Notes: generated by a model not told the origin, from the letters alone. 64,000 nt of DNA from Lysobacteraceae bacterium (GCA_021299185.1 JAJTHZ010000040.1:1-64000), one strand, 5' to 3'; shown: positions 1 to 64,000, counted from the first letter of the stretch. Translations and numbers: made by a program.

Positions 1-413
1 ACCCGGCGCCCGAGCCGCCACAGCGCCTCGGCGACCAGCACCAGCACGGCCAGCGACAGGCCCGCGAGCACCGCGCCGAGCACCGGCAGCGCACCCCAGG
101 CCACGTAGGCCCCGGCGAGCGCCAGCATGACGAGGGCGCCCAGCAGGACGAACAGCGCTCCGGCGCACAGTCCGCCAGCCACACCGTGCTGGCGCCAGCC
201 CAACCAGATCGCGAGCTGCATCGCCTCCGGACCGGGTAGAGCGTTGCAGAACCCGAGCGCGGCGAGGAAGCGCGGTTCATCGACCAGCCGGCGGCGCTCG
301 ACGAACTCGGCGTGCATCAGCGCGACCTGCGCCGCCGGTCCCCCGAAAGACAGCCAGCCGATCCGCCACCACGGCCGCAGGAAGGCGCCCCAGGGCGCCG
401 CGTCGCCGGTCAT
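1..413 (-). CDS. Chromate transporter family protein (ChrA/CHR), partial at window edge
   Basis: Inner-membrane CHR-family permease; members export chromate or related oxyanions. The visible 137 N-terminal residues carry the family signature: SFGGP near residue 23, then ALMHAEFV, then NALPGPEAMQLA with WLGWRQHG about 30 residues later, followed by hydrophobic helices. The 3' part lies outside the window, so I cannot say whether this is a short one-domain or a long two-domain CHR protein. The ATG overlaps the TGA of the upstream YjbR-like gene by 4 nt (ATGA), so the two are probably translationally coupled. The family call is firm; the substrate is inferred from the family. Confidence 0.82.
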   Translation of the reverse strand, partial: MTGDAAPWGAFLRPWWRIGWLSFGGPAAQVALMHAEFVERRRLVDEPRFLAALGFCNALPGPEAMQLAIWLGWRQHGVAGGLCAGALFVLLGALVMLALAGAYVAWGALPVLGAVLAGLSLAVLVLVAEALWRLGRR

Positions 414-763
414 CCCTCGCCCAGTTCGCGCTGCACCTTCTTCGGCAGCTTCGCGCGCACCTGCTCGTAGCTTTCGCGCAGCAGGGCCTCGAGTTCCTCG
501 CGCGGCATGCCGGACGACGGCAGCACCGACACCCAGTGCGCGCGCGCCATGTAGGGCGCCGGGATGATGCCGTGGCGATCGGTCAGTTCCAGGAAGCGCT
601 CCGCGCCGACCTTGAACGAGACCTGCCCGGCGTTGCTGCCCTTGAAGCAGTACACGGCGAACATCTTGCCGGCGACGCTGTAGGCCAGGTCGTCGCCCCA
701 CTTGAGGTCGGCGCTGACCCCGGGCCAGCCCGACACCAGGCCATCGACTTGCTGCTCGTCCAT
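410..763 (-). CDS. MmcQ/YjbR family protein
   Basis: A 117-residue cytoplasmic protein of the MmcQ/YjbR (CyaY-like fold) family, whose biochemical role is poorly defined. Family features are the N-terminal GVSADLKWGDD, the central strand KMFAVYCFKG, the SFKVGAERF stretch, and the late ARAHWVSVLPSS segment that precedes a C-terminal helix (LEALLRESYEQVRAKLP). The length is normal for the family. I start it at the ATG giving MDEQQVDG; further upstream the frame runs antisense to the acetyltransferase gene and loses family similarity. It overlaps the chromate-transporter gene by 4 nt and forms an operon with it. Confidence 0.8.
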   Translation of the reverse strand: MDEQQVDGLVSGWPGVSADLKWGDDLAYSVAGKMFAVYCFKGSNAGQVSFKVGAERFLELTDRHGIIPAPYMARAHWVSVLPSSGMPREELEALLRESYEQVRAKLPKKVQRELGEG

Positions 764-870
764 CGCCCGCCCCTCGTGGTGGTCGTGGCCGCGTCGCGAA
801 GGTTTCGTGACGGCCGTGAGTAGAGCACGCGCTCGTGGCCGCCCTGCCATCCTCGGCCCCGCATGGAAAG

Positions 871-876
871 TATGCT
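871..876 (+). promoter_or_regulatory. Candidate -10 element (TATGCT) for a leaderless GNAT mRNA
   Basis: TATGCT lies 7 nt before the ATG at 884, so transcription would begin at or next to that start codon. No Shine-Dalgarno sequence precedes 884. The alternative ATG at 863 lies upstream of this hexamer. Low-information site, judged by spacing only. Confidence 0.35.
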
Positions 877-883
877 CCAACGC

Positions 884-1477
884 ATGCCGGACCGCGCGAT
901 CCCACCGCAGCCCACCGCCATCCGGCGCGAACGCCTCGGTCCATGGCGCGAGTTGCTGGTGCTCCCCAACGGCCGGATCGTGCTGCTGCGCCCGATCGAC
1001 CCGCGCGACGCCGAGCCGCTGCGCGCCGCCTTCGCGACGCTGTCGCCGGAGGAAGTGCGCTTCCGCTTCATGCACCCGATCAAGGAAATGTCGCCGCGCA
1101 TGGCGCGCGACTTGACCGTGCTCGACCCCAAGGTCTCGTTTGCGCTGGCGGTGTCCGAACCGGAGCCGCCGGGCGAGGGCCTGGTCGGCGCGGTCGGCCG
1201 CGCCAGCATCGATCCTGACGGCCGTGGCGCCGAGTTCGCGCTCATCGTCTCGCGCCCGCTCGCGGGCCACGGGCTCGGCACGCTGCTGATGAAGCGCATC
1301 ATCGACTGGTGCCGGCGCAAGGGCCTGGACGAGGTGTACGGCGACGTGCTGGCCGACAACGCCGCGATGCTGCACATCACCGACAAGCTCGGCTTCCGCC
1401 GCAGCCACGTGCAGGGCGAGGGCGGCGTGGTCCACGTGCGACTCGACCTGCGGCGCCGCGGCGCACGCGCGTCCTGA
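884..1477 (+). CDS. GNAT family N-acetyltransferase (Pat/AcuA-like C-terminal module)
   Basis: Acetyl-CoA-dependent N-acyltransferase of about 197 residues. The GNAT core is complete: a loop opening with LRPIDPRDAEPLRAAF, a beta-4 strand AEFALIVS, the acetyl-CoA pyrophosphate loop RPLAGHGLGTLL, and the late VLADNAAMLHITDKLGF motif. The last two blocks resemble the acetyltransferase module at the end of bacterial protein lysine acetyltransferases (YfiQ/Pat), but no NDP-forming acyl-CoA synthetase part is present. An in-frame ATG at 863 would add seven residues; I prefer 884 because TATGCT sits just upstream. Substrate unknown; a small protein or metabolite amine is an inference. Confidence 0.8.
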   Translation: MPDRAIPPQPTAIRRERLGPWRELLVLPNGRIVLLRPIDPRDAEPLRAAFATLSPEEVRFRFMHPIKEMSPRMARDLTVLDPKVSFALAVSEPEPPGEGLVGAVGRASIDPDGRGAEFALIVSRPLAGHGLGTLLMKRIIDWCRRKGLDEVYGDVLADNAAMLHITDKLGFRRSHVQGEGGVVHVRLDLRRRGARAS

Positions 1478-1504
1478 GGCGCACCCCGGCGACGGCGGCG
1501 CGGC

Positions 1505-1510
1505 TATACT
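1505..1510 (+). promoter_or_regulatory. Candidate -10 hexamer (TATACT) upstream of mfd
   Basis: TATACT in an otherwise GC-rich gap, placing +1 near 1517 and leaving an untranslated leader of about 37 nt before the mfd ATG. No convincing -35 hexamer is visible at 16-18 nt upstream. Confidence 0.35.
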
Positions 1511-1553
1511 CCGCGCCCCGCGCGACCACCCGGCGCGGCCTCCCCCGCGCGCG

Positions 1554-4500
1554 ATGACCGACCCCCACACGACGCCCCCCGCGAGCGTGCTCGCCCCCGT
1601 CCTGCCGCGCCCGCCGCAGTTGCGCACGGCCTGGCGCCGCCCGCACGGGTCGGCGCTGGCGCTGGCGATCGCCGCCGCCGCGCGCACGCACGCCGGCCTG
1701 GTGGTCGCGGTCGCGCGCGACACCCATGCCGCGCACACGCTGGAAGCGGAACTGCGCGCCTTCGCCGGCGCCGATCTGCCGGTGCTGCACCTGCCGGACT
1801 GGGAAACCCTGCCCTACGACGTGTTCTCGCCGCATCCGGACATCGTCAGCCAGCGCGTGGCGACCCTGTTCCGCCTGCCGTCGGTGGCGCGTGGCGTGCT
1901 GGTGGTGCCGATCGCGACCCTGATGCAGCGGCTGGCCCCGCGCGCGTTCATCCAGGGCTCCAACCTCGCGCTCGCGGTCGGCCAGCGGCTGGACCTCGAG
2001 TCCGAGCGGCGGCGCCTCGACGGCGCGGGCTACCGCCACGTGCCGCAGGTGCTGGAGCCCGGCGACTACGCCACCCGCGGCGCGCTGATCGACATCTTCC
2101 CGATGGGCGCCGGCGAGCCGTACCGCGTCGAGCTGTTCGACGACACGATCGAGACCATCCGCACCTTCGACCCCGAGACCCAGCGCTCGCAGGAGAAGGT
2201 CGAGCGCGTGCAGTTGCTCAGCGCGCGCGAGTTCCCGGTGACCGAGCAGGCCACGCGCGCGTTCCGCGCGCTGCTGCGCGAGCGCTTCGAGATCGACCCG
2301 CGGCGCTGCCCGATCTACCAGGACCTGCGCGAGGGCGCCACGCCCGCCGGCATCGAGTACTACCTGCCGCTGTTCTTCGAGCGGACGGAGACTCTGTTCG
2401 ACTACCTGGCGCCCGGCGCCTTGGTGGTGCTGGCCGAACACGTGCTGGACGCCGCGGAGGCGATCTGGGCCACCACCGGCGACCGCTACGAACAGCGCCG
2501 CCACGACGTCGAGCGCCCGGTGCTGCCGCCGGCCGAGCTGTACCTCGCGCCGCAGTCCCTGCGCGAACACCTGAACCGCCTGCCGCGGGTCGACGTCGTG
2601 CCCGCCGACGATCCGCGCGAGGCGCATGCGCTCGGCACCCAGCCCGCGCCCGCGGTGCCGCTGAACCTGCGCGAGGCCGAGCCGGGCGCGGCCCTGCGCG
2701 GCTTCCTCGCGAACTACCCGGGGCGCGTGCTGGTGGCCGCCGATTCACCGGGCCGGCGCGAGGCCCTGCTGGAGCAGCTGGCCACCTTCGCCAGCCGCCC
2801 GGCCGTGGTCGGCGACTGGCGCGGGTTCGCCGACGGCGCGGAGCGCTTCGCGATCGCGGTGTTGCCGGTCGAGGACGGCTTTGCGCTGGACGCGCCGCAG
2901 GTCTGCGTGCTCGCCGAGCGGCAACTGTTCGGCGAGCGCGCGCAGCAGGCGCGCCGGCGCCGGCGCGCCACGCGCGACCCGGAAGCGATCATCCGCGACC
3001 TCGGCGAACTCGCCGAGGGCGCGCCGGTGGTGCACGCCGACCACGGCGTCGGCCGCTACCGGGGGCTCATCAAGCTCGACGTCGGCGGCGCGCCGGGCGA
3101 GTTCCTGGCGATCGAATACGCGCGCGGCGACAAGCTCTATGTGCCGGTCGCGCAGTTGGACCTGGTCAGCCGCTACACCGGCAGCGCACCCGAACTGGCG
3201 CCGCTGCACTCGCTGGGCGGCGACGCCTGGGAGAAGGCCAAGCTGCGCGCCGCCGAGCGCGTGCGCGACGTCGCGGCCGAATTGCTGGACATCTACGCCC
3301 GACGCGAGGCGCGCCAGGGCAGGGCCATCCCGCTCGACCGCCCGCTGTACGAGCAGTTCGCGGCCTCGTTCCCGTTCGAGGAGACCGCCGACCAGCACAC
3401 CGCCATCGAGGCCGTGCTGGCCGAGCTGCAGAAGCCGCGCCCGATGGACCGCGTGGTCTGCGGCGACGTCGGCTTCGGCAAGACCGAGGTCGCGGTGCGC
3501 GCCGCCTTCGCGGTGGCGCAGGCCGGCAAGCAGGTCGCCCTGCTGGTGCCGACCACCTTGCTCGCGCAGCAGCACTTCCGCAACTTCTCCGACCGCTTCG
3601 CCGACTGGCCGGTGAAGGTCGAGCTGCTGTCGCGCTTCCGCTCGAAGAAGGAGGTCGACGAGACGCTGAAGCGGATCGAGTCCGGCGCGGTGGACGTGGT
3701 GATCGGCACCCACAAACTGCTGTCCGACGAGATCCGCTTCAAGGACCTCGGCCTCGTCATCGTCGACGAGGAGCAGCGCTTCGGCGTGCGGCAGAAGGAG
3801 CAGTTCAAGAAGCTGCGCGCCGAGGTCGACCTGCTCACGCTCACCGCCACCCCGATCCCGCGCACGCTGAACATGTCGATGGCCGGCCTGCGCGATCTAT
3901 CGATCATCGCCACCCCGCCGGCGCATCGCCTCGCGGTGCAGACCTTCATCACGCCGTGGGACCCGGCGCTGCTGCGCGAGGCCTTCCAGCGCGAACTGTC
4001 GCGCGGCGGCCAGGTCTATTTCCTGCACAACGAGGTGGAGACCATCGAGAAGACCGCGCGCGAGGTCGAGGCGCTGGTGCCCGAGGCGCGCATCCGGATC
4101 GCCCACGGCCAGATGCCGGAGAAGGAACTCGAGTCGGTGATGCTCGACTTCTACCGCGGCCGCTTCAACGTGCTGGTCAGCACCACGATCATCGAGTCCG
4201 GCATCGACGTGCCGACCGCCAACACCATCATCATCAATCGCGCCGACCGCTTCGGGCTGGCGCAGTTGCACCAGCTGCGCGGCCGCGTGGGCCGTTCGCA
4301 CCACCGCGCGTATGCCTACCTCGTGGTGCCCGACCGCAAGGCGATGACGGCCGACGCCGAGAAGCGCCTGGAGGCGATCGCGTCGCTGGAGGAACTGGGC
4401 GCGGGCTTCGCGCTGGCCACCCACGACCTCGAGATCCGCGGCGCGGGCGAACTGCTCGGCGAGGAGCAGAGCGGCCAGATCCAGGCTGTCGGCTTCTCGC

Positions 4501-5024
4501 TCTACACCGACCTGCTGGCGCGCGCGGTGGCGGCGCTGAAGGAAGGGCGCGTGCCGGACCTCGAGGGCGACGACCGCGGCCACACCGAGGTCGAGCTGCA
4601 CCTGCCGGCGCTGATCCCCGACGACTACATCGACGACGTCCACACCCGGCTGATGCTCTACAAGCGCATCGCCGGCGCGAGGGATGCCGAGGCTTTGACC
4701 GACCTGCAGGTGGAGATGGTCGACCGCTTCGGGGTGCTGCCGGAACCGACCCGGCACCTGTTCGCGGTGGCCGAACTCAAGCAGCGCGCCGCCGCGCTGG
4801 GCATCCGCAAGCTGGACCTCGGCGCGAACGGCGGCCGCATCGTGTTCAAGGCCCGGCCCAACGTCGACCCGCTGACGGTCATCAAGATGGTCCAGCGCCT
4901 GCCCAAGGTCTATGCCTTCGACGGCCAGGACAAGGTCCGCATCCGGCTGGAACTGCCCGGGGCGGCGGAGCGGCTGCGCACGGCGGGGGAGGTCCTGACG
5001 GTACTGGCGCGTCCCCCGGGCTGA
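1554..5024 (+). CDS. mfd: Transcription-repair coupling factor Mfd
   Basis: Cytoplasmic DNA translocase that removes RNA polymerase stalled at lesions and recruits UvrA. The 1156 residues match the usual length (about 1150). In order: a UvrB-like N-terminal module (LPDWETLPYDVFSPHPDI near residue 80), a CarD-like RNA-polymerase-interacting domain (VVHADHGVGRYRGL near 495), the superfamily 2 helicase core with Walker A GDVGFGKTE near 640 and Walker B VDEEQRFG, motif SATTIIESGIDVP-like sequence near 880, QLRGRVGRS, and the C-terminal TRCF domain. The start is the first ATG of the frame and follows a candidate -10. Single-gene unit; the next gene begins after a 156-nt gap. Confidence 0.97.
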   Translation: MTDPHTTPPASVLAPVLPRPPQLRTAWRRPHGSALALAIAAAARTHAGLVVAVARDTHAAHTLEAELRAFAGADLPVLHLPDWETLPYDVFSPHPDIVSQRVATLFRLPSVARGVLVVPIATLMQRLAPRAFIQGSNLALAVGQRLDLESERRRLDGAGYRHVPQVLEPGDYATRGALIDIFPMGAGEPYRVELFDDTIETIRTFDPETQRSQEKVERVQLLSAREFPVTEQATRAFRALLRERFEIDPRRCPIYQDLREGATPAGIEYYLPLFFERTETLFDYLAPGALVVLAEHVLDAAEAIWATTGDRYEQRRHDVERPVLPPAELYLAPQSLREHLNRLPRVDVVPADDPREAHALGTQPAPAVPLNLREAEPGAALRGFLANYPGRVLVAADSPGRREALLEQLATFASRPAVVGDWRGFADGAERFAIAVLPVEDGFALDAPQVCVLAERQLFGERAQQARRRRRATRDPEAIIRDLGELAEGAPVVHADHGVGRYRGLIKLDVGGAPGEFLAIEYARGDKLYVPVAQLDLVSRYTGSAPELAPLHSLGGDAWEKAKLRAAERVRDVAAELLDIYARREARQGRAIPLDRPLYEQFAASFPFEETADQHTAIEAVLAELQKPRPMDRVVCGDVGFGKTEVAVRAAFAVAQAGKQVALLVPTTLLAQQHFRNFSDRFADWPVKVELLSRFRSKKEVDETLKRIESGAVDVVIGTHKLLSDEIRFKDLGLVIVDEEQRFGVRQKEQFKKLRAEVDLLTLTATPIPRTLNMSMAGLRDLSIIATPPAHRLAVQTFITPWDPALLREAFQRELSRGGQVYFLHNEVETIEKTAREVEALVPEARIRIAHGQMPEKELESVMLDFYRGRFNVLVSTTIIESGIDVPTANTIIINRADRFGLAQLHQLRGRVGRSHHRAYAYLVVPDRKAMTADAEKRLEAIASLEELGAGFALATHDLEIRGAGELLGEEQSGQIQAVGFSLYTDLLARAVAALKEGRVPDLEGDDRGHTEVELHLPALIPDDYIDDVHTRLMLYKRIAGARDAEALTDLQVEMVDRFGVLPEPTRHLFAVAELKQRAAALGIRKLDLGANGGRIVFKARPNVDPLTVIKMVQRLPKVYAFDGQDKVRIRLELPGAAERLRTAGEVLTVLARPPG

Positions 5025-5102
5025 CGGCCGCGGCACGGCGGCGCCGGCCTCGCGGACACAAAAGTCCAGAGATGTTGCAGCGTTACATCCTGGTTACAGG
5101 CG

Positions 5103-5108
5103 CATAAT
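5103..5108 (+). promoter_or_regulatory. Candidate -10 hexamer (CATAAT) for the Pil-Chp operon
   Basis: The 156-nt gap between mfd and the PilG-like gene contains an AT-richer stretch ending in CATAAT. Poor -35 matches lie upstream (GTTACA with a 15-nt spacer). A leader of about 65 nt would follow. Placement is by eye only. Confidence 0.3.
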
Positions 5109-5180
5109 CTGCCCCGCGGTCCGGGAGGGCAGCCCAGGTCCGCACACAATTGAAGCTGTCGAAACCCTGAGGGCCCGCCG

Positions 5181-6068
5181 ATGAACCGCGGTTATGTGGT
5201 GGCGCTGTGTGGACTTTCGGCCAAGGATGCGCGCCTTGCTGAGATCGTCCTGTCGCGTCCATTGCCGGGTTCGACGCGACGCTTCACGACGGTGTCCGGT
5301 GCCGACACGGCACAGGCCGACATCGCAGTGATCGACCTCAGTTCGCCGCACGGCGACGGCATCTACCAGCGCCTGCGCGCCGCCCGGCCGGACGTGGTGC
5401 CGGTGTACGTGTCGGAGCACGGCACCGGTGGCAATTCGCGGTACCGCATCCCGGCGCGCGCACTCCTGCTGCAATTGCAGCGCATGCTGGAACTGGTGGC
5501 CGAGGAAGCCCTGGAGTCGAACAAGGTGCGCGCGCATCCGACCAACGCAGGCGCGGCGCCCGCCGTGCCGGCGCGACCCGTGGCGACCCAGGCCCGCGCC
5601 GTGGCCGACGTCCCGCAGCCATCGTCGGCCGACGACCGGCGGCCGCTGGTCGCGCTGGTGGTCGACGACAGCGAGACCGTGCGCACGCAACTGGTGGCCG
5701 CGCTGGAGCGCGTGGGCGTGCAGTCGCGAGCCACGCCCGACGCCGAGGGCGCGATCAACGCCATGCGCGAGCGCTCGTTCGACCTGATCCTGCTCGACGT
5801 GGTCATGCCGGGGATCGACGGCTACGAGCTGTGCCGCCGCATCAAGCAGGACGCCTACTCCCGCGGCACGCCGGTGATCATGCTCACCAGCCGTTCGTCG
5901 CCGTTCGATCGCGCGCGCGGGGCCCTGGCGGGCTGCGACAGCTACCTCACCAAGCCGGTGACCTGGGCCGCCTTCAGCGCCGAGGTCGACAAGGTCCTGA
6001 TCCGCCACTTCCGCAACGACCGCACGCTGATGACCGCGCGCGGCTACCGCGCCGGCAACGGCGGTTGA
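5181..6068 (+). CDS. pilG: PilG-like response regulator with an unusual N-terminal domain
   Basis: First gene of a twitching-motility chemosensory operon, in the place where xanthomonads carry pilG. The C-terminal 120 residues form a CheY-type receiver: acidic DD near residue 159, phospho-acceptor Asp206 in LLDVVMPGIDG, the switch segment MLTSRSS and the conserved Lys in LTKPVTW. PilG itself is about 130 residues. Here some 150 residues precede the receiver: a degenerate receiver-like fold (ADIAVIDLSSPHGDG, VPVYVSEHG) and an Ala/Pro-rich linker. PilG acts downstream of the ChpA kinase to promote pilus extension; that role is inferred from position. The gene could instead be a distinct two-domain regulator, with the true pilG elsewhere. 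Confidence 0.75.
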   Translation: MNRGYVVALCGLSAKDARLAEIVLSRPLPGSTRRFTTVSGADTAQADIAVIDLSSPHGDGIYQRLRAARPDVVPVYVSEHGTGGNSRYRIPARALLLQLQRMLELVAEEALESNKVRAHPTNAGAAPAVPARPVATQARAVADVPQPSSADDRRPLVALVVDDSETVRTQLVAALERVGVQSRATPDAEGAINAMRERSFDLILLDVVMPGIDGYELCRRIKQDAYSRGTPVIMLTSRSSPFDRARGALAGCDSYLTKPVTWAAFSAEVDKVLIRHFRNDRTLMTARGYRAGNGG

Positions 6069-6102
6069 GCCGACCATCCTTCCAGCCACACGCGATCCGA
6101 CC

Positions 6103-6462
6103 ATGAGCAAGATCCTCGTCTGCGACGACTCGCCGGCCGAACTGGCGAACCTGCGCGCGATCCTGACGGCCGCAGGCCACCACACGGTTACCGCGACCAA
6201 CGGCGCCGAGGCGCTGGACAAGGCGACGGCCGAGAAGCCGCACCTGATCCTGATGGACATCGTGATGCCGGACATGGACGGCTACGAGGCCTGTCGCCGC
6301 CTGCAGGCCGACCCCGCGACCAAGACGATCCCGGTCGTGTTCGTGTCGAGCAAGAACCAGCGGGCCGACCACATGTGGGCCAAGATGCAGGGTGCGCGCA
6401 TGCTGATCAGCAAGCCGTACACCCAGGAACAGATCGCCGAGGTACTCAAGGCCTTCGGCTGA
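6103..6462 (+). CDS. pilH: Twitching motility response regulator PilH
   Basis: Single-domain CheY-like receiver of 119 residues. Acidic pocket CDD at residues 7-9, phospho-acceptor Asp52 in LMDIVMPDMDGYEACRRL, and a C-terminal switch region with SSKNQRADHMWAKMQGA and LISKPYT. The SSKNQ...DHMW block is characteristic of PilH rather than PilG. In Pseudomonas, PilH acts as a phosphate sink or antagonist on the retraction side of pilus control. It follows the PilG-like gene after 34 nt and precedes pilI by 22 nt, in the same operon. Confidence 0.92.
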   Translation: MSKILVCDDSPAELANLRAILTAAGHHTVTATNGAEALDKATAEKPHLILMDIVMPDMDGYEACRRLQADPATKTIPVVFVSSKNQRADHMWAKMQGARMLISKPYTQEQIAEVLKAFG

Positions 6463-6484
6463 CGGCCACCGCGGAGACCTTCCC

Positions 6485-6985
6485 ATGGCATCCGTCGCCG
6501 CACCGCCGGCCGCCGCATCCGGCGACCGCTGCGTGGCCATCGCCGTCGCGCCTGGGATGCCGGCGCTGGCGCTGGCGCGCTCCACCCTGGTCGAAGTGGT
6601 GTTCGAGCCGATCGAATGTCCGTTGCCGGGCGCGACGGGCGCACTGCGCGGCATCATCGCCCTGCGCGGCGCCCTGCTGCCGGCGTTCGACCTCGCCGCC
6701 TGGCTGGGCCTCGGCGCGCAGGCCGCGTCGCGGGTGGTCGCGATCGGTCGCGGCGAGCGCGCGGCGGCGCTGCTGGCCGGCGGGGAGCCGCGCGTGGTCG
6801 AGGTGTTCGACGCTCACGACGCCGCGCCACCGCCGCCCGCCCTGGCGCCTTTCGTGCGCGCGGCCCGCGACGCCGACGGGACCCCGCTGTGGCGCTTCGA
6901 CCACGAGGCATGGTTCGCGGTCGCCGCGCGCCCTCCAGAAACCCGACCCGAAACGGCGGCACGCGCCGCCGAGGCCACCCCATGA
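6485..6985 (+). CDS. pilI: Chemosensory adaptor PilI (CheW-like)
   Basis: Cytoplasmic coupling protein (166 residues) linking the PilJ receptor to the ChpA kinase. The CheW fold is recognisable in GALRGIIALRGALLPAFDLAAWLGLG (residues about 52-78), the usual strand pair that binds receptor and kinase. The C-terminal 30 residues are Ala/Pro-rich and likely disordered. The stop overlaps the pilJ ATG (ATGA), indicating translational coupling. Sequence conservation is modest, as is usual for PilI, so the call rests on fold pattern plus operon position. Confidence 0.87.
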   Translation: MASVAAPPAAASGDRCVAIAVAPGMPALALARSTLVEVVFEPIECPLPGATGALRGIIALRGALLPAFDLAAWLGLGAQAASRVVAIGRGERAAALLAGGEPRVVEVFDAHDAAPPPPALAPFVRAARDADGTPLWRFDHEAWFAVAARPPETRPETAARAAEATP

Positions 6986-9510
6986 GCAATCGCCCCGGTT
7001 TCCTCGCCACCATCCGCTCCCGCCTGTTGTTCGGCTCGCTCGGCCTGGTGGCGGTCCCGCTGCTGCTCGCCACGGCGATCATCGGCTTCCTCGCCGACCG
7101 CGGCGCCACCCAGTCGCTGACCCAGCGCGCGTCCGAACAGCTCGACGCGATCGCGACGGTCAAGCGCAGCACGATCGAGGCCTATTTCCGCGAAGTCGCG
7201 AGCAACCTGCGCGTGGTTGCCGAAACGCCGACGATCCGCGACGCGCTGCGCGAACTGCCGGACGCGCTGACCGCGCTGCCGGGCACCATCGCCACCACCG
7301 ATGCCGAGCGGCGAGCCGCGCTCAAGGCCTACTGGAGCGGCGATTTCGAGCGCGAGTACAAGCGCCGCAACGCCGACGCCGAGGCCGGCATCGCGGCCCA
7401 GGTCGATGGCCTGCCGGCGGACGCCGTCGCCGCGCAGTACCTCTACATCGCCACCAACCCGAACCCGCTGGGCAGCAAGAACAACCTCGACGACGCCGGC
7501 GACGGCTCGGCCTACTCGCGACTGCACGCCGTGCTGCAGCCCTACGCGCGCAACCTGATCGAGCGCTACGGCTACTACGACGTGTTCCTGGTCGAGCCCG
7601 AAGGCGGGCGCGTGGTGTTCACCTACTTCAAGGAGCTGGACTACGCCACCTCGCTGACCACCGGCCCCTGGGCCCAGACCGGCCTCGCCGAAGCCTTCGC
7701 GCTGGCGCGCGACAACGCCGACCGCCGCGGCGTGACGATGGCGGACTTCAAGCCCTACACGCCGTCCTACAACGACCAGGCCGCCTTCGTGTCGACCCCG
7801 GTCACCGACGGCGACGTGCTGCTCGGCGTGCTGGTCGCGCAGTTGCCGGTCGACCGCCTCAACGCCGTGATGTCCTTCGACCGCCAGTGGGCCGAATCCG
7901 GCATGGGCAGCTCGGGCGAGGCCTACCTCGTGGGTTCGGACAAGGTGGCGCGCTCGATCTCCCGCTTCCTGGTCGAGGACGCGCAGAACTACGCCGCGCA
8001 GTTGCGCGCCGCCGGCGTGGCGCAGGCGACGATCGACGAGATCCTGCTGCGCAAGTCCAACATCGGCCTGCAGGCGGTCGACACGCGCGGCGTCGCCGAG
8101 GCCCTGGCCGGCCGCACCGGCGTCGACTTCTATCCCGACTACCGCGGCGTCCCGATCCTCGGCAGTTACGCGCCGATCGAGGTGCTGGGCAACCAGTGGG
8201 CGATCCTGGCCGAGATCGACGAGGCCGAGGCGCTGGGGCCGGTGGCGCAGCAGCGTCGCCTGATCGCGCTCGGCGCGGCCGCCACCGCCGGCGTGCTGCT
8301 GCTGCTCGGCCTGCTCATCGCCAACCGCCTCGCCCGCTCGATCAACGCGCCGATCGCGCACATCCAGGGCGTGGTGCAGCGCGTCGCCGCCGGCGAGACG
8401 GAAGCCCGCACGGGCATGCAGTCCGGCGACGAACTCGGCGTGCTGGGCCGCGCCTTCGACAACCTGCTCGACGAGCGCGTCTCCACCCTGGTCAAGGCCG
8501 AGAAGGAGAACGAGCAGCTCAACGACTCGGTGATCAACATCATGGAGGCGGTGGGCCGGCTCGCGATGCGCGACCTGACCGTGAAGGCGCCGGTGCGCGC
8601 GGACGTCACCGGCGCGATTTCGGACGCGATCAACCTGATGGCCTCCGAGACCGCCGGCACGCTCAAGCAGGTGCTGTCGTACTCGAACCTGGTGGCGCAG
8701 GCGTCGGCCAAGGTGCGCGAACGCTCCGACGAAGTGGGCGCGGTGGCCGAACGCTCCGGCGCCGAGGCGCAGTCGGCATCGCAGGAGCTGTCCACCGCGG
8801 CGCTGGCGCTGCGCGGGATCGCCGACCAGGCCGCGCGCGCCAACCAGAACGCCGAGCGCGCGATCCAGGCCACCAGCGCCGCGCTCGGCATCGTGGACGC
8901 GACGGTGAACGGCATCTCGTCCTCGCGCGAGCAGATCCGCGAGACGGAAAAGCGCGTCAAGCGCCTGGGCGAGCGCTCGCAGGAGATTTCCTCGGTGGTC
9001 GGCATCATCTCGCAGATCGCCGAACGCACCAGCGTGCTCGCGCTCAACGCCAGCATGCAGGCGGTCGCCGCCGGCGATGCCGGCCGCGGCTTCGCGGTGG
9101 TCGCCGACGAGGTCAAGCGACTGGCCGAGAACGCGCGCCAGGCCACGCGGCAGATCGCGACCCTGGTCAACGCGATCCAGGCCGACACCGTCGAGACCAT
9201 GCAGGCGATGAACGGCACCATCAGCCAGGTCGTCGACATCTCGCGCCTCGCCGAGACCGCCGGCGAACAGATGGGCCAGACCCGCGACGCGACCAGCCTG
9301 CTGGTGGACGCGGTGCGCACCATTTCGAGCACCACCAGCGCGCAGGCCGAGGCCTCCGACGTCCTGATCACGCGCGCCCGGGAACTGATGGCCGCCAACC
9401 AGGAAACCCTGGCCAAGACCGCCGAGCAGAAGGCCGAGACCGGCAACCTGCTGCAGTACGCGGAGGGCCTGCTCGGCGCGGTGCGCGTGTTCAAGCTCCC
9501 GGGCGGCTGA
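6982..9510 (+). CDS. pilJ: Methyl-accepting chemotaxis protein PilJ, with an enlarged periplasmic domain
   Basis: Inner-membrane receptor of the Pil-Chp system, 842 residues against about 680 in Pseudomonas. Helix TM1 lies at residues 13-37. A periplasmic domain of about 385 residues follows (TIEAYFREVASNLRVVAETPTI start, Cache-like pattern with GEAYLVGSDK). TM2 lies near residues 424-449, then a HAMP region, a connecting segment and the signalling hairpin (VLALNASMQAVAAGDAGRGFAVVADEVKRLAENA near 686). ASMQAVAAGD in place of the canonical AAVEAARAGE is usual for PilJ. The start is fixed by the 4-nt overlap with pilI. The larger sensor domain suggests a different or additional ligand from the pilin-sensing PilJ of Pseudomonas. 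Confidence 0.9.
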   Translation: MSNRPGFLATIRSRLLFGSLGLVAVPLLLATAIIGFLADRGATQSLTQRASEQLDAIATVKRSTIEAYFREVASNLRVVAETPTIRDALRELPDALTALPGTIATTDAERRAALKAYWSGDFEREYKRRNADAEAGIAAQVDGLPADAVAAQYLYIATNPNPLGSKNNLDDAGDGSAYSRLHAVLQPYARNLIERYGYYDVFLVEPEGGRVVFTYFKELDYATSLTTGPWAQTGLAEAFALARDNADRRGVTMADFKPYTPSYNDQAAFVSTPVTDGDVLLGVLVAQLPVDRLNAVMSFDRQWAESGMGSSGEAYLVGSDKVARSISRFLVEDAQNYAAQLRAAGVAQATIDEILLRKSNIGLQAVDTRGVAEALAGRTGVDFYPDYRGVPILGSYAPIEVLGNQWAILAEIDEAEALGPVAQQRRLIALGAAATAGVLLLLGLLIANRLARSINAPIAHIQGVVQRVAAGETEARTGMQSGDELGVLGRAFDNLLDERVSTLVKAEKENEQLNDSVINIMEAVGRLAMRDLTVKAPVRADVTGAISDAINLMASETAGTLKQVLSYSNLVAQASAKVRERSDEVGAVAERSGAEAQSASQELSTAALALRGIADQAARANQNAERAIQATSAALGIVDATVNGISSSREQIRETEKRVKRLGERSQEISSVVGIISQIAERTSVLALNASMQAVAAGDAGRGFAVVADEVKRLAENARQATRQIATLVNAIQADTVETMQAMNGTISQVVDISRLAETAGEQMGQTRDATSLLVDAVRTISSTTSAQAEASDVLITRARELMAANQETLAKTAEQKAETGNLLQYAEGLLGAVRVFKLPGG

Positions 9511-9514
9511 AGCG

Positions 9515-12500
9515 ATGCTCCCGTTGCCGGCCGCCACGAGCGAGGACCAGGCCGGGGCCGGCCTGGTAGCGGCGCTGTCACGCCTCGCGCAGGCGATCGG
9601 CGACGCCGCGATCGCCGACGCCGGCGCGCCGGTCGCCGCGGCGCTGCACGACGGCGCGCAGGCCTGCATCGACGCCGATCGCGCCGCCGTGCTCGAAGGC
9701 GTTCACGGGTTGCCCGAACTCCTGCGCCTGGTCGCCGCCGGCCTGCGCGGCCGCGCCGCGCGCGACGGGGAACCGCTGGACGCGCCCGAGGCTGCATCCT
9801 TGCTGGGCTGGGCCGGCGACGCGCTGGCCTTCGCGGGCGGCGACCGCGACGAGGCCCGCGCGCACGCCCTGGTCGCCGGCGTGCGCGACCTGCCGTGGAT
9901 ACCGGGGCTGACGCCACGACTGAACGACTACCTGGTGCGCCGCCTCGCGGCGACCGCCGGCGGCGGCGTGGCGGGCGCATCGCTCGCGTCGGCGGCCCCG
10001 GCACCCGCCGAGTCGCCCGCCGAGACTGCGCAGGCGGAAATCGGACTGCCCGGGGACGTCGCGCCCACGGCAGGCGACGCCGATGCAGCCGACGGACGCG
10101 ACGCCGCGGTCGCGGTGCCCGCGTCGTCGGCGCCGCCCTCCGAAGGATCGCCCGGCGAGGCGCTGTGGATCGCCCCGGCCGAACTGGAACTCGCCGCCGC
10201 CGCGGTGATGGAGCGGCTGCTGCCGCAGGTCGACGCGCTCGCAGCCGACGACGGCTCCGACCCGGCCCACACCCAGGCCCAGGCCGACGACGCCGCATGG
10301 AACGTCCGCCTGCTGGCCAATGCGCTCGGCATGCTGAACCTGCCCGCGCTCTCCGACGCGATCGCGATCGCAGCGGACGGCCTGCCGGGCGCACCGCACG
10401 CCGATCGCGCAGCCCTGCTCGCCGCCACCGCCACGGCGGCGCTCGGCGTGTTCACCGAGCCGGGCGAGCCCGCCGCGGCGCTGCTGGTGGAGACGCTGGA
10501 GGATCCGCGCTGGCCGCGGCCGCTCGATGCAGCGCTTCGAACCACCGTGCTGGCGGAAGCGGCGCGCATCCGGGTCGGCACCGATCCCGCGCTGGCGAGC
10601 GCACGGCAGCGGATCGCCGGGCCCGCCGACGCCGACCTGCGCGTGCCCGACGACGTCGCGCCCGGCGTCCTCGCCGGCATGCTGCGCGAACTGCCGGACC
10701 GCGCCACCGCGCTCAACGCGGTGCTGCAGTCGCTCGATCGCGCCGACGCCGGCGACGACGCCGCCCGCGACATCGCGCGGCGGCTCGCGCACACCATCAA
10801 GGGCGACGCCAATACGGTCGGCGTGCGCGGTCTGGCGGAGGTCGCGCATGCGCTGGAGGACGTGCTCGACGAACTGGCCCGCCGCCGCGAGGCACCGTCG
10901 GGCGCGCTCGCCGCGGTGCTGGCGCACGCCGGCGACGTGATCGAGGCGATCGCCGAGCACCTGGTCGCCGGCGCGCCCGCGCCGCCCGACGTGCTGGAAC
11001 TGCTGCAGTCCCTGTTCGACGCCGCGCGCGCGCTGTACGACGGCGAAGACCTGCCCGCCGCGACCGCGCCGACGATGTCGACCGAGCCCGAGCCGGTGCC
11101 GCCGCAGGCGACCGGCACGCCGGCTACCGCGGCGCCAGCCGCGGACGCTGGACCGTCCGCCGGGGCGACGCTCAACGTGCCGGTGGCGCTGCTGGACGAA
11201 CTGCTGCGCCTGTCCGGCGAGGCGATCGTGATGGCGCGCCAGGTGGAGCAGCGCGTGCAGTCGGTCGCCACGGCGCACCGCGACCTGCTCGCCCAGCGCG
11301 GCCGCGCGCGCGAGCTGCTTTCGCAGCTCGACGACCTGGTCGCCCTGCGCGGCGCGGCGCTGCAGTCGGCGCGCATGGCCGCCGGCGGCAGCGTCGATGC
11401 GCTGGAACTCGACCAGTACAACGAACTGCACGTGGTCAGCCGCCGCCTGCTGGAAGCCGACAGCGACGAAGGCACGCAGTTGCAGTCGGTCGACCGCGAA
11501 CTGCTGAGCCTCGACGACCTGCTCGCGCAGCAGGAGCGCGCGCAGGCCGAACTGCAGCAGTCGATCCTGCGCAGCCGCACCCTGCCCTTCCGCAGCATCG
11601 GCCCGCGCCTGCAGCGCGCCGCCCGCCAGGCGGCCCGCACGGTGCTCAAGGAGGTCGAGGTCGTGATCGAGGGCGGCGCGACGCCGGTCGACAGCGAGGT
11701 CCTCGAACGCCTCGCCGAGCCCTTGCTGCACGCGGTGCGCAACGCCGTCGACCACGGCATCGAAGCCGCGGACACCCGTGCCGCGCGCGGCAAGCCCGCG
11801 GCCGGCCACATCCGCGTGGCCGCCGCGCGCGACGGCAACCGCGTCTACATTACCGTCGCCGACGACGGCGGCGGCCTCGACCTCGCCGCGATCCGCGCGC
11901 GCGGCGAGGCGCTCGGCCTGCTGCAGCCCGGCACCGACCTGCCGCCCGAGTCGCTCGCGCGCCTGATCCTGCGCCCCGGTTTCAGCACCCGCAGCCAGGT
12001 GACCCAGGTCTCCGGGCGCGGCATCGGCATGGACGTGGTCAACCAGCGGATCGGCGAGCTGCGCGGCACGCTGCGCATCGACACCGAGGCCGCCCGCGGC
12101 ACCACGCTGCGGATCGAACTGCCGGCCTCGATGAACGCCGCGCACGCGGCGATCGCGCGGGTCGGCGACGGCTGGGCCGCGTTCGCCACCGCCGGCGTGC
12201 GGCGCTTCGTGCCGGTGCTGGACGGCGACCTGCAGCGGGACGACGAGGGCGCGCGGCTGCGCGTCGATGGCCGCGAACTGCCGGCGCGCTGGGCCGAGTC
12301 GCTGTTCGACCTGGCCGCGCCGCGCCGGGACGTGGCGCCGCGGGTCGCCGCGCTGGTCGACGACGAGGGCGTCGAGAGCGCGATCCTGCTGCGCGAGGTC
12401 GAGGGCATGCGCGAGGTCATCATCCGCGGCCTCGGACCGTGGGTTCCGGCCCTGCCCGGCGTGCGCGGCGCGACCATCCTCGGCAGCGGCGCGGTGGCGC

Positions 12501-12976
12501 CGGTGGTGGACCTTGCGCCGCTGCTGCGCGGTGCCGGCCGCGGCGCGGCGGTGGTCGCCGGACCCGAGCCGGAACCGGCGCCCGAGGTGCTGGTGGTGGA
12601 CGATTCGCTGTCGGTCCGCCGCGCGCTGCAGCAACTGCTGGAAGACAGCGGCTTCCGCGTGCGCGTCGCGCGCGACGGCCTGGAGGCGCTCGACGCGCTG
12701 AGGGTGCGCGCGCCGGCCCTGCTGCTGGTCGACCTCGAGATGCCGCGCATGAACGGCCTCGACCTGACCGGTTACCTGCGCAGCCAGGATGCCACGCGCG
12801 AACTGCCGGTCGTGATGGTGACCTCACGCACCGCCGAGACCCACCGCCGGCTGGCGATCGACGCCGGCGTCGACGAGATGATGACCAAGCCGTTCAGTGA
12901 CGAGGCGCTGCTGAACGCGGTGCTGCGCCTGCTGGAGCGCGGCCGCGGGGCCGGCGCGCTGCACGGCGCGTCCTGA
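9515..12976 (+). CDS. chpA: Hybrid chemosensory histidine kinase ChpA/PilL
   Basis: Cytoplasmic CheA-type kinase driving pilus-based motility, 1153 residues. In order: a degenerate N-terminal region with two Ala-rich Hpt-like segments, one canonical Hpt with His426 (LAHTIKGDANTVG), an Ala/Pro linker, a P3-like dimerisation helix pair, the HATPase with N-box LHAVRNAVDHGIE (near 745), G1 DDGGGLD (near 786) and G2 GRGIGMDVV (near 836), a CheW-like domain, and a C-terminal receiver with Asp1073 (LLVDLEMPRMNG). Pseudomonas ChpA has several Hpt domains and is over 2400 residues; this short form matches xanthomonads. No cheB/chpB or cheR/pilK follows. The gene is 4 nt from pilJ. Confidence 0.93.
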   Translation: MLPLPAATSEDQAGAGLVAALSRLAQAIGDAAIADAGAPVAAALHDGAQACIDADRAAVLEGVHGLPELLRLVAAGLRGRAARDGEPLDAPEAASLLGWAGDALAFAGGDRDEARAHALVAGVRDLPWIPGLTPRLNDYLVRRLAATAGGGVAGASLASAAPAPAESPAETAQAEIGLPGDVAPTAGDADAADGRDAAVAVPASSAPPSEGSPGEALWIAPAELELAAAAVMERLLPQVDALAADDGSDPAHTQAQADDAAWNVRLLANALGMLNLPALSDAIAIAADGLPGAPHADRAALLAATATAALGVFTEPGEPAAALLVETLEDPRWPRPLDAALRTTVLAEAARIRVGTDPALASARQRIAGPADADLRVPDDVAPGVLAGMLRELPDRATALNAVLQSLDRADAGDDAARDIARRLAHTIKGDANTVGVRGLAEVAHALEDVLDELARRREAPSGALAAVLAHAGDVIEAIAEHLVAGAPAPPDVLELLQSLFDAARALYDGEDLPAATAPTMSTEPEPVPPQATGTPATAAPAADAGPSAGATLNVPVALLDELLRLSGEAIVMARQVEQRVQSVATAHRDLLAQRGRARELLSQLDDLVALRGAALQSARMAAGGSVDALELDQYNELHVVSRRLLEADSDEGTQLQSVDRELLSLDDLLAQQERAQAELQQSILRSRTLPFRSIGPRLQRAARQAARTVLKEVEVVIEGGATPVDSEVLERLAEPLLHAVRNAVDHGIEAADTRAARGKPAAGHIRVAAARDGNRVYITVADDGGGLDLAAIRARGEALGLLQPGTDLPPESLARLILRPGFSTRSQVTQVSGRGIGMDVVNQRIGELRGTLRIDTEAARGTTLRIELPASMNAAHAAIARVGDGWAAFATAGVRRFVPVLDGDLQRDDEGARLRVDGRELPARWAESLFDLAAPRRDVAPRVAALVDDEGVESAILLREVEGMREVIIRGLGPWVPALPGVRGATILGSGAVAPVVDLAPLLRGAGRGAAVVAGPEPEPAPEVLVVDDSLSVRRALQQLLEDSGFRVRVARDGLEALDALRVRAPALLLVDLEMPRMNGLDLTGYLRSQDATRELPVVMVTSRTAETHRRLAIDAGVDEMMTKPFSDEALLNAVLRLLERGRGAGALHGAS

Positions 12977-13014
12977 TCCCGCGCGCGGGGCGGAACCACC
13001 GGGTCCGGAAACGC

Positions 13015-13066
13015 GAAGGGCGCCTCGCGGCGCCCTTCGGAATCATCGATCGCTGCGGCGATCGAT
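13015..13066. terminator. Two tandem perfect hairpins between convergent chpA and the porin gene
   Basis: Hairpin 1 spans 13015-13038: a 10-bp perfect stem (GAAGGGCGCC / GGCGCCCTTC) with loop TCGC. Hairpin 2 spans 13045-13066: a 9-bp perfect stem (ATCGATCGC / GCGATCGAT) with loop TGCG, and its last base belongs to the porin stop codon. The gap lies between converging genes, so the pair can serve both strands. No long T-tract follows, so termination would be by strong stems, or be Rho-assisted. Confidence 0.65.
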
Positions 13067-13764
13067 CAGAACGCCACCTTGGCGGCCAGCACCACGCGGT
13101 TGCCCGCGATGCCGCCGAAGATGTCGCTGCCGTCGCTGTCGGTGTCGAAGTAGGTCAGCGAGACTTCGGCCGGGCCGAAGGCCTGCGCCACGCCGAGGTT
13201 CCAGTCGATGTAGCCGTCGGCGGCCTCGTAGATGCCATCGAGGTCGTAGTAGCCGACGCCGCCGAACACCGACAGGCCGGAATCCCAGCCATGCTTGGCC
13301 GACAGGCCGTAGTAGATGCCGGTCTCGTCGGTGGCGAACACGTCGTTCGAGTACCCGATCGTGCCGGTGATGAAGTCGGCGTAGGTCAGCTTGCCGATCA
13401 CCTCGTTGTAGGCGAAGTCGGAGCCGTTGCTGCCGCCCACGTAGTTGTAGCGCAGCACCTGGATGTCACCCTTCAGCGAGTCGCCGATCGGGAAGCCGAA
13501 GCCCAGGTAGGTGTCGACCTCGGCGTCGGGGCCTTCGCTGCCGAAGTCCACGCCGGAGGCCCAGACGCCGGCGTAGAAGCCGGATTCGTGGGCGTAGTCG
13601 AAGGCACCCTGGAGGGTGAAGTTCTCGTCGCTCTGCGACACGCCGCGGAACACGTAGTCGGTCGTCGCCCACGCGCGCCAGGTGAAGGAGTGCGGGCTGT
13701 CCTGCGCCGCCGCGGCGCCCGAGATGGCGAGCAGGCCGGCGAACATCATTGCGCGCTTGGTCAT
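13066..13764 (-). CDS. TorF-family putative porin (CHP02001-type outer-membrane protein)
   Basis: Outer-membrane beta-barrel protein of 232 residues. The signal peptide MTKRAMMFAGLLAISGAAAAQ is followed by FTWRAWATTDYVFRGVSQSDENFTLQG, the start pattern of the TorF/Gcw_chp family. Alternating aromatic strands follow and the last residue is Phe, as expected for Bam-dependent insertion. I start it at MTKR: the frame continues upstream, but the signal peptide and the GGGGG ribosome-binding stretch 4-9 nt before this ATG decide it. It is divergent from potF. Related proteins are thought to be pores for small solutes; the substrate here is unknown. Confidence 0.85.
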   Translation of the reverse strand: MTKRAMMFAGLLAISGAAAAQDSPHSFTWRAWATTDYVFRGVSQSDENFTLQGAFDYAHESGFYAGVWASGVDFGSEGPDAEVDTYLGFGFPIGDSLKGDIQVLRYNYVGGSNGSDFAYNEVIGKLTYADFITGTIGYSNDVFATDETGIYYGLSAKHGWDSGLSVFGGVGYYDLDGIYEAADGYIDWNLGVAQAFGPAEVSLTYFDTDSDGSDIFGGIAGNRVVLAAKVAF

Positions 13765-13816
13765 GAAGCCCCCAATAGGTATGGTCGGACCGCCAACATG
13801 GCTGTCCTGAAACCGC

Positions 13817-13845
13817 AACATACACGGTTTGATGCGATGCAACAA
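13817..13845 (-). promoter_or_regulatory. Sigma-70-type promoter for the porin gene
   Basis: Reading the minus strand: TTGTTG at 13845-13840, a 17-nt spacer, and TATGTT at 13822-13817. This AT-rich island stands out in the GC-rich background and leaves a leader of about 46 nt before the porin ATG. Confidence 0.55.
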
Positions 13846-13915
13846 TCAAGGGGGAATTGACAGCGTCGGGTGTCCGGGGGAGCCTCGCAGGGTCCCCGTC
13901 CAGGAGCCGCGACCG

Positions 13916-15061
13916 ATGCCCCCAGCACGCCTTCCCGCCCTCGCCCTGCTCGCCCTCGCCCTGGCCGCCTGTGGTGGTGGCAAGGCCCCGGACGCCGCGT
14001 CCCCCGCCGACCCCGCGGCGGCACAGCAGGGACCACGCCAGTTGAACATCTACAACTGGTCGGACTACGTCGCCGAGGACACGATCGCGCGCTTCGAGAA
14101 GGAAACCGGCATCAAGGTCGTCTACGACGTCTACGACTCCAACGAAATGCTGGAGGCGAAACTGCTGGCAGGCTCCAGCGGCTACGACGTGGTCTTCCCG
14201 TCGGCGCGTCCCTTCGCGCAGCGCCACATCCTCGCCAACCTCTATCTGCCGCTGGACCGTGCGAAGCTGCCCGGCTGGGGCAACCTCGACCCTGCCGTGC
14301 TCGCCGCACTGGAGGACGTCGACCCCGGCAACCGGCACCTCGTGCCCTACATGTGGGGCACGACCGGCATCGGCTACAACGTGGCCAAGGTGCGCGAGCG
14401 CCTCGGCGCCGACTTCCCGATCGACTCCTGGAACCTGATCTTCGACCCCGCCGTGGCGGCCAAGCTCGGCGACTGCGGCATCGCGGTGCTCGACGACGAG
14501 CAGGAAGGCTTCGGCGCGGCGCTGATCTACCTCGGGCGCGATCCCAACGGCGTCGGCGGCGGCGAGATCGAGGCGGCCGCCGAGCTGTTCGGCAAGGTGC
14601 GCCCGTTCATCCGCTACTTCCACTCCAGCAAGTACATCGATGACCTCGCCAACGGCGAGATCTGCGTCGCGATGGGCTACAACGGCGACGTGCTGCAGGC
14701 CCGCGATCGCGCCAGCGAAGCGGCCAACGGCGTCGAGGTGGCCTATGTCATCCCCAAGGAAGGCGCGTTGCGCTGGATCGACTCCGCCGCCATCCCGACC
14801 GACGCTCCTCACGCCGCCAACGCGCTCGTGTTCCTGGAGTTCCTGCTGCGTCCGGACGTGATCGCGCCGATCTCCGACTACGTGTCCTACGCCAGTGCGA
14901 ACCTCGCCGCCAAGCCGCTGGTCGACGAATCCGTGCGCAACGACCCGGGCATCTACCCAGCGCCCGAGGTCCTCGCCCGCCTGGTCGACCCGAAGAAGCT
15001 GCCCGAGAACGAGAGCCGCGCGCGCGTGCGCGCCTGGACCTCGATCAAGAGCGGGTCCTGA
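13916..15061 (+). CDS. potF: Polyamine-binding lipoprotein of an ABC importer (PotF/PotD type)
   Basis: Periplasmic substrate-binding protein, 381 residues, for putrescine or spermidine. Residues 1-19 form a lipoprotein signal with lipobox LAAC, so the protein is probably tethered to a membrane rather than free as in E. coli. The mature part opens with the family motif LNIYNWSDYV and TGIKVVYDVYDSNEML, and later has PYMWGTTGIGYN and the ligand-side AMGYNGD. AGGAG lies 9 nt before the ATG. It is the first gene of a four-gene operon, but 90 nt separate it from potA, enough for differential expression. Whether it prefers putrescine or spermidine cannot be told from sequence alone. Confidence 0.93.
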   Translation: MPPARLPALALLALALAACGGGKAPDAASPADPAAAQQGPRQLNIYNWSDYVAEDTIARFEKETGIKVVYDVYDSNEMLEAKLLAGSSGYDVVFPSARPFAQRHILANLYLPLDRAKLPGWGNLDPAVLAALEDVDPGNRHLVPYMWGTTGIGYNVAKVRERLGADFPIDSWNLIFDPAVAAKLGDCGIAVLDDEQEGFGAALIYLGRDPNGVGGGEIEAAAELFGKVRPFIRYFHSSKYIDDLANGEICVAMGYNGDVLQARDRASEAANGVEVAYVIPKEGALRWIDSAAIPTDAPHAANALVFLEFLLRPDVIAPISDYVSYASANLAAKPLVDESVRNDPGIYPAPEVLARLVDPKKLPENESRARVRAWTSIKSGS

Positions 15062-15151
15062 CCCGCGCGGCGCCGCGCGCGACGCGGCATCGCGACGTAC
15101 CGCCGGCGCGCCCGTGCGCGCCGGTCCCCGACGCAGCGGACCGCACGCACG

Positions 15152-16291
15152 ATGGCCACAGCCCGCCCCCACGCCACGGTCGAACCCTGGCAGGACCCCA
15201 ACGCCGAACCGATCCTGCGCATCGAAGGGGTCACCAAGACCTTCGGCAAGGTGTACGCGGTCGACGACGTCAGCCTCGACATCTACCGCGGCGAGTTCTT
15301 CTCCCTGCTCGGCGGCTCGGGCTGCGGCAAGAGCACCCTGCTGCGCGTGCTGGGCGGCTTCGAGATCCCCGACAAGGGCCGCGTGCTGATCGACGGCGTC
15401 GACGTCACCCGCGTCGCGCCGTACGAGCGGCCGGTCAACATGATGTTCCAGTCGTACGCATTGTTCCCGCACATGACGGTCGAGCAGAACATCGCCTTCG
15501 GCCTGAAGCAGGACGGTCGCGCGCGCTCGGAGATCGAGGACCGGGTCGCCGCGATGCTCGACCTGGTGCGCATGGGGCAGCTCGGGCGCCGGCGTCCGGA
15601 CCAGCTGTCCGGCGGCCAGCGCCAGCGCGTCGCGCTCGCCCGCGCGCTCGCCCGCAGCCCCAAGATCCTGCTGCTCGACGAACCGCTCGGCGCGCTGGAC
15701 AAGAAGCTGCGCGAGCACACGCAGTTCGAGCTGGTCAACATCCAGGAGAAAGTCGGCACCACCTTCATCATGGTCACCCACGACCAGGAAGAGGCGATGA
15801 CCATGTCCAGCCGCATCGCGGTGATGGACGCCGGGCGGATCGTGCAGGTGTCGACGCCGTCGGCGCTCTACGAGTACCCGGCCAACCGCTTCGTGGCGGA
15901 ATTCATCGGCGCGGTCAACACGATCGCCGGCACCGTGGTCGATGCCGGCGAGGACCGAGTGGTGGTGCGCGCGCACGAGCTCGGCCAGGACGTGGTCGCG
16001 CGCGCGCCGCAGCCGATCCCGGTCGGCACCGACGTCAGCATCGCGATCCGGCCGGAGAAGATCGACGTGCGCGAGCAGCCGCCGTCGGGCGAAGACAACG
16101 TGGTGCAGGGCAAGGTCGCCGACATCGCCTACCTCGGCGACGTCTCGATCTACCACGTGCGGACCGACAGCGGCCACGTGCTGCGCGTGCAGGAAACGCA
16201 CGCGGCGCGCACCGCCGACCCGCACTACCAATGGGGCGAGACCCTGTGGCTGGTGTGGAACGCCGCCGACGCCATCGTGCTGGCGAGCTGA
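15152..16291 (+). CDS. potG: Polyamine ABC importer ATPase (PotG/PotA type)
   Basis: Cytoplasmic nucleotide-binding subunit of 379 residues. Walker A GGSGCGKST at residues 54-62, Q-loop MFQSYALFPHMTV, signature LSGGQRQRVALARAL, Walker B ILLLDEPLGALD and the H-loop VTHDQEEA are all intact. A C-terminal TOBE/OB-type regulatory region (IRPEKIDV, then GKVADIAYLGDVSIYHV) follows, typical of the PotA/PotG clade. It is separated from the next gene by 3 nt. The companion SBP and the two permeases identify polyamines as the probable substrate. Confidence 0.93.
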   Translation: MATARPHATVEPWQDPNAEPILRIEGVTKTFGKVYAVDDVSLDIYRGEFFSLLGGSGCGKSTLLRVLGGFEIPDKGRVLIDGVDVTRVAPYERPVNMMFQSYALFPHMTVEQNIAFGLKQDGRARSEIEDRVAAMLDLVRMGQLGRRRPDQLSGGQRQRVALARALARSPKILLLDEPLGALDKKLREHTQFELVNIQEKVGTTFIMVTHDQEEAMTMSSRIAVMDAGRIVQVSTPSALYEYPANRFVAEFIGAVNTIAGTVVDAGEDRVVVRAHELGQDVVARAPQPIPVGTDVSIAIRPEKIDVREQPPSGEDNVVQGKVADIAYLGDVSIYHVRTDSGHVLRVQETHAARTADPHYQWGETLWLVWNAADAIVLAS

Positions 16292-16294
16292 GCC

Positions 16295-17284
16295 GTGGCC
16301 CGACCCGCCAGCCATTCCTCGCTGTGGCAGCTCTGGCACCAGGTCTTCACCGACCTGTTCCGCTGGATCGGCGTGCTGGGCCGCGAGTTGTCGTCCAGCC
16401 GCGGGCGCTGGGTGGTGCTGGCGCTGCCGATGCTGTGGCTGGTGGCGTTCTTCCTGGTGCCCTTCCTGCTGGTGCTGAAGATCTCCTTCGCCAGCGCGGT
16501 CAGCGGCGCGCAGCCGCCCTACAGCGACATGATCGGCACCGCCGAGGACGGCGCCTTGACCCTGCGCTTCGCGATCGCCGGCTACCAGCTGCTGCTCACC
16601 GACTCGCTGTACGTCACGGCCTACGTCAACTCGCTGGTGTTCGCGACCGTCTCCACGCTGGGCTGCCTCGTGCTCGGCTATCCGATCGCCTACGGCATCG
16701 CCCGCGCGAGCCCGGCGGCGCGCGCGGTGCTGCTGGTGCTGGTGATCCTGCCGTTCTGGACCTCGTCGCTGCTGCGCGCCTACGCACTGATCGGCATCCT
16801 GCGCACCAACGGCCTGCTGAACCAGCTGCTGATGGGCCTCGGCATCACCGATGCCCCGCTGGTGATCCTGCACACCGACCTCGCGGTGTACATCGGCATC
16901 ACCTACAACTACCTGCCGTTCATGATCATGCCGCTGACCGCCAACCTGATGCGGCTGGACTTCACCCTGCTCGAGGCCGCGGCCGACCTCGGCGCGCGCC
17001 CGCTGACGTCGTTCCTGCGCATCACCCTGCCGCTGTCGGTGCCGGGCATCGTCGCCGGCTCGCTGCTGGTGTTCATCCCGGCGGTCGGCGAGTTCGTGAT
17101 CCCCGACCTGCTCGGCGGGCCGGACGCACTGACCATCGGCCGCGCGATCTGGACCGAGTTCTTCTCCAACCGCGACTGGCCGATGGCCTCGGCGGTGGCG
17201 ATCGCGATGCTGGCCCTGATCGTGGTGCCGATGCTGGTCTTCGAGTACGTGCAGGACAAGCGGCTCGAAGGAGATCGACGGTGA
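16295..17284 (+). CDS. potH: Polyamine ABC importer permease (PotH/PotB type)
   Basis: Inner-membrane subunit of 329 residues starting with GTG. It has a cytoplasmic N-terminal stretch of about 45 residues, a first helix (WVVLALPMLWLVAFFLVPFLLVL), a periplasmic loop, and five further helices. The coupling EAA motif that docks on the ATPase is EAAADLGARPLTSFLRITLPLSVPG. The GTG is chosen because it lies 3 nt after the ATPase stop. The stop codon overlaps the next gene's GTG. Confidence 0.92.
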   Translation: MARPASHSSLWQLWHQVFTDLFRWIGVLGRELSSSRGRWVVLALPMLWLVAFFLVPFLLVLKISFASAVSGAQPPYSDMIGTAEDGALTLRFAIAGYQLLLTDSLYVTAYVNSLVFATVSTLGCLVLGYPIAYGIARASPAARAVLLVLVILPFWTSSLLRAYALIGILRTNGLLNQLLMGLGITDAPLVILHTDLAVYIGITYNYLPFMIMPLTANLMRLDFTLLEAAADLGARPLTSFLRITLPLSVPGIVAGSLLVFIPAVGEFVIPDLLGGPDALTIGRAIWTEFFSNRDWPMASAVAIAMLALIVVPMLVFEYVQDKRLEGDRR

Positions 17285-18090
17285 ACGGCCGCAAACCGTT
17301 CGTGCTCTACACCGCGATGGCCTTCGGCTACGCGTTCCTCTACCTGCCGATCGTGGCGGTGATCGCCTACTCGTTCAACAAGTCGCGGATGGTGACGGTG
17401 TGGGGCGGCTTCTCGCTGAAATGGTATGGAGAGCTGGCCGGCAACACGCAGATCCTCGATGCCGCGCAGCGCAGCCTGCTGATCGCCGCGCTCACCGCCA
17501 CCCTCGCGGTGTGCCTCGGCACCCTGGCCGGACTGGCGCTGGCGCGCTTCGGTCGCTTCTCGGGCCGCAACCTGCTGTCGCTGCTGACCAGCGCGCCGCT
17601 GGTGATGCCGGAGGTGATGCTCGGCCTGTCCGCCCTGCTGCTGTTCGTCAGCCTGGAGCAGCTCGTCGGCTGGCCGGAGCGCAGGGGCCTGACCACGATC
17701 ACGATCGCCCACGTCACCTTCTGCATCTGCTACGTGACGGTCATCGTGCGCTCGCGCCTCGTCCAGATGGACCACAGCGTCGAGGAGGCGGCGATGGACC
17801 TCGGCGCGCGCCCGTGGAAGGTGTTCTTCGTCATCACCCTGCCGCTGATCGCACCGGCCCTGCTCGCCGGCTGGCTGCTCGCCTTCACCCTCTCCCTCGA
17901 CGACCTCGTGGTGTCCAGCTTCACCTCCGGCCCCGGCGCCAGCACCCTGCCGATGGTCATCTACTCCAAGGTCAAGCTCGGCGTCACGCCGGAGATCAAC
18001 GCGCTGGCGACCCTGGTGATCCTGTTCGTCGCCGCCGGCGTGACGATCGCCGGGTGGATGCTGCACCGGCAGGGGAAGGCGACGGGCTGA
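17281..18090 (+). CDS. potI: Polyamine ABC importer permease (PotI/PotC type)
   Basis: Second inner-membrane permease, 269 residues, starting with GTG in a GTGA overlap with potH. Six helices, with the EAA motif EAAMDLGARPWKVFFVITLPLIAPA. The block LAFTLSLDDLVVSSFTSGPG is characteristic of the PotC/PotI subunit. It completes a canonical binding protein-ATPase-permease-permease importer; no further transporter gene follows. Downstream is 500 nt of repeats. Confidence 0.92.
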   Translation: MNGRKPFVLYTAMAFGYAFLYLPIVAVIAYSFNKSRMVTVWGGFSLKWYGELAGNTQILDAAQRSLLIAALTATLAVCLGTLAGLALARFGRFSGRNLLSLLTSAPLVMPEVMLGLSALLLFVSLEQLVGWPERRGLTTITIAHVTFCICYVTVIVRSRLVQMDHSVEEAAMDLGARPWKVFFVITLPLIAPALLAGWLLAFTLSLDDLVVSSFTSGPGASTLPMVIYSKVKLGVTPEINALATLVILFVAAGVTIAGWMLHRQGKATG

Positions 18091-18153
18091 GGGACGCCGC
18101 GCGCGGTCGGGTCCGGGGGACGGCCGTGGTGCTGCCGCATTGCGGTCTGTGTC

Positions 18154-18584
18154 GACTTGGCGTGCGCGAGATCGCCTTGTCGTCGCAAGCGGCAGCGCGT
18201 TTCGGGTCGCGATCTCCTGCAGGGGCGCTGCGCGCAGCGCGGCCACCACGTTCCGATCCTGCCGCCAACATCTTGCGCGCGAGACCTCGACCGTAGGAGC
18301 GCGCTTGCGCGCGACCGCTACGTTTCGATCTTGCCGCATGCGTCTTGCATGCGAGATTGCCTTGCTATCGCAAGCGACAACAACACAACCACGCGCTCAA
18401 GATGCAAACCGCAAGATCGGGACGTGGCGGTCGCGCTGCACGCAGCGCTCCTACAGCGGCTGCCTCGACGCAAGACGCCAGCGGCAAGATCGAAACGTGG
18501 CGGTCGCGCGCAAGCGCGCTCCTACGGGCGAGGGCGCGATGATGGATGCCAGCGGCGCGGTCGAGACGTGGCGGTCACGCGAGC
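18154..18584. repeat. Cluster of REP-like intergenic repeats in both orientations
   Basis: Two motif families alternate. Family A has core GTAGGAGCGCGCTTGCGCGC, an internal self-complementary arm, and the tail GACCGCTACGTTTCGATCTTGC. Plus copies lie at 18218-18266 (diverged) and 18293-18337; inverted copies at 18411-18454 and 18484-18525, plus a remnant at 18561-18584. Family B (CTTGCATGCGAGATTGCCTTG with TCGCAAGCGACA) occurs at 18154-18195 and 18341-18380. The arrangement is that of a REP/BIME-type mosaic. No transposase or RAYT gene is in the window. It fills the entire gap between the pot operon and the methyltransferase gene. Confidence 0.75.
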
Positions 18585-18594
18585 AATGCGGTGC

Positions 18595-19233
18595 TCAGCG
18601 CGCGCGCACCGGCGCCACCCGCCGCGACTTCGCGCGCGACAGGACGTAGACCGTCGCTGGCGGCATGTTCCAGAGGGTGAAAGAGGCGCGGCGACTGCTC
18701 AGGTCGAGGTCGCGCATCACGTCGCGCGAGACCGGATTGGTCGGCCCGTAGGTGAACTGGATGAAGCGTCCTTGCGGGGCCAGCACCGAGAAGGCCGCTT
18801 CGAGGATCGCGTGCTGAGTGGGCCGCGACATCGACAGCAGGCCGAGGCCGCTGATCACCGCATCCGCGGGCGCGTCATCGAGGAAGCCGATGCGATCGGC
18901 GACCAGCTTGAGGTCGCGCGCATCACCGCAGGCGACGTGCGCCTGTGGGAACTCGCGGGCGAGGTGGGTGTGCAATTCCTGGTTGAGTTCGAGCACCAGC
19001 AACCGGTCCGGCGCGATGCCATGCGCCAGCGTTTCGCGGGTCACCGAACCGGTGCCGCCGCCGAGTTCGATCACCTTGTCGGCGCCTGGCGGCAGTTCGC
19101 GCAGCATCTTCTGCGCGAGTTCGCGCGACGACGGCGACACCGCGGCAATCGCCAGCGGGTTCTTCAGCCACTGGCGGAAGAAGGTCCAGCCGTCATCCGG
19201 GCGTTCCCGGGTCCTGCGTCCGCCGATGCCCAT
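18595..19233 (-). CDS. PmtA-like phospholipid N-methyltransferase (SAM-dependent)
   Basis: SAM-dependent methyltransferase of 212 residues, of the Rhizobium/Rhodobacter PmtA type (COG3963-like). Such enzymes methylate phosphatidylethanolamine toward phosphatidylcholine at the inner membrane. Seen: the N-terminal lipid-binding block FFRQWLKNPLAIAAVSPSS (residues 18-36), SAM motif I ELGGGTG (56-62), an acidic LELN end of beta-2, a GDARDL segment, and the late FIQFTYGPTNPVSR motif with a basic Arg-rich tail. An in-frame TTG at 19272 would add 13 residues; I chose the ATG at 19233. The alternative is an rRNA-dimethylase-like enzyme, but the FTYGP and SPSS blocks favour lipid methylation. Confidence 0.72.
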   Translation of the reverse strand: MGIGGRRTRERPDDGWTFFRQWLKNPLAIAAVSPSSRELAQKMLRELPPGADKVIELGGGTGSVTRETLAHGIAPDRLLVLELNQELHTHLAREFPQAHVACGDARDLKLVADRIGFLDDAPADAVISGLGLLSMSRPTQHAILEAAFSVLAPQGRFIQFTYGPTNPVSRDVMRDLDLSSRRASFTLWNMPPATVYVLSRAKSRRVAPVRAR

Positions 19234-19388
19234 GCGCCACGCCACCTGCCAGGGCCCGGCCGGGACGGCCAAGCGTGAAGACCGAACCTAGCACAGGCCC
19301 GGCAACCGGGAGATAGGTACGAAATCCAACGTAGACCGACCGGTCCGGCGGAGCGGCGACGCTCCGCCGGGCCCGGGCCGCGGGTCGG

Positions 19389-19847
19389 CTAGTGATGGGG
19401 CCAGTGCCGGCGGCGCTCCCGGTGGCGCCAGCGCGGGTTGCGATCGCCGCGCCAACCGCGCGCTTCCCAGGGCAGCACGTAGGCGCGGCGCTGTGGACAC
19501 CACACGCGGCCGTGGGACCCGCCCAGGTAGCCGCGCCGGCCGTGATCGTCCCAGCGCCCGCCGTGCCAGCGGCGGTCGCAGCGCCAGTCGCGATCGTCAT
19601 CATGGCCGTAGCCATACCCATCGCCGTAGCCATCGCCGTAGCCGTAGCCATCGCCGTAGGAGTAGCCGTAGCCATCGCCGCCATGGCGCCCGTCGTACCC
19701 GCCCGCGTCGCGATACCCGTCGTCGTGACGCCATCCATCGCGATCGCGCCAGCCGCCGGCTTCGGCCGGAAGGGTGACCAGCGCACCGCTGGCGAGCACC
19801 ACGCCCCACAACAGGCCGCGAGCGGCCGAACGCAGGATCGTCTTCAT
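19389..19847 (-). CDS. Secreted Gly/Tyr/Asp/Arg-rich repeat protein
   Basis: Function not recognised. 152 residues: a signal peptide (MKTILRSAARGLLWGVVLASGALVTLPAEA), then a low-complexity body with 8-10 copies of GDGYGY/GYGDG-type units (residues about 60-90), and an Arg/Trp/His-rich C-terminus with two Cys (RVWCPQRRAY and DWRCDRR). GGAGG lies 8-9 nt before the ATG, which fixes the start over longer frames. Such Gly-Tyr-rich exported proteins occur in xanthomonads with no assigned role; metal or polyanion binding by the His/Asp/Arg clusters is speculation. The repeat DNA could change copy number by slippage. Confidence 0.7.
   Translation of the reverse strand: MKTILRSAARGLLWGVVLASGALVTLPAEAGGWRDRDGWRHDDGYRDAGGYDGRHGGDGYGYSYGDGYGYGDGYGDGYGYGHDDDRDWRCDRRWHGGRWDDHGRRGYLGGSHGRVWCPQRRAYVLPWEARGWRGDRNPRWRHRERRRHWPHH
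19603..19690 (-). repeat. Short tandem repeat coding Gly-Asp-Gly-Tyr units
   Basis: Imperfect 6- and 12-nt repeats (GTAGCC / ATCGCC on the plus strand) inside the Gly/Tyr/Asp protein gene. All units are multiples of three, so changes in copy number would keep the frame. Confidence 0.75.
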
Positions 19848-19962
19848 GATGCACGCCTCCTTCGCGTGTGCCGACATCCTCGGCCCGGCGCGTTGAATGC
19901 GCACTTAAGCGACGCCGGCACGCGCGCAGCCGATGGCCGCCATTCAGGCTAGGCGCCGGCGC

Positions 19963-22095
19963 TCAGCCGCGGTGGCGCAGTTCGAAGGCGTGGTGGATGC
20001 GCGGATCGCGCGCGAAATCCGGCGGGATCGTGGCGCGGGTGATGTCGCGCACCTCGAACTGCGGCAGCGCCTCGGCGTCGAGCCGAAAGCGCCGGAAGTT
20101 GTTGGAGAACACGACCACGCCGCCGGGCGCGAGCCGCTCGCCGCACAGCGACAGCAGCCGCACATGGTCGCGCTGCACGTCGAAATCGTCGGCGCGCTTG
20201 GAGTTGGAGAAGGTCGGCGGATCGACGAACACCAGGTCGAAGGCCTCGCGGCTGGCCGCCAGCCAGGCCAGGCTGTCGGCCTGCACCAGCCGGTGCGCGT
20301 CGCCGGTGAAGCCGTTGCGGGCGAGGTTGCGCCCCGCCCACTCGAGATAGGTGTGCGACAGGTCCACGCTGGTGGTGCTGCGCGCGCCGCCGGCGGCCGC
20401 ATGCACGGTGGCGGTGCCGGTGTAGCAGAACAGGTTGAGGAAGCGCGTGCCGCGCGCCATCCCGCGCAGCCGCGCGCGCATCGGCCGATGGTCGAGGAAC
20501 AGCCCGGTGTCGAGGTAATCGAACAGGTTGACCTCGAACTTCAGGCCGTCCTCGTCGACCAGCAGCACGTCGCCGCGCGCGTCCTGCCGGCCGTAGCGGT
20601 CGTCGCGGGTCTGCACGCGGCGCTGCTTGATCGCGATGCGCTCGCGCGGCACCTCGAACACCTCGCCGCACACGCGCACGATCTCGCCGAAGCGCCGCTT
20701 CGCGACCTCGGCCGGGATGTCCTTCGGCGCTTCGTACTCCTGCAGGTGCAGGTGGCCGTCGTAGACGTCGATCGCCGCGCTGTACTCGGGCAGGTCGGCG
20801 TCGTAGGCGCGGAAGCACGTCACGCCCTCGCGCTGGCGCCAGGACTTGAGGTGCTTCAGGTTCTTCTGCAGGCGGTTGCGCAGCGCGATCGCGCCGTCGG
20901 ACAACGGCTTCGCCTCGCGCGGCGCGCTCTCGCGCGGGGCGCCGAGCGCGTCGAAGCACAGCAGGCGGCATTCGAGCGCGCCATTGAACAGGGTGTAGGT
21001 GCGGTCGGCGCGCAGGCCGGTGGCGCGGCCGAGCGATTCGTCGCTGGTGATCAGCGCGGCGCGCCAGCCGGCGAAGCCGCGCGACAGGGCGTCGCCCAGT
21101 TCACGCCAGGTCCCGCGCAGGGCCTCCGACTCGCCCATGCGCTCGCCGTAGGGCGGGTTGGAGATCACCAGGCCCGGCGCGTCGTGCGGCGGCGCCACCA
21201 GCGCGGACGCCGGCCGCTGCGCCAACTGGATGAAGCCCGCCAGGCCGGCAGCCTGCGCATTGGCGCGCGCGGCGTTCAGCACGCGGTTGTCGCGATCGAA
21301 GCCGAAGAACTTCGGCGGCAGCGCCTTGAGCCCCGCCTCCGCCCGCGCGCGCGCCTCGGCGAGCATCGCTTCCCAGGCCGGCGCATCGAAGCCGCGCCAG
21401 CCAGTGAAGCCGAACCGCGGGCGCCGCAGCCCGGGCGCGACGTCGGCCGCCATCCACGCGCCCTCGATCAGCAGGGTCGCCGAGCCGCACATCGGATCGA
21501 CCAGCGGTCCGCCCGCGGCATGCACTTCGGGCCAGCGCGCGCGCAGCAGCATCGCGCAGGCGAGGTTTTCCTTCATCGGCGCCTCGCCCTGGTCGCGGCG
21601 GTAGCCGCGGTGGAACAGGGCGCCACCGGCGAAGTCGATCGACAGCGTGGCGCGGCCGCGGCGCAGCACCACGTCGACGTGCACGTCGGGATCGGCGCGG
21701 TCCACGTCCGGCCGCGCGCCGTGCGCCTCGCGCAGGCGGTCGACCAGCGCGTCCTTGACCTTCAGCGCCACGAACTGCGTGTGGTCCAGCCCCGGCGCGC
21801 GGCCATGCGCCGACACGGCGAAGGTCGCGCCGGGCGCGAGGTGGTCCTCCCACGCGACGGCCATCGCGCCGGCGTACAGCGCATCGGCGTCGGCACACTC
21901 GTAGTCGGCCAGCGGCATCAGCACGCGGCTCGCCAGCCGCGACCACAGGCAGGCGCGGTAGCCGAGCAGGGCGTCGCCCTCGAAGCGCACGCCGGCGAGC
22001 TGCTCGCGCGCCTCGCTGGCGCCGAGCGCCTTCAACTCGTCGACCAGCAGGTACTCCAGCGCCTTCGGGCAGGCGGCGAACCAGCGCGTGCTCAC
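19963..22095 (-). CDS. rlmKL: 23S rRNA (guanine) methyltransferase RlmKL
   Basis: Bifunctional rRNA methyltransferase of 710 residues (E. coli RlmL about 702): m2G2445 by the N-terminal half and m7G2069 by the C-terminal half. An N-terminal ferredoxin-like/THUMP region is followed by the RlmL domain with DPMCGSATLLIEGAWMAADVAPG and catalytic ISNPPYGERMG, then the RlmK domain with FLNLFCYTGTATVHAAAGGA and FVDPPTFSNSK. The start is GTG, overlapping the TGA of the upstream hydrolase gene (GTGA), so it is translated as the third gene of an overlapping operon. rRNA numbering is taken from E. coli. Confidence 0.95.
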   Translation of the reverse strand: MSTRWFAACPKALEYLLVDELKALGASEAREQLAGVRFEGDALLGYRACLWSRLASRVLMPLADYECADADALYAGAMAVAWEDHLAPGATFAVSAHGRAPGLDHTQFVALKVKDALVDRLREAHGARPDVDRADPDVHVDVVLRRGRATLSIDFAGGALFHRGYRRDQGEAPMKENLACAMLLRARWPEVHAAGGPLVDPMCGSATLLIEGAWMAADVAPGLRRPRFGFTGWRGFDAPAWEAMLAEARARAEAGLKALPPKFFGFDRDNRVLNAARANAQAAGLAGFIQLAQRPASALVAPPHDAPGLVISNPPYGERMGESEALRGTWRELGDALSRGFAGWRAALITSDESLGRATGLRADRTYTLFNGALECRLLCFDALGAPRESAPREAKPLSDGAIALRNRLQKNLKHLKSWRQREGVTCFRAYDADLPEYSAAIDVYDGHLHLQEYEAPKDIPAEVAKRRFGEIVRVCGEVFEVPRERIAIKQRRVQTRDDRYGRQDARGDVLLVDEDGLKFEVNLFDYLDTGLFLDHRPMRARLRGMARGTRFLNLFCYTGTATVHAAAGGARSTTSVDLSHTYLEWAGRNLARNGFTGDAHRLVQADSLAWLAASREAFDLVFVDPPTFSNSKRADDFDVQRDHVRLLSLCGERLAPGGVVVFSNNFRRFRLDAEALPQFEVRDITRATIPPDFARDPRIHHAFELRHRG

Positions 22096-22607
22096 AGGCG
22101 GGCCAGCCAGTCGCCGAACCAGCGCGCGATGGTGTCGACGTGGGCGGTGAGGCGGTGCGAGTCGTCGACCAGGTGCAGCGCGGCGCGGCGCGCGTGGGCG
22201 AAGGCGATGACGTCGGCGGCCGGGATCAGTTCGTCGTCCCAGCCGTGCACGATCGCGGTGGGCACGGGTGCCGCGTCGAGCGCGCGCGGATAGCCGGGGA
22301 TGCGCAGCGGCGGGGCGAGCAGGAACAGGCCGCGCGGCGCGCGCGCGAGCGAACCCAGGCCGGAGATGAAGGCGCCCATGCTGGAGCCGGCCAGCACGAA
22401 CGGGCTGCCGTCGGCCGGCACCTGCGCGAGCATGCGCGCGACGCGGTCGTCGATGCGACGCACGTCCTGGCTGGCGTCGAGGTCGCGGTAGTCCGGCCGC
22501 ACCTCGTCCCAGCCGAGCGCGCGCGCGACCTCGGCCATCGCCGCCACCTTGGTCGCCTGCGGGCCGCTCTCGAGGCCGTGGGAGAGGATCACCCGCCCGC
22601 GGCTCAT
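22092..22607 (-). CDS. Small alpha/beta-hydrolase (YqiA/UPF0227-like)
   Basis: A 171-residue alpha/beta-hydrolase. The opening RVILSHGLESGPQATK has the oxyanion HG motif, the nucleophile elbow is GSSMGAF (Ser at about 81), the acid is in VHGWDDELIPA, and the late His is in LVDDSHRLTAHV, giving a full Ser-Asp-His triad. The minimal lid and size resemble YqiA-type esterases. It overlaps MOSC upstream and rlmKL downstream by 4 nt each. Substrate unknown. Confidence 0.82.
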   Translation of the reverse strand: MSRGRVILSHGLESGPQATKVAAMAEVARALGWDEVRPDYRDLDASQDVRRIDDRVARMLAQVPADGSPFVLAGSSMGAFISGLGSLARAPRGLFLLAPPLRIPGYPRALDAAPVPTAIVHGWDDELIPAADVIAFAHARRAALHLVDDSHRLTAHVDTIARWFGDWLARL

Positions 22608-23116
22608 GCGGCCTCCGGCGGTTCGGCGACCACCGCATCGCCGAGCGCGATCCCGCCGCCGACCAGCACGCGTGCGCAGATGCCGCCGTGGCCGCGCATC
22701 GCGTTGTAGCCGCCGGCGCCGAGCGCCGCTTCCATCTTCGAGCAGGGCTCGCAGGGGCCCATGCCCTCGAACAGCGCGGCGCCGATGCGGAAGCGCTGGT
22801 TCTTCAGGGCCAGCACGCTGATGCCGGACACCACGAGGTTGCGGCGCAGGAGTTCCGGCACCACGGCGCCGCGGCCGCACAGGGCGGCGATCACCGGCAG
22901 GTGCTCGGCCTGCACCAGGGTGACCTGGCGCTTGCCGTCGTGGGCGTAGCGGTCGCCCTCCAGCCCGTGGCCGACGACGGCAGCCGCGTGCCCGCGGGCC
23001 ACCATCGGCACCTCGCGCGCGGGACGCAGGCCGATCCATTCCAGCCGCCCTGGCGCTGCGTGGCGCGCCATCAGCGACTTCAGGGTGGCGGCTTCGAGCG
23101 CGAATCGATTCGGCAT
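22604..23116 (-). CDS. MOSC domain protein
   Basis: MOSC (molybdenum cofactor sulfurase C-terminal) domain protein, 170 residues, cytoplasmic. The signature is present: GLEGDRYA, QVTLVQAEHL, LRRNLVVSGI and the Cys-containing GPCEPCSKME. MOSC proteins bind Mo or sulfur carriers in Moco-dependent reactions or act as thiol carriers; the specific role here is unknown. First gene of a three-gene overlapping operon ending in rlmKL. On the minus strand TACCAT precedes the ATG by 6 nt, suggesting a leaderless transcript. Confidence 0.88.
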   Translation of the reverse strand: MPNRFALEAATLKSLMARHAAPGRLEWIGLRPAREVPMVARGHAAAVVGHGLEGDRYAHDGKRQVTLVQAEHLPVIAALCGRGAVVPELLRRNLVVSGISVLALKNQRFRIGAALFEGMGPCEPCSKMEAALGAGGYNAMRGHGGICARVLVGGGIALGDAVVAEPPEAA

Positions 23117-23128
23117 CCACGCATGGTA
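23117..23128 (-). promoter_or_regulatory. Candidate -10 (TACCAT) placing +1 at the MOSC start codon
   Basis: On the minus strand, TACCAT is followed by exactly 6 nt (GCGTGG) and then ATG. By sigma-70 geometry transcription would begin at the A of the ATG. The same arrangement is seen at tesB. Confidence 0.4.
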
Positions 23129-23164
23129 CCGTGCGCCGTCCGCACGCCGCATCCGCGAATCCGC

Positions 23165-23746
23165 ATGGACCTGCCCGTCCACGACCTGCCCCTGCCCTAT
23201 GTCGAACGGCTGCAGGAGCGGCGCATCGAGGACGTCGACCTGGTCGTCATCCACTGCACGGAACTGCCCGACCTCGCGATGGCGCGCGACTACGGCGAGC
23301 GCGTGCTGTACGCCGATGCCGGCACCGGCGCCAGCGGGCACTGGTACATCGAGCGCGACGGACGCATCCACCGCTGGGTGCCGCCGGCGCGGGTGGCGAA
23401 CCACACCCGCGGCTACAACCCGCGCTCGGTGGGCATCGAACTGGTCAACACCGGCCGCTACCCCGACTGGTTCCGGCACGACAACCAGGTCATGACCGAG
23501 CCCTATCCCGAAGCCCAGGTCGCCGCGCTGCTGGCCCTGCTGGCGACGCTGAAGGTCGAACTGCCGAACCTGCGCTTCATCGCCGGCCACGAGGACCTAG
23601 ACCTCGCCCACGTGCCGGCCAGCGATCGCCCGGACGTGCAGGTGCCGCGCAAACGCGACCCGGGCCCGATGTTCCCCTGGGCGCGGGTGCTGGATGCAAG
23701 CGGCCTCGAGCGCCTGCGCGCCGACCCGCCGCCCGCCGCCCGCTGA
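23165..23746 (+). CDS. N-acetylmuramoyl-L-alanine amidase (Amidase_2/AmpD type)
   Basis: Zinc amidase of 193 residues, splitting the MurNAc-L-Ala bond in anhydromuropeptides or peptidoglycan. The fold is visible: DLVVIHCTE (first Zn His), GHWYIERDGRIHRWVP, VANHTRGYNPRSVGIELVN, a GHEDLD segment, and the last ligand block RKRDPGPMF (Asp). No signal peptide is seen, which favours a cytoplasmic AmpD-like recycling role. I start at MDLPVHDL; earlier start codons lie antisense to the MOSC gene. It is divergent from MOSC with 48 nt between start codons and ends 31 nt before tesB. Confidence 0.87.
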   Translation: MDLPVHDLPLPYVERLQERRIEDVDLVVIHCTELPDLAMARDYGERVLYADAGTGASGHWYIERDGRIHRWVPPARVANHTRGYNPRSVGIELVNTGRYPDWFRHDNQVMTEPYPEAQVAALLALLATLKVELPNLRFIAGHEDLDLAHVPASDRPDVQVPRKRDPGPMFPWARVLDASGLERLRADPPPAAR

Positions 23747-23765
23747 GCGAAACCGCGCCGGCCGC

Positions 23766-23771
23766 TACAAT
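23766..23771 (+). promoter_or_regulatory. Candidate -10 (TACAAT) for a leaderless tesB transcript
   Basis: TACAAT is followed by 6 nt and the tesB ATG at 23778, so +1 should coincide with the start codon. No ribosome-binding site is present between them. Confidence 0.45.
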
Positions 23772-23777
23772 CGGCCG

Positions 23778-24644
23778 ATGCCCCACCCCGTCGTCGGCGA
23801 ACTCATCGACCTGCTCCAGCTCGAACGGCTGGAGGAGAACCTGTTCCGCGGCCAGAGCCGCGACATCGGCACGCGCTTCGTGTTCGGCGGCCAGGTACTG
23901 GGCCAGGCGCTGTCGGCCGCCCAGCGCACGGTCGACGACCCCGGGCGCACGGTGCACTCGCTGCATGCCTACTTCCTGCGCGCCGGCGACATCGAGGCGC
24001 CGATCGTCTACCAGGTGGAGCGCACTCGCGACGGCAAGTCGTTCGGCACCCGTCGCGTGTCGGCGATCCAGCACGGCCAGCAGATCTTCGTGATGTCGGC
24101 CAGTTTCCACCTCGAGGAGCCCGGCGCCGAACACCAGCTGTCGATGCCCGAGGTGCCGCGGCCGGAGGATCTGGACCCGCCGGAGGCGATCGACCCGCTG
24201 AAGTTCTCGCACATCAGCGCCAAGCTGCAGCGCTGGCTGTCGCAGAGCGGGCCGTTCGAGTTCCGCCACGTCTACCCGCGCGACGAGATCAAGGTGCCCA
24301 AGCGCCCGCCGTACCAGCACGTCTGGTTCCGGCTCATCGACCGCATCGGCGACGAGTCGACCCTGCACCGCGCGCTGCTCGCCTACGCGTCCGACTTCCA
24401 CCTGATCGGCACCACGACCTTTCCGCACGGCATCTCCTACCTGCAGCCGAACGTGCAGATGGCGAGCCTCGACCATGCGATGTGGTTCCACCGCCCGTTC
24501 CGCGCCGACGAATGGCTGCTGTATTCCTGCGACAGCCCCAGCGCCCAGGGCGCGCGCGGCCTGGCCCGCGGGATGATCTTCACCGCGGACGGACGGCTGG
24601 TGGCGTCCACTGCGCAGGAGGGGTTGATTCGCGTCTCGACCTGA
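23778..24644 (+). CDS. tesB: Acyl-CoA thioesterase II
   Basis: Double-hotdog thioesterase of 288 residues (E. coli TesB is 286) hydrolysing medium- and long-chain acyl-CoA. N-terminal hotdog: GTRFVFGGQVLGQALSAAQRTV and HSLHAYFLRAGD. C-terminal hotdog: the Asp in YASDFHLIGTTTFPHG, SLDHAMWFHRPFRADEWLLY, and the Gln in STAQEGLIR. These match the conserved Asp/Thr/Gln site of TesB. The start follows TACAAT by 6 nt. A hairpin with a T-run begins at the stop codon, so the gene is likely monocistronic. Confidence 0.94.
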   Translation: MPHPVVGELIDLLQLERLEENLFRGQSRDIGTRFVFGGQVLGQALSAAQRTVDDPGRTVHSLHAYFLRAGDIEAPIVYQVERTRDGKSFGTRRVSAIQHGQQIFVMSASFHLEEPGAEHQLSMPEVPRPEDLDPPEAIDPLKFSHISAKLQRWLSQSGPFEFRHVYPRDEIKVPKRPPYQHVWFRLIDRIGDESTLHRALLAYASDFHLIGTTTFPHGISYLQPNVQMASLDHAMWFHRPFRADEWLLYSCDSPSAQGARGLARGMIFTADGRLVASTAQEGLIRVST

Positions 24645-24664
24645 GGGGTCTGCGCCCCTTTTTT
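24644..24664 (+). terminator. Rho-independent terminator after tesB
   Basis: Stem AGGGG / CCCCT, 6-nt loop, immediately followed by six T's (24659-24664). It starts on the last base of the tesB stop codon. Confidence 0.7.
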
Positions 24665-24667
24665 GGA

Positions 24668-24740
24668 GGGCCCAGGGCCCAGGGCTCAGGGCCCAGCCAA
24701 GAGCGGTCACTGATGCTTTCTGGGCCCTGGGCCCTGGGCC
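24668..24740. repeat. Inverted array of GGGCCCA heptamers
   Basis: The left arm 24668-24695 holds four tandem copies of GGGCCCA, one with a C-to-T change. The right arm 24721-24740 holds nearly three copies of the complement. A 25-nt spacer lies between them. The RNA could fold into a long stem just after the tesB terminator. The heptamer is itself palindromic at GGGCCC. Confidence 0.65.
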
Positions 24741-24786
24741 GTAGCGCCACCCTCCACCCCGAGCCAGACTCTCAGCCCCACGCCCC

Positions 24787-25194
24787 ATGCGCCAAGTCTT
24801 CACCTCCCCCCGCCTCGAAAACGTCGAAGCCGTCGCCAAGATCCTCGCCGACGCCGGCATCGAGACCCGGCTGACCGACGCGCAGTCGTGGAACCGCGCG
24901 ACCAAGCGCGACTACTCCTACAGCGACCGCAGCGGCAGCAGCGGCTACAAGTGGCCGGCCGTGTGGGTGGTCAAGACCGGGGAGTACGGCGACGCGCGGC
25001 GGGTGCTGAAGGAAGCCGGCGTGCTGTTGCCGACCACGCGCGGCGTGGACCTCGGCAGCTACACGCCGGCGGCGAAGGCGGCGCCCGCGCCCACCATGTC
25101 CGGCGCCACCAAGTTCCGCCTCGCGCTGTTCGCCGTGCTGCTGGTGGTGGCCGCGGTGCAGGGCCTGCGCCACCTCGGCGTTCTGTCGTTCTGA
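24787..25194 (+). CDS. DUF2007-like protein with a C-terminal membrane helix
   Basis: 135 residues. The first 75 residues resemble the DUF2007 'putative signal transducing protein' ferredoxin-like fold (MRQVFTSPRLENVEAVAKILADAGIETRL, then WVVKTGEYGDARRVLKEAG). A flexible Ala/Thr linker and one C-terminal helix (FRLALFAVLLVVAAVQGL) follow, so the domain probably faces the cytoplasm at the membrane. No catalytic residues are evident and the function is unknown. It converges on the MFS gene with only 10 nt between stops. Confidence 0.68.
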   Translation: MRQVFTSPRLENVEAVAKILADAGIETRLTDAQSWNRATKRDYSYSDRSGSSGYKWPAVWVVKTGEYGDARRVLKEAGVLLPTTRGVDLGSYTPAAKAAPAPTMSGATKFRLALFAVLLVVAAVQGLRHLGVLSF

Positions 25195-25216
25195 GCCGCC
25201 CGGCTCACGGCGGCTC
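25193..25216. terminator. Hairpin across the convergent stop codons
   Basis: 8-bp perfect stem GAGCCGCC / GGCGGCTC with an 8-nt loop, covering both stop codons. No T-run is present, so this is a weak candidate for bidirectional termination. Confidence 0.35.
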
Positions 25217-26464
25217 GATCACCACCCGGTGCGGGTCGCGCTCGGCCGCCGGCGCGGGCGTGATGCGCACGAACCACCACCAGCAGCCGTAACCCGCGGC
25301 GATCAAGGCCGCCGCGCCCAGCGCGAGCGCCTGGTGGCCGTGCTGCAGGGCCGGCGACAGGAAGGCCGCGATCGAACTGGTGCACAGGCCCCAGATGAAG
25401 GCCTGCATCGACGAGGCGGACCCGCGGAACTGCGGATGGCGGTCGAGCATCTTCACCGACAGCACCGGGAACACCATCGAGATGCCGAACGCGCACACCA
25501 GCACCGGCAGCACCGCCCACGGCACCGTCGGCTGCTCGACCGCGAGGTTGTAGCCGAGGCTGAGCAGGGTGCCCACACCCATCACCGCATAGCCGATCGC
25601 GACCTGGCGCCGCGGCAGCACGCTGCCGGCGAGCCGGTTCGACAGCGCCGCTCCGCCCATCATTCCCGCGATCATCGGCACGAAGAACCACGGATAACCG
25701 AGCGTGCCGAGGCCGAGGATCTTCTCGATGAAGGCCGGCGCCGAGGCGATGTAGAGGAAATTGGCGCCGAAGTTGAAGCCGGTGGCGAGCACCAGCAGCA
25801 CGAAGCGACCGTCGAGGCCGATCCGCCGGTAGACGTCGAACAGCGGGCGCGGCGCGAAACGCATGCGGCGTTCCGCCGGATGCGTCTCCGGAAGCACGCG
25901 CAGGCACAGCCACCACAACCCCGCGCCGTAAAGCGCGAGGAACCAGAACACCGCGCGCCAGTCCGCCAGCGCGTACACCACGCCGCCGATCACCGGTGCC
26001 ACCGCCGGTGCCACGCCGAAGAACAGCGTGATCAGGCTCATCACGCGCTGCGCCTGCGGGCCGTCGTAGAGGTCGCGCACGATGGCGCGGCCGACGATCA
26101 GCCCGGTGCCGGTGGCCACCCCCTGCAGCGCCCGCATCGCCAGCAACTGCTCGATGCTGGTCACCAGCGCGCAGCCGACCGACGCGACCAGGTACAGCAC
26201 CACGCCCCACAGCACCACGCGCCGTCGCCCATAGGCGTCCGACAGCGGCCCGTGGAACAGCGCCATCACCGCATAGGCCAGCAGGTAGATACTGATCGTC
26301 TGCTGCATCGCCCACGGCGAGGCGCGCAGTTCCTGCGCCACCGCGTGGTAGGCGGGGAAGAACGCGTCGATGGTGAACGGCCCGAACATCGACAGCAGCG
26401 CCAGCAGCGCGGCGAGGCGCACCGGGTGCACGGGACGATCGGACCAGGGCGGCAGCGGGTTCAA
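25205..26464 (-). CDS. Bcr/CflA family MFS drug exporter
   Basis: Twelve-helix inner-membrane major facilitator of 419 residues. The helix 1 motif FGPFTIDAFFPAYHAVAQEL and the loop 2-3 motif GPLSDAYGRRRVVLWG are typical of the Bcr/CflA drug:H+ antiporter family, as is LQGVATGTGLIVGRAIVRDLYDG in helices 4-5 (motif C region nearby). The family exports bicyclomycin, chloramphenicol or other small compounds; the substrate here cannot be told. Monocistronic, divergent from the orphan permease gene. Confidence 0.88.
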   Translation of the reverse strand: MNPLPPWSDRPVHPVRLAALLALLSMFGPFTIDAFFPAYHAVAQELRASPWAMQQTISIYLLAYAVMALFHGPLSDAYGRRRVVLWGVVLYLVASVGCALVTSIEQLLAMRALQGVATGTGLIVGRAIVRDLYDGPQAQRVMSLITLFFGVAPAVAPVIGGVVYALADWRAVFWFLALYGAGLWWLCLRVLPETHPAERRMRFAPRPLFDVYRRIGLDGRFVLLVLATGFNFGANFLYIASAPAFIEKILGLGTLGYPWFFVPMIAGMMGGAALSNRLAGSVLPRRQVAIGYAVMGVGTLLSLGYNLAVEQPTVPWAVLPVLVCAFGISMVFPVLSVKMLDRHPQFRGSASSMQAFIWGLCTSSIAAFLSPALQHGHQALALGAAALIAAGYGCWWWFVRITPAPAAERDPHRVVIEPP

Positions 26465-26769
26465 GCGGCCAGTCTATCGCGCGCGAAGCGGCGGCGCCGC
26501 GGCGCGTGCCCGGACCGGGAGCGTCCGGCGAGGGCGTCGCGCCGGGTCCCGTCGGGGGAAACGCGGCCGCGCCCGCGGAGCCACGCCGCCACCCCGGCCA
26601 TGCCGCCGGGCGGCGCACGACCGTCCGCGTGCGGACAACCGTGTCCGGCGAACAGCCCGCGGGTGGACGCGCGGCGTGCGCGATGGCCGCGCACGCCGCG
26701 CGAAACACGCGTCGCGCGATTGGCATGCGCGTTGCACGATCGACCCGGGCACTGCATCCTGGAGTCCGC
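26465..26769. other. 305-nt divergent intergenic region
   Basis: Separates the MFS gene (minus) from the MacB/FtsX-type permease (plus). Apart from the candidate sigma-54 site at 26721-26736 I see no clear promoter for the MFS gene and no coding signal with matching codon bias. Confidence 0.5.
26721..26736 (+). promoter_or_regulatory. Candidate sigma-54 (-24/-12) promoter
   Basis: TGGCATGCGCGTTGCA matches the consensus TGGCACGNNNNTTGCW at all but one constrained position (C to T) with exact spacing. +1 would fall near 26747, leaving a 23-nt leader that contains the CTGGAG ribosome-binding stretch before the ATG at 26770. No enhancer-binding protein is encoded nearby. Confidence 0.5.
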
Positions 26770-29178
26770 ATGCGAACGCCGGAATCATCGATCGTCGCCG
26801 CGATCAAGGCCTCCCGGCCGCTCGCTCTGATCGCATGGTCGATGCCAATCCTCGCCACCGCGCTGGCCGGCGCCGTGCTGGTGCTGAGCATCGTCGACCA
26901 CACGATCTGGCGCCCGCTGCCCTACCCGGACGCCGACCGCATCGCCACCGTGTTCGTCGAGCGCGACGGCCGCCGTGCCGATGTGCCCGCGGCCCTGTAC
27001 ACCGCCTTCGAGTCCGAAGTCGGTTCGCGCGCGGTGCTGGCCGCCACCCGGATGGACTCGCTGGTGCTGCGCCGCGACGACGGTGCGCGGCGCGTGATCG
27101 GGGCCCACGTCTCCGCGCGCTGGTTCGAACTGCACGGCATGGCGCCGCACATGGGCCGCTACTTCGTGGCCGACGACTACGCATCCTCCGGCCTGGTTCC
27201 GGTGGTGCTGTCGCACCGCGGCTGGACCGCACTGTTCGATGCCGACCCCGGCATCGTCGGCCGCGATGTCACGCTCGACGGCGTCGGCTACCGGGTCGTC
27301 GGGGTCGCCCCGGACGGGCTCGACCTGCAGTTCCGCGCCGACGTCGCGCTACCCTACCGGCCCGCGCCGGGCGCCGACGACGGCCTGTACCCGGTGATGC
27401 GCGTCCAAGGGGCGGACGACATCGCCACCCTGGATGCGCTCGCCAAGGCCACCCAGGCTCGTCTCGCCGGCGAACGTCCGGAACTCGCCACGATCGGCGC
27501 GCTGCGCGTGCGCCCGACCGTCGAACTGCTCGCGCAGCCGGTGAAGCCGGTAGCGACGGCGCTGCTGGTGGCGCTGGCGGCAGTGCTGCTGGCCGCCGCC
27601 GCCAGTTTCGTCAACCAGGTCGTGCTCGCCGCGGTGCGCCGCGAGCGTCGCCTGGCCACCGAACTCGCGATCGGCGCCACGCCGCGGCGGCTGGCGCTGC
27701 GCGCCGCGGCGGAAGCCGGCATGGCGGTGGTAGCCGCGACGCTGGTCGCGATCCTCGCGGCGCTCGGGCTGGTCGAACTGCTGCCGCTGGCCGGCGCGGA
27801 CTGGATCCCGCGCCTCGAACGGCTGGGTGTGTCCGCCGCCTCGGTGGCGTGGACCCTGGGCGCGGCGGCGTGCACCGCATGGGTCGGGGGCATGGTGGCC
27901 GCCACCGTGGTGGCGCGGCAGTGCCGTGGCTTCGCCGGGGTGCTTTCCACCCGCAGCGCCACGGCGAGCCGCTCGACGGCGGCCCCGCGACGCGCGGCGC
28001 TGCTGGCCCAGACCGCCTTGTCGGCGAGCCTGGTCCTGGGTTGCGTCCACGTGGTGGACAGCCTGCAGCAGCGCCTCGAGATCGACCTCGGCTTCGATCC
28101 GGCCACGCGCTGGACCGCCAACGTCGCCTTCCCGCCATCGGTGCTGGCCACCGGGGTGACGGCGTTCGAGCCCGCACAGCGCGAACGGTTCGGCGCCTTC
28201 CTGGATGCCGCCGAGCGCGCCATCGAGGGCGTGCCCGGCGTGTCCGCCGCCGGCTTCGCGTTCACGCTGCCGGTGGTCGATCGCAGCCCGAACGTGGCGG
28301 AGGTCGACATCGAGGGCGAGGCCCGCCCGGGCGACGGCGGCAGCGCGCGCACCGCGCTATTGCAGTTCGCCTCGCCGGGCTTCTTCCGGGCGATGGACAT
28401 CCGGCTGGTGGCGGGCCAGATGTTCCGTCCGCTGGCGACCGAGGATCGCAGCGTGGTGCTGATCAACGAGTCGATGGCGCGCACCTGGTTCGCCGGCCGC
28501 GAGCCGATCGGCGCGCGCCTCGCCTTCGATGGTCGCTCGGCGGAAGTGATCGGGGTGGTCTCCGACATCCGCCAGGGCGGCATCCATGCGCCCGCCGCGC
28601 CGGAGTTCTACGTGCCGGCCAATGCCTATCCGTCGGTGATCGAACTCGGGCTGGTGGTGGACACGATGGGCGGCGTGGATGCGATCGGCACGGCCGTGCG
28701 CGCCGCCATCGGCGCGATCGATCCGGGCGTCCCGGTGTACCTGGAAGAGACCATGACGGCGGCGCTCGACCGGCAGGTCGCCGACCACCGCTTCCTGGTG
28801 CTGGCGGTGTGGCTGTTCGGACTGACCGCCACCATCAGCGCGTTCGGCGGCCTGCTGCTGGCCAGCCTGCAGACCATCGTGCAGGAGCGCGACGCGCTGT
28901 CGGTGCGCGCGGCGCTCGGCGCGAGCGGGGCTCGCCTCGCGCGCGACCTCGCCGCGCGCTACGGCGCGCTGTTGCTCGCGGGCGTGGTCGGTGGCCTGCT
29001 CCTGCAGGCGACCTTCGCCGCGCGCGCGCTCACCGCGCTGGTTCCCGATGCCGGCAGCACGAGCCTGGCCACCACCGCGCTGGCGGTCCTCGCGCTGCTG
29101 GGTGGCTTCGCGCTGGCGATCGCGCCCGCGGCGCTGCGCGCCTATCGCATCGATCCGCGCGAAGCGCTGCGCGGCTGA
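26770..29178 (+). CDS. Orphan MacB/FtsX-type ABC permease with duplicated modules (ADOP-like)
   Basis: Inner-membrane protein of 802 residues. An N-terminal helix is followed by a MacB-type periplasmic domain opening IWRPLPYPDADRIATVFVE (near residue 45), an FtsX helix set (ALLVALAAVLLAAAASFVN near 260 with LGATPRR-like IGATPRRLALRA), a second periplasmic domain (residues about 440-660, with IGVVSDIRQGGIHAPAAPEFYVP), and a final FtsX set ending in an AYRIDPREALRG tail. This duplicated layout is that of ADOP-type permeases. No ATPase gene accompanies it, so it must use one encoded elsewhere or act without one. Convergent with the two-component system, 77 nt between stops. Confidence 0.83.
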   Translation: MRTPESSIVAAIKASRPLALIAWSMPILATALAGAVLVLSIVDHTIWRPLPYPDADRIATVFVERDGRRADVPAALYTAFESEVGSRAVLAATRMDSLVLRRDDGARRVIGAHVSARWFELHGMAPHMGRYFVADDYASSGLVPVVLSHRGWTALFDADPGIVGRDVTLDGVGYRVVGVAPDGLDLQFRADVALPYRPAPGADDGLYPVMRVQGADDIATLDALAKATQARLAGERPELATIGALRVRPTVELLAQPVKPVATALLVALAAVLLAAAASFVNQVVLAAVRRERRLATELAIGATPRRLALRAAAEAGMAVVAATLVAILAALGLVELLPLAGADWIPRLERLGVSAASVAWTLGAAACTAWVGGMVAATVVARQCRGFAGVLSTRSATASRSTAAPRRAALLAQTALSASLVLGCVHVVDSLQQRLEIDLGFDPATRWTANVAFPPSVLATGVTAFEPAQRERFGAFLDAAERAIEGVPGVSAAGFAFTLPVVDRSPNVAEVDIEGEARPGDGGSARTALLQFASPGFFRAMDIRLVAGQMFRPLATEDRSVVLINESMARTWFAGREPIGARLAFDGRSAEVIGVVSDIRQGGIHAPAAPEFYVPANAYPSVIELGLVVDTMGGVDAIGTAVRAAIGAIDPGVPVYLEETMTAALDRQVADHRFLVLAVWLFGLTATISAFGGLLLASLQTIVQERDALSVRAALGASGARLARDLAARYGALLLAGVVGGLLLQATFAARALTALVPDAGSTSLATTALAVLALLGGFALAIAPAALRAYRIDPREALRG

Positions 29179-29255
29179 CGCCACGCGAGCCGGGTGGCTG
29201 GAGCCGGAAGCCATTTGCCTGGGCACAACCGGCGACGCTGCCCCGCGCGCGGTGT

Positions 29256-31199
29256 TCAGGCCGCGCCGTCGACCGGCTCCCGCGTGCGCGCGGGCAGCAC
29301 GACCCGGACCCGCGTGCCGGGCGACAGCGGCAGGATGTCGACCTGCGCGCCCAGCTCCGCGGCGCGCGCCCGCATGCTCGCCAGGCCACGCCCCGGCGCC
29401 GCGAGCGGATCGATGCCCACCCCGTCGTCCTCGACCATGAGTTCGAGCGCCCCCGCGCCGCGCCGCAGGCGCACGGCGATCGTGCGCGCGCGCGCGTGGC
29501 GGCAGGCGTTGCTCACCGCCTCCTGCAGCAGGCGCAGCAGGTGCAGGGTGGCGCGGGTGCCGAGCGCGACCTCGCCATCGCCCGCGGGGGCGTCGAATTC
29601 GAGTGCGATGCCCGATCCCTGCAGTTGTTCGCGCAGGCGCCGCTCGAAGGCCAGCAGCGCCTCCGACAGCGTCGCTTCCGGCACATCCAGTGCATCCACC
29701 ATCAGGCGCAGGTCGGCGAGGCTCGACGCGACCGCCTGCTCGATCCGCTCGCGCGGCGGACCGCCGTGGCGCAACTGCATCTGCAGGCCGAGCAGGCTGC
29801 CGCCGACGCCGTCGTGCATGTCGCGCACGATGCGCTGGCGCTCGTCGAACGCGGCGTGCCGGGCGAGCAGGGCTTTCTCGCGCTCGTGCACGGCGGCGAG
29901 CTCCGCCTCGCGCGCGGCCAGGCGCTCGGCCAGAACCGCGTTGGCGTTCGTGACCACGCGCCGCGCGAGCGTCGCTTCGCGCGCCAGCGCGGCCACCATC
30001 CCCAACCCCAGCAGCAGCCCGGCCAGCGGCGCGGCATAGAAGGTCAGTGGCAGCGAAGGCAGGAACGGGACGTGCAGCTTGAGCGAAGCATCGGCGGCGT
30101 CGACCAGCAGCGCGGTCAGGCAGACCATCAGCACCACGCGCTCCAGCCAGTGGCGCCCGCCTTCGCGCGCCAGCGCGCCCATCAGCAGCAGCACGCCGCC
30201 GATGCCGGCCAGCGCGGTGGTGGCGAGGCTCAGCGTCGGGAACGTCCCCAGCCACTGCCGCGGATCGACCCAGCCGCCCATCGCCAACGCAGTGGCGGCG
30301 ACCATGAAGGCCTGCGTCGCGAACCAGCCCCAGCCGAGCGCCCGGCGCAGCCTCTGCGGCGCCGCGACCTGGTGCGCGATGTAGTACGCCGCGGCGCAGG
30401 GCAGCGCATTGGCGAGCGAGTAGTAGGCGAGGATGGTGGCCTCGCGCGAGATCGCGAACGGCGGCGAGAACGCCACCGCGTAGCTGCCGATGGCCCAGGC
30501 GACCAGCAGCACGACCAGCGCCCGCACGCGGGGCCGGTCCTCGGCCGGCCAGTTCACGACCAGGCACAGCAAGGCGGTGAACAGCAGGATGCCGACCGCG
30601 ACCAGCGGCAGGTCGACGTTGAACAGCTTGCCGTATCCGAAGGCCCGCGCGACCGCTTCCGCCGGCCCGACCTGGAACTCGGGGAACACGTGGGCGAACC
30701 CCTCGCTGGCGACCAGCACCGTGGCGAGGTTCTCGCCGGCGCGCAGCTCGGCCGCCGGCAGCATGTAGAACACCGGCTCCCTGCCGGCGCCACCGCTGAA
30801 GTTGTCGAGCGGCACGTTGGGCTTGACGATCGCGCCGTTGAGGCGGATCTCCTGGATCGAGCGGCGCGCGCCGAGGTACAGCGCGAGGTCGCGCCGCGGA
30901 TCGTCGACCTCGAACGGGATCTCGAAGCGCACCTGCGAGGGCGAACCGTCCAGCCGCGCCTTGTAGTTGGGGTCGGGCTCGTAGCCGGCGCGCAGGCGCG
31001 GTGCATCGGCGGGCGCGCGCCCGGCGGCGTCGAGCGCCACGTACTCCACCCACGGCCGCGCCTGCATGGTCGACGGACGCGCCGCGCTTTCCGCGGCGGC
31101 GATCGCCAGCCAGAACAGCACCTGCGAGGCGAGCAGCGCCGAGACCGCCCATCCCGCGGCGACCGGCCAGCACGGCCGTCCGGCGGCGCGCGCGGTCAT
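29256..31199 (-). CDS. NarL-type sensor histidine kinase with a 7TM-like sensor
   Basis: Membrane kinase of 647 residues. An N-terminal helix and a periplasmic jelly-roll-like region (residues about 35-190, RFEIPFEVDDPRRDLALYLGARRSI) are followed by about seven helices (190-400, 7TMR-DISM pattern), a short coiled coil, HisKA_3 with His462 in RIVRDMHDGVGGSLLG, and a HATPase with EAVSNACRHARA and DDGVGIDPL, then GRGLASMRARAAELGA. The kinase is complete. Its ATG overlaps the response-regulator stop by 4 nt. The sensor type suggests an extracellular carbohydrate-like or small-molecule cue, but the ligand is unknown. Confidence 0.88.
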   Translation of the reverse strand: MTARAAGRPCWPVAAGWAVSALLASQVLFWLAIAAAESAARPSTMQARPWVEYVALDAAGRAPADAPRLRAGYEPDPNYKARLDGSPSQVRFEIPFEVDDPRRDLALYLGARRSIQEIRLNGAIVKPNVPLDNFSGGAGREPVFYMLPAAELRAGENLATVLVASEGFAHVFPEFQVGPAEAVARAFGYGKLFNVDLPLVAVGILLFTALLCLVVNWPAEDRPRVRALVVLLVAWAIGSYAVAFSPPFAISREATILAYYSLANALPCAAAYYIAHQVAAPQRLRRALGWGWFATQAFMVAATALAMGGWVDPRQWLGTFPTLSLATTALAGIGGVLLLMGALAREGGRHWLERVVLMVCLTALLVDAADASLKLHVPFLPSLPLTFYAAPLAGLLLGLGMVAALAREATLARRVVTNANAVLAERLAAREAELAAVHEREKALLARHAAFDERQRIVRDMHDGVGGSLLGLQMQLRHGGPPRERIEQAVASSLADLRLMVDALDVPEATLSEALLAFERRLREQLQGSGIALEFDAPAGDGEVALGTRATLHLLRLLQEAVSNACRHARARTIAVRLRRGAGALELMVEDDGVGIDPLAAPGRGLASMRARAAELGAQVDILPLSPGTRVRVVLPARTREPVDGAA

Positions 31200-31861
31200 G
31201 GCTTGCCGAGCGTGATCAGGCCCTGCTGCACGGCGCGGAACACCGCTTCCGAGCGCGACCCGGCGGCCAGCTTGGGATAGAGGTTCTTGACGTGGTGCGC
31301 CACCGTGCCCGGCGATATGCCGAGTTGGACCGCGACCTCGCGGTACGAGAGGCCCCGCGCCAGCGCCTGCAGCACGTCCAGTTCGCGCGGCGTCAGCGCG
31401 AGCAGCGGATCGACGGGCGGCGGCGGCGTGGCATCGCGCGCGGTGCCGCGCAGGCGGCGCAGCAGGTAGCCGGCGACCGCGGGCGAGATCGGTGATTCGC
31501 CGGCCGCGGCGCCGCGCACCGCATCGACCAGCACGTCGGCCGAGGCGGCCTTGAGCACGTAGCCGTCGACGCCCGCAGCGATCGCCTCCACCACGCTCGC
31601 CTCGTCGCCGAACACGGTGAAGGCGACGATCGCCGGCGGCGGTACGCACTGGCGCAGCAGCGGCACCAGCGCGGTGCCACGGCCGTCGGGCAGCCCGAGG
31701 TCGAGCAGCACCACGTCGGTCGGCGCGGCGAGACGCGCGCGCGCATCGGCGAGGCTGTTCGCCGCCCACGCCACGTCGATGCCGTCGACGTCCCGCAGGC
31801 AGGCCACCAGGGTGTCGCGCACCGCGGCCTGGTCTTCGACGATCGCGACCCGCAGCGTCAT
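31196..31861 (-). CDS. NarL/LuxR-type response regulator
   Basis: DNA-binding response regulator of 221 residues and partner of the adjacent kinase. Receiver: acidic ED at 9-10, Asp54 in LLDLGLPDGRG, Thr in FTVFG and Lys in VLKAAS. A Pro-rich linker leads to the LuxR HTH (LTPRELDVLQALARGLSYREVAVQLGISPGTVAHHVKNLY). One departure from type is AHHVKNLYPKL, where most have THVKNIYRKL. It is translated first and overlaps the kinase. The convergent orphan permease is a possible but unproven target. Confidence 0.92.
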   Translation of the reverse strand: MTLRVAIVEDQAAVRDTLVACLRDVDGIDVAWAANSLADARARLAAPTDVVLLDLGLPDGRGTALVPLLRQCVPPPAIVAFTVFGDEASVVEAIAAGVDGYVLKAASADVLVDAVRGAAAGESPISPAVAGYLLRRLRGTARDATPPPPVDPLLALTPRELDVLQALARGLSYREVAVQLGISPGTVAHHVKNLYPKLAAGSRSEAVFRAVQQGLITLGKP

Positions 31862-32101
31862 GCCGGGTTGCCTGCCCGCGCACGCGCGACCGCCGCGCGA
31901 TCACGCGCGCGCCGCACCGCACCGCAGGTCGTGGTCATCGCGATGCCCAACCGTCGCCCCTTCCCCATCCGCCCGCCAGGCGCGAGTGATACGCACCCGG
32001 CGCCGGCGGCGCATCCCCCGTGCATGGGATGCCGCCACCGCGCCGGCTGTCGATACTACGCGGTTGCACGACGCGCGGCCGCCCGCAGGCACCGGCGCGG
32101 C

Positions 32102-32707
32102 TCAATCGACCCGACGCACGGCCGGCAGCAACGCGGTGGGGCGCTTGTCGGCGCTGCACAGGTCGTTGTCCGCCGGCCGCACCCCGAAGCGCAGGCCGCC
32201 GTCGGCATCCAGCGCCAGCAGGTCGTGGTCCTCGCCGCACTGCACCACCGGTTTCCAGCCCGCGCAGCCGCGCACCGAGATGTCCTGCTCGACGCCGACC
32301 GCGAGGCCGCAGCGGTCGAGTCCGAAAGCCGCGGCCAGCGCGGGATCGTCGGCGTGCAGGGTGACCCGCTTCGCCTCCTCCAGGAATACCGCGTCGAACG
32401 CCCCCGGCACGCGCGTGCTTGCGTCGAGCACGCGATAGCCGCCGCCGGTGCGGAAGGTGAACACCGGCTGCCGGCCCGCGGCGTCGAGCGAGAGCGTGAA
32501 GCGCAGCGACCAGCGACCGCGGTCGAACGCGAAATCGCGGAAACCGTAGGCCGCGCCCCACGGCTCGGGCGCGACGCTGGTGTAGCGGCCCTGCAGCGTG
32601 CGCAGCGACTGCGCGGGATCGGCGGCGGGCGGCGACGTGCCGACGGCGGCAGCGCCGCCCGCGACGGCAGCGAGGATGATCGACGACAGGATGCGGATGC
32701 GGGACAT
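32102..32707 (-). CDS. Secreted hypothetical protein, possibly APCDD1-domain-like
   Basis: 201 residues with a signal peptide (MSRIRILSSIILAAVAGGAAAVG). The mature part reads LQGRYTS..PEPWG, then FRDFAFDRGRWSLRFTLSLD, FTFRTGGGYRVLD and VPGAFDAVFLEEAKRVTL, then two Cys-containing blocks (DRCGLAVG, RGCAGWKP, VVQCGED, NDLCSADKRP). This G-x-W/Y-S...F-DxGxW...FTFRxxGxY run reminds me of bacterial APCDD1-domain proteins (beta-sandwich, periplasmic), but I cannot confirm it without a search. Four or five Cys suggest disulfides. The function is unknown. Monocistronic by position. Confidence 0.6.
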   Translation of the reverse strand: MSRIRILSSIILAAVAGGAAAVGTSPPAADPAQSLRTLQGRYTSVAPEPWGAAYGFRDFAFDRGRWSLRFTLSLDAAGRQPVFTFRTGGGYRVLDASTRVPGAFDAVFLEEAKRVTLHADDPALAAAFGLDRCGLAVGVEQDISVRGCAGWKPVVQCGEDHDLLALDADGGLRFGVRPADNDLCSADKRPTALLPAVRRVD

Positions 32708-32809
32708 GGGATGACCTGGATGATGGCGCGGCGGCTCGCCGCACCGCCATGAGGTGCGACCTCGGCCGGATCTGACGCGCGCGGCGCCGGCCGTGGCCTG
32801 CGCGCAAGC

Positions 32810-33124
32810 GTGTACGGCGCCTGCCGGATTGATTACCCTGCCGATCGCGCGCGCACCGCCGCGGCCTCCGCCTGCCTCGCGACGCTGTGGTCGGTGACGC
32901 TGAACGGCGCGCCGGTCGCGCTGGATCGCTTCGTCGTCGCCGAGCGCGCCGACCTCGGCCTGCGTGGACTGGCCGGATTCATCGACCTGCGCGGGCTGAC
33001 GCCCGGACCGCAGACGCTCGAAGTGGTCTGGCGCCCGCGCCCACAAACCGACCCGCCGCTGGACGACTTCCTGCCGGACCGCCAGGCGAACGCGATCCCG
33101 TTCGTGTGGAGCCCGTCGAACTGA
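32810..33124 (+). pseudogene. C-terminal fragment of an unknown protein
   Basis: From about 32880 the frame shows very strong third-position GC bias and reads like a structured protein end: VTLNGAPVALDRFVVAERADLGLRG (residues about 29-53), a repeated GL turn, then VVWRPRP and DDFLPDRQANAIPFVWSPSN before the stop. Before about 32880 the bias and plausibility fade (MYGACRIDYPADRART). There is no ribosome-binding site at the GTG at 32810. I read it as the surviving 3' end of a longer gene whose 5' part was lost; a genuine short gene is less likely. Family not recognised. Confidence 0.5.
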
Positions 33125-33143
33125 GCCCGGCCCGATGCGCGCC

Positions 33144-33731
33144 TCACAACGACTGCGCGAGCGCCACCGCGCGGCGGATCTTGTCCGCGTTGGGTGAGTC
33201 GAGGTCGGACACGTTGATCTGCACTTCCGAACCTTGCTTGACGAAGAACAGCGACGCCATGCCGGTCTGGGTGACGGCGTAGGCGTCGGCGCCGAGTTCG
33301 GGTCGCGGCTGATAGCCGGTGGTCGACGTGGCCGTTTCCCTGCGCGATGCCAGATTGGCCAGCGCCTTCGCCTCCGATGCAGGCGTGTTGACGAAGATCT
33401 CGACCGTGTGGGTCGGCGTGTCCTTGGCGAACTCGATCGTGCCCACGCCGGCCCAGTAGGTGCACCGGGAATCCCAGGCATAGCCGCTCAGCCGCGGCTC
33501 GAGCCGCTGGCGGACCTCGAACACGAGGTCCGGGTGGAGCGTCCGCAACATCTCCGGCGTCAGCCACGCGCAGGCATCGACGGGCGTGACGCCCTGCACG
33601 GCTTCGAGTTCGGGGTCGGTGACCGGCGCCGCGCGCGCGGCGGGTGGCGCGTCGGCAGGCGGCGTCGCGGCATCGCCGCAGGCAGTCAGCAGCAGAGCAA
33701 GCGCAGCGATCAGGCAGGCATGGCGAAGCAT
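33144..33731 (-). CDS. Predicted lipoprotein of unknown function
   Basis: 195 residues. Lipoprotein signal MLRHACLIAALALLLTAC with the lipid Cys at 18, an Ala/Pro linker, then a compact domain: VDACAWLTPEMLRTL, SRCTYWAGVGTIEF, HTVEIFVNTP, ELGADAYAVTQTGMASLFFVKQGSEVQINVSD. The pattern (an opening CxW...L-x-P, one paired Cys, a late SLFFVKxGxxVQINV strand) resembles DUF3558-like 'cysteine-rich lipoprotein' folds; that link is tentative. I start at MLRHACL because the signal peptide begins there. Divergent from btaA. Confidence 0.65.
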   Translation of the reverse strand: MLRHACLIAALALLLTACGDAATPPADAPPAARAAPVTDPELEAVQGVTPVDACAWLTPEMLRTLHPDLVFEVRQRLEPRLSGYAWDSRCTYWAGVGTIEFAKDTPTHTVEIFVNTPASEAKALANLASRRETATSTTGYQPRPELGADAYAVTQTGMASLFFVKQGSEVQINVSDLDSPNADKIRRAVALAQSL

Positions 33732-33820
33732 GGTGTTTCCATCCAGGGCGGGGGGCGTTGGGGGGCGGAAGGCACGGATTCCTCCCCGATCACCACCTCC
33801 TGCGTCGAATGGCCCTCGAT

Positions 33821-33834
33821 CCGTGCATGCACGG
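33821..33834. promoter_or_regulatory. 14-bp perfect palindrome upstream of btaA
   Basis: CCGTGCATGCACGG lies between the divergent lipoprotein and btaA genes, 234 nt before btaA. It has dyad symmetry suited to a dimeric regulator. I see no recognisable Pho box (CTGTCAT repeats) in this 336-nt gap. Confidence 0.3.
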
Positions 33835-34067
33835 CTGCGATTCGTCGCCCCCACCCGGCGGCCCCGCCTCTGCACTGTGCGGGCGCCTGGCGGATCGCCT
33901 GCGCCGCCGCGCCGCGCGGCCCGCCCCGGCAGCACGGACCGCCACACCGTTGTGATGGTCCCGCAACACAGCCGTCGCATGCTCGTCGCCTGGCACGGCG
34001 CGCTGGCGGGATGGTCCCCGATGCACTGCGCCGCGCGGTTCCGAACCTGCGCTTCCCGAGGTGCGCC

Positions 34068-35192
34068 GTGGCGCTACGCGACAAACTGTTCCAAAGCACG
34101 TTCTCCAAGCTGTTCGTCTACAATATCCTGTGGGAGGACTCGGAGGTCGACGAGCGCTACCTGGGCGTGGACGAGCACGCCGCGGTGCTGTCGATCACCG
34201 GCGCCGGCTGCACGGTGGCGGGCATGCTCAGCCGCCGCCCGGTCTGCATCGACGCGGTGGACATCAACCCGCACCACCTCGCGCTGACCGCGCTGAAGGT
34301 GAACGCCGCCACGCGCAGCCCGACCTACCACGAGTTCTACGACCTGTTCGGGCGCGGCTGGAGCCCGGACCCGGAGATGACCGTGCCGCGCCTCGCCGAA
34401 GGCCTGCCGGACTGGATGCAGCGCTACTGGCGCCGCCACTGGGCGCGCTTCGCGACCACCATGCTGCACAAGGGACTCACCGCGCGCATGCTGCACCTGT
34501 TGCGGCGCGAAGTCGGCGTCGACGGCCCCTGGCTGCGCGACGTGATCCGGCTGCCGGCCGAGGAGCGCCGCCGCGCGGTCGACGCGCGCATCGCGCCCGT
34601 GCTCGCCAAGCCGCACTTCAAGGCGTTCCTGAAGTCGCCGATCCAGCTCGTCTCGCTGGGCATCAACTTCCAGCAGCGCGATCGACTGGTGGAGGCCGAA
34701 GGCCTCGAAATGGTCGACTACTTCGTCGAGCACATCAAGCGCGTGGCCTCGACCGACCTCGCCACCAACTGGTTCGGCTGGTACGTGGTGGCCGGCCACT
34801 ACGACCACGACAATCCCGACGCCGTGCCGCCCTACCTGCGGCGCGACCGCTTCGAGCGCTCGCGCGGCGCGCCGACGGCGGTGCGCTACCACAAGCGCAA
34901 CCTGTTCGACGTCCTCTCGCAGGCCGGCCCCGGCACCTGGTCGCACTACACCCTGTGCGACGCCCCCGACTGGCTGCCGGCGGAAGCGCAGAAGCGCCTG
35001 CTGGCGGAGATCCTGCGCACCAGCCGCGACGGCGCGATCGTGCTGGCGCGCTCGGTCGAGGGGGCCTGCATGGTCGAACGCACGGGCATGGACCGTCACT
35101 TCCGGCGCCTCGACGAGGTCTCCGACGCGGCCACCGCCGAGGACCGCTCGCGGCAGTATCGGCGGGTCAACTTCTACCGCGTCGCGCACTGA
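34068..35192 (+). CDS. btaA: S-adenosylmethionine:diacylglycerol 3-amino-3-carboxypropyltransferase BtaA
   Basis: First enzyme of betaine-lipid (DGTS) synthesis: it moves the 3-amino-3-carboxypropyl group of SAM onto diacylglycerol, giving diacylglyceryl-homoserine at the membrane. 374 residues, DUF3419/BtaA type. Seen: the opening LFQSTFSKLFVYNILWEDSEVDERYL, SAM-site LSITGAGC (41-48) and VDAVDINPHH (62-70), a basic/aromatic middle, LVSLGINFQQRDRL, NWFGWYVVAGHYDH, and the late FDVLSQAGPGTWSHYTLCDAPDWLP. The start is GTG with GAGGTG 5-10 nt upstream; a longer frame from 34011 exists but lacks a ribosome site. The stop overlaps btaB. Best known in alphaproteobacteria, often phosphate-regulated. 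Confidence 0.9.
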   Translation: MALRDKLFQSTFSKLFVYNILWEDSEVDERYLGVDEHAAVLSITGAGCTVAGMLSRRPVCIDAVDINPHHLALTALKVNAATRSPTYHEFYDLFGRGWSPDPEMTVPRLAEGLPDWMQRYWRRHWARFATTMLHKGLTARMLHLLRREVGVDGPWLRDVIRLPAEERRRAVDARIAPVLAKPHFKAFLKSPIQLVSLGINFQQRDRLVEAEGLEMVDYFVEHIKRVASTDLATNWFGWYVVAGHYDHDNPDAVPPYLRRDRFERSRGAPTAVRYHKRNLFDVLSQAGPGTWSHYTLCDAPDWLPAEAQKRLLAEILRTSRDGAIVLARSVEGACMVERTGMDRHFRRLDEVSDAATAEDRSRQYRRVNFYRVAH

Positions 35193-35806
35193 TGGCGGGC
35201 ACGGCGCAGGCACACCGCGATTTCCTCAACCGCTACTACCGGTTGACGCGGCACGTGTACGACGCGACCCGGAAGTTCTATCTGCTCGGTCGTGACGCCG
35301 CGTTGCGCGACATCCTCGACGGCAACTGGCAACGACTGGTCGAGATCGGGCCCGGGACCGGGCGCAACCTGCAGCGGCTGCGCGAGGCCCGACCGCTCGC
35401 CCACTTCGGTGGCGTCGAGGCCAGCGACGCCATGCTCGGGCACGCGCGCAAGCGCCTGCCGTGGGCCACGCTGGTGCACGGCTTCGCCGAGGATGCGGAC
35501 TACACGACGCTGCTCGGCGCCCGCCCGGACGTGGTGCTGTTCAGCTATTGCCTGAGCATGGTGCAGGACCCGCGGCGCGCGCTCGACCATGCGCGACGCT
35601 CGCTGGCGCCTGGCGGGCGCGTGGTGGTGGTGGATTTCGGCGACCTGGCCGGCCTGCCGTCGATCCCGCGCGCGATGTTGCGCCGCTGGCTGGCGCTGTT
35701 CCACGTCGCGCCGCTCGACCCCGCGGTGCTGGCGCCGCACCAGCCGACCCTCACCCACGGGCCCGGTCGCTACTACGTCATCGCCACCCTGCCCCCGCTG
35801 CCCTGA
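35192..35806 (+). CDS. btaB: Diacylglyceryl-homoserine N-methyltransferase BtaB
   Basis: SAM-dependent methyltransferase of 204 residues, which methylates diacylglyceryl-homoserine three times to DGTS. It opens with YYRLTRHVYDATRKFYLLGRD, a block close to the N-terminus of characterised BtaB proteins. SAM motif I is EIGPGTGRNL (51-60), followed by GVEASDAML, FSYCLSMVQDP and a late GRYYVIATLP. The ATG shares its A with the last base of the btaA stop codon (TGATG), so it is coupled to btaA. With BtaA this makes a complete two-enzyme DGTS pathway. Convergent with the oxygenase-like gene, 38 nt between stops. Confidence 0.9.
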   Translation: MAGTAQAHRDFLNRYYRLTRHVYDATRKFYLLGRDAALRDILDGNWQRLVEIGPGTGRNLQRLREARPLAHFGGVEASDAMLGHARKRLPWATLVHGFAEDADYTTLLGARPDVVLFSYCLSMVQDPRRALDHARRSLAPGGRVVVVDFGDLAGLPSIPRAMLRRWLALFHVAPLDPAVLAPHQPTLTHGPGRYYVIATLPPLP

Positions 35807-35844
35807 GGGCACGGCGCAGCGCCGCGACCGGGCGCGCGCCGCGC

Positions 35845-36690
35845 TCAGGCCAGCGCGCGCACGACGCCGTAGGCTGCCGCCGCGAGCAACGCGCCGAGCA
35901 GCGCGATCGGCGCCAGCGGGTGGATGTTGTTGAGCACGCGGGCCACGTTGCACAACAGGCCCACCGCGCGCTGCAGCGGGTTGCGCGGGCTCTTGGAATA
36001 CTCCATCGCCGCCTTGACCACGTAGAACACGCCGGTGTTCGCCGCCAGCAGCAGGCGCCGGGTCAGCGGTGCATCCGGCGGCGACACCAGGTAGTTGCAC
36101 TTGAGCAGGATGCGCGGCTCGCCGCTCGGCCGGTACTCGCCTTCCACCCAGTGCAGTTCGCGGTGGAAGTCGAGCAGGCCGAAGTCGTAGGTCTGGAACG
36201 CCTTGCGCACGCCGCTGTCGCCGAACACCACCGTGTAGCTGGCGTCCGAGCGCAGGTAGATCAGCGCACGCACCACGGCACCCACCGGCACGAAGCGCAG
36301 GTTGCCGTCGTAGTGCCTGGCGAACAGGCCGTGGTCGCCGCCGAAATCCTTGTTGTAGTGCGACAGGTAAAGCTCGTCGGTGTGCTTCATCGGCGTGATC
36401 ACCGCGTCGGCCGCGAAGCGCCGCGCGATCGCCTCCCGGATCACCGGGCTGTCGCGCAGGTGGTCGACCAGGGCGGCCGCATCGGCCGGCAGGGTGTCGA
36501 CGTAGACGTGCTTCGAGGGCCGCAACGTCAGGTCCTCCCGGTAGCGGTCCATGACCCAGTCCGCCAGGCGGTCCACCACCGCGCGCTCGGCCGCTTCGAA
36601 CGCGCCGAGCGTGGCGGGGAAGCCGCGCACCGGCGATCGCGCGGGTTGCGGCGGGTCCTGCGTGCGGGTCAGCCCGGCGGTGTGGCGCAT
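35845..36690 (-). CDS. Possible 2OG-Fe(II) oxygenase-like protein with a C-terminal membrane anchor
   Basis: 281 residues, family not recognised with certainty. Residues about 95-205 show a prolyl-hydroxylase-like layout: HYD at 126-128 (HxD iron ligands), RALIYL near 141-146, then HREL-H-WVEG with His176/His180, and Arg193 in EPRILLKCNYL, where the family has its distal His and 2-oxoglutarate-binding Arg. N-terminal helix-rich part FEAAERAVVDRLADWVMDRY. One or two hydrophobic segments close the protein (PLAPIALLGALLAAAAYGVV, 258-277). GGAGG lies 7-11 nt before the ATG. It overlaps the PEMT-like gene and faces btaAB. Lipid hydroxylation is an inference from context. Confidence 0.5.
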   Translation of the reverse strand: MRHTAGLTRTQDPPQPARSPVRGFPATLGAFEAAERAVVDRLADWVMDRYREDLTLRPSKHVYVDTLPADAAALVDHLRDSPVIREAIARRFAADAVITPMKHTDELYLSHYNKDFGGDHGLFARHYDGNLRFVPVGAVVRALIYLRSDASYTVVFGDSGVRKAFQTYDFGLLDFHRELHWVEGEYRPSGEPRILLKCNYLVSPPDAPLTRRLLLAANTGVFYVVKAAMEYSKSPRNPLQRAVGLLCNVARVLNNIHPLAPIALLGALLAAAAYGVVRALA

Positions 36691-37523
36691 GGGAGGTCCT
36701 CCGTGTCGGGTGGGGGTGCGCTGCCGCGGCGGGCGGCGGGCACCGTGTAGGCGATGTAGAGCGCGTGGGCATAGAGGCCGGCGGCGGCACCGAGCGCGGC
36801 CGCCCACGGCGCCGTGGGCTCTGCGGCGAGCACGGCGGCGGCGGCGCCGATCGACGCGCCGGCGACACCGCAGGCGACCGCGCCGCGCCACGTTCCGCGG
36901 CGCGGCGGTCGTGGTACCGCGGCGACCGCCAGCCGCAGCGGCAGCACGTGCCGCTCCATCAGCAGCAGGCCGAGATTGGCCACCACGTGGGCGCAGGCGA
37001 GCGGCCACCACGACGCACGGAACGCCTCGTTGAGCAGGGTTCCACCGAAAGCGAGCATGTTGCCCACCAGCATGGGGTGCGCCAGCACCGAATAGGGGAA
37101 GCGCACCACGCGCAGCGGTGCGAGCGCCGCGAGTTCATGGCCGTAGTACGTGCGGTCCGACCCGAGCACGGTCGCCGCCGTCGCGTTCAGCAGGAAACCG
37201 GCGCCCACCACGATCAGCGACAGGCCATCGATCGGCGCCGACAGGTAGACCACGCCCAGGCCGGCCAGCGACAGGCCTTTCATCAGCACCGCATCGCGCC
37301 GGAACACCCGCAGCGGCACCGCGCCGTAGCGGAACGCCAGCGCATACAGCAGGTAGTGCCAGAAGGCGAGCGCGTAGACGGCCCATCCGAGGCCACCCAC
37401 CACCACCGCGACGGCGGCGACGCAGGCGATGAACAGGCCGCTGGCCCACAGGCTGCGACCGCCGCTGGCGCGGACCGGCAGCGCGGACGGGATCGCGCGC
37501 ATCGGCGTGGCGCGCTGCTGCAT
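36669..37523 (-). CDS. PEMT/ICMT-like integral membrane protein, putative lipid-related methyltransferase
   Basis: 284 residues with about seven hydrophobic helices. The middle RFPYSVLAHPMLVGNMLAFGGTL (near 141-163) and LGLLLMERH (183-191) recall the HPxYxG and late Glu motifs of PEMT/isoprenylcysteine-type methyltransferases, where SAM binds within the membrane. The canonical Tyr after HP is Met here. It is the upstream gene of a pair overlapping by 22 nt with the oxygenase-like gene. Start at MQQRATPM is the best ATG, but the frame is open upstream, so the exact start is uncertain. It could be an inactive relative. Confidence 0.5.
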   Translation of the reverse strand: MQQRATPMRAIPSALPVRASGGRSLWASGLFIACVAAVAVVVGGLGWAVYALAFWHYLLYALAFRYGAVPLRVFRRDAVLMKGLSLAGLGVVYLSAPIDGLSLIVVGAGFLLNATAATVLGSDRTYYGHELAALAPLRVVRFPYSVLAHPMLVGNMLAFGGTLLNEAFRASWWPLACAHVVANLGLLLMERHVLPLRLAVAAVPRPPRRGTWRGAVACGVAGASIGAAAAVLAAEPTAPWAAALGAAAGLYAHALYIAYTVPAARRGSAPPPDTEDLPCATPPG

Positions 37524-37711
37524 CCAGGACCCTCCGGCGACGACCGAAACGACGAGTGACGCAGCGTATGGCCGTCCTGTTGCCCGACGATGACGCGCCG
37601 GCGACCCGGCGTGCACGACATCGCGCCGATCGCGGCCCGCATCGACGCGCCCGCGATCTTCAGCGCCGCCGGCGACCGTGCGCCGTCACCCGCCGGACGC
37701 CACGTCCGCCG

Positions 37712-38251
37712 TCACGGCCCGGCCGCGAGCAGGCGGTCGAGTTCCACCATCCACGCCAGAAGCCGTCGATACAGCCGCGGTCGGTCCTCGACCCAGCGCA
37801 CGTGGACTTCGACCACGAGCTTTCCGTCCTCGGCGACCACCCGCGAGAGCTTCGAGCGCTCGGCCGCGAGCCAGCAGCGCAGGGCCAGTAGATGGCGCTG
37901 TGCCGGGTCGCGCTCCAGCAGGGCCTGCACGAACGTTTCTGAGCCGGGTTCGATCCAGAACGCGGCATCGAACCCGGGGCGTCCCACCGCGAGTTCGCGT
38001 CGCCAGCGCAGCCGCGGCTGCGGCCGCAGGTGGAAGTTCCGACGGCGCGTGCCCGGGATCTCGAGCAGCGCCCACACCGGCCAGCCGATCCGGGTCCGCA
38101 TCTCAGTCACCACGGTCGCATGGCCGTCATGCGCGATCGGCACCTCGCCGCGCGGGCCCATCGCGTATCCCGCGCGCCAGCCGTGCCGGGCGTACATCCA
38201 CGACGCCCACGCCACCATCACCACCGGGTAGACCAACTTGTGCCACGCCAT
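37712..38251 (-). CDS. Hypothetical membrane-anchored protein
   Basis: 179 residues, not recognised. One N-terminal helix (LVYPVVMVAWASWMY) is followed by a soluble part with an even spread of strands: VPIAHDGHATVVTEMRTRIG, RNFHLRPQPRLRWRREL, FDAAFWIEPGSETF, and a helical C-terminus rich in Arg/Leu (QRHLLALRCWLAAERSKL). Coding bias is strong. No Cys pair and no catalytic motif seen. The gene stands alone between the lipid-gene pair and the divergent esterase gene. Confidence 0.6.
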   Translation of the reverse strand: MAWHKLVYPVVMVAWASWMYARHGWRAGYAMGPRGEVPIAHDGHATVVTEMRTRIGWPVWALLEIPGTRRRNFHLRPQPRLRWRRELAVGRPGFDAAFWIEPGSETFVQALLERDPAQRHLLALRCWLAAERSKLSRVVAEDGKLVVEVHVRWVEDRPRLYRRLLAWMVELDRLLAAGP

Positions 38252-38567
38252 GCCGGATACGCCTCGATGCGGCCATCGCTACCCTGTCCGCGCCGCCACG
38301 CCGTCGGCCGCGGGGTCACGACGGACGGGTGCGAGGCAGCGCCGACCGCTCGCCTCACACCGGGTGGAATGCCGGAACAGGCGCGGATCGAACACCCCGG
38401 AGACGCCGCATCGTCGATGCCGCATGCCGAAGCGCGCCGCGAACGCACGCGCTGGCCGACGACCGGGCCGCATCGCGTGCTGCATTGCAGCTTGCCCCAT
38501 CGGACACTGCCGGCGCGCGGCGCAGCGTGGCGCAATGCCTGCACGCCGAAGCCGTAGGAGCCGCGAC
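38252..38567. other. 316-nt divergent intergenic region
   Basis: Between the hypothetical membrane protein (minus) and the esterase (plus). No convincing -35/-10 pair, palindrome or coding bias; only the esterase ribosome-binding site (GTAGGAG at 38554-38560) is clear. Confidence 0.5.
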
Positions 38568-40367
38568 ATGCCGCCCGCCCCCTTCCACCGCCTGCGTGCG
38601 GCCGTGCTCCTGCTCGCGCTCGGCGTCGCCGGCGCCGCCGCCGCGCAGACCGAGGTGACCGGCTTCGGCAGCAATCCCGGCAACCTGCGCATGTTCAAGT
38701 ACGTGCCCGCCGGCCTGCCCGCGGGCGCGCCGCTGGTGGTCGCGCTGCACGGCTGCGCGCAGAGCGCGTCGAGCTACGACGCCGAGACCGGCTGGGTCCT
38801 GCTCGCCGACCGCTGGCGCTTCGCCCTGCTGCTGCCGCAGCAGCAGAGCGCGAACAATTCCAGCAGCTGCTTCAACTGGTTCGAGGTCGGCGACACCACG
38901 CGCGGACAGGGCGAGCCGCTGTCGATCAGGCAGATGGTCGATCGCATGATCGCCGATCACGGCAGCGCCGCGGGACGCATCTACGTGACCGGCTTGTCGG
39001 CCGGCGGGGCGATGACCGCGGTGATGCTGGCGACTTATCCGGACGTGTTCGCCGGCGGTGCGGTGGTCGCGGGCCTGCCGTACCGCTGCGCAACCTCGCA
39101 GTCGGCGGCGTTCTCGTGCATGAACCCGGGCACCGACCTCACGCCGGCACAGTGGGGCGACCGCGTGCGCGCGGCGTTCTCCTACGCCGGGCCACGGCCG
39201 ATCGTCTCGCTGTGGCACGGCGACGCCGACTTCGTGGTGCGCCCGCTGAACCTCAGCGAGGGCATGGAGCAGTGGACCAACGTGCTCGGCGTCGACCAGA
39301 CCGCCGACGTGGTCGAGACCGTGGCCGGCTACCCGCGCCGCGTCTACAAGGACGCCGCCGGCGTGCCGCGGGTGGAGACCTGGACCATCACCGGCATGGG
39401 CCACGGCACGCCGGTCGACCCCGGCACCGGCGAGAGCCAGTGCGGCACCGCCGGCGCCTACATCCTCGACGCCAACATCTGCTCGAGCTGGTACATCGGC
39501 CGCTTCTTCGGACTCGACAACCTCGACCCGACGGCGCCGACCGCCACCGTCACCGCGCCCGCGCCCGGCAGCACCGTGTCCGGGAGCGTCACGGTGTCGG
39601 CCACGGCCAGCGACGACGTCGGCCTTGCGCGCGTCGACTTCCTGCTCGACGGCGCCCTGCTCGGCAGCGACACCAGTCCGCCGTATGCGATCGCATGGGA
39701 TACGACCACCACGACCAATGGCGCGCACACGCTGCAGGCGCGCGCGGTCGACCTCGCCGACAACACGGGGACCTCGGCGGCGGTCGGCGTGACCGTGGCC
39801 AACGGCGGCGGCGGGGGCGGCGGCACGCCGGTGACCGCGAACTTCGCCAACGAGGACGCCAACGACGGCTACGTCAAGGCCAATGCCACTGGCGGCTCGG
39901 CCGCGGTCGGCACGCTGGAGTCGAGCTTCGGGCTGGCGATCGGCCGCGGCACCGACGGGCTGTTCAACCGCGCGGTGCTGTCCTTCGACACCGCGTCGAT
40001 CCCCGACACCGCGACCATCACCGCGGCCACGCTGACCGTGCGCTATCGCAGCGCCTCGGGCAACCCCTGGGGCAATCCCGCGGGCAACACCCTGGTGGTC
40101 GACGCGAACACCGGCTGCATCGGCGCGTGCACCATCGCGACCACGGATTGGGCCGCCGCGACCACCGCGCCGGCGGCCGCGACCATCCCACCGTTCACCG
40201 GTGGCAGCCAGGCCAGCACGCTGTTCAGCGCCGCCGGGCTCGCCGCGATCCACCGCACGGGCCGCACCCAGCTCCGGCTACGCTTCGCTGCGAACCAGAC
40301 CGCCACGAACTTCCTGTGGATCGACCGCGGTGCGACGGCGACCCTGAGCGTGACCTGGGTGCCCTGA
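38568..40367 (+). CDS. Secreted PHB-depolymerase-family esterase with C-terminal accessory domains
   Basis: Extracellular alpha/beta-hydrolase of 599 residues. Signal peptide 1-27 (ends GAAAAQ). The catalytic domain (30-320) has the oxyanion ALHGCAQSASSY, nucleophile Ser144 in VTGLSAGGAMTAV, the acid block WHGDADFVVRP and the late His in GMGHGTPVD; it also has the SSSCFNWFE segment typical of LpqC/PHB depolymerases. An Ig-like Big_9-type domain follows (DDVGLARVDFLLDGALLGSDTSPPYAIAWDT), then a Gly-rich linker, then a DNRLRE-like beta-sandwich (FNRAVLSFDTASIPDTATITAATLTVRYR). Substrates may be poly-hydroxyalkanoate, or feruloyl/acetyl-xylan esters; sequence alone does not decide. Confidence 0.85.
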   Translation: MPPAPFHRLRAAVLLLALGVAGAAAAQTEVTGFGSNPGNLRMFKYVPAGLPAGAPLVVALHGCAQSASSYDAETGWVLLADRWRFALLLPQQQSANNSSSCFNWFEVGDTTRGQGEPLSIRQMVDRMIADHGSAAGRIYVTGLSAGGAMTAVMLATYPDVFAGGAVVAGLPYRCATSQSAAFSCMNPGTDLTPAQWGDRVRAAFSYAGPRPIVSLWHGDADFVVRPLNLSEGMEQWTNVLGVDQTADVVETVAGYPRRVYKDAAGVPRVETWTITGMGHGTPVDPGTGESQCGTAGAYILDANICSSWYIGRFFGLDNLDPTAPTATVTAPAPGSTVSGSVTVSATASDDVGLARVDFLLDGALLGSDTSPPYAIAWDTTTTTNGAHTLQARAVDLADNTGTSAAVGVTVANGGGGGGGTPVTANFANEDANDGYVKANATGGSAAVGTLESSFGLAIGRGTDGLFNRAVLSFDTASIPDTATITAATLTVRYRSASGNPWGNPAGNTLVVDANTGCIGACTIATTDWAAATTAPAAATIPPFTGGSQASTLFSAAGLAAIHRTGRTQLRLRFAANQTATNFLWIDRGATATLSVTWVP

Positions 40368-40480
40368 ATGGCGCCCGCCGCAGCGGCAGCACGCGGCGAG
40401 GGACCGGGGCAGCGGGTCCCCATGCTGGCCCGCCACGCGCCAGACTGTTTCCATGCCTGCGCCCCCGTTCCCGCTGTAGC

Positions 40481-40870
40481 GGTCGCCCCGTCGTCGTCGC
40501 CTTGCTCGCGCTGGACGCGGGCTGTGCGAAGAAGTCCGAGCAGGCCGCGCCCGAGGGCGCGGCGGTCCAGGTGCAGGGCACGCGCGACGCGCTCGGCAGC
40601 CCTCTCGCCCGCGCGCACCAGGTGGAGATCGAACCCGCCGCCGGCGAAGTGCTGGCACGAGCCACGGCCGTGCAGTCGGCGTGCGGGCGGCAGGTCCACG
40701 CCGCGTGCAGCCTGCTCGGCCTCGAGACCGAGGACGGCGATCGCCCGCGCGCTGTGCTGGCGCTGCGCGCGGTTCCGGAGGCGATCGCAGCCGCGCTGTC
40801 ACGGCCGCCCTTCACCGCTCGCGTGACGCCGACTCTGCTCGCGCCCGCGGTGGCGCGCTCGCGTCTCGTG
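40481..40870 (+). pseudogene. Decayed lipoprotein gene (DUF4349-like)
   Basis: A frame with strong coding bias and no start codon. It begins with a lipoprotein signal core (VVVALLALDAGCAKKS) and continues EIEPAAGEVLARATAVQSACGR, then CSLLGLETEDGDRPRAVLALRAVPEAIAAAL. An ATG eight codons upstream (40453) is out of register and soon reaches TAG, so a 1-nt indel has broken the 5' end; the 3' end runs on into non-protein-like sequence. The Cys spacing and LRxVP block recall xanthomonad DUF4349 lipoproteins; that family call is weak. Located between the esterase and the fructokinase gene. Confidence 0.4.
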
Positions 40871-41016
40871 CCGGGACGGCATGCGCGGCGGGATGTCGTC
40901 GCCGGCTGGCTTGCCGGCAGGGCCGCTGCCGCGTGGTTCGGGCACGCGGGTTTCGTTCGATGGAACGCGATCGTCCATCGCCGGGTGCGCCGCGACTTCC
41001 TGGTCGTTCCGCGCGC

Positions 41017-41910
41017 TCAGCGCGCCGCGGTTTGCGCCAGCACGAGCGCACCGACCAGCCCGGCGTCGGTGCCGAGTCCCGGAGCCACCAACAGCGGGGG
41101 CGCACCGGGACTGTCGGCGATACGCACGGGATAGCCGCCGAGCCAGCGCTGCAGGCTCGCGCTGATGTCCGGCAGCAAGCGGTGGTCGCCGAGCACGCCG
41201 CCACCGAGGATGATCCGTCTCGGCGACGCCGCCAGCACCAACTGTGCGCAGAGCTGGCCGAGATAGTCCGCTATGAGCGCATGCGCAGGATGCGACGCGG
41301 GCAGGGCGTCGAGCGACGCGCCCCAGCGCGCGTGGATCGCGGGTCCGCTGGCCACGCCCTCGAAGCAGTCGCCATGGAACGGACATACGCCGGCGAAGTC
41401 GAGGTCCCCGGCCGGTCGCCGCGGCCGCAGGTGGCCGATCTCCGGATGCAGCGCGCCGTGCAGGGGACGTCCGTCGATCACCAGGCCACCGCCGATGCCG
41501 GTGCCGACGGTCACGTAGGCCAGCGTGTCGAACCCGAGTCCGGCCCCGTGCCGATGCTCGCCGAGCGCGGCTGCGTTGACGTCGGTATCGATGGCCACCG
41601 GCACGCCGAAGGCCTCGGCGAAGGGACGCACGAGGTCGACGTCGCGCCAACCCGCCTTGGGGGTCGACAACAGGCGGCCGTGGAACGGTGATCGCTCGTC
41701 GAGGTCGAGCGGGCCGAAGGCGCCGATGCCGATCGCAGCCGGCGGACCGAGCCGGTGCGCGATCTCGCGCAGGTGCTCGACGCAGGCGGCGAGAGTGTCG
41801 CCCGGGGTACCCGTCGGGATGCGCCGGCGATCGTCGATGCGGCCCTCGGCGCGCCCCGCGCCGACCATGAACTTGGTGCCGCCCGCCTCGATGCAGCCGT
41901 ACCAGCTCAT
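41017..41910 (-). CDS. ROK-family fructokinase
   Basis: Cytoplasmic sugar kinase of 297 residues: ATP + fructose to fructose-6-phosphate. ROK hallmarks: the first phosphate loop IEAGGTKFMVG, the DTDVNAAALGE segment (catalytic Asp), the GTGIGGGLV phosphate-2 motif, the zinc motif CPFHGDCFEGVASG with its upstream GHL, and LGGGVL. The size and GGTK start match bacterial fructokinases of the ScrK/Mak type. It is the last gene of the receptor-amylosucrase-kinase set (its ATG overlaps the amylosucrase stop by 4 nt), where it would use the fructose that amylosucrase releases. Confidence 0.88.
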   Translation of the reverse strand: MSWYGCIEAGGTKFMVGAGRAEGRIDDRRRIPTGTPGDTLAACVEHLREIAHRLGPPAAIGIGAFGPLDLDERSPFHGRLLSTPKAGWRDVDLVRPFAEAFGVPVAIDTDVNAAALGEHRHGAGLGFDTLAYVTVGTGIGGGLVIDGRPLHGALHPEIGHLRPRRPAGDLDFAGVCPFHGDCFEGVASGPAIHARWGASLDALPASHPAHALIADYLGQLCAQLVLAASPRRIILGGGVLGDHRLLPDISASLQRWLGGYPVRIADSPGAPPLLVAPGLGTDAGLVGALVLAQTAAR

Positions 41911-43802
41911 CCACGCTCCAGCCAGCATTGGCCCCAGGGCCGCACGACGAACGACATGCCGCGCACGGAAGCATCCAGCAGGTCGTGCCAGCTGTCCACC
42001 GGCGGCGCGAAGCGCACCGCCCGCGGCCCGAAGTTGAACACGCCGATGAACTGATCGCCGCGCGCGAGCACCAGCAGGGACGGATTGCCGGCATCCAGCA
42101 CGCGCCGCGGCGCTGCCGCATGCAGCGCCGACTGGTCCCGGCGTACCGCGACCATCGCGCGAAGTCGCGCGAGGACCACGCCGGCGGGAGCGTGCGCATG
42201 CGGATCCGCGGCGCGCTCCCAGTCCATCGCGGGGCGATGAAGCCACCGGCCCTCGTGGCGCCGCCCCGGATCGTCGTCGAACGCGAGATCGTTGCCGAGC
42301 GCGATCTCGTCACCCATGTAGAGCGTCGGCAATCCGCCGCAGCACATCGCGACCCCATACAGCAGCAACAGGCGGTCCACGGCTTCCGCCATCGCGCGCG
42401 GGTCCCCAGCGCGCTGTGCGCGACCGATGCCGCACAAGTCCGCCGCCATGCCGCTGGTGCCGTGCACGCCGCCGTCGGCGGACTGGAACGGACGGCCGTC
42501 GGCGAAGCTGTCGGCGCGGGAGCCCGCATAGAATCCCGCCACCCAGCCGAGGTCCACGGGGGGCTCGCGGTCGCCACCGACCGCTTCCGGCGCGAGCACC
42601 TTCCAGCCGATGTCGTCGTGGCAGCGCACGTAGGTCAGCCAGGAGCAGCACGGGCCCAGCGTCGGCGTGTCGCGCAGCACGCGCCGCAGCATCGCGGTGT
42701 CGCCGAGTGCGAGGCTGGCCCATGCCGCCGTCATCAGGCTGCTGTGGTACGCGAGGTGGCACTCGGGACCCTGCGCGCCACCGAAATAGGGCGGCAGGTC
42801 GCGCATCGGCACAATGGCCTCGGCCTTGAGCAGCACGCCGGGCGCGAACACGTCGACCAGCGCGCGCAGCGCGCGCAGGATGGCGTGCACCTCCGGCTGG
42901 TTCATGCAGTCCGTGCCCTGGCGCTTCCACAGGAACGCGATCGAGTCCAGGCGCAGCACTTCCACTCCACGGTTCGCCGTGCGCAGCAGCGTGGCGGCCA
43001 TCGCGACGAATACGTCCGGATTGCTCCAGTCGAGGTCCCACTGGAACGGATAGAACGTGGTCCAGACCCAGGCGTCGAGCGCAGCATCGTGGGTGAAGTT
43101 TCCCGGGGCGGTGAGCGGGAAGATCTGCGGCAGCGTCGCCTCGAAGCGGTCCGGCACCTCACGGTCCGGATACACGTGGTAGAACGCGCGGTAGCGCGGA
43201 TCGCCGGCCCGCGCGGCCACCGCCCAGGCGTGGTCGTCGGCCGTGTGGTTGAGCACGAGGTCCGCGCCGAGGCTGATGCCCGACGCGCGAAGTCGCCTCG
43301 CGAGTCCGACCAGATCGTCCATCGTACCGAGGCGCGGGTCGACCTCGTCGTAGTCGGAGACGGCGAAGCCCCCGTCGTTGTCGCCATCGCGGGGACGCAG
43401 GAACGGCAGCAGGTGCAGGTAGCGCACGCCGAGCCCCTGCAGCCAGTCGATCCGTGCCGTGACCCCGGAAAAACCGCCGCCGAAGCGGTCGACGTAGGTC
43501 GAGTAGCCGAGCATGCCGGGGTCGAGGAACCAGTCGGGCCGCTGCGCGCGTTCGGCATCGAGTGCGTGCAGTTCGGGATCGCGCCGTGCCGCGAGGCCGG
43601 CCGCCGTGGACAGCAGTGCATTCCATGCGTCGGCCGCGCCGTCGCGATGCCCGTAGAGGTTGGTGAACTCGCGCGCCAGGACGGCGCCGGGCCCAGCCTC
43701 CCAGCGCGCGGTGAGGGTCGCTGCGAGGGCCGGGTCGAGTCCCGACGGCAACGGCAACGGCGGCGCCGTGGCGCCGGGGGTCGGTTCGATCGTGGGCTTC
43801 AT
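41907..43802 (-). CDS. Amylosucrase (GH13), SuxA-like
   Basis: Cytoplasmic GH13 enzyme of 631 residues that cleaves sucrose, transferring glucose onto an alpha-glucan and releasing fructose. Nucleophile Asp286 (VLRLDSIAFLWK) and acid/base Glu328 (LLKAEAIVP) fall at the same residue numbers as in the N. polysaccharea amylosucrase structure; the HDDIGW transition-state Asp follows near 396. Also seen: an extended N-terminal helical domain before YSTYVDRFGGGF, LVLNHTADDHAWA, FYHVYPDREVPDRFEATLPQIFP, and a C-terminal beta domain. Xanthomonas SuxA is the nearest characterised analogue. An alternative is sucrose hydrolase (SUH), which differs by a few active-site residues. Confidence 0.93.
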   Translation of the reverse strand: MKPTIEPTPGATAPPLPLPSGLDPALAATLTARWEAGPGAVLAREFTNLYGHRDGAADAWNALLSTAAGLAARRDPELHALDAERAQRPDWFLDPGMLGYSTYVDRFGGGFSGVTARIDWLQGLGVRYLHLLPFLRPRDGDNDGGFAVSDYDEVDPRLGTMDDLVGLARRLRASGISLGADLVLNHTADDHAWAVAARAGDPRYRAFYHVYPDREVPDRFEATLPQIFPLTAPGNFTHDAALDAWVWTTFYPFQWDLDWSNPDVFVAMAATLLRTANRGVEVLRLDSIAFLWKRQGTDCMNQPEVHAILRALRALVDVFAPGVLLKAEAIVPMRDLPPYFGGAQGPECHLAYHSSLMTAAWASLALGDTAMLRRVLRDTPTLGPCCSWLTYVRCHDDIGWKVLAPEAVGGDREPPVDLGWVAGFYAGSRADSFADGRPFQSADGGVHGTSGMAADLCGIGRAQRAGDPRAMAEAVDRLLLLYGVAMCCGGLPTLYMGDEIALGNDLAFDDDPGRRHEGRWLHRPAMDWERAADPHAHAPAGVVLARLRAMVAVRRDQSALHAAAPRRVLDAGNPSLLVLARGDQFIGVFNFGPRAVRFAPPVDSWHDLLDASVRGMSFVVRPWGQCWLERG

Positions 43803-43810
43803 TCGGGATC

Positions 43811-43839
43811 CGCGCCGCCGGGCCGGGCCCGGCGGCGCG
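43811..43839 (-). other. GC-rich hairpin between the receptor and amylosucrase genes
   Basis: A near-perfect palindrome (CGCGCCGCCGGGCC / GGCCCGGCGGCGCG around one base) in the 43-nt gap. In the mRNA it forms a 12-bp stem. It may end part of the receptor transcripts or protect the upstream mRNA end, giving unequal expression of the two genes. No T-run. Confidence 0.5.
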
Positions 43840-43845
43840 CGGCGT

Positions 43846-46317
43846 TCAGAACTCGTAGCGCAGCGTGGCCGAAACGGTCCGGCCGGGGATCGGGCGCGCC
43901 CGGATGATGTTGTCCACGCCTTCGACGATCGCGCCTTCCTCCGACTCCGTCAGGCCCAGGGCGTCGAACGCGTTGTTCACGTTCACGCCGAGTTGCATGT
44001 TGTCGCTGATCCGGTAGCTCGCGAACAGATTGACCTGCACGAACCCGGGAAGCACCAACTGGTTGGCATCGGAGGCATACGTGTCGGACTGGCCGACGAT
44101 GTTCGCGCCGAAGTTCACGCGACCGCTTTCGGTGGTGTACTGCGGGGTGAGCTGGTAGATCACGTCCGGCTGCCGCCGCGGCGTGTTGCCCGCGTTCTCC
44201 GGCGTGATGTTGTCCTCGGTGATCTCGGCATCGGTGAGGGTCAGGCCGCCGCTGAACCAGAAGCCGCCGCGCCGCCAGACCGCCTCCAACTCGAGGCCCC
44301 TCGCCTCGTAGCTGCGGTCGAAGAATCGCTGGGTGGTGGCTTCGAAGTTCTGCTCGTCCGTACGGGCGAGGAATGCAGTGGCGAACACGCTCAAGTCCCC
44401 CGCGCTCCACTTGGCGCCGAACTCGAACTGGTCCACCTGATCGACCGCATCCTCGTCGCGCACCGAGCCGTCGGGCCGCACACGCCCGAACAGCAGGCGG
44501 TCGGCGTTGGCGCGACCACCGCGGCTCGCGCGGCCGAACAGCGCGAGATCGTCGTCGAGCACGTAGTTCGCTCCGAGCGACCACGAGGTGTAGTCCCAGT
44601 CGTAGTCGACGAGGGACGGATTGGCATTGTCGATGATCGACACGTTGCGTTCCGGACCGGAGATCGTCCCGTCGCCGTCGACGTCGAAGTTCGTGGCCTG
44701 GGTCGACCCCGCGTAGTTGCCGGTGGCCTCGCCGGAGTCGAAGCGAACGCTGCCGTCGACATCGAGCGGGCCCGACGTCCAGCGCAGCGACACATAGGGC
44801 GCGGCGACGTCGTAGCGCACATCGTAGCTGCGCGTGCAGCAGTTGCCCCAGAACGGAACACCATACGCATAGAGGCCCCGGTCGCTGCGCAGCGCCCCGC
44901 GCGCGTCGCGGATGTCGAGCAGCGCCGCGCGGCGCCCGCGAAGCTCCATGAGATAGGAATTCCAGACCCAATCCATGTCGACGTCCTGTCGGGCCAGGTA
45001 GTAGCCCAGCGTGGCGTGCAGCGCGGAATCCGCATCGACGTCGAAGCTGCGCTTGAGCTGCAGGTCGTTGGTGAAGCTGCCGAAATCGTTGAGTTCGGTG
45101 TTGAACAGATGGGTGCGGATCGCGGTGCCGGTATAGGCCTGGCCAGCATTCGGCCCGTTGGCGTAGACCACCGTCGCCCCCGCTCCCGCGACCTCCGCCG
45201 CGATCGCGGACGCCGCTGCGATCTCGGCCGGAAACGGCGACACGAAGCGCCCGGACTTGTCCGCGAAGCGGAAACGGTCGAGCAGCGACCAGCCGCCGTC
45301 CAGATCGAAGGAGAATTCGGCGCCGACCGCGGTGGATTTCGGACGCATGCCGTCGCGGATGTCGGTGGTGCGGCGATTGTTGGCGCCATCCAGCCCGATG
45401 TCGGACAGGAACAACGGGCTGTGCGGGGTGTCCACGCGCGGATCGAACCCGGGCAGCGAGCCGATGTCGGGATCGTCGTTGCTGCCGCTGGCGCGCACCG
45501 GCATCGGCAGATAGCCGATGGCGCGATCATTGAGGTGCTTGAAGTAGAGGCGCGCGTAACCACCTTCGAATTCGCGGGTCAGATTACCCTTGATCTGGCC
45601 GCCGGATTCGGCGCGGTAGTCAGCATTGCGCGGACCGTCGCCCTCGCGCCAGAACCCGCCGACGTGGAAGCGCCAATCGTCGCCGAGGCGGCCACCGTAC
45701 TCGAAGTCGCCGCGTGAGGACTCGTAGCCGACCCCGGTGGTCAACGCGAGGCTGCCGCCGTCCGTTTCGCCGGTGCGGCTGATGAAGTTGATCACGCCGC
45801 CCGGCGAGTTGCTGGCGAAGGTGGACGCCGAGCCGCCACGGATCGCTTCGATGCGTTCGACGCTGTAGTCGTAGCGCAGGAAGATGTCGGCGTTGGCGAA
45901 GGCGATGTCGCCGAACTCCATCACCGGCAGACCGTCCTCGTGAAGCTGCAGGAACTTCGCACCGCCGGCCGCGACCGGCAGGCCGCGCACCGCGATGTTG
46001 GCATTGCCCTCGCCGCCGCTCGACTCGGAGCGGATGCCGGGGATGTTGCGGAAGATCTCCGCCGTCGACCGCGGAGCCGCCTTTTCGACGAGGTCGGGCT
46101 CGACGACGGTGACCGAGACAGAGGAACGGAACACCGTGGTGTCACCGGTCGATGCCGTCACCAGGATTTCGTCCAGGCTCAGCGGCGAGTCGTCGTCCTT
46201 CTTCGCGTCGCGCTCTTCCGCCAACTCGGCGGTTTTTGCTGCGCAAACGATTGTCGACGTGACCAAAGCGGCGATCAGTACGGAAAGCAATCTGCGGTTC
46301 ATCTGCTTTGCGTTCAT
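43846..46317 (-). CDS. TonB-dependent outer-membrane receptor, SuxB-like sucrose uptake
   Basis: Outer-membrane transporter of 823 residues. Signal peptide 1-27, TonB-box region near SLDEILVTAS, plug (residues about 50-170) with TAEIFRNIPGIRSE, IAVRGLPVAAGG, VERIEAIRGGSASTFASNSPGGVINFISRTG, then a 22-strand barrel ending in an aromatic SATLRYEF. The plug's VRG and GGVINFI blocks mark it as a TBDT. Placed between the amylosucrase and a divergent sugar symporter, it matches the SuxB role (sucrose across the outer membrane) known from Xanthomonas. MNAKQMN is chosen as start; an internal ATG five codons later is possible. Confidence 0.9.
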   Translation of the reverse strand: MNAKQMNRRLLSVLIAALVTSTIVCAAKTAELAEERDAKKDDDSPLSLDEILVTASTGDTTVFRSSVSVTVVEPDLVEKAAPRSTAEIFRNIPGIRSESSGGEGNANIAVRGLPVAAGGAKFLQLHEDGLPVMEFGDIAFANADIFLRYDYSVERIEAIRGGSASTFASNSPGGVINFISRTGETDGGSLALTTGVGYESSRGDFEYGGRLGDDWRFHVGGFWREGDGPRNADYRAESGGQIKGNLTREFEGGYARLYFKHLNDRAIGYLPMPVRASGSNDDPDIGSLPGFDPRVDTPHSPLFLSDIGLDGANNRRTTDIRDGMRPKSTAVGAEFSFDLDGGWSLLDRFRFADKSGRFVSPFPAEIAAASAIAAEVAGAGATVVYANGPNAGQAYTGTAIRTHLFNTELNDFGSFTNDLQLKRSFDVDADSALHATLGYYLARQDVDMDWVWNSYLMELRGRRAALLDIRDARGALRSDRGLYAYGVPFWGNCCTRSYDVRYDVAAPYVSLRWTSGPLDVDGSVRFDSGEATGNYAGSTQATNFDVDGDGTISGPERNVSIIDNANPSLVDYDWDYTSWSLGANYVLDDDLALFGRASRGGRANADRLLFGRVRPDGSVRDEDAVDQVDQFEFGAKWSAGDLSVFATAFLARTDEQNFEATTQRFFDRSYEARGLELEAVWRRGGFWFSGGLTLTDAEITEDNITPENAGNTPRRQPDVIYQLTPQYTTESGRVNFGANIVGQSDTYASDANQLVLPGFVQVNLFASYRISDNMQLGVNVNNAFDALGLTESEEGAIVEGVDNIIRARPIPGRTVSATLRYEF

Positions 46318-46402
46318 TTCTGCTGCATCCCGCCCAAGTTCGTGCCACCCGATCCCAGTCGTCGAGCGGCGGGTCACGGCGGATGCGGAGTTTGGTAGTT
46401 TG

Positions 46403-46416
46403 TGCAATCGATTGCA
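46403..46416. promoter_or_regulatory. Candidate LacI-type operator
   Basis: TGCAATCGATTGCA, a perfect 14-bp palindrome with a central CG, as expected for LacI/GalR proteins. It lies 86 nt upstream of the receptor start and 116 nt upstream of the symporter start, so one repressor could control both directions. The repressor gene is downstream of the symporter. Confidence 0.7.
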
Positions 46417-46531
46417 ATCACTTTTGATGCTGCATTGCGGAATACCGCTCCGCAACGCGGCATCGAAGGCTGCATCATCGACCGGCCTGTACGGCCGGAC
46501 CGTAGACGCTCGTGGACGCTCGGGAGGGGGC

Positions 46532-48121
46532 ATGAACGGCGCGCAGTTCTCGATATCCGATCTCGATCTGGCGGTGGTCGCCGCATACCTCGTCGGCGTG
46601 GTGGCGCTGGGCCTGTGGGCCGCGCGGCGCGCGCAGGGTGCGGAGGGCTTCTTCCTCGCCTCGCGCGCCAGCCGCTGGCCGACGATCGGCTTCGCGCTGC
46701 TGGCGTCCAACATCTCCTCGACCACCCTGGTCGGGCTGGCCGGCGCGGCGTACGCGATGGGAATCTCGGTCTACAACTACGAGTGGATGGCCACCGTGGT
46801 GCTGGCGTTCTTCTGTGTCTTCTTCCTGCCGTTCTTGCTGCGGTCCGGCGTGTACACGCTCCCGGAGTTCCTCGAACGACGCTATTCGCGGGGCGCCCGC
46901 GTCTACTTCTCCGGCCTGACGCTGTTCCTCAACGTGTTCGTCGACACCGCAGGCACGCTGTACGGCGGCGCGCTCATGTTCAAGCTGGTGATGCCCGAAG
47001 TTCCGCTGTGGCAGATCGTCGCGGCGCTGGCGGCGTCGGCCGGGCTCTACACGGTGGTCGGCGGCCTGCGCGCGGTGATGATCACCGAGGTCGTTCAGGC
47101 GGTGCTGCTGCTCGGCGCTTCGGTACTCGTCGCGTGGCTGGCTTTCGACGCGGCCGGCGGCTGGTCGCAGGTGATGGCGAACGTGGGTCCAGCCAAGCTG
47201 TCGTTGATCCGCCCGGCGGACGATCCCGGCGTGCCCTGGACCGGTCTCGTGCTCGGCGTCCCGCTGCTGGGGTTCTATTTCTGGTGCACCAACCAGTTCA
47301 TGGTTCAGCGCGTTCTCTCGGCGCGCGACGAGAACCACGGCCGCTGGGGAAGCCTGTTCGCCGGCCTGCTGAAGCTGCCGGTCCTGTTCCTGATGGTGCT
47401 TCCGGGGACCTGCGCGATCCTGCTCTACCCGGAGCTCTCCGACCCGGACCTCGTCTATCCCACGCTGCTGTTCGACCTGCTGCCGGCGGGGCTGCTCGGA
47501 CTGGCGTTGGCGGGTTTCCTCGCCGCGATCATGTCGTCGATCGCCTCGACCTTCAATTCAGCCGCCACCCTGGTGACGATGGACTTCGTGCGTCCCGCGG
47601 CGCCACGGCTCGACGACCGCGCGCTGGTCGCCACCGGGCGGGTGGCAACGGTCGGCTTCATGCTCGTGGCGGTTGCCTGGGCACCGCAGATCGAGCGTTT
47701 CGATTCGCTCCGGCAATACCTGCAGGCGGTGCTCGCCTACGCCGTTCCTCCGGTCGTCGCGTTGTTCGTGGTCGGGCTGTTCTGGACGCGGGCCAACGCG
47801 CGTGGCGCCCTGGCCACGATCATCGTGGGACTGGTCGGCGGCGCCGCGTTGTTCCATGCCAACGTGCTGGCGGCGCAGCCGCTGGGCCTGCACTTCCTGC
47901 TGGTCGCGCCGCTGCTGTTCGCCGCGTGCGTGTTCGTCCTGGTGCTGGTCAGCGCATTCAGCGCGCCGGACCCGGGCGACCGGTCCGCGCTGCAATGGAC
48001 CCCGGCCTCTTTCAATGCGGAAACCCGCGCGCTCGCGGGGCAGCCCTGGTGGTCCAACTACCGCGTGCAGGCGGTCGCGCTGCTGGCTGCAACCGCGGTG
48101 CTGGTGTGGTGGTTCCGCTGA
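46532..48121 (+). CDS. SSS-family sodium:sugar symporter
   Basis: Inner-membrane sodium:solute symporter of 529 residues with about 14 helices. The helix 1-2 block GFALLASNISSTTLVGLAGAAYAMGISVYNYEW matches the SGLT/PutP superfamily, with NISS and G-rich helix breaks; FYFWCTNQFMVQRVLSARD matches the sugar-transporter subgroup; the late AIMSSIASTFNSAATLVTMDF carries the conserved Na+-site Ser/Thr pair. GGGAGGGGG precedes the ATG. In Xanthomonas sux the inner-membrane step is an MFS protein (SuxC); here an SSS symporter takes that place. Sucrose specificity is inferred from context. Confidence 0.87.
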   Translation: MNGAQFSISDLDLAVVAAYLVGVVALGLWAARRAQGAEGFFLASRASRWPTIGFALLASNISSTTLVGLAGAAYAMGISVYNYEWMATVVLAFFCVFFLPFLLRSGVYTLPEFLERRYSRGARVYFSGLTLFLNVFVDTAGTLYGGALMFKLVMPEVPLWQIVAALAASAGLYTVVGGLRAVMITEVVQAVLLLGASVLVAWLAFDAAGGWSQVMANVGPAKLSLIRPADDPGVPWTGLVLGVPLLGFYFWCTNQFMVQRVLSARDENHGRWGSLFAGLLKLPVLFLMVLPGTCAILLYPELSDPDLVYPTLLFDLLPAGLLGLALAGFLAAIMSSIASTFNSAATLVTMDFVRPAAPRLDDRALVATGRVATVGFMLVAVAWAPQIERFDSLRQYLQAVLAYAVPPVVALFVVGLFWTRANARGALATIIVGLVGGAALFHANVLAAQPLGLHFLLVAPLLFAACVFVLVLVSAFSAPDPGDRSALQWTPASFNAETRALAGQPWWSNYRVQAVALLAATAVLVWWFR

Positions 48122-48130
48122 AACGCGCCT

Positions 48131-49150
48131 TCAGGTCGACGCGCGCACCTGAAGTTCCGGCGACATCTCCACCGAATCCGCCGCCGTGGCTCGGCCGGAG
48201 AGCACGCGCTCGACCAACAGCGCGGCCCCGCGGGCCACGTCTTGCCGCACCGTCGTGAGCGGGGGCGAGGTGTAGCTCGCCATTTCGGTGTCGTCGTAAC
48301 CGACGACCGCGACGTCGTGCGGCACACGGCGCCCAGATTCGAGCAGCGCGCGCAGCGTGCTCGCGGCGATCACGTCGGACGCGGCGACCACCGCGTCGAG
48401 GCGCGGGCTGCGCGCGATGAGCCGCATCGCCGCGAGATAGGCATCATGCGCCGAGAAGTGCGTGCGCATCGACAGCCTCGGGTCCACCTTCAGGCCAGCC
48501 TGGGCCAGCGCACGCGCATAGCCTTCGTGGCGATGGCCGACCTCCGGCAGCCGCTCATCGCCGAGGAAGGCGATGCGCCGGCGTCCGCGTGCGAGCAGGT
48601 GCTGGGTCGCGAGTTCGCCGCCGCAGCGGTTGTCGCTGCCGATGCTCGCGTAGGCCTGGCGCTCCATGCGCGCGCCCCAGACCACCAGCGGAAGGCCTGA
48701 ACGGGCCGCGTGGTCGATCGTCGCGTGCTCGTGGCTCTGTCCGATCAGGATCACCCCGTCGGCGCGCCCGGACTGCAGCAGGCGATCGACCCAGCCGTCC
48801 TCGTGCACGGGCACCTTGGACAGCAGCATCGAGTGCGCATGCTCGGACAGCGCGTCGGCGAGGTGCGCGAGCATGTTCATCAGGAATGGATCCGACAGCG
48901 GCTGGCGCCGTTCGTGGACCAGCGGGATGGCGACCGAGATGGTGCGTGTACGCTGCGAGCGCAGGCTCTGCGCGACCGGATTGATCGTGTAGCCGGCGAT
49001 CGCGGCGAGTTGCTGGATCCGACGCCGCGTGCTCTTGGCCACCCGCGGGTTGTCGGCCAGCGCGCGCGACACGGTCGACTCGGCGACGCCCGCCCGCCGG
49101 GCGATGTCGGCCATCGTGAGTCGCGTCGGCGCGTTGCGGTCGTTGGCCAT
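48131..49150 (-). CDS. LacI-family transcriptional regulator, SuxR-like
   Basis: DNA-binding repressor of 339 residues. The N-terminal HTH is canonical (TMADIARRAGVAESTVSRALADNPRVAKSTRRRIQQLA) with hinge VAQSLRSQRTRTISVAIP. The periplasmic-binding-like sensor domain has VILIGQSHEH, GSDNRCGGELATQHLLARGRRRIAFLGD and VVAASDVIAASTLRALLESGRRVPHDVAVVGYDD. Convergent with the symporter gene, 9 nt between stops. The probable operator is at 46403-46416, so it likely represses the receptor-amylosucrase-kinase genes and the symporter until sucrose or a derivative binds. Confidence 0.93.
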   Translation of the reverse strand: MANDRNAPTRLTMADIARRAGVAESTVSRALADNPRVAKSTRRRIQQLAAIAGYTINPVAQSLRSQRTRTISVAIPLVHERRQPLSDPFLMNMLAHLADALSEHAHSMLLSKVPVHEDGWVDRLLQSGRADGVILIGQSHEHATIDHAARSGLPLVVWGARMERQAYASIGSDNRCGGELATQHLLARGRRRIAFLGDERLPEVGHRHEGYARALAQAGLKVDPRLSMRTHFSAHDAYLAAMRLIARSPRLDAVVAASDVIAASTLRALLESGRRVPHDVAVVGYDDTEMASYTSPPLTTVRQDVARGAALLVERVLSGRATAADSVEMSPELQVRAST

Positions 49151-49425
49151 GCGTGCGTCAGTATGGGCCAATCCACGGCCACAGCACAGCGCCGCCTGCC
49201 GCTTACGCCCCGGTCCTGCGAACACCGAGGCCTAGCAGGACCGGGGGCCCGGAAGTTCCAGCAAGGTCCGCGACCGGTGTTCCGTCGCCGTCGCCCCTGT
49301 TCGGCGACGCCCGCGGCGACACGGTCGGTCCGGCGCAGTCCGTGCTCGCGGCAGCGCCACGACAGAACCTGATTGCCGGCGACTCCACGGCACCAAGCGT
49401 GACCGAGGTGCCGTCAGGCGAGCGC

Positions 49426-49756
49426 TCAATCCTCGAAGCCGTTTCGAAACACCAGGGTGGCGCGCTTGAAGCCAGGGGTCGGCGTCCAGCGCGCCAACGG
49501 ATCGCCGCCGCGTTCCAGCGCACCGATGTCCGGTGCCGCGTCGCGCACGATGGCGTCGAAGTCCTGCGCCGGTGCCAATGCGACCGCCGCGGCACCGACC
49601 AGCGCGCTGCCCGCGACCGGCTGCACGTCCTGCGGGACCAGGCCACTGTAGTTCGACGCCGCCAGTTGCGCGCCTGGCCCGCCCGCAGGCGAAAACCGGA
49701 GGCTCAGCCGCCGCTCGCCGGCCTTGCTCGCGACGCTGCCGCCCGTGCCGGCGCGT
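49426..49756 (-). pseudogene. 3' fragment of a secreted beta-helix protein with a ...FRNGFED tail
   Basis: The frame is open from an in-frame TGA near 49757 to the stop at 49426 and has strong coding bias. It reads GGPGAQLAASNYSGLVPQD, then DFDAIVRDAAPDIGALERGG and the tail KRATLVFRNGFED. The D-x-G-A-x-x-R..PDIGA-x-E block is typical of the last turn of right-handed beta-helix secreted proteins, and the tail is the aromatic/NGFE type also found on the S8 protease. No start codon with a ribosome site precedes it. Most likely a remnant whose 5' part was lost, beside an intact beta-helix gene (opposite strand). Confidence 0.55.
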
Positions 49757-49862
49757 CAAGAGCCTCGAAGCGCAGCGCATTCCGGACCCGCCGGCAGTGC
49801 TGATAGGAAGGCTGGCTGCATGGCGTGAGTGCCTTCAACCGTCCTGATCCGGAGCGCACGAC

Positions 49863-50927
49863 ATGCCGACCGCGACCAATCGCTTCCGCGCCACCCTGTT
49901 CCTCGTCGCCCTCGCGATCCTCGGTTCTGGCGGCAACGACGCACGCGCCACCAGCCTTAAATGCGGCGACGTCATCACGCAAAGCACGGCATTGGCCCAG
50001 GACCTCGTGTGCGGCCCGAACGACACCTTCGCACTGGCGATCGCAGGCAGCAGGGTCGAACTCGACCTCGCCGGCTTCGCCATCCGCCTGCCGCATCCCG
50101 CGAACACGATCGGCGTCTACACCTACTACGGCGTGCAGGGCGTCCGGGTCCACAACGGCGCAATCGTCAGCACCGCCATGGGGTCTTCCGCCCACTATGG
50201 CGTCACCGCCTTCGACAGCCCGGGTCTGGTCGTCGAACGGCTGCGGATCAGCGGCTTTCGGGTGGCAGTGCAGACCGGGATTTCCGATCGGGCACGGGTC
50301 GTCAAATCCGAATTCAACACCGCAACCGGCGTGTTGATCGGCCACTTTTTCGCTGCCGGATACTGCTGCGTGCGGAACGTCGAGGTCGCGGGCAACACCC
50401 TGCGCGGCGTCTCCGGCGGCACGCTGGTCGCCTTGTCGGCAGGAACGCTCGACCTCCGGGTCATCGGCAACAGCGGCATCGACCTTGCAGACGGCGTCGC
50501 GCAATTCAACGGCTGGCGCTCGACGCACCGCAGCGTAATTGCGGACAACCACCTCGCCGCGGCGCAGCGCAGCCCCGGCGGTACCGGCGTCGTCGCGGTG
50601 GGCGACGACATCGCGATCGTCGGCAATGTGCTGGTCGGCTTCGAGACCGGCGTCGGCATTGCCGGGCAGCGTGCCCAAGTCCTTGGCAACCAGGTGGCGG
50701 GCGACCTGGGCTTCCGCGAGGGCAGCGGCGTGCGCTTTCTGTGCAAGCACCCGTCACTCCGGCCGGGCACCGTGATGTCGGACAGCGTGGTGCGCGAGAA
50801 CACGCTCGAGTCGAACACGATCGGGATCTACTTCCAGGCCTGCGCGAATCAAAACAACGGGCAGCTCAACATGCATTGGAACAACGCGCGGGACGTGGTC
50901 GACGAGGGGTACGGTAACCTCTGGTAA
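49863..50927 (+). CDS. Secreted right-handed beta-helix repeat protein
   Basis: 354 residues. Signal peptide 1-29 (MPTATNRFRATLFLVALAILGSG...ARA). The body alternates short Val/Ile strands with Asn/Gly turns: LKCGDVITQSTALAQDLVCG, VRVHNGAIVS, LVVERLRISGFRVAVQTG, NVEVAGNTLRGVSGGTLVAL, IAIVGNVLVGFETGVGIAG, VRENTLESNTIGIYFQ. This is the pattern of pectin-lyase-like beta helices (polysaccharide-binding or -cleaving). Six Cys are present, two near the start. Catalytic Asp/Arg/Lys cannot be assigned by eye. Codon 3 G+C is slightly lower than in neighbours. Confidence 0.72.
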   Translation: MPTATNRFRATLFLVALAILGSGGNDARATSLKCGDVITQSTALAQDLVCGPNDTFALAIAGSRVELDLAGFAIRLPHPANTIGVYTYYGVQGVRVHNGAIVSTAMGSSAHYGVTAFDSPGLVVERLRISGFRVAVQTGISDRARVVKSEFNTATGVLIGHFFAAGYCCVRNVEVAGNTLRGVSGGTLVALSAGTLDLRVIGNSGIDLADGVAQFNGWRSTHRSVIADNHLAAAQRSPGGTGVVAVGDDIAIVGNVLVGFETGVGIAGQRAQVLGNQVAGDLGFREGSGVRFLCKHPSLRPGTVMSDSVVRENTLESNTIGIYFQACANQNNGQLNMHWNNARDVVDEGYGNLW

Positions 50928-51127
50928 GCCCAACCAGGGGGCAGCCGCAGGCCATGCGATGCGCATCTGCCGAGCGTCGATGCGGCCCCCGTCGAAGCCA
51001 CATCACCTCGCCCACCGCACCGGCGACACCGGCCTCGGGCTGCTGAGCAGCCCAGCAGCCAGCGAGTCATTGGGAATCCACGAACAGGAACGCGGGGTCA
51101 GGGAACGACGTGCCCGGAGCTCCACAC
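50928..51127. other. 200-nt gap between convergent genes
   Basis: Lies between the beta-helix gene (plus) and aceE (minus). I find no strong terminator, repeat or coding bias in it. Confidence 0.4.
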
Positions 51128-53854
51128 CTAGCGCGTCCATGGCGCGGCACGCTCGGTCATGTCGAGCGCGTCGAATGCAGCGCGCACGACCCCGCTCGAC
51201 AGGACGCCGTCTTCCGCCAGCAGGCGCAGGGCGTGCGCCGCGATGGCCTGCCGGTCGACCTCGAAGAACCGCCGCAATGCCGCCCGCGAGTCGCTGCGCC
51301 CGAAGCCGTCGGTGCCCAGGGTCGCGAAACGACGACCCTGCGGCACGGCGGGGCGGATCGATTCCGCCACCGCGCGCACGTAGTCGCTGGCAGCGAGGAT
51401 CGGTCCCTCGGTGTGTGCCAGCAGCGCGGCGGCGTGCGGCAGGGCGTCGCCCTCGGCACCGAACAGCCGGCGGCGCTCCCAGGCGGCGTGGTCGCGGGCG
51501 AGTTCGGACCAGGAGGTCACGCTGAAGACGGTCGCCTCGACGTCGTAGTCGGCCGCGAGCAGCTCGCGCGCGGCCAGCGCTTCGTGCAGGATCGCGCCGC
51601 TCGCGGCGAGCACGCAGCGCGCCTTCGGTCTCTTCGCCGGCGGCGCGAGCGCCAGCCGGCGCATGCCGCGCACGATCGCGTCGCCATTCTCGACCGGCAC
51701 CGCGACCTGGGCGTGGTTCTCGTTCATCACCGTGAGGTAGTGGAACTCGTCGACCTGTTCGACCAGCATGCGTTGCATGCCGTGCTGGAGCAGGATGGCG
51801 AGCTCGCCCGCGTAGGCCGGGTCCCAGGCGCGGCAGTTGGGCACGGTCGCCGCCACGAGGTGGCTGCTGCCGTCCTGGTGCTGCAGGCCTTCTCCGCCCA
51901 GCGTGGTGCGCCCGGACGTCGCGCCGAGCAGAAAGCCCCGAGCGCGCTGGTCGGCGGCGGCCCAGATGAGGTCACCCACGCGCTGGAAGCCGAACACCGA
52001 GTAGTAGATGTAGAACGGCAGCAGCGACAACCCGTGCGTGCTGTAACTCGTCGCCGCCGCGGTCCACGAGGCCATCGCGCCGGCCTCGGTGATGCCCTCC
52101 TCCAGGATCTGGCCGTCGCGCGCCTCGCGGTAGGCCAGCATCGAGCCGGCATCCTCGGGCTCGTAGTTCTGCCCGTCGGGCGCGTAGATGCCGACCTGGC
52201 GGAACAGGCTCGCCATGCCGAAGGTGCGCGCCTCGTCGGCCACGATGGGCACGATGCGCGGGCCCAGCACGCCGTCGCGCAGCAGGCCTGAAAGCATGCG
52301 CACGAAGGCCATGGTGCTCGACATCTCCTTGTTGCCGCCCTCCAGCGCGAAGCCGCCCCAGGCCTCGATCGGCGGCACGGGCAGCGGCGGGCATGCCGAA
52401 GTGCGCTGCGGCACGTAGCCGCCGAGCGCGGCGCGGCGCGCGTGCAGGTACCGCGACTCCGGCGAATCGGACGCCGGACGGAAGTAGCGCTGCTGCGCGA
52501 TGTCGTCGTCGCCCAGCGGCAGGCGGAAGCGCTGGGCAAAGCCGCGCAGGTCGTCGGCGTCGAGCTTCTTCTGCTGGTGGGTGGTCATGCGGCCCTGCGC
52601 GACCGGTCCCATACCGTAGCCTTTCTTGGTCTTGGCGAGGATCACCACCGGCGCGCCGCGGTGGTTCGCGGCCGCGTGGAACGCGGCGTGGATCTTGACC
52701 AGATCGTGGCCGCCGCGGCGCAGGTGGTCGATCTCGTCGTCGGTCATCGCGGCGACCAGGGCCGCGAGCTCCGGGCTCTGGCCGAAGAACTTCTCGCGGT
52801 TGTAGGCGCCGTCGTTGGCGGAGAAGGTCTGGAACTGGCCGTCCACGGTGCGCGCGAAGGCGCGCGCCAGAGCGTGCGTGCGGTCGCGCGCGAACAGCGC
52901 GTCCCAGTCCGAACCCCACAGCAGCTTGATCACGTGCCAGCCGGCCCCGGCGAACAGGGTCTCCAGTTCGTCGACGATGCGGCCGTTGCCGCGCACCGGG
53001 CCATCGAGGCGCTGCAGGTTGCAGTTGACCACGAAGGTCAGGTTGTCCAGGCGCTCGCGCGCGGCGATCGACAGGCCGGCGATCGACTCCGGCTCGTCCA
53101 TCTCGCCGTCGCCGAAGAAGCCCCAGACGCGACGGCCTTCGTCGCGCAGCAGCCCGCGCGCGTCGAGGTAGCGCATCAGCCGCGCCTGGTAGATCGCGGA
53201 GATCGGCCCCAGCCCCATCGAGCCGGTGGGGAACTGCCAGAAGTCCGGCATCAGCCACGGATGCGGGTACGAGGACAGCCCGCGCGCCGTGCCCGATGCC
53301 GCGGCGGTGATCTCCTGCCGGTAGTGGTCGAGGTCGGCGTCGCTCAGCCGACCCTCGACATAGGCACGGGCGTAGACGCCGGGCGCGGAATGCGGCTGGA
53401 AGTAGACGAGGTCGCCGCCGAAGCCTTCGTGGCGCGCACGGAAAAAATGATTGAAGCCGACCTCGAACAGATCGGCCGCGGATGCATAGGACGCGATATG
53501 GCCGCCGAGTTCGCCGTGCTTGGCGTTGGCACGCACCACCATGGCCAGCGCGTTCCAGCGCATGATCGCCGCCAGGCGCTGCTCGATTTCCAACTGGCCG
53601 GGGAACGGCGGCTGGTCCTCCAGCGCGATGGTGTTGACGTAGGGCGTGTTGCGCCGCGGCTGCCAGGCCAGGCCCTGGCGGCGCGACTCGTCGTGCAGGG
53701 CATCGAGGATGAAGCGCGCGCGCTCCGGCCCCGCTTCGCGCACCAGCGCGTGCAGGGCCTCCAGCCACTCGCGGGTCTCGCCGGGCTCGGCGTCTTCGGG
53801 AAAGCGGGCGGCGTGGAGGATCGGGTCGTCGGGCGGGGGCAGCGGGCGGGACAT
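51128..53854 (-). CDS. aceE: Pyruvate dehydrogenase E1 component, homodimeric
   Basis: Thiamine-diphosphate enzyme of 908 residues (E. coli AceE 887) that decarboxylates pyruvate and acetylates lipoyl-E2. Seen: the opening PYVNTI and YASAADLFEVGFNHFF blocks, SYPHPWLMPDFWQFPTGSMGLGP, the TPP motif GDGEMDEPES (near 248) to NCNLQRLDGPVRGNG, VVILAKTKKGYGMG, ARTFGMASLFRQVGIYAPDGQNYEPEDAGSMLAYREA and TTLGGEGLQHQDGSS. It stands alone: no aceF, lpd or pdhR homologue follows in the window, unlike the usual aceEF pair. A TATGGT lies about 30 nt before the start (minus strand). Confidence 0.93.
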   Translation of the reverse strand: MSRPLPPPDDPILHAARFPEDAEPGETREWLEALHALVREAGPERARFILDALHDESRRQGLAWQPRRNTPYVNTIALEDQPPFPGQLEIEQRLAAIMRWNALAMVVRANAKHGELGGHIASYASAADLFEVGFNHFFRARHEGFGGDLVYFQPHSAPGVYARAYVEGRLSDADLDHYRQEITAAASGTARGLSSYPHPWLMPDFWQFPTGSMGLGPISAIYQARLMRYLDARGLLRDEGRRVWGFFGDGEMDEPESIAGLSIAARERLDNLTFVVNCNLQRLDGPVRGNGRIVDELETLFAGAGWHVIKLLWGSDWDALFARDRTHALARAFARTVDGQFQTFSANDGAYNREKFFGQSPELAALVAAMTDDEIDHLRRGGHDLVKIHAAFHAAANHRGAPVVILAKTKKGYGMGPVAQGRMTTHQQKKLDADDLRGFAQRFRLPLGDDDIAQQRYFRPASDSPESRYLHARRAALGGYVPQRTSACPPLPVPPIEAWGGFALEGGNKEMSSTMAFVRMLSGLLRDGVLGPRIVPIVADEARTFGMASLFRQVGIYAPDGQNYEPEDAGSMLAYREARDGQILEEGITEAGAMASWTAAATSYSTHGLSLLPFYIYYSVFGFQRVGDLIWAAADQRARGFLLGATSGRTTLGGEGLQHQDGSSHLVAATVPNCRAWDPAYAGELAILLQHGMQRMLVEQVDEFHYLTVMNENHAQVAVPVENGDAIVRGMRRLALAPPAKRPKARCVLAASGAILHEALAARELLAADYDVEATVFSVTSWSELARDHAAWERRRLFGAEGDALPHAAALLAHTEGPILAASDYVRAVAESIRPAVPQGRRFATLGTDGFGRSDSRAALRRFFEVDRQAIAAHALRLLAEDGVLSSGVVRAAFDALDMTERAAPWTR

Positions 53855-54260
53855 GGGTCGGTGATGCCATTCGGGGGCGACACCATAGCGGGTTCGACCG
53901 GAGGCGGGCAGCGCGCCCAGGTGCGGGATCGGGCCCGGGCGCGGCCGGGCTCCGGAGGGCCGGCGCACGACGGCCGGGAACCGGATCCCGGCCTCCCGGA
54001 TGCTCACGCCAGGCGTCACGGCGATCGACCAGTCGCACTCGCGGGATGCTCGCGGCCGCGGGTCGGCGCCCAAGCTTTCGCGGTACGGCCGCGTGCCGAT
54101 CTCGCGCCGCGCAGCGCGGCGCGCCGGCCGCGGCCGCGAACGGCCGGGCTCTTGACGAACGTGAAGGCCTGCCGCGTGTGACAGGAGGTTGTGACATCGC
54201 GATCGCTGCAACAGAATCCGGGCTTTGGCGCGCCACGCGCCGGACTCGGGGAGCCTACTG
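53855..54260. other. 406-nt divergent intergenic region
   Basis: Between aceE (minus) and the S8 protease (plus). A TTGACG at 54152-54157 is a -35-like hexamer for the protease, without a clear -10 at 17 nt. A GGAGG at 54183-54187 is too far upstream to serve the protease start. No repeat or ORF with matching bias. Confidence 0.4.
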
Positions 54261-56615
54261 ATGAAACCTGTTCGCCGCGCGGCGATCGCCATCGCCATCG
54301 CCACCGCCTTCGCCGGCGCCGCACAAGCAGCACCCCGGTCGTTGCCCGGGGACGATGCGAATGCACGGGAAGCCGTCGCCACCACCGGCATGGCGATGTA
54401 CTTCGTCGATTTCAGCGAAGCCGGCCTGGTCGACTACCGCGGCGGCATCGACGGCCTTCGCGGCACTGCGCCGTCGATCGTGGAAAACGGCCGCCGCCGG
54501 GTCGACGTGCGCAGCGCAGAATCGCGCGCCTATATCGCCCACCTCGCCGATCGCCGCCGCGAGATGCTGGCCGCGATCGAGTCGGCGCTCGGGCGCGCGG
54601 TGCCGGTCCCCTTCGTCTATGAGATGACGCATCACGGCATCGCGGTGTCGTTGACCGAGGCGGAGGCACAGCGCCTGCGCAGCGTGCCGGGCGTCGTCGA
54701 CGTCGAAGCCGACCAGATGTACCAGTTGTTCGACGAGCGCTCGCCGCAGTTCCTCGGCGCGCCGAGCCTGTGGGACGGCAGCCAGTCCGGCACCACGCCG
54801 CCGACACCGGCGGACGGCCGCGGCATCGTGGTCGGCATCTTCGATTCCGGCATCAACCTCGACCACCCCGCATTCGCCAACGACGCGTCCTGCGGACACA
54901 CGGCCGGGGCGCCGAAGCTGGTCCGCGCCTTCGACTGCATCGCGGGCAACTGCGTCGAAGGCACGACCGCGAACGACAGCGACGGCCATGGTTCGCACGT
55001 GGCGAGCTCCGCCATCGGCAACCGGCTGACCGGCGCGACCGTGCCGACGCCCGCTGCCGACGTATCCGGCGTGGCCCCCTGCGCGCGCGTGGTCTCCTAC
55101 AAGGTCTGCAACGGCGGCTGCCCTGGCGTGGCGATCATCGCGGGCATCAACCGCGCGGTGGCCGACGGCGAGATCGACGTGGCGAACTTCTCGCTCGGTC
55201 CGTTGTTCGTGGCCAACCCCTGGACGTCCGGCGCGGACGGCGCCTCGCGCGCTCTGGTGGCCAACGACGTGTTCGTCGCCTTCGCCGCCGGCAACACCAA
55301 CCAGAACGTTACCAACCCGGTCGGGGCGGTGGTCAACGTCGCGCCGTGGGTGATGACGGTGGCCAACAGCAGCAACGACCGCGCCGGCCTGTTCAACCTC
55401 ACTGACTTCAATCCGGGCGGCCCGCAGGACCAGGGCCTGCTGTTCGGCGGCGTGATCCCGGTGCCGCCGGGAGGGCTCACCGCGCCGGTCACCGACACCT
55501 CGGCCGCACCGCTCAGCAACGCCCAGGGTTGCAACCCGGGGTTCCCGGCCGACAGCCTCGCCGGACGCATCGCCTTGATCGATCGCGGCACCTGCTCGTT
55601 CCGCGACAAGGTGCAGAACGCGCAGGCCGCCGGCGCGGTGGGCGTAATCGTGCGCAACAACGTCGCCGGCTTCCCGATCCCGATGGGTGCGCTCGAGGCC
55701 GAGGTCAACCCGCCCGACCCGCCGGCCCCCACCGTGCCGGCCCTGATGATCAGCGATGTGCAGGGCACGGCGGTGCGACAGTTCCTGGCCACCACACCGG
55801 GTGCGACCGCGACCATCCCGTTCGGCCGCAATGTGATCATCGATGCCGCTGCCGCGAACCGCCTCAACGCCGGCAGCCTGCGCGGCCCCCTCGCGACCTT
55901 GCAACTCGCCAAGCCCAACGTGGCCGCGCCCGGCACGTCGAACTACGACGCCTACCGCGACCCCGAACAGTTCAGCCTGTTGACCGGCACCTCGATGGCG
56001 AGCCCGCAGGTAGCGGGCGGCGGCGCCCTGCTGCGCGCCATCCATCCGAACTGGACCGCGATGGAGGTGCACTCCGCGCTGATGCTCACCGCCAGCGGCG
56101 CCAACCAGTTCCTCGCCGACGGCACCACGCCCGCCACGGCCGACGACGTGGGCAGCGGCATGATCGACCTGACCAGGGCGGCGCGCGCCGGCTTCGTCCT
56201 CAACGAGACGCAGGCCAACTTCCTCGCCGCCAATCCCGCCGCGACGCCGGCTGGCGATCCGCGCACGCTGAATCTCGCCAGCATGCGCAACACGACGTGC
56301 GCCGGCGAATGCTCCTGGACCCGCACGCTGCGCAACACCCGCCCGAACGCGGTCACCTGGACGGTCAGCGTGGTCGAGCCGGCCGGCGTGACCCTGATTC
56401 CGAGCGCGTCGAGCATCGCCTTCACCGGCAACCTGATGCAGACGCAATCGATCACCGTGCAGGCGCGCATCGCCGAGGGGACGACGATCGCCGCGGCGCG
56501 TTTCGGCACCGTGGTGTTCACACCCAGCGACGCGACACTGCCGGTCCTGCGCATGACGGTCACCATCGCCGGCTCCGGCAGCACCGGCATCTTCGCCAAC
56601 GGCTTCGAGCCCTGA
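54261..56615 (+). CDS. Secreted S8 subtilisin-family protease with PA insert and NGFE-type tail
   Basis: Serine protease of 784 residues. Signal peptide 1-25, propeptide to about 160 (Inhibitor_I9-like), then the catalytic domain: Asp195 (VGIFDSGINLDHP), His243 (SDGHGSHVASSAIG), Ser578 (LTGTSMASPQVAG). A PA (protease-associated) domain is inserted between His and Ser (residues about 420-520, GRIALIDRGTCSFRDKVQNAQAAGAVGVIV). A Fn3-like C-terminal domain follows, ending in GSTGIFANGFEP. The ATG is chosen before the Arg-rich signal start with GGGAGCC upstream; a longer frame from 54225 lacks support. The closing NGFE motif may be a processing or sorting signal. Confidence 0.9.
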   Translation: MKPVRRAAIAIAIATAFAGAAQAAPRSLPGDDANAREAVATTGMAMYFVDFSEAGLVDYRGGIDGLRGTAPSIVENGRRRVDVRSAESRAYIAHLADRRREMLAAIESALGRAVPVPFVYEMTHHGIAVSLTEAEAQRLRSVPGVVDVEADQMYQLFDERSPQFLGAPSLWDGSQSGTTPPTPADGRGIVVGIFDSGINLDHPAFANDASCGHTAGAPKLVRAFDCIAGNCVEGTTANDSDGHGSHVASSAIGNRLTGATVPTPAADVSGVAPCARVVSYKVCNGGCPGVAIIAGINRAVADGEIDVANFSLGPLFVANPWTSGADGASRALVANDVFVAFAAGNTNQNVTNPVGAVVNVAPWVMTVANSSNDRAGLFNLTDFNPGGPQDQGLLFGGVIPVPPGGLTAPVTDTSAAPLSNAQGCNPGFPADSLAGRIALIDRGTCSFRDKVQNAQAAGAVGVIVRNNVAGFPIPMGALEAEVNPPDPPAPTVPALMISDVQGTAVRQFLATTPGATATIPFGRNVIIDAAAANRLNAGSLRGPLATLQLAKPNVAAPGTSNYDAYRDPEQFSLLTGTSMASPQVAGGGALLRAIHPNWTAMEVHSALMLTASGANQFLADGTTPATADDVGSGMIDLTRAARAGFVLNETQANFLAANPAATPAGDPRTLNLASMRNTTCAGECSWTRTLRNTRPNAVTWTVSVVEPAGVTLIPSASSIAFTGNLMQTQSITVQARIAEGTTIAAARFGTVVFTPSDATLPVLRMTVTIAGSGSTGIFANGFEP

Positions 56616-56631
56616 GCGATCGCGGTCCCTG

Positions 56632-56668
56632 ACGCCGCGGCGGCAGGACCGCCGCGGCGTTTTCTTTT
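56632..56668 (+). terminator. Strong Rho-independent terminator after the protease gene
   Basis: 12-bp perfect stem (ACGCCGCGGCGG / CCGCCGCGGCGT), 5-nt loop, then TTTTCTTTT. It lies 17 nt after the protease stop. Confidence 0.85.
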
Positions 56669-56779
56669 CCGGCGCCCGTCGGCGCGGTCCAGCGGCGCGT
56701 GTCGGACGCTGGACCCGCGCCCGCGCTCCGCCGGCGCCTGCGGCGGCGAGCCTGTCCCGCAACGCCGCGACCGCATGGG

Positions 56780-56807
56780 TTGCCCTCGCCGCCGTCCTCC
56801 GCATAAT
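56780..56807 (+). promoter_or_regulatory. Promoter for parC
   Basis: TTGCCC at 56780-56785, 16-nt spacer, CATAAT at 56802-56807. +1 near 56814 leaves about 23 nt before the parC ATG, where a CCCC-rich stretch replaces a normal Shine-Dalgarno. Confidence 0.5.
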
Positions 56808-56836
56808 GGCGGGTCCCCTGCGCCGCCCCTTCCCCC

Positions 56837-59095
56837 ATGGCCGACCCGATCCGCCCCACCTTCCACGGCTTCGAGACCGTACCGCTGCGCGACTACGCGG
56901 AGCGCGCCTACCTCGACTATTCGATGTACGTGGTGCTCGACCGCGCCCTGCCCTTCGTGGGCGACGGGCTCAAGCCGGTGCAGCGGCGCATCGTGTACGC
57001 GATGAGTGAACTGGGCCTGGATGCCGGCGCCAAGCCGAAGAAGAGCGCGCGCACCATCGGCGACGTGATCGGCAAGTTCCATCCCCACGGCGACAGCGCG
57101 GCCTACGAGGCGCTGGTCCTGATGGCGCAGCCGTTCTCGTACCGCTACCCGCTGGTCGATGGCCAGGGCAACTTCGGCTCGCCCGACGACCCGAAGTCCT
57201 TCGCCGCGATGCGCTACACGGAATCGCGGCTGACGCGGTTCTCCGAACTGCTGCTGTCGGAACTCGGCCAGGGCACGGTGGACTGGGCGCCGAACTTCGA
57301 CGGCACCCTGGAGGAACCCTCGTGGCTGCCGGCGCGCCTGCCGCAGGTGCTGCTCAACGGCACCACCGGCATCGCGGTCGGCATGGCGACCGACATCCCG
57401 CCGCACAACCTGCGCGAGGTGGCCGCGGCCTGCATCCGCTTGATCGACGAACCGGACTGCACCGTCAAGGACGTGTGCGAGCACGTCAAGGGCCCGGACT
57501 TCCCGACCGAGGCCGAGATCATCACGCCCAAGGCCGAGCTGCGCGCGCTTTACGAGACCGGCAACGGGTCGATCCGCGCCCGCGCCGTTTACCGCCGCGA
57601 AGCCAACGACATCGTGATCACCGCGTTGCCGCACCAGGTCTCGCCGTCGAAGATCCAGGAGCAAATCGCGCAGCAGATGCGCGCGAAGAAGCTGCCGATG
57701 GTGGAGGACATCCGCGACGAGTCCGACCACCGCGACCCCTGCCGCATCGTGCTGGTGCTGCGCTCCAACCGCGTGGATGCCGAGGAGTTGATGGGGCATC
57801 TGTTCGCCACCACCGACCTCGAGAAGTCGTTCCGCGCCAACTTCAACGTGATCGGCCTCGACGGCCGACCGCAGTTGAAGGACCTGAAGACCCTGCTGTC
57901 GGAATGGATCACCTTCCGCACCAACACCGTGCAGCGGCGCCTGCAGCACCGGCTGGACAAGGTCGAGAAGCGCCTGCACCTGCTGGAAGGCCTGCGCATC
58001 GCCTACCTCAACCTCGACGAGGTGATCCGCATCGTCCGCACCGAGGACGAGCCGAAGGCGAAGCTCATCGCGCGCTTCGCCCTGTCCGAGGTGCAGGCCG
58101 AGTACATCCTCGAGACCAAGCTGCGCCAGCTGGCGCGCCTGGAGGAGATGAAGATCCGCGGCGAGATGGACGCGCTCGAGGAAGAGCGCGCGCGGATCAA
58201 CGTCACGCTCAAGTCGCGCGCCAAGCTGCTCTCGCTGGTCAAGTCGGAGATCAAGGACGACGCCGACAAGTACGGCGACAAGCGCCGCTCGCCGCTGATC
58301 GAGCGCGAGGCGGCGGCCGCGCTGTCCGAGGCCGACCTGGTGCCCTCGGAGCCCACGACCGTGGTGCTGTCCGCCAAGGGCTGGGTGCGCGCCGGCAAGG
58401 GCCACGACGTGGACGCGGCGGGCCTGTCCTACCGCGAGGGCGATTCGCTGCTGATGGCCGCGCGCGGCAAGACCAACCAGCAGGCGGTGTTCTTCGACTC
58501 CGAAGGTCGCGCGTATTCGACCGTCGCGCATTCGCTGCCCTCGGCGCGCGGCCACGGCGAGCCGCTGACCGGCCGCTTCACGCCGCCGGCCGGCGCGCGC
58601 TTCGACGCGGTCGCGGTGGCCGACGACGCGGCCAAGATCGTGGTGGCCACCAGCCACGGCTACGGCTTCGTCGCGCCGTTCGAGAGCCTGGTCAGCCGCA
58701 ACAAGAACGGCAAGCAGGTGGTCTCGCTCACCGACGGCGCGCGCATCCTCGCGCCGGGCATCGCCGCCGACACCGCGCGCGACCGGATCGTGGTCGCCAC
58801 CACCGCCGGCCATCTGCTGATGTTCTCGGTCGCCGAACTGCCGGAACTCGACAAGGGCAAGGGCAACAAGCTGATCGAGATCCCGAAGAAGGCGCTGGAG
58901 AAGGGCGAGGAACTGTGCGCCGGCATCGCGGTGATCCCCGAGGGCGGTGAAGTGGTCGTCTACGCGGGCTCCCGCCACATGACGCTGAAGTGGTCGGACC
59001 TGGTCGGCTACGGCGGCGCACGCGCGCAGCGCGGCGGCGTGCTGCCGCGCGGGTTCCAGCGCGTGGAACGGATCGAGGCGGGGTCCCGGGCGTGA
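56837..59095 (+). CDS. parC: DNA topoisomerase IV subunit A
   Basis: Type IIA topoisomerase subunit (752 residues, E. coli ParC 752) that cuts and passes DNA to unlink sister chromosomes. Catalytic Tyr127 lies in [12 protein letters not shown]; the quinolone-resistance region is [12 protein letters not shown] with [12 protein letters not shown]; the tower and coiled-coil follow ([14 protein letters not shown]). The C-terminal half is a beta-pinwheel ([37 protein letters not shown]). The QRDR Ser at position 80 of E. coli is Ser here (GDSAAYE). Single gene with its own promoter; parE is not in the window. Confidence 0.96.
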
Positions 59096-59189
59096 ACCCT
59101 TGCGTCGGCGGCGCACGACGCGTGTGCGCGCGCGTTGCCGCCGCTAGACTTGCGCCGCGGGCGTCCCCTGCGCCCTTGCCCGATCCGCC

Positions 59190-59657
59190 ATGCCCATGAC
59201 CCGGTCGTCGACGCCGCGCTCGGCGGTGCCCCTGCTGTTCGCCCTGTTGCTGGTCGGCTGCGGGGGGTCGGAGCCCCCTGCACCGCAGCCCGCCGCGCCG
59301 CAACCCGCGCGGCCGCCGATCTCGCAGGCCGAAGCGCTGGCCCCGGAGGTCGCGCGGCTGGTGGCGGAAGGCAACGCGGCCTTCGCCGCCTCGCGCTTCG
59401 TCGCGCCGCCGGGCGACAACGCGCTGGAGCGCTACATCGCCGCGCTCCAGATCGATCCCGGGCACGTCGGCGCCAAGGAAGCGCTCGTCGAGGTGTTCCC
59501 GCTCGGCGTCGCCGCCGCCGAACAGGCGCTGGCCGCGGGCGACCGCACCGAGGCGGCGCGCATCATCGCCCTGCTGCAGCGCGCCTCGCCCGACTCGATC
59601 CCGGTGCGCGCGCTGCAGGACCGCATGGCGGGGCGCGCGGTGGGCGCCGCGCCCTGA
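59190..59657 (+). CDS. Lipoprotein with a TonB-N-terminus-like helical repeat
   Basis: 155 residues; lipobox LLLVGC with the lipid Cys at 24, Pro/Ala linker, then the block EGNAAFAASRFVAPPGDNALERYIAALQIDPGHVGAKEAL, LGVAAAEQALAAGDRTEAARIIALLQRA. The GDNA...Y..AL...P....A..AL and A...GD..EA.R...LL pattern is the one that precedes the TonB domain in many xanthomonad TonB proteins, a TPR-like helical hairpin. Here no TonB C-terminus follows. MPM or the second Met (59196) may start it. It is paralogous to the next gene. Confidence 0.65.
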   Translation: MPMTRSSTPRSAVPLLFALLLVGCGGSEPPAPQPAAPQPARPPISQAEALAPEVARLVAEGNAAFAASRFVAPPGDNALERYIAALQIDPGHVGAKEALVEVFPLGVAAAEQALAAGDRTEAARIIALLQRASPDSIPVRALQDRMAGRAVGAAP

Positions 59658-59914
59658 GCCACCGGCCCGGTCGGTCGCCACGAGGCTGCGCCGTTCGCGG
59701 GCCCGCGACGCCGAACGCCCCGCAGGCCGCTCGCTACAGCGCGGACGCCGCCGCCCGCTTTCGCGCCGCGGCCACGAACCTGAATGCGCGGCAAACCAGG
59801 CGGGAGGCTTGGGACGCACCGCACACTTCGTCGGCATCCGACCTGTAATCGTTGCGCGTAACAGGGGAAGCAGCGCGGACCAACCCGCGTTCGACGATCT
59901 GGAGGACTTTCGCC

Positions 59915-60343
59915 ATGACCGCCTTCCCCCGCACCGCCCAGCGGCTGCTCGCCGCGCTTCTGCTCGGCTTCGCGCTGACCGGCGCCGCCGCGGCCGACAC
60001 CAACGGCGCATCGACCTACCTGTCGCGCGCCAATGCCGCCTTCGCCGCCGACCGCATGGTCGCGCCGGCCGGCGACAACGCCCTCGAATGGACGCTGGCC
60101 GCGCGTGCGGTCGAGCCCGAGAGCGAGCGCGTCCGCGAAGGACTCAATGACCTCTACCCGCTGGTGGTGGTCGCGATCGACCGCGAGATCGCGCGCGGCA
60201 ACGCTGCCGAGGCGCTGCGCGTGATCGCCCTGCTCGAAGCGGCGATCCCCAATTCGCTGGCCGCGCGCCAGGCCCGCGCCAAGCTCGAAGCCCGCGTCGG
60301 CCGCGCCGCGGTGCAGGTGGCGTCGCTCGATACCGCGCGCTGA
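59915..60343 (+). CDS. Secreted paralogue of the upstream TonB-N-terminus-like protein
   Basis: 142 residues with a cleavable signal (MTAFPRTAQRLLAALLLGFALTGAAAA). The mature part repeats the same pattern: RANAAFAADRMVAPAGDNALEWTLAARAVEP, VVVAIDREIARGNAAEALRVIALLEAAIPNSLAARQARAKLEARVG. It is exported but not lipidated, so the tandem pair offers a lipid-anchored and a soluble version. GGAGG lies 10 nt before the ATG; the earlier ATG (59852) lacks a ribosome site. Function unknown. Confidence 0.65.
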   Translation: MTAFPRTAQRLLAALLLGFALTGAAAADTNGASTYLSRANAAFAADRMVAPAGDNALEWTLAARAVEPESERVREGLNDLYPLVVVAIDREIARGNAAEALRVIALLEAAIPNSLAARQARAKLEARVGRAAVQVASLDTAR

Positions 60344-60432
60344 CGCGCGCCAAGGCGCGACCGTACGCCGCCCCGGCGGCGGTCGCGCGACCCGGATAGA
60401 CTCCCGCCGCGCCGGCATGCCGCCGGCCGACG

Positions 60433-60562
60433 GGGGAAGGCATCGTGCGAAGCATCGGCCGCTGGGCGGTCCGGATCCTGGTTGCCGGCGTTGCGCTGGG
60501 GAAGGCATCGTGCGAAGCATCGGCCGCTGGGCGGTCCGGATCCTGGTTGCCGGCGTTGCGCT
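60433..60562 (+). repeat. Perfect 65-bp tandem duplication across the acylase start region
   Basis: Copies 60433-60497 and 60498-60562 are identical (identity extends 2 nt further). Each contains the ribosome-binding stretch GGGGAAGG and a GTG start followed by RSIGRWAVRILVAGVAL coding sequence. Because 65 is not a multiple of three, the first GTG (60445) is out of frame with the second (60510). Confidence 0.95.
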
Positions 60563-62894
60563 GGCGCTGCTGGCCGCCGCGGGCGCCTGGTTCGCGCTGC
60601 GGCAGAGCCTGCCCGCCCTCGACGGAACGCGGACGCTGGCCGGTCTCTCGGCGCCGGCACAGGTCGCCCGCGATGCGCTCGGGGTGGCCACCATCGACGC
60701 CGCCACGCGCGCGGACGCGATGCGCAGCCTCGGCTTCGTGCACGCGCAGGAACGCTACTTCGAGATGGACCTCGCGCGCCGCGCGGCGGCCGGCGAACTG
60801 GCCGCGCTGTTCGGTGCCGCGGCGCTGGACCTCGATCGCGGTCGCCGCTTGCACCGCTTCCGCGCGCGCGCCGGCGCGGTGCTGGCGCGCGCCGAGCCGT
60901 CCGCGCGCGCCGATCTCGACGCCTACGTCGCCGGCGTCAACGCCGGCCTCGCCGCGCTCGCGGCGCGCCCTTTCCCCTACCTCCTGCTGCGCCAGGCGCC
61001 GCGTCCGTGGACCGCCGAGGACACCGGCCTGGTGGTCTACGCGATGTACCTCGACCTGCAGGACGAGGACAACGCGCACGAGCTCGAGCGCGCACGCATC
61101 CTGCGCGACGCCCCGCCCGCGCTGGCCGCGCTGCTGCTCGCCGAGGGCACGACCTGGGACGCGCCGCTCGACGGCGGCAGCGTGCCCGAACCGCCGCTGC
61201 CGACGGCCGACGAGGTCGACCTGCGGCGGCTGCCGGCCGACCGCTTCGGCCATGGCGCGGCGGTCGGCGGCGACCTCGGCATCGGCAGCAACAACTTCGC
61301 GGTGTCCGGCGCGCTCAGCGACAACGGCGCGGCGCTGGTGGCCGACGACATGCACCTCGGCCTGCGCGTGCCCAACATCTGGTTCCGCGCGCGCCTGCGC
61401 TTCCCCGCCGCCGACGGCACGCCGGTCGACGTGCAGGGGGTGACGCTGCCCGGCGTGCCGGGCGTGGTGGTCGGCAGCAACGGCCACGTCGCATGGGGCT
61501 TCACCAATTCCTACGGCGACTGGCTGGACTGGATCACCGTGCAGTGGACCGACGGCGCGCAGACCCGCTACCGCGCGCCCGGCGGCGAGGCTGCGGTGGT
61601 CGAGCACCGCGAGACGATCGAGGTCGCCGGCGGCGATCCGGTCGAGGTGCTGGTGCGGGAGACCCTCTGGGGCCCGATCGTGCACGAACGCCACGCGCTC
61701 GGCAGCCTCGCGCTGGCCTGGACCGCGCACCGGCCGGAAGCGGTGGGCTTCGGGCTGACCGAACTGGAATCGATGCGTGACCTCGATGGCGCGCTGGCGC
61801 TGGCCCATCGCGCAGGTTCGCCGGCGCAGAACCTGCTGGTGGGCGACCGCGCGGGGCGCATCGCCTGGACCATCGCGGGCGCGATCCCGCGCCGCGGCAC
61901 CGCGGACCCGACCGTTCCCGCCGACTGGAGCGCGCCCGATGCAGGCTGGCAGGGCTGGCTCGACCAGGCCGCGCAGCCGCGGATCGTCGACCCACCCGAC
62001 GGCCGCCTGTGGACCGCGAACGCCCGCGTGGTGTCGGGCGAGGCGCTGCGCCTGATCGGCGACGGCGGCTACGCGCTCGGCGCGCGCGCCGGACAGATCC
62101 GCGACGGCCTGCGGGCGCGCGAACGCTTCGCGCCGGCCGACCTGAAGGCGATCCAGCTCGACGATCGCACGCTGTTCCTGCAGCGCTGGTGGGAACTGCT
62201 GCGCGCCACTTTGGCGACCGCCGGTGACGACCCCGCGCTGGCCGAACTCGATCGACTGACCGCGACCTTCGATCCGCGCGCCGTGCCCGACGCGGTGGCC
62301 TACCGCCTGGTGCGCGGCTTCCGGCTCGCGGTATCGGCAAGCGTGCTCGACGGCCTGGCGGCACCGCTGCGCGGCGCGGCCGATCCCGCCTATCGGCTGC
62401 CGTCGCTGCAGCAGGGCGAGGGCGCGGTGTGGCGCATTGTCAGCGCGCGCCCGCCGCACCTGCTGCCGCCGCCGCACGCCGACTGGGACGCCCTGCTGCG
62501 CGCCGCGGCGCGGCGCGTGGTCGACGAACTCGGCGGCCAGCGCGGCGGGCTGGCCGCACGCACCTGGGGCGAACGCAACACCACGGCGATCCGCCACCCG
62601 CTGTCGCGCGCGGTGCCGGGCCTCGGATGGCTGCTCGATGCACCCGCGCGCGCGCTGCCCGGCGACACCGCGATGCCGCGCGTGCAGGGCCCCTCGTTCG
62701 GCGCCTCGCAGCGGATGGTGGTCTCGCCCGGCCACGAGGCTTCGGGCCTGTTCCACATGCCCGGCGGCCAGAGCGGGCATCCGCTGTCGCCGCATTACCT
62801 GGCGGGACATGCCGACTGGGAAGCGGGCGCGCCGACGCCGTTCCTGCCCGGCGAAACACGGCACACGCTGGCCCTGGAGCCGGGCGCCGACTGA
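60510..62894 (+). CDS. Penicillin-acylase-family Ntn hydrolase (S45)
   Basis: Secreted or membrane-tethered amidohydrolase precursor, 794 residues, of the penicillin G acylase / AHL acylase / S45 family. An N-terminal helix (RWAVRILVAGVALALLAAAGAWFAL), alpha chain with LGFVHAQERYFEMDLARRAAAGELAALFG, a spacer, then the autocatalytic site GIGSNNFAVSG: Ser260 would become the beta-chain N-terminal nucleophile. LVADDMHLGLRVPNIWF, PGVPGVVVGSNGHVAWGFTN and the late RNTTAIRHPLS match. Substrate (AHL signals, beta-lactam or other N-acyl amines) cannot be told. Start GTG 60510, in the second duplication copy; ATG 60417 is open in frame but less likely. Confidence 0.87.
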   Translation: MRSIGRWAVRILVAGVALALLAAAGAWFALRQSLPALDGTRTLAGLSAPAQVARDALGVATIDAATRADAMRSLGFVHAQERYFEMDLARRAAAGELAALFGAAALDLDRGRRLHRFRARAGAVLARAEPSARADLDAYVAGVNAGLAALAARPFPYLLLRQAPRPWTAEDTGLVVYAMYLDLQDEDNAHELERARILRDAPPALAALLLAEGTTWDAPLDGGSVPEPPLPTADEVDLRRLPADRFGHGAAVGGDLGIGSNNFAVSGALSDNGAALVADDMHLGLRVPNIWFRARLRFPAADGTPVDVQGVTLPGVPGVVVGSNGHVAWGFTNSYGDWLDWITVQWTDGAQTRYRAPGGEAAVVEHRETIEVAGGDPVEVLVRETLWGPIVHERHALGSLALAWTAHRPEAVGFGLTELESMRDLDGALALAHRAGSPAQNLLVGDRAGRIAWTIAGAIPRRGTADPTVPADWSAPDAGWQGWLDQAAQPRIVDPPDGRLWTANARVVSGEALRLIGDGGYALGARAGQIRDGLRARERFAPADLKAIQLDDRTLFLQRWWELLRATLATAGDDPALAELDRLTATFDPRAVPDAVAYRLVRGFRLAVSASVLDGLAAPLRGAADPAYRLPSLQQGEGAVWRIVSARPPHLLPPPHADWDALLRAAARRVVDELGGQRGGLAARTWGERNTTAIRHPLSRAVPGLGWLLDAPARALPGDTAMPRVQGPSFGASQRMVVSPGHEASGLFHMPGGQSGHPLSPHYLAGHADWEAGAPTPFLPGETRHTLALEPGAD

Positions 62895-63216
62895 GCGCGG
62901 CACGCCGGCGCGAGAGGAATCCCCGCCGTCGCGCGTCGAACCGCCCGGCCCCCCGGACGGCGATGCCGGATGCGGCGACGCTTGAAGCAATGCAATCGAC
63001 CCGCGCACCGCACCAGCGGTGCCGCGTCCCGAGCCCGCCGTGGGTGGCGCCCGCCACTGCTGCGACCGCGTGCTTCGGCCCGCACGGCCCGCTGCGGCCG
63101 CAGGCTGCCGGGCGAGCCCCGCGCGCAGCCGCCGCCCGGTTCGCCGCTGCCCCGCTGATCCCCGGTGCGGTCGTCGCAACACCGGGCTCAACCATGTCCT
63201 CGCTCAGGAGTCCTGC
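62895..63216. other. 322-nt intergenic region
   Basis: No coding bias in any frame matching the neighbours. A hairpin (CCCGGTG 63161-63167 / CACCGGG 63180-63186) is present, and CAGGAG 63205-63210 serves the next gene. Confidence 0.45.
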
Positions 63217-63825
63217 ATGCGTCACGTGTTGCCCTGGCTGTTCGCCGTTGCCTCTGTCCTGCCCCTCACCGCTGGCGCCGCGCCGCCGCCGGATGCGATC
63301 ATCGTCAACGGCACGCCGATGGCGGGCGCCACGCGCGATGCCCTCGCGCAACGCTTCGGCTACACGCCGCGGCCCGGACGCTACTGGTACGACGTCGCGA
63401 CCGGTGCGTGGGGCCTCGAAGGCCACGGCACGGCCGGCTTCATGATGCCGGGCCTCGCCCTCGGCGGGCCGTTGCGCGCCGATGCCTCGAACGGCCGCAC
63501 CGGCGTGTTCATCAACGGGCGCGAACTCGCCGACAGCGATGTCGCCGGCCTGTGGTCGCTCGGCATCCCGGCGCAGCGCGGCCGCTGGTGGGTCGACGCC
63601 TGGGGCAACGCAGGCCCGGAAGGTTTCCCGGCGACCTTCAATGTGTTCGCCGTCGCGCGCCAGGCCGCGGCCTCGCGCGGCGGCGGCGGCGGCGGCGGCG
63701 ATTCGATCTGGCGCACCTGGGGCTCGGGCGACAACAAGGGCTCGACCTGGATCGGCAGCGATGGCTCGCTGTCTCACAGCACCACGATCAACGGCAAGAC
63801 CTACGACTACCACATCGGGGACTGA
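63217..63825 (+). CDS. Secreted protein of unknown function with a poly-Gly linker
   Basis: 202 residues. Signal peptide 1-20. The mature part is strand-rich: MAGATRDALAQRFGYTPRPGRYWYDVATGAWGLEG, then MMPGLALGGPLRADAS, TGVFINGRELADSDVAGLW, GRWWVDAWGNAG. A run of eight Gly separates this from a short C-terminal part (IWRTWGSGDNKGSTWIGSDGSLSHSTTINGKTYDYHIGD). The RYWYDxxTGxWG block is seen in bacterial peptidase-inhibitor-like or DUF-type secreted proteins of unknown role. No catalytic motif seen. Confidence 0.6.
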   Translation: MRHVLPWLFAVASVLPLTAGAAPPPDAIIVNGTPMAGATRDALAQRFGYTPRPGRYWYDVATGAWGLEGHGTAGFMMPGLALGGPLRADASNGRTGVFINGRELADSDVAGLWSLGIPAQRGRWWVDAWGNAGPEGFPATFNVFAVARQAAASRGGGGGGGDSIWRTWGSGDNKGSTWIGSDGSLSHSTTINGKTYDYHIGD

Positions 63826-63876
63826 TCCGCCGCCGCGATCGGCGTATCCTCCATCCGCTCCCGTGGAGGACCGCCC

Positions 63877-64000
63877 ATGTCGCTGCTTCGCACCGCTGCC
63901 GTCGTCCCGCTGCTGTTCGCATTCGCCGCGCCGGTGGCGGCCGCCGATACGGTGCTCACCGCGGCGCGGCTGCTCGACGTGCGCAGCGGCAAGCTGGTCG
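63877..64000 (+). CDS. Secreted amidohydrolase, 5' partial
   Basis: The first 41 residues only. Signal peptide MSLLRTAAVVPLLFAFAAPVAAA, then DTVLTAARLLDVRSGKLV, the usual first strand pair of imidazolonepropionase/Xaa-Pro-dipeptidase-like metal-dependent amidohydrolases. GTGGAGGA precedes the ATG by 7 nt. The metal site lies outside the window, so specificity is open. Confidence 0.65.
   Translation, partial: MSLLRTAAVVPLLFAFAAPVAAADTVLTAARLLDVRSGKLV

Follow-up and report, generated by a model that had tools for sequence, protein, structure and literature searches.

The stretch of DNA analysed here (64,000 nucleotides, referred to as the window) has about an even chance of harboring a betaine-lipid locus with its own tailoring operon, in which an oxygenase would hydroxylate, and a PEMT-like protein would methylate, the lipid made by the adjoining BtaA-BtaB pair, with substrate, order and product as we infer them below. 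Betaine lipids are phosphorus-free membrane lipids that let microbes spare phosphorus, and an operon that tracks BtaA, together with a second gene set linked to it, provides named candidate genes for the modification of such lipids in bacteria. The host genome of the window measures 4.84 Mb in 270 contigs (completeness of 98.9%). Four genes had been called at this locus by a first-pass annotation, and their coordinates were confirmed. The features are as follows:

34068..35192, plus strand: btaA, encoding a divergent BtaA-like 3-amino-3-carboxypropyl transferase (DUF3419) of 374 aa, with a GTG start (PF11899, 7.1e-58)
35192..35806, plus strand: btaB, encoding a class-I SAM methyltransferase of 204 aa, its start overlapping the btaA stop (Methyltransf_12/23/11)
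35807..35844, no strand: 38-bp gap separating the convergent btaAB and PEMT-oxygenase units (from the sequence)
35845..36690, minus strand: Fe(II)/2-oxoglutarate (2OG) oxygenase-like protein of 281 aa with C-terminal membrane helices (AF2 model and Foldseek)
36112..36315, minus strand: codons H126 to R193 of the oxygenase-like gene, with H126/D128/H180 as putative iron triad and R193 as putative 2OG ligand (invariant in 30/30 sequences)
36669..37523, minus strand: PEMT/ICMT-like integral membrane protein, a probable methyltransferase by its sequence, with an alternative start at 37502 (PF04191, 36.3 bits)

The btaA stop and btaB start overlap in a TGATG motif, from position 35190. The PF11899 match of BtaA spans residues 10-369 of 374 and profile positions 4-382 of 385 (7.1e-58 in Pfam), and DUF3419 (PF11899) is what we take to be the BtaA family. 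This near full-length match and the adjacent BtaB-homologous methyltransferase bear out the earlier claim of a complete BtaA-BtaB pair. The window BtaB shares 42.5% identity over 181 aa with a BtaB encoded after BtaA in a genome carrying the PEMT-oxygenase pair, and the window BtaA, only 26-32% identical to the BtaA proteins found in other genomes, sits on a long branch of the BtaA tree. Both the btaA-btaB order and the combination of DUF3419 with a small class-I methyltransferase are common to the window and to the BtaA/BtaB pathway for DGTS (diacylglyceryl-trimethylhomoserine) reportedly described in Rhodobacter sphaeroides by Klug and Benning in 2001 and by Riekhof et al. in 2005; the window BtaA, however, is short and divergent, has no clear Pho box, and is faced by the PEMT-oxygenase operon. 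Judging from their families, BtaA and BtaB of the window would build DGTS or its precursor. The first-pass annotation had also thought it noteworthy to find this pair in a gammaproteobacterial background; its presence there stands, but since DUF3419 occurs in 31/369 genomes sampled from the window's class, it is in itself unsurprising. Moreover, the GC3 of btaA, btaB, the oxygenase and the PEMT gene (0.89-0.96) resembles that of their in-frame neighbors (0.87-0.94, with ROK and TonB, for which the values came from a wrong frame, left out), and thus gives no sign of recent foreign origin.

The two-gene unit that had been proposed to lie opposite btaAB was indeed found 38 bp away on the minus strand, where the oxygenase and PEMT-like genes face btaAB and overlap by 22 bp. 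A two-sequence alignment of the oxygenase, scanned against 84,980 species represented by a single genome each, revealed 37 other loci with relatives of 58-70% identity, in which genes were called with a codon model because of their high GC content. Assembly labels such as 'Bordetella parapertussis', 'Klebsiella pneumoniae' and 'Planctomycetia' are unreliable bin names and were not used as taxonomy; the carriers of the pair include Reyranella soli NBRC 108950 (locus L035). In the window and in all 35 of the other loci where the contig reaches, the PEMT-like gene is located directly upstream of the oxygenase gene, with a 4-bp overlap in 21 of those 35. The number of loci and this constant gene order argue against a chance reading of open frames, and the PEMT-like and oxygenase genes form a strict operon. 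Among 240 genomes sampled from the alphaproteobacterial class of a Reyranella genome (G413), the oxygenase and PEMT profiles hit the same two genomes only. Of 40 genomes closely related to that of the window, none had the oxygenase, and no relatives of it were found in the plasmid, phage or viral-contig collections searched, so that it is not a mobile or viral gene there. We found no published description of such genes in the literature searched, of which coverage was incomplete.

The oxygenase-like protein had no meaningful sequence match in Pfam, NCBIfam, PHROGs or PDB sequences, and none of its relatives matches any known oxygenase family by sequence. Such a match is usual, but not obligatory, in the 2OG oxygenase superfamily. 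The spacing of H126-x-D128, H180 and R193 had earlier been likened to that of an Fe(II)/2-oxoglutarate hydroxylase, and these four residues proved invariant in an alignment of 30 oxygenase-like sequences, at positions that fit the predicted strands. Specifically, the AlphaFold (AF2) model made from the 30-relative alignment (mean pLDDT 84.3, pTM 0.81) has its strands arranged like those of a double-stranded beta-helix, with helices at the C-terminus; H180 is at the start of a strand and R193 at the start of the final strand in the predicted barrel, while residues ~114-128, including H126 and D128, make up the least certain stretch of the domain. When this model was compared with the PDB by Foldseek, the best matches were Fe(II)/2OG oxygenases at a probability of 1.00, with the prolyl hydroxylases at the top (collagen prolyl 3-hydroxylase (P3H1), PHD2 and a bacterial P4H) and FtmOx1 also among them. 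With about 0.4 on the query, TM-scores were modest, in the range to be expected when the match is at superfamily rather than family level. The protein shares its predicted fold and HxD...H...R spacing with prolyl-hydroxylase-like enzymes (P3H1, PHD2 and the Pseudomonas putida P4H), from which it differs by the lack of detectable sequence similarity, by its C-terminal membrane anchor and by a conserved MKHTDELYxSHYNKD block. We predict it to be an Fe(II)/2OG oxygenase, one that would add a new sequence family to this superfamily.

The partner of the oxygenase had been credited with PEMT/ICMT-like motifs in a multi-helix protein, and PF04191 indeed matches it at 36.3 bits, above the gathering cut-off of 25. 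The same family matched (E <= 0.01) in 27/27 PEMT-like homologues tested. As in PEMT/ICMT-type membrane methyltransferases, an HPM motif is followed by GN and a late glutamate. The usual form of this motif in these enzymes is RHPM; its R is replaced in the PEMT-like protein, which also differs from them in its C-terminus and in having a model without a solved relative. That model (pLDDT 78.6, its central loop being weak) matched no PDB structure at E <= 0.001, and the methyltransferase role consequently derives from Pfam.

The first-pass annotation had considered a possible link of the pair to the betaine-lipid pathway, and the occurrence of the pair alongside btaA in other genomes was in line with this. 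BtaA (DUF3419) was present in 35/38 genomes carrying the PEMT-oxygenase pair, compared to base rates of 31/369 in the window's class and 28/240 in that of G413 (about 9% of the sampled alpha- and gammaproteobacteria), these rates being unmatched for genome size and many pair genomes being relatives, most of them from one clade. The three pair genomes in which BtaA was not found (G423, G434 and G437) are assemblies of 3.0-4.4 Mb represented by short contigs. As a separate observation, G437 is without even a PS decarboxylase. Besides the centers, the only pair carriers drawn in the class samples were G351 and G533, both of which are BtaA-positive (p = 0.009). The oxygenase tree comprises about 10 separate lineages, with weak deep nodes, and each lineage includes at least one BtaA-positive genome; one Reyranella-type clade accounts for 26 of its 38 rows. 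Because the BtaA proteins of the pair genomes fall into several groups of the BtaA tree, the association appears to be with the lipid capability and not with one BtaA lineage. The pair thus occurs almost only in bacteria apparently able to make betaine lipid, and may modify that lipid.

In contrast, btaAB and the pair were direct neighbors in the window only, and such adjacency was rejected as a general rule after no bta gene was encountered within the fetched flanks (up to 10 kb) of the 37 other loci. This single case, and the convergent arrangement of btaAB and the pair without a common operon, would suit a coincidental adjacency in which the function of the pair is unrelated to the lipids of any BtaA pathway. 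We nevertheless hold such a coincidence to be improbable, given the genome-level co-occurrence with BtaA across the ~10 lineages of the oxygenase tree and the transitive neighborhood of a further gene set.

In Reyranella-type genomes, the PEMT-oxygenase pair is followed by an Mpo1-like gene, a gene for a class-III PLP enzyme whose N-terminus carries a hydrophobic segment (membrane anchor), and a PS-decarboxylase (PSD) paralogue. In G405, the PSD, PLP-enzyme and Mpo1-like genes adjoin btaAB, whereas in G351 and G130 the PLP-enzyme and Mpo1-like genes lie divergently beside btaAB, G130 having this arrangement without the pair. Adjacency of the pair and this set (Reyranella), of the set and btaAB (G405 and G351), and of btaAB and the pair (window) are therefore three cuts through seemingly one gene set: the three parts are linked transitively and look like a single set of genes. 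An orthologue of the PLP enzyme was detected in 27/38 pair genomes versus 1/42 BtaA-positive genomes without a known pair, a group that includes G533, which subsequently proved to be a pair carrier; the orthologue was absent from ten pair genomes with BtaA.

With regard to mechanism, we infer that the pair hydroxylates and/or methylates DGTS. The membrane-anchored oxygenase would act at the membrane surface on the betaine lipid or on a BtaA-derived intermediate, and the PEMT/ICMT-like protein would methylate the same lipid on an oxygen, a carboxylate or an amine. The second submodule (PLP enzyme, Mpo1-like protein and extra PSD paralogue), present in many relatives, probably acts on this lipid as well and could bring about additional head-group remodeling. 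The usual reaction of PSD is the decarboxylation of a head group that is an amino acid, and phosphatidylserine plausibly has an analogue in diacylglyceryl-homoserine. All three parts might constitute a pathway to an undescribed bacterial lipid, either betaine-type or decarboxylated (a phosphate-free PE/PC-like lipid), in which PSD would decarboxylate diacylglyceryl-homoserine, the amine so formed would be methylated by the PEMT-like protein, and remodeling of the head group by the oxygenase together with the PLP enzyme might lead to a product resembling DGTA or DGCC; we regard this extended scheme as tentative and unlikely. BtaA and BtaB are the known betaine-lipid synthetic enzymes, and no enzymes have been assigned to the synthesis of DGTA or DGCC, DGTA being assumed to arise from DGTS via decarboxylation and recarboxylation and nothing being known about DGCC synthesis (PMC10685587). 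The DGTA and DGCC lipids of algae would likewise need head-group enzymes after BtaA, which makes the PLP/PSD/Mpo1-like set of interest, although its tie to either lipid in these bacteria would be hypothetical.

The pair and the PLP/PSD submodule might instead modify phospholipid head groups (e.g. by N-methylation and hydroxylation of phosphatidylethanolamine), with BtaA co-occurring via a common lifestyle of frequent phosphate limitation. Both PEMT and PS decarboxylase are families associated with phosphatidylethanolamine, and most Reyranella-type genomes encode a second, shorter PS decarboxylase elsewhere, so that the PSD of the module is an extra paralogue. Regulation agrees with this as well. 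Counting a site as Pho-box-like when 11 or more of its 14 positions matched, a level that about 2% of random stretches reach, we found one upstream of btaA in 11/19 pair genomes and upstream of PEMT in 0/36 loci, with one case each for the PLP enzyme and PSD and none for either unit in the window. The units are thus not obviously co-regulated, and shared Pho-box control of btaA and the pair was not supported. However, a phospholipid substrate leaves unexplained both the presence of BtaA in 35 of the 38 pair genomes and the fact that btaAB adjoins components of the module in three lineages (the window, G351/G130 and G405), and we consider it possible but somewhat unlikely. For the tailoring of a betaine lipid by the pair, the earlier proposal of a pathway link gained from the genome-level co-occurrence and the oxygenase fold, and was weakened by the Pho-box result and by the PEMT-like model having no solved match. 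Also counting against tailoring are the btaAB adjacency confined to the window, the lack of the pair in G130, the relatedness of the genomes and the derivation of the PEMT role from Pfam.

Finally, the oxygenase might act on fatty-acyl chains, for example 2-hydroxylating them as LpxO/OlsC-type enzymes do, after which the 2-hydroxy product would be the substrate of the Mpo1-like protein; the head group would be left untouched. Hydroxylation of acyl chains by 2OG oxygenases is known, and the Mpo1-like gene that immediately follows the oxygenase gene in Reyranella-type genomes matches PF06127, if weakly (22 bits, below the cut-off of 24). A PEMT-like partner and a decarboxylase and PLP enzyme nevertheless suit a head group better, and the ten BtaA-positive pair genomes without a PLP-enzyme orthologue further speak against action on acyl chains, which we judge quite improbable. 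The PLP enzyme itself is closest to glutamate-1-semialdehyde aminomutase and to the aminotransferase domain of mycosubtilin synthesis, with which it has the class-III PLP family and the catalytic Lys motif YGKTVGGG in common, and from which it is set apart by its N-terminal membrane anchor and its linkage to lipid genes.

In three genomes, btaAB was neighboured by genes for a class-III PLP enzyme and an Mpo1-like protein, accompanied at one of the loci (L093) by a PS-decarboxylase paralogue:

L093, 6925-12769: membrane-anchored class-III PLP enzyme, Mpo1-like gene and PS-decarboxylase paralogue, adjoining btaAB
L091, 4298-8747: membrane-anchored class-III PLP enzyme, together with an Mpo1-like gene, adjoining btaAB
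L138, 4279-8687: the same two genes, adjoining btaAB

At loci L095, L097, L100, L101 and L105, all from pair-carrying genomes, btaAB was adjoined by a metallophosphoesterase gene assigned by eye as PlcP-like, the same arrangement as that reported for the phosphate-starvation phospholipase PlcP in marine bacteria (PMC4796936).

No BtaB neighbour of the divergent DUF3419 subfamily (L140-L147, L151) was detectable by tblastn, and this subfamily may differ in function from BtaA.

Beyond the pair, the window contained the following genes:

37712-38251, minus strand: 179-aa protein without a Pfam match, whose gene shares the strand of the PEMT-like gene and lies upstream of it
38508-40367, plus strand: esterase of the PHB-depolymerase type that carries a bacterial Ig domain
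41017-46725, minus strand: ROK-family sugar kinase, alpha-amylase-family enzyme and TonB-receptor-like gene (the last by eye)

The latter three genes are consecutive on a single strand, and their region looks like a sugar-use locus.
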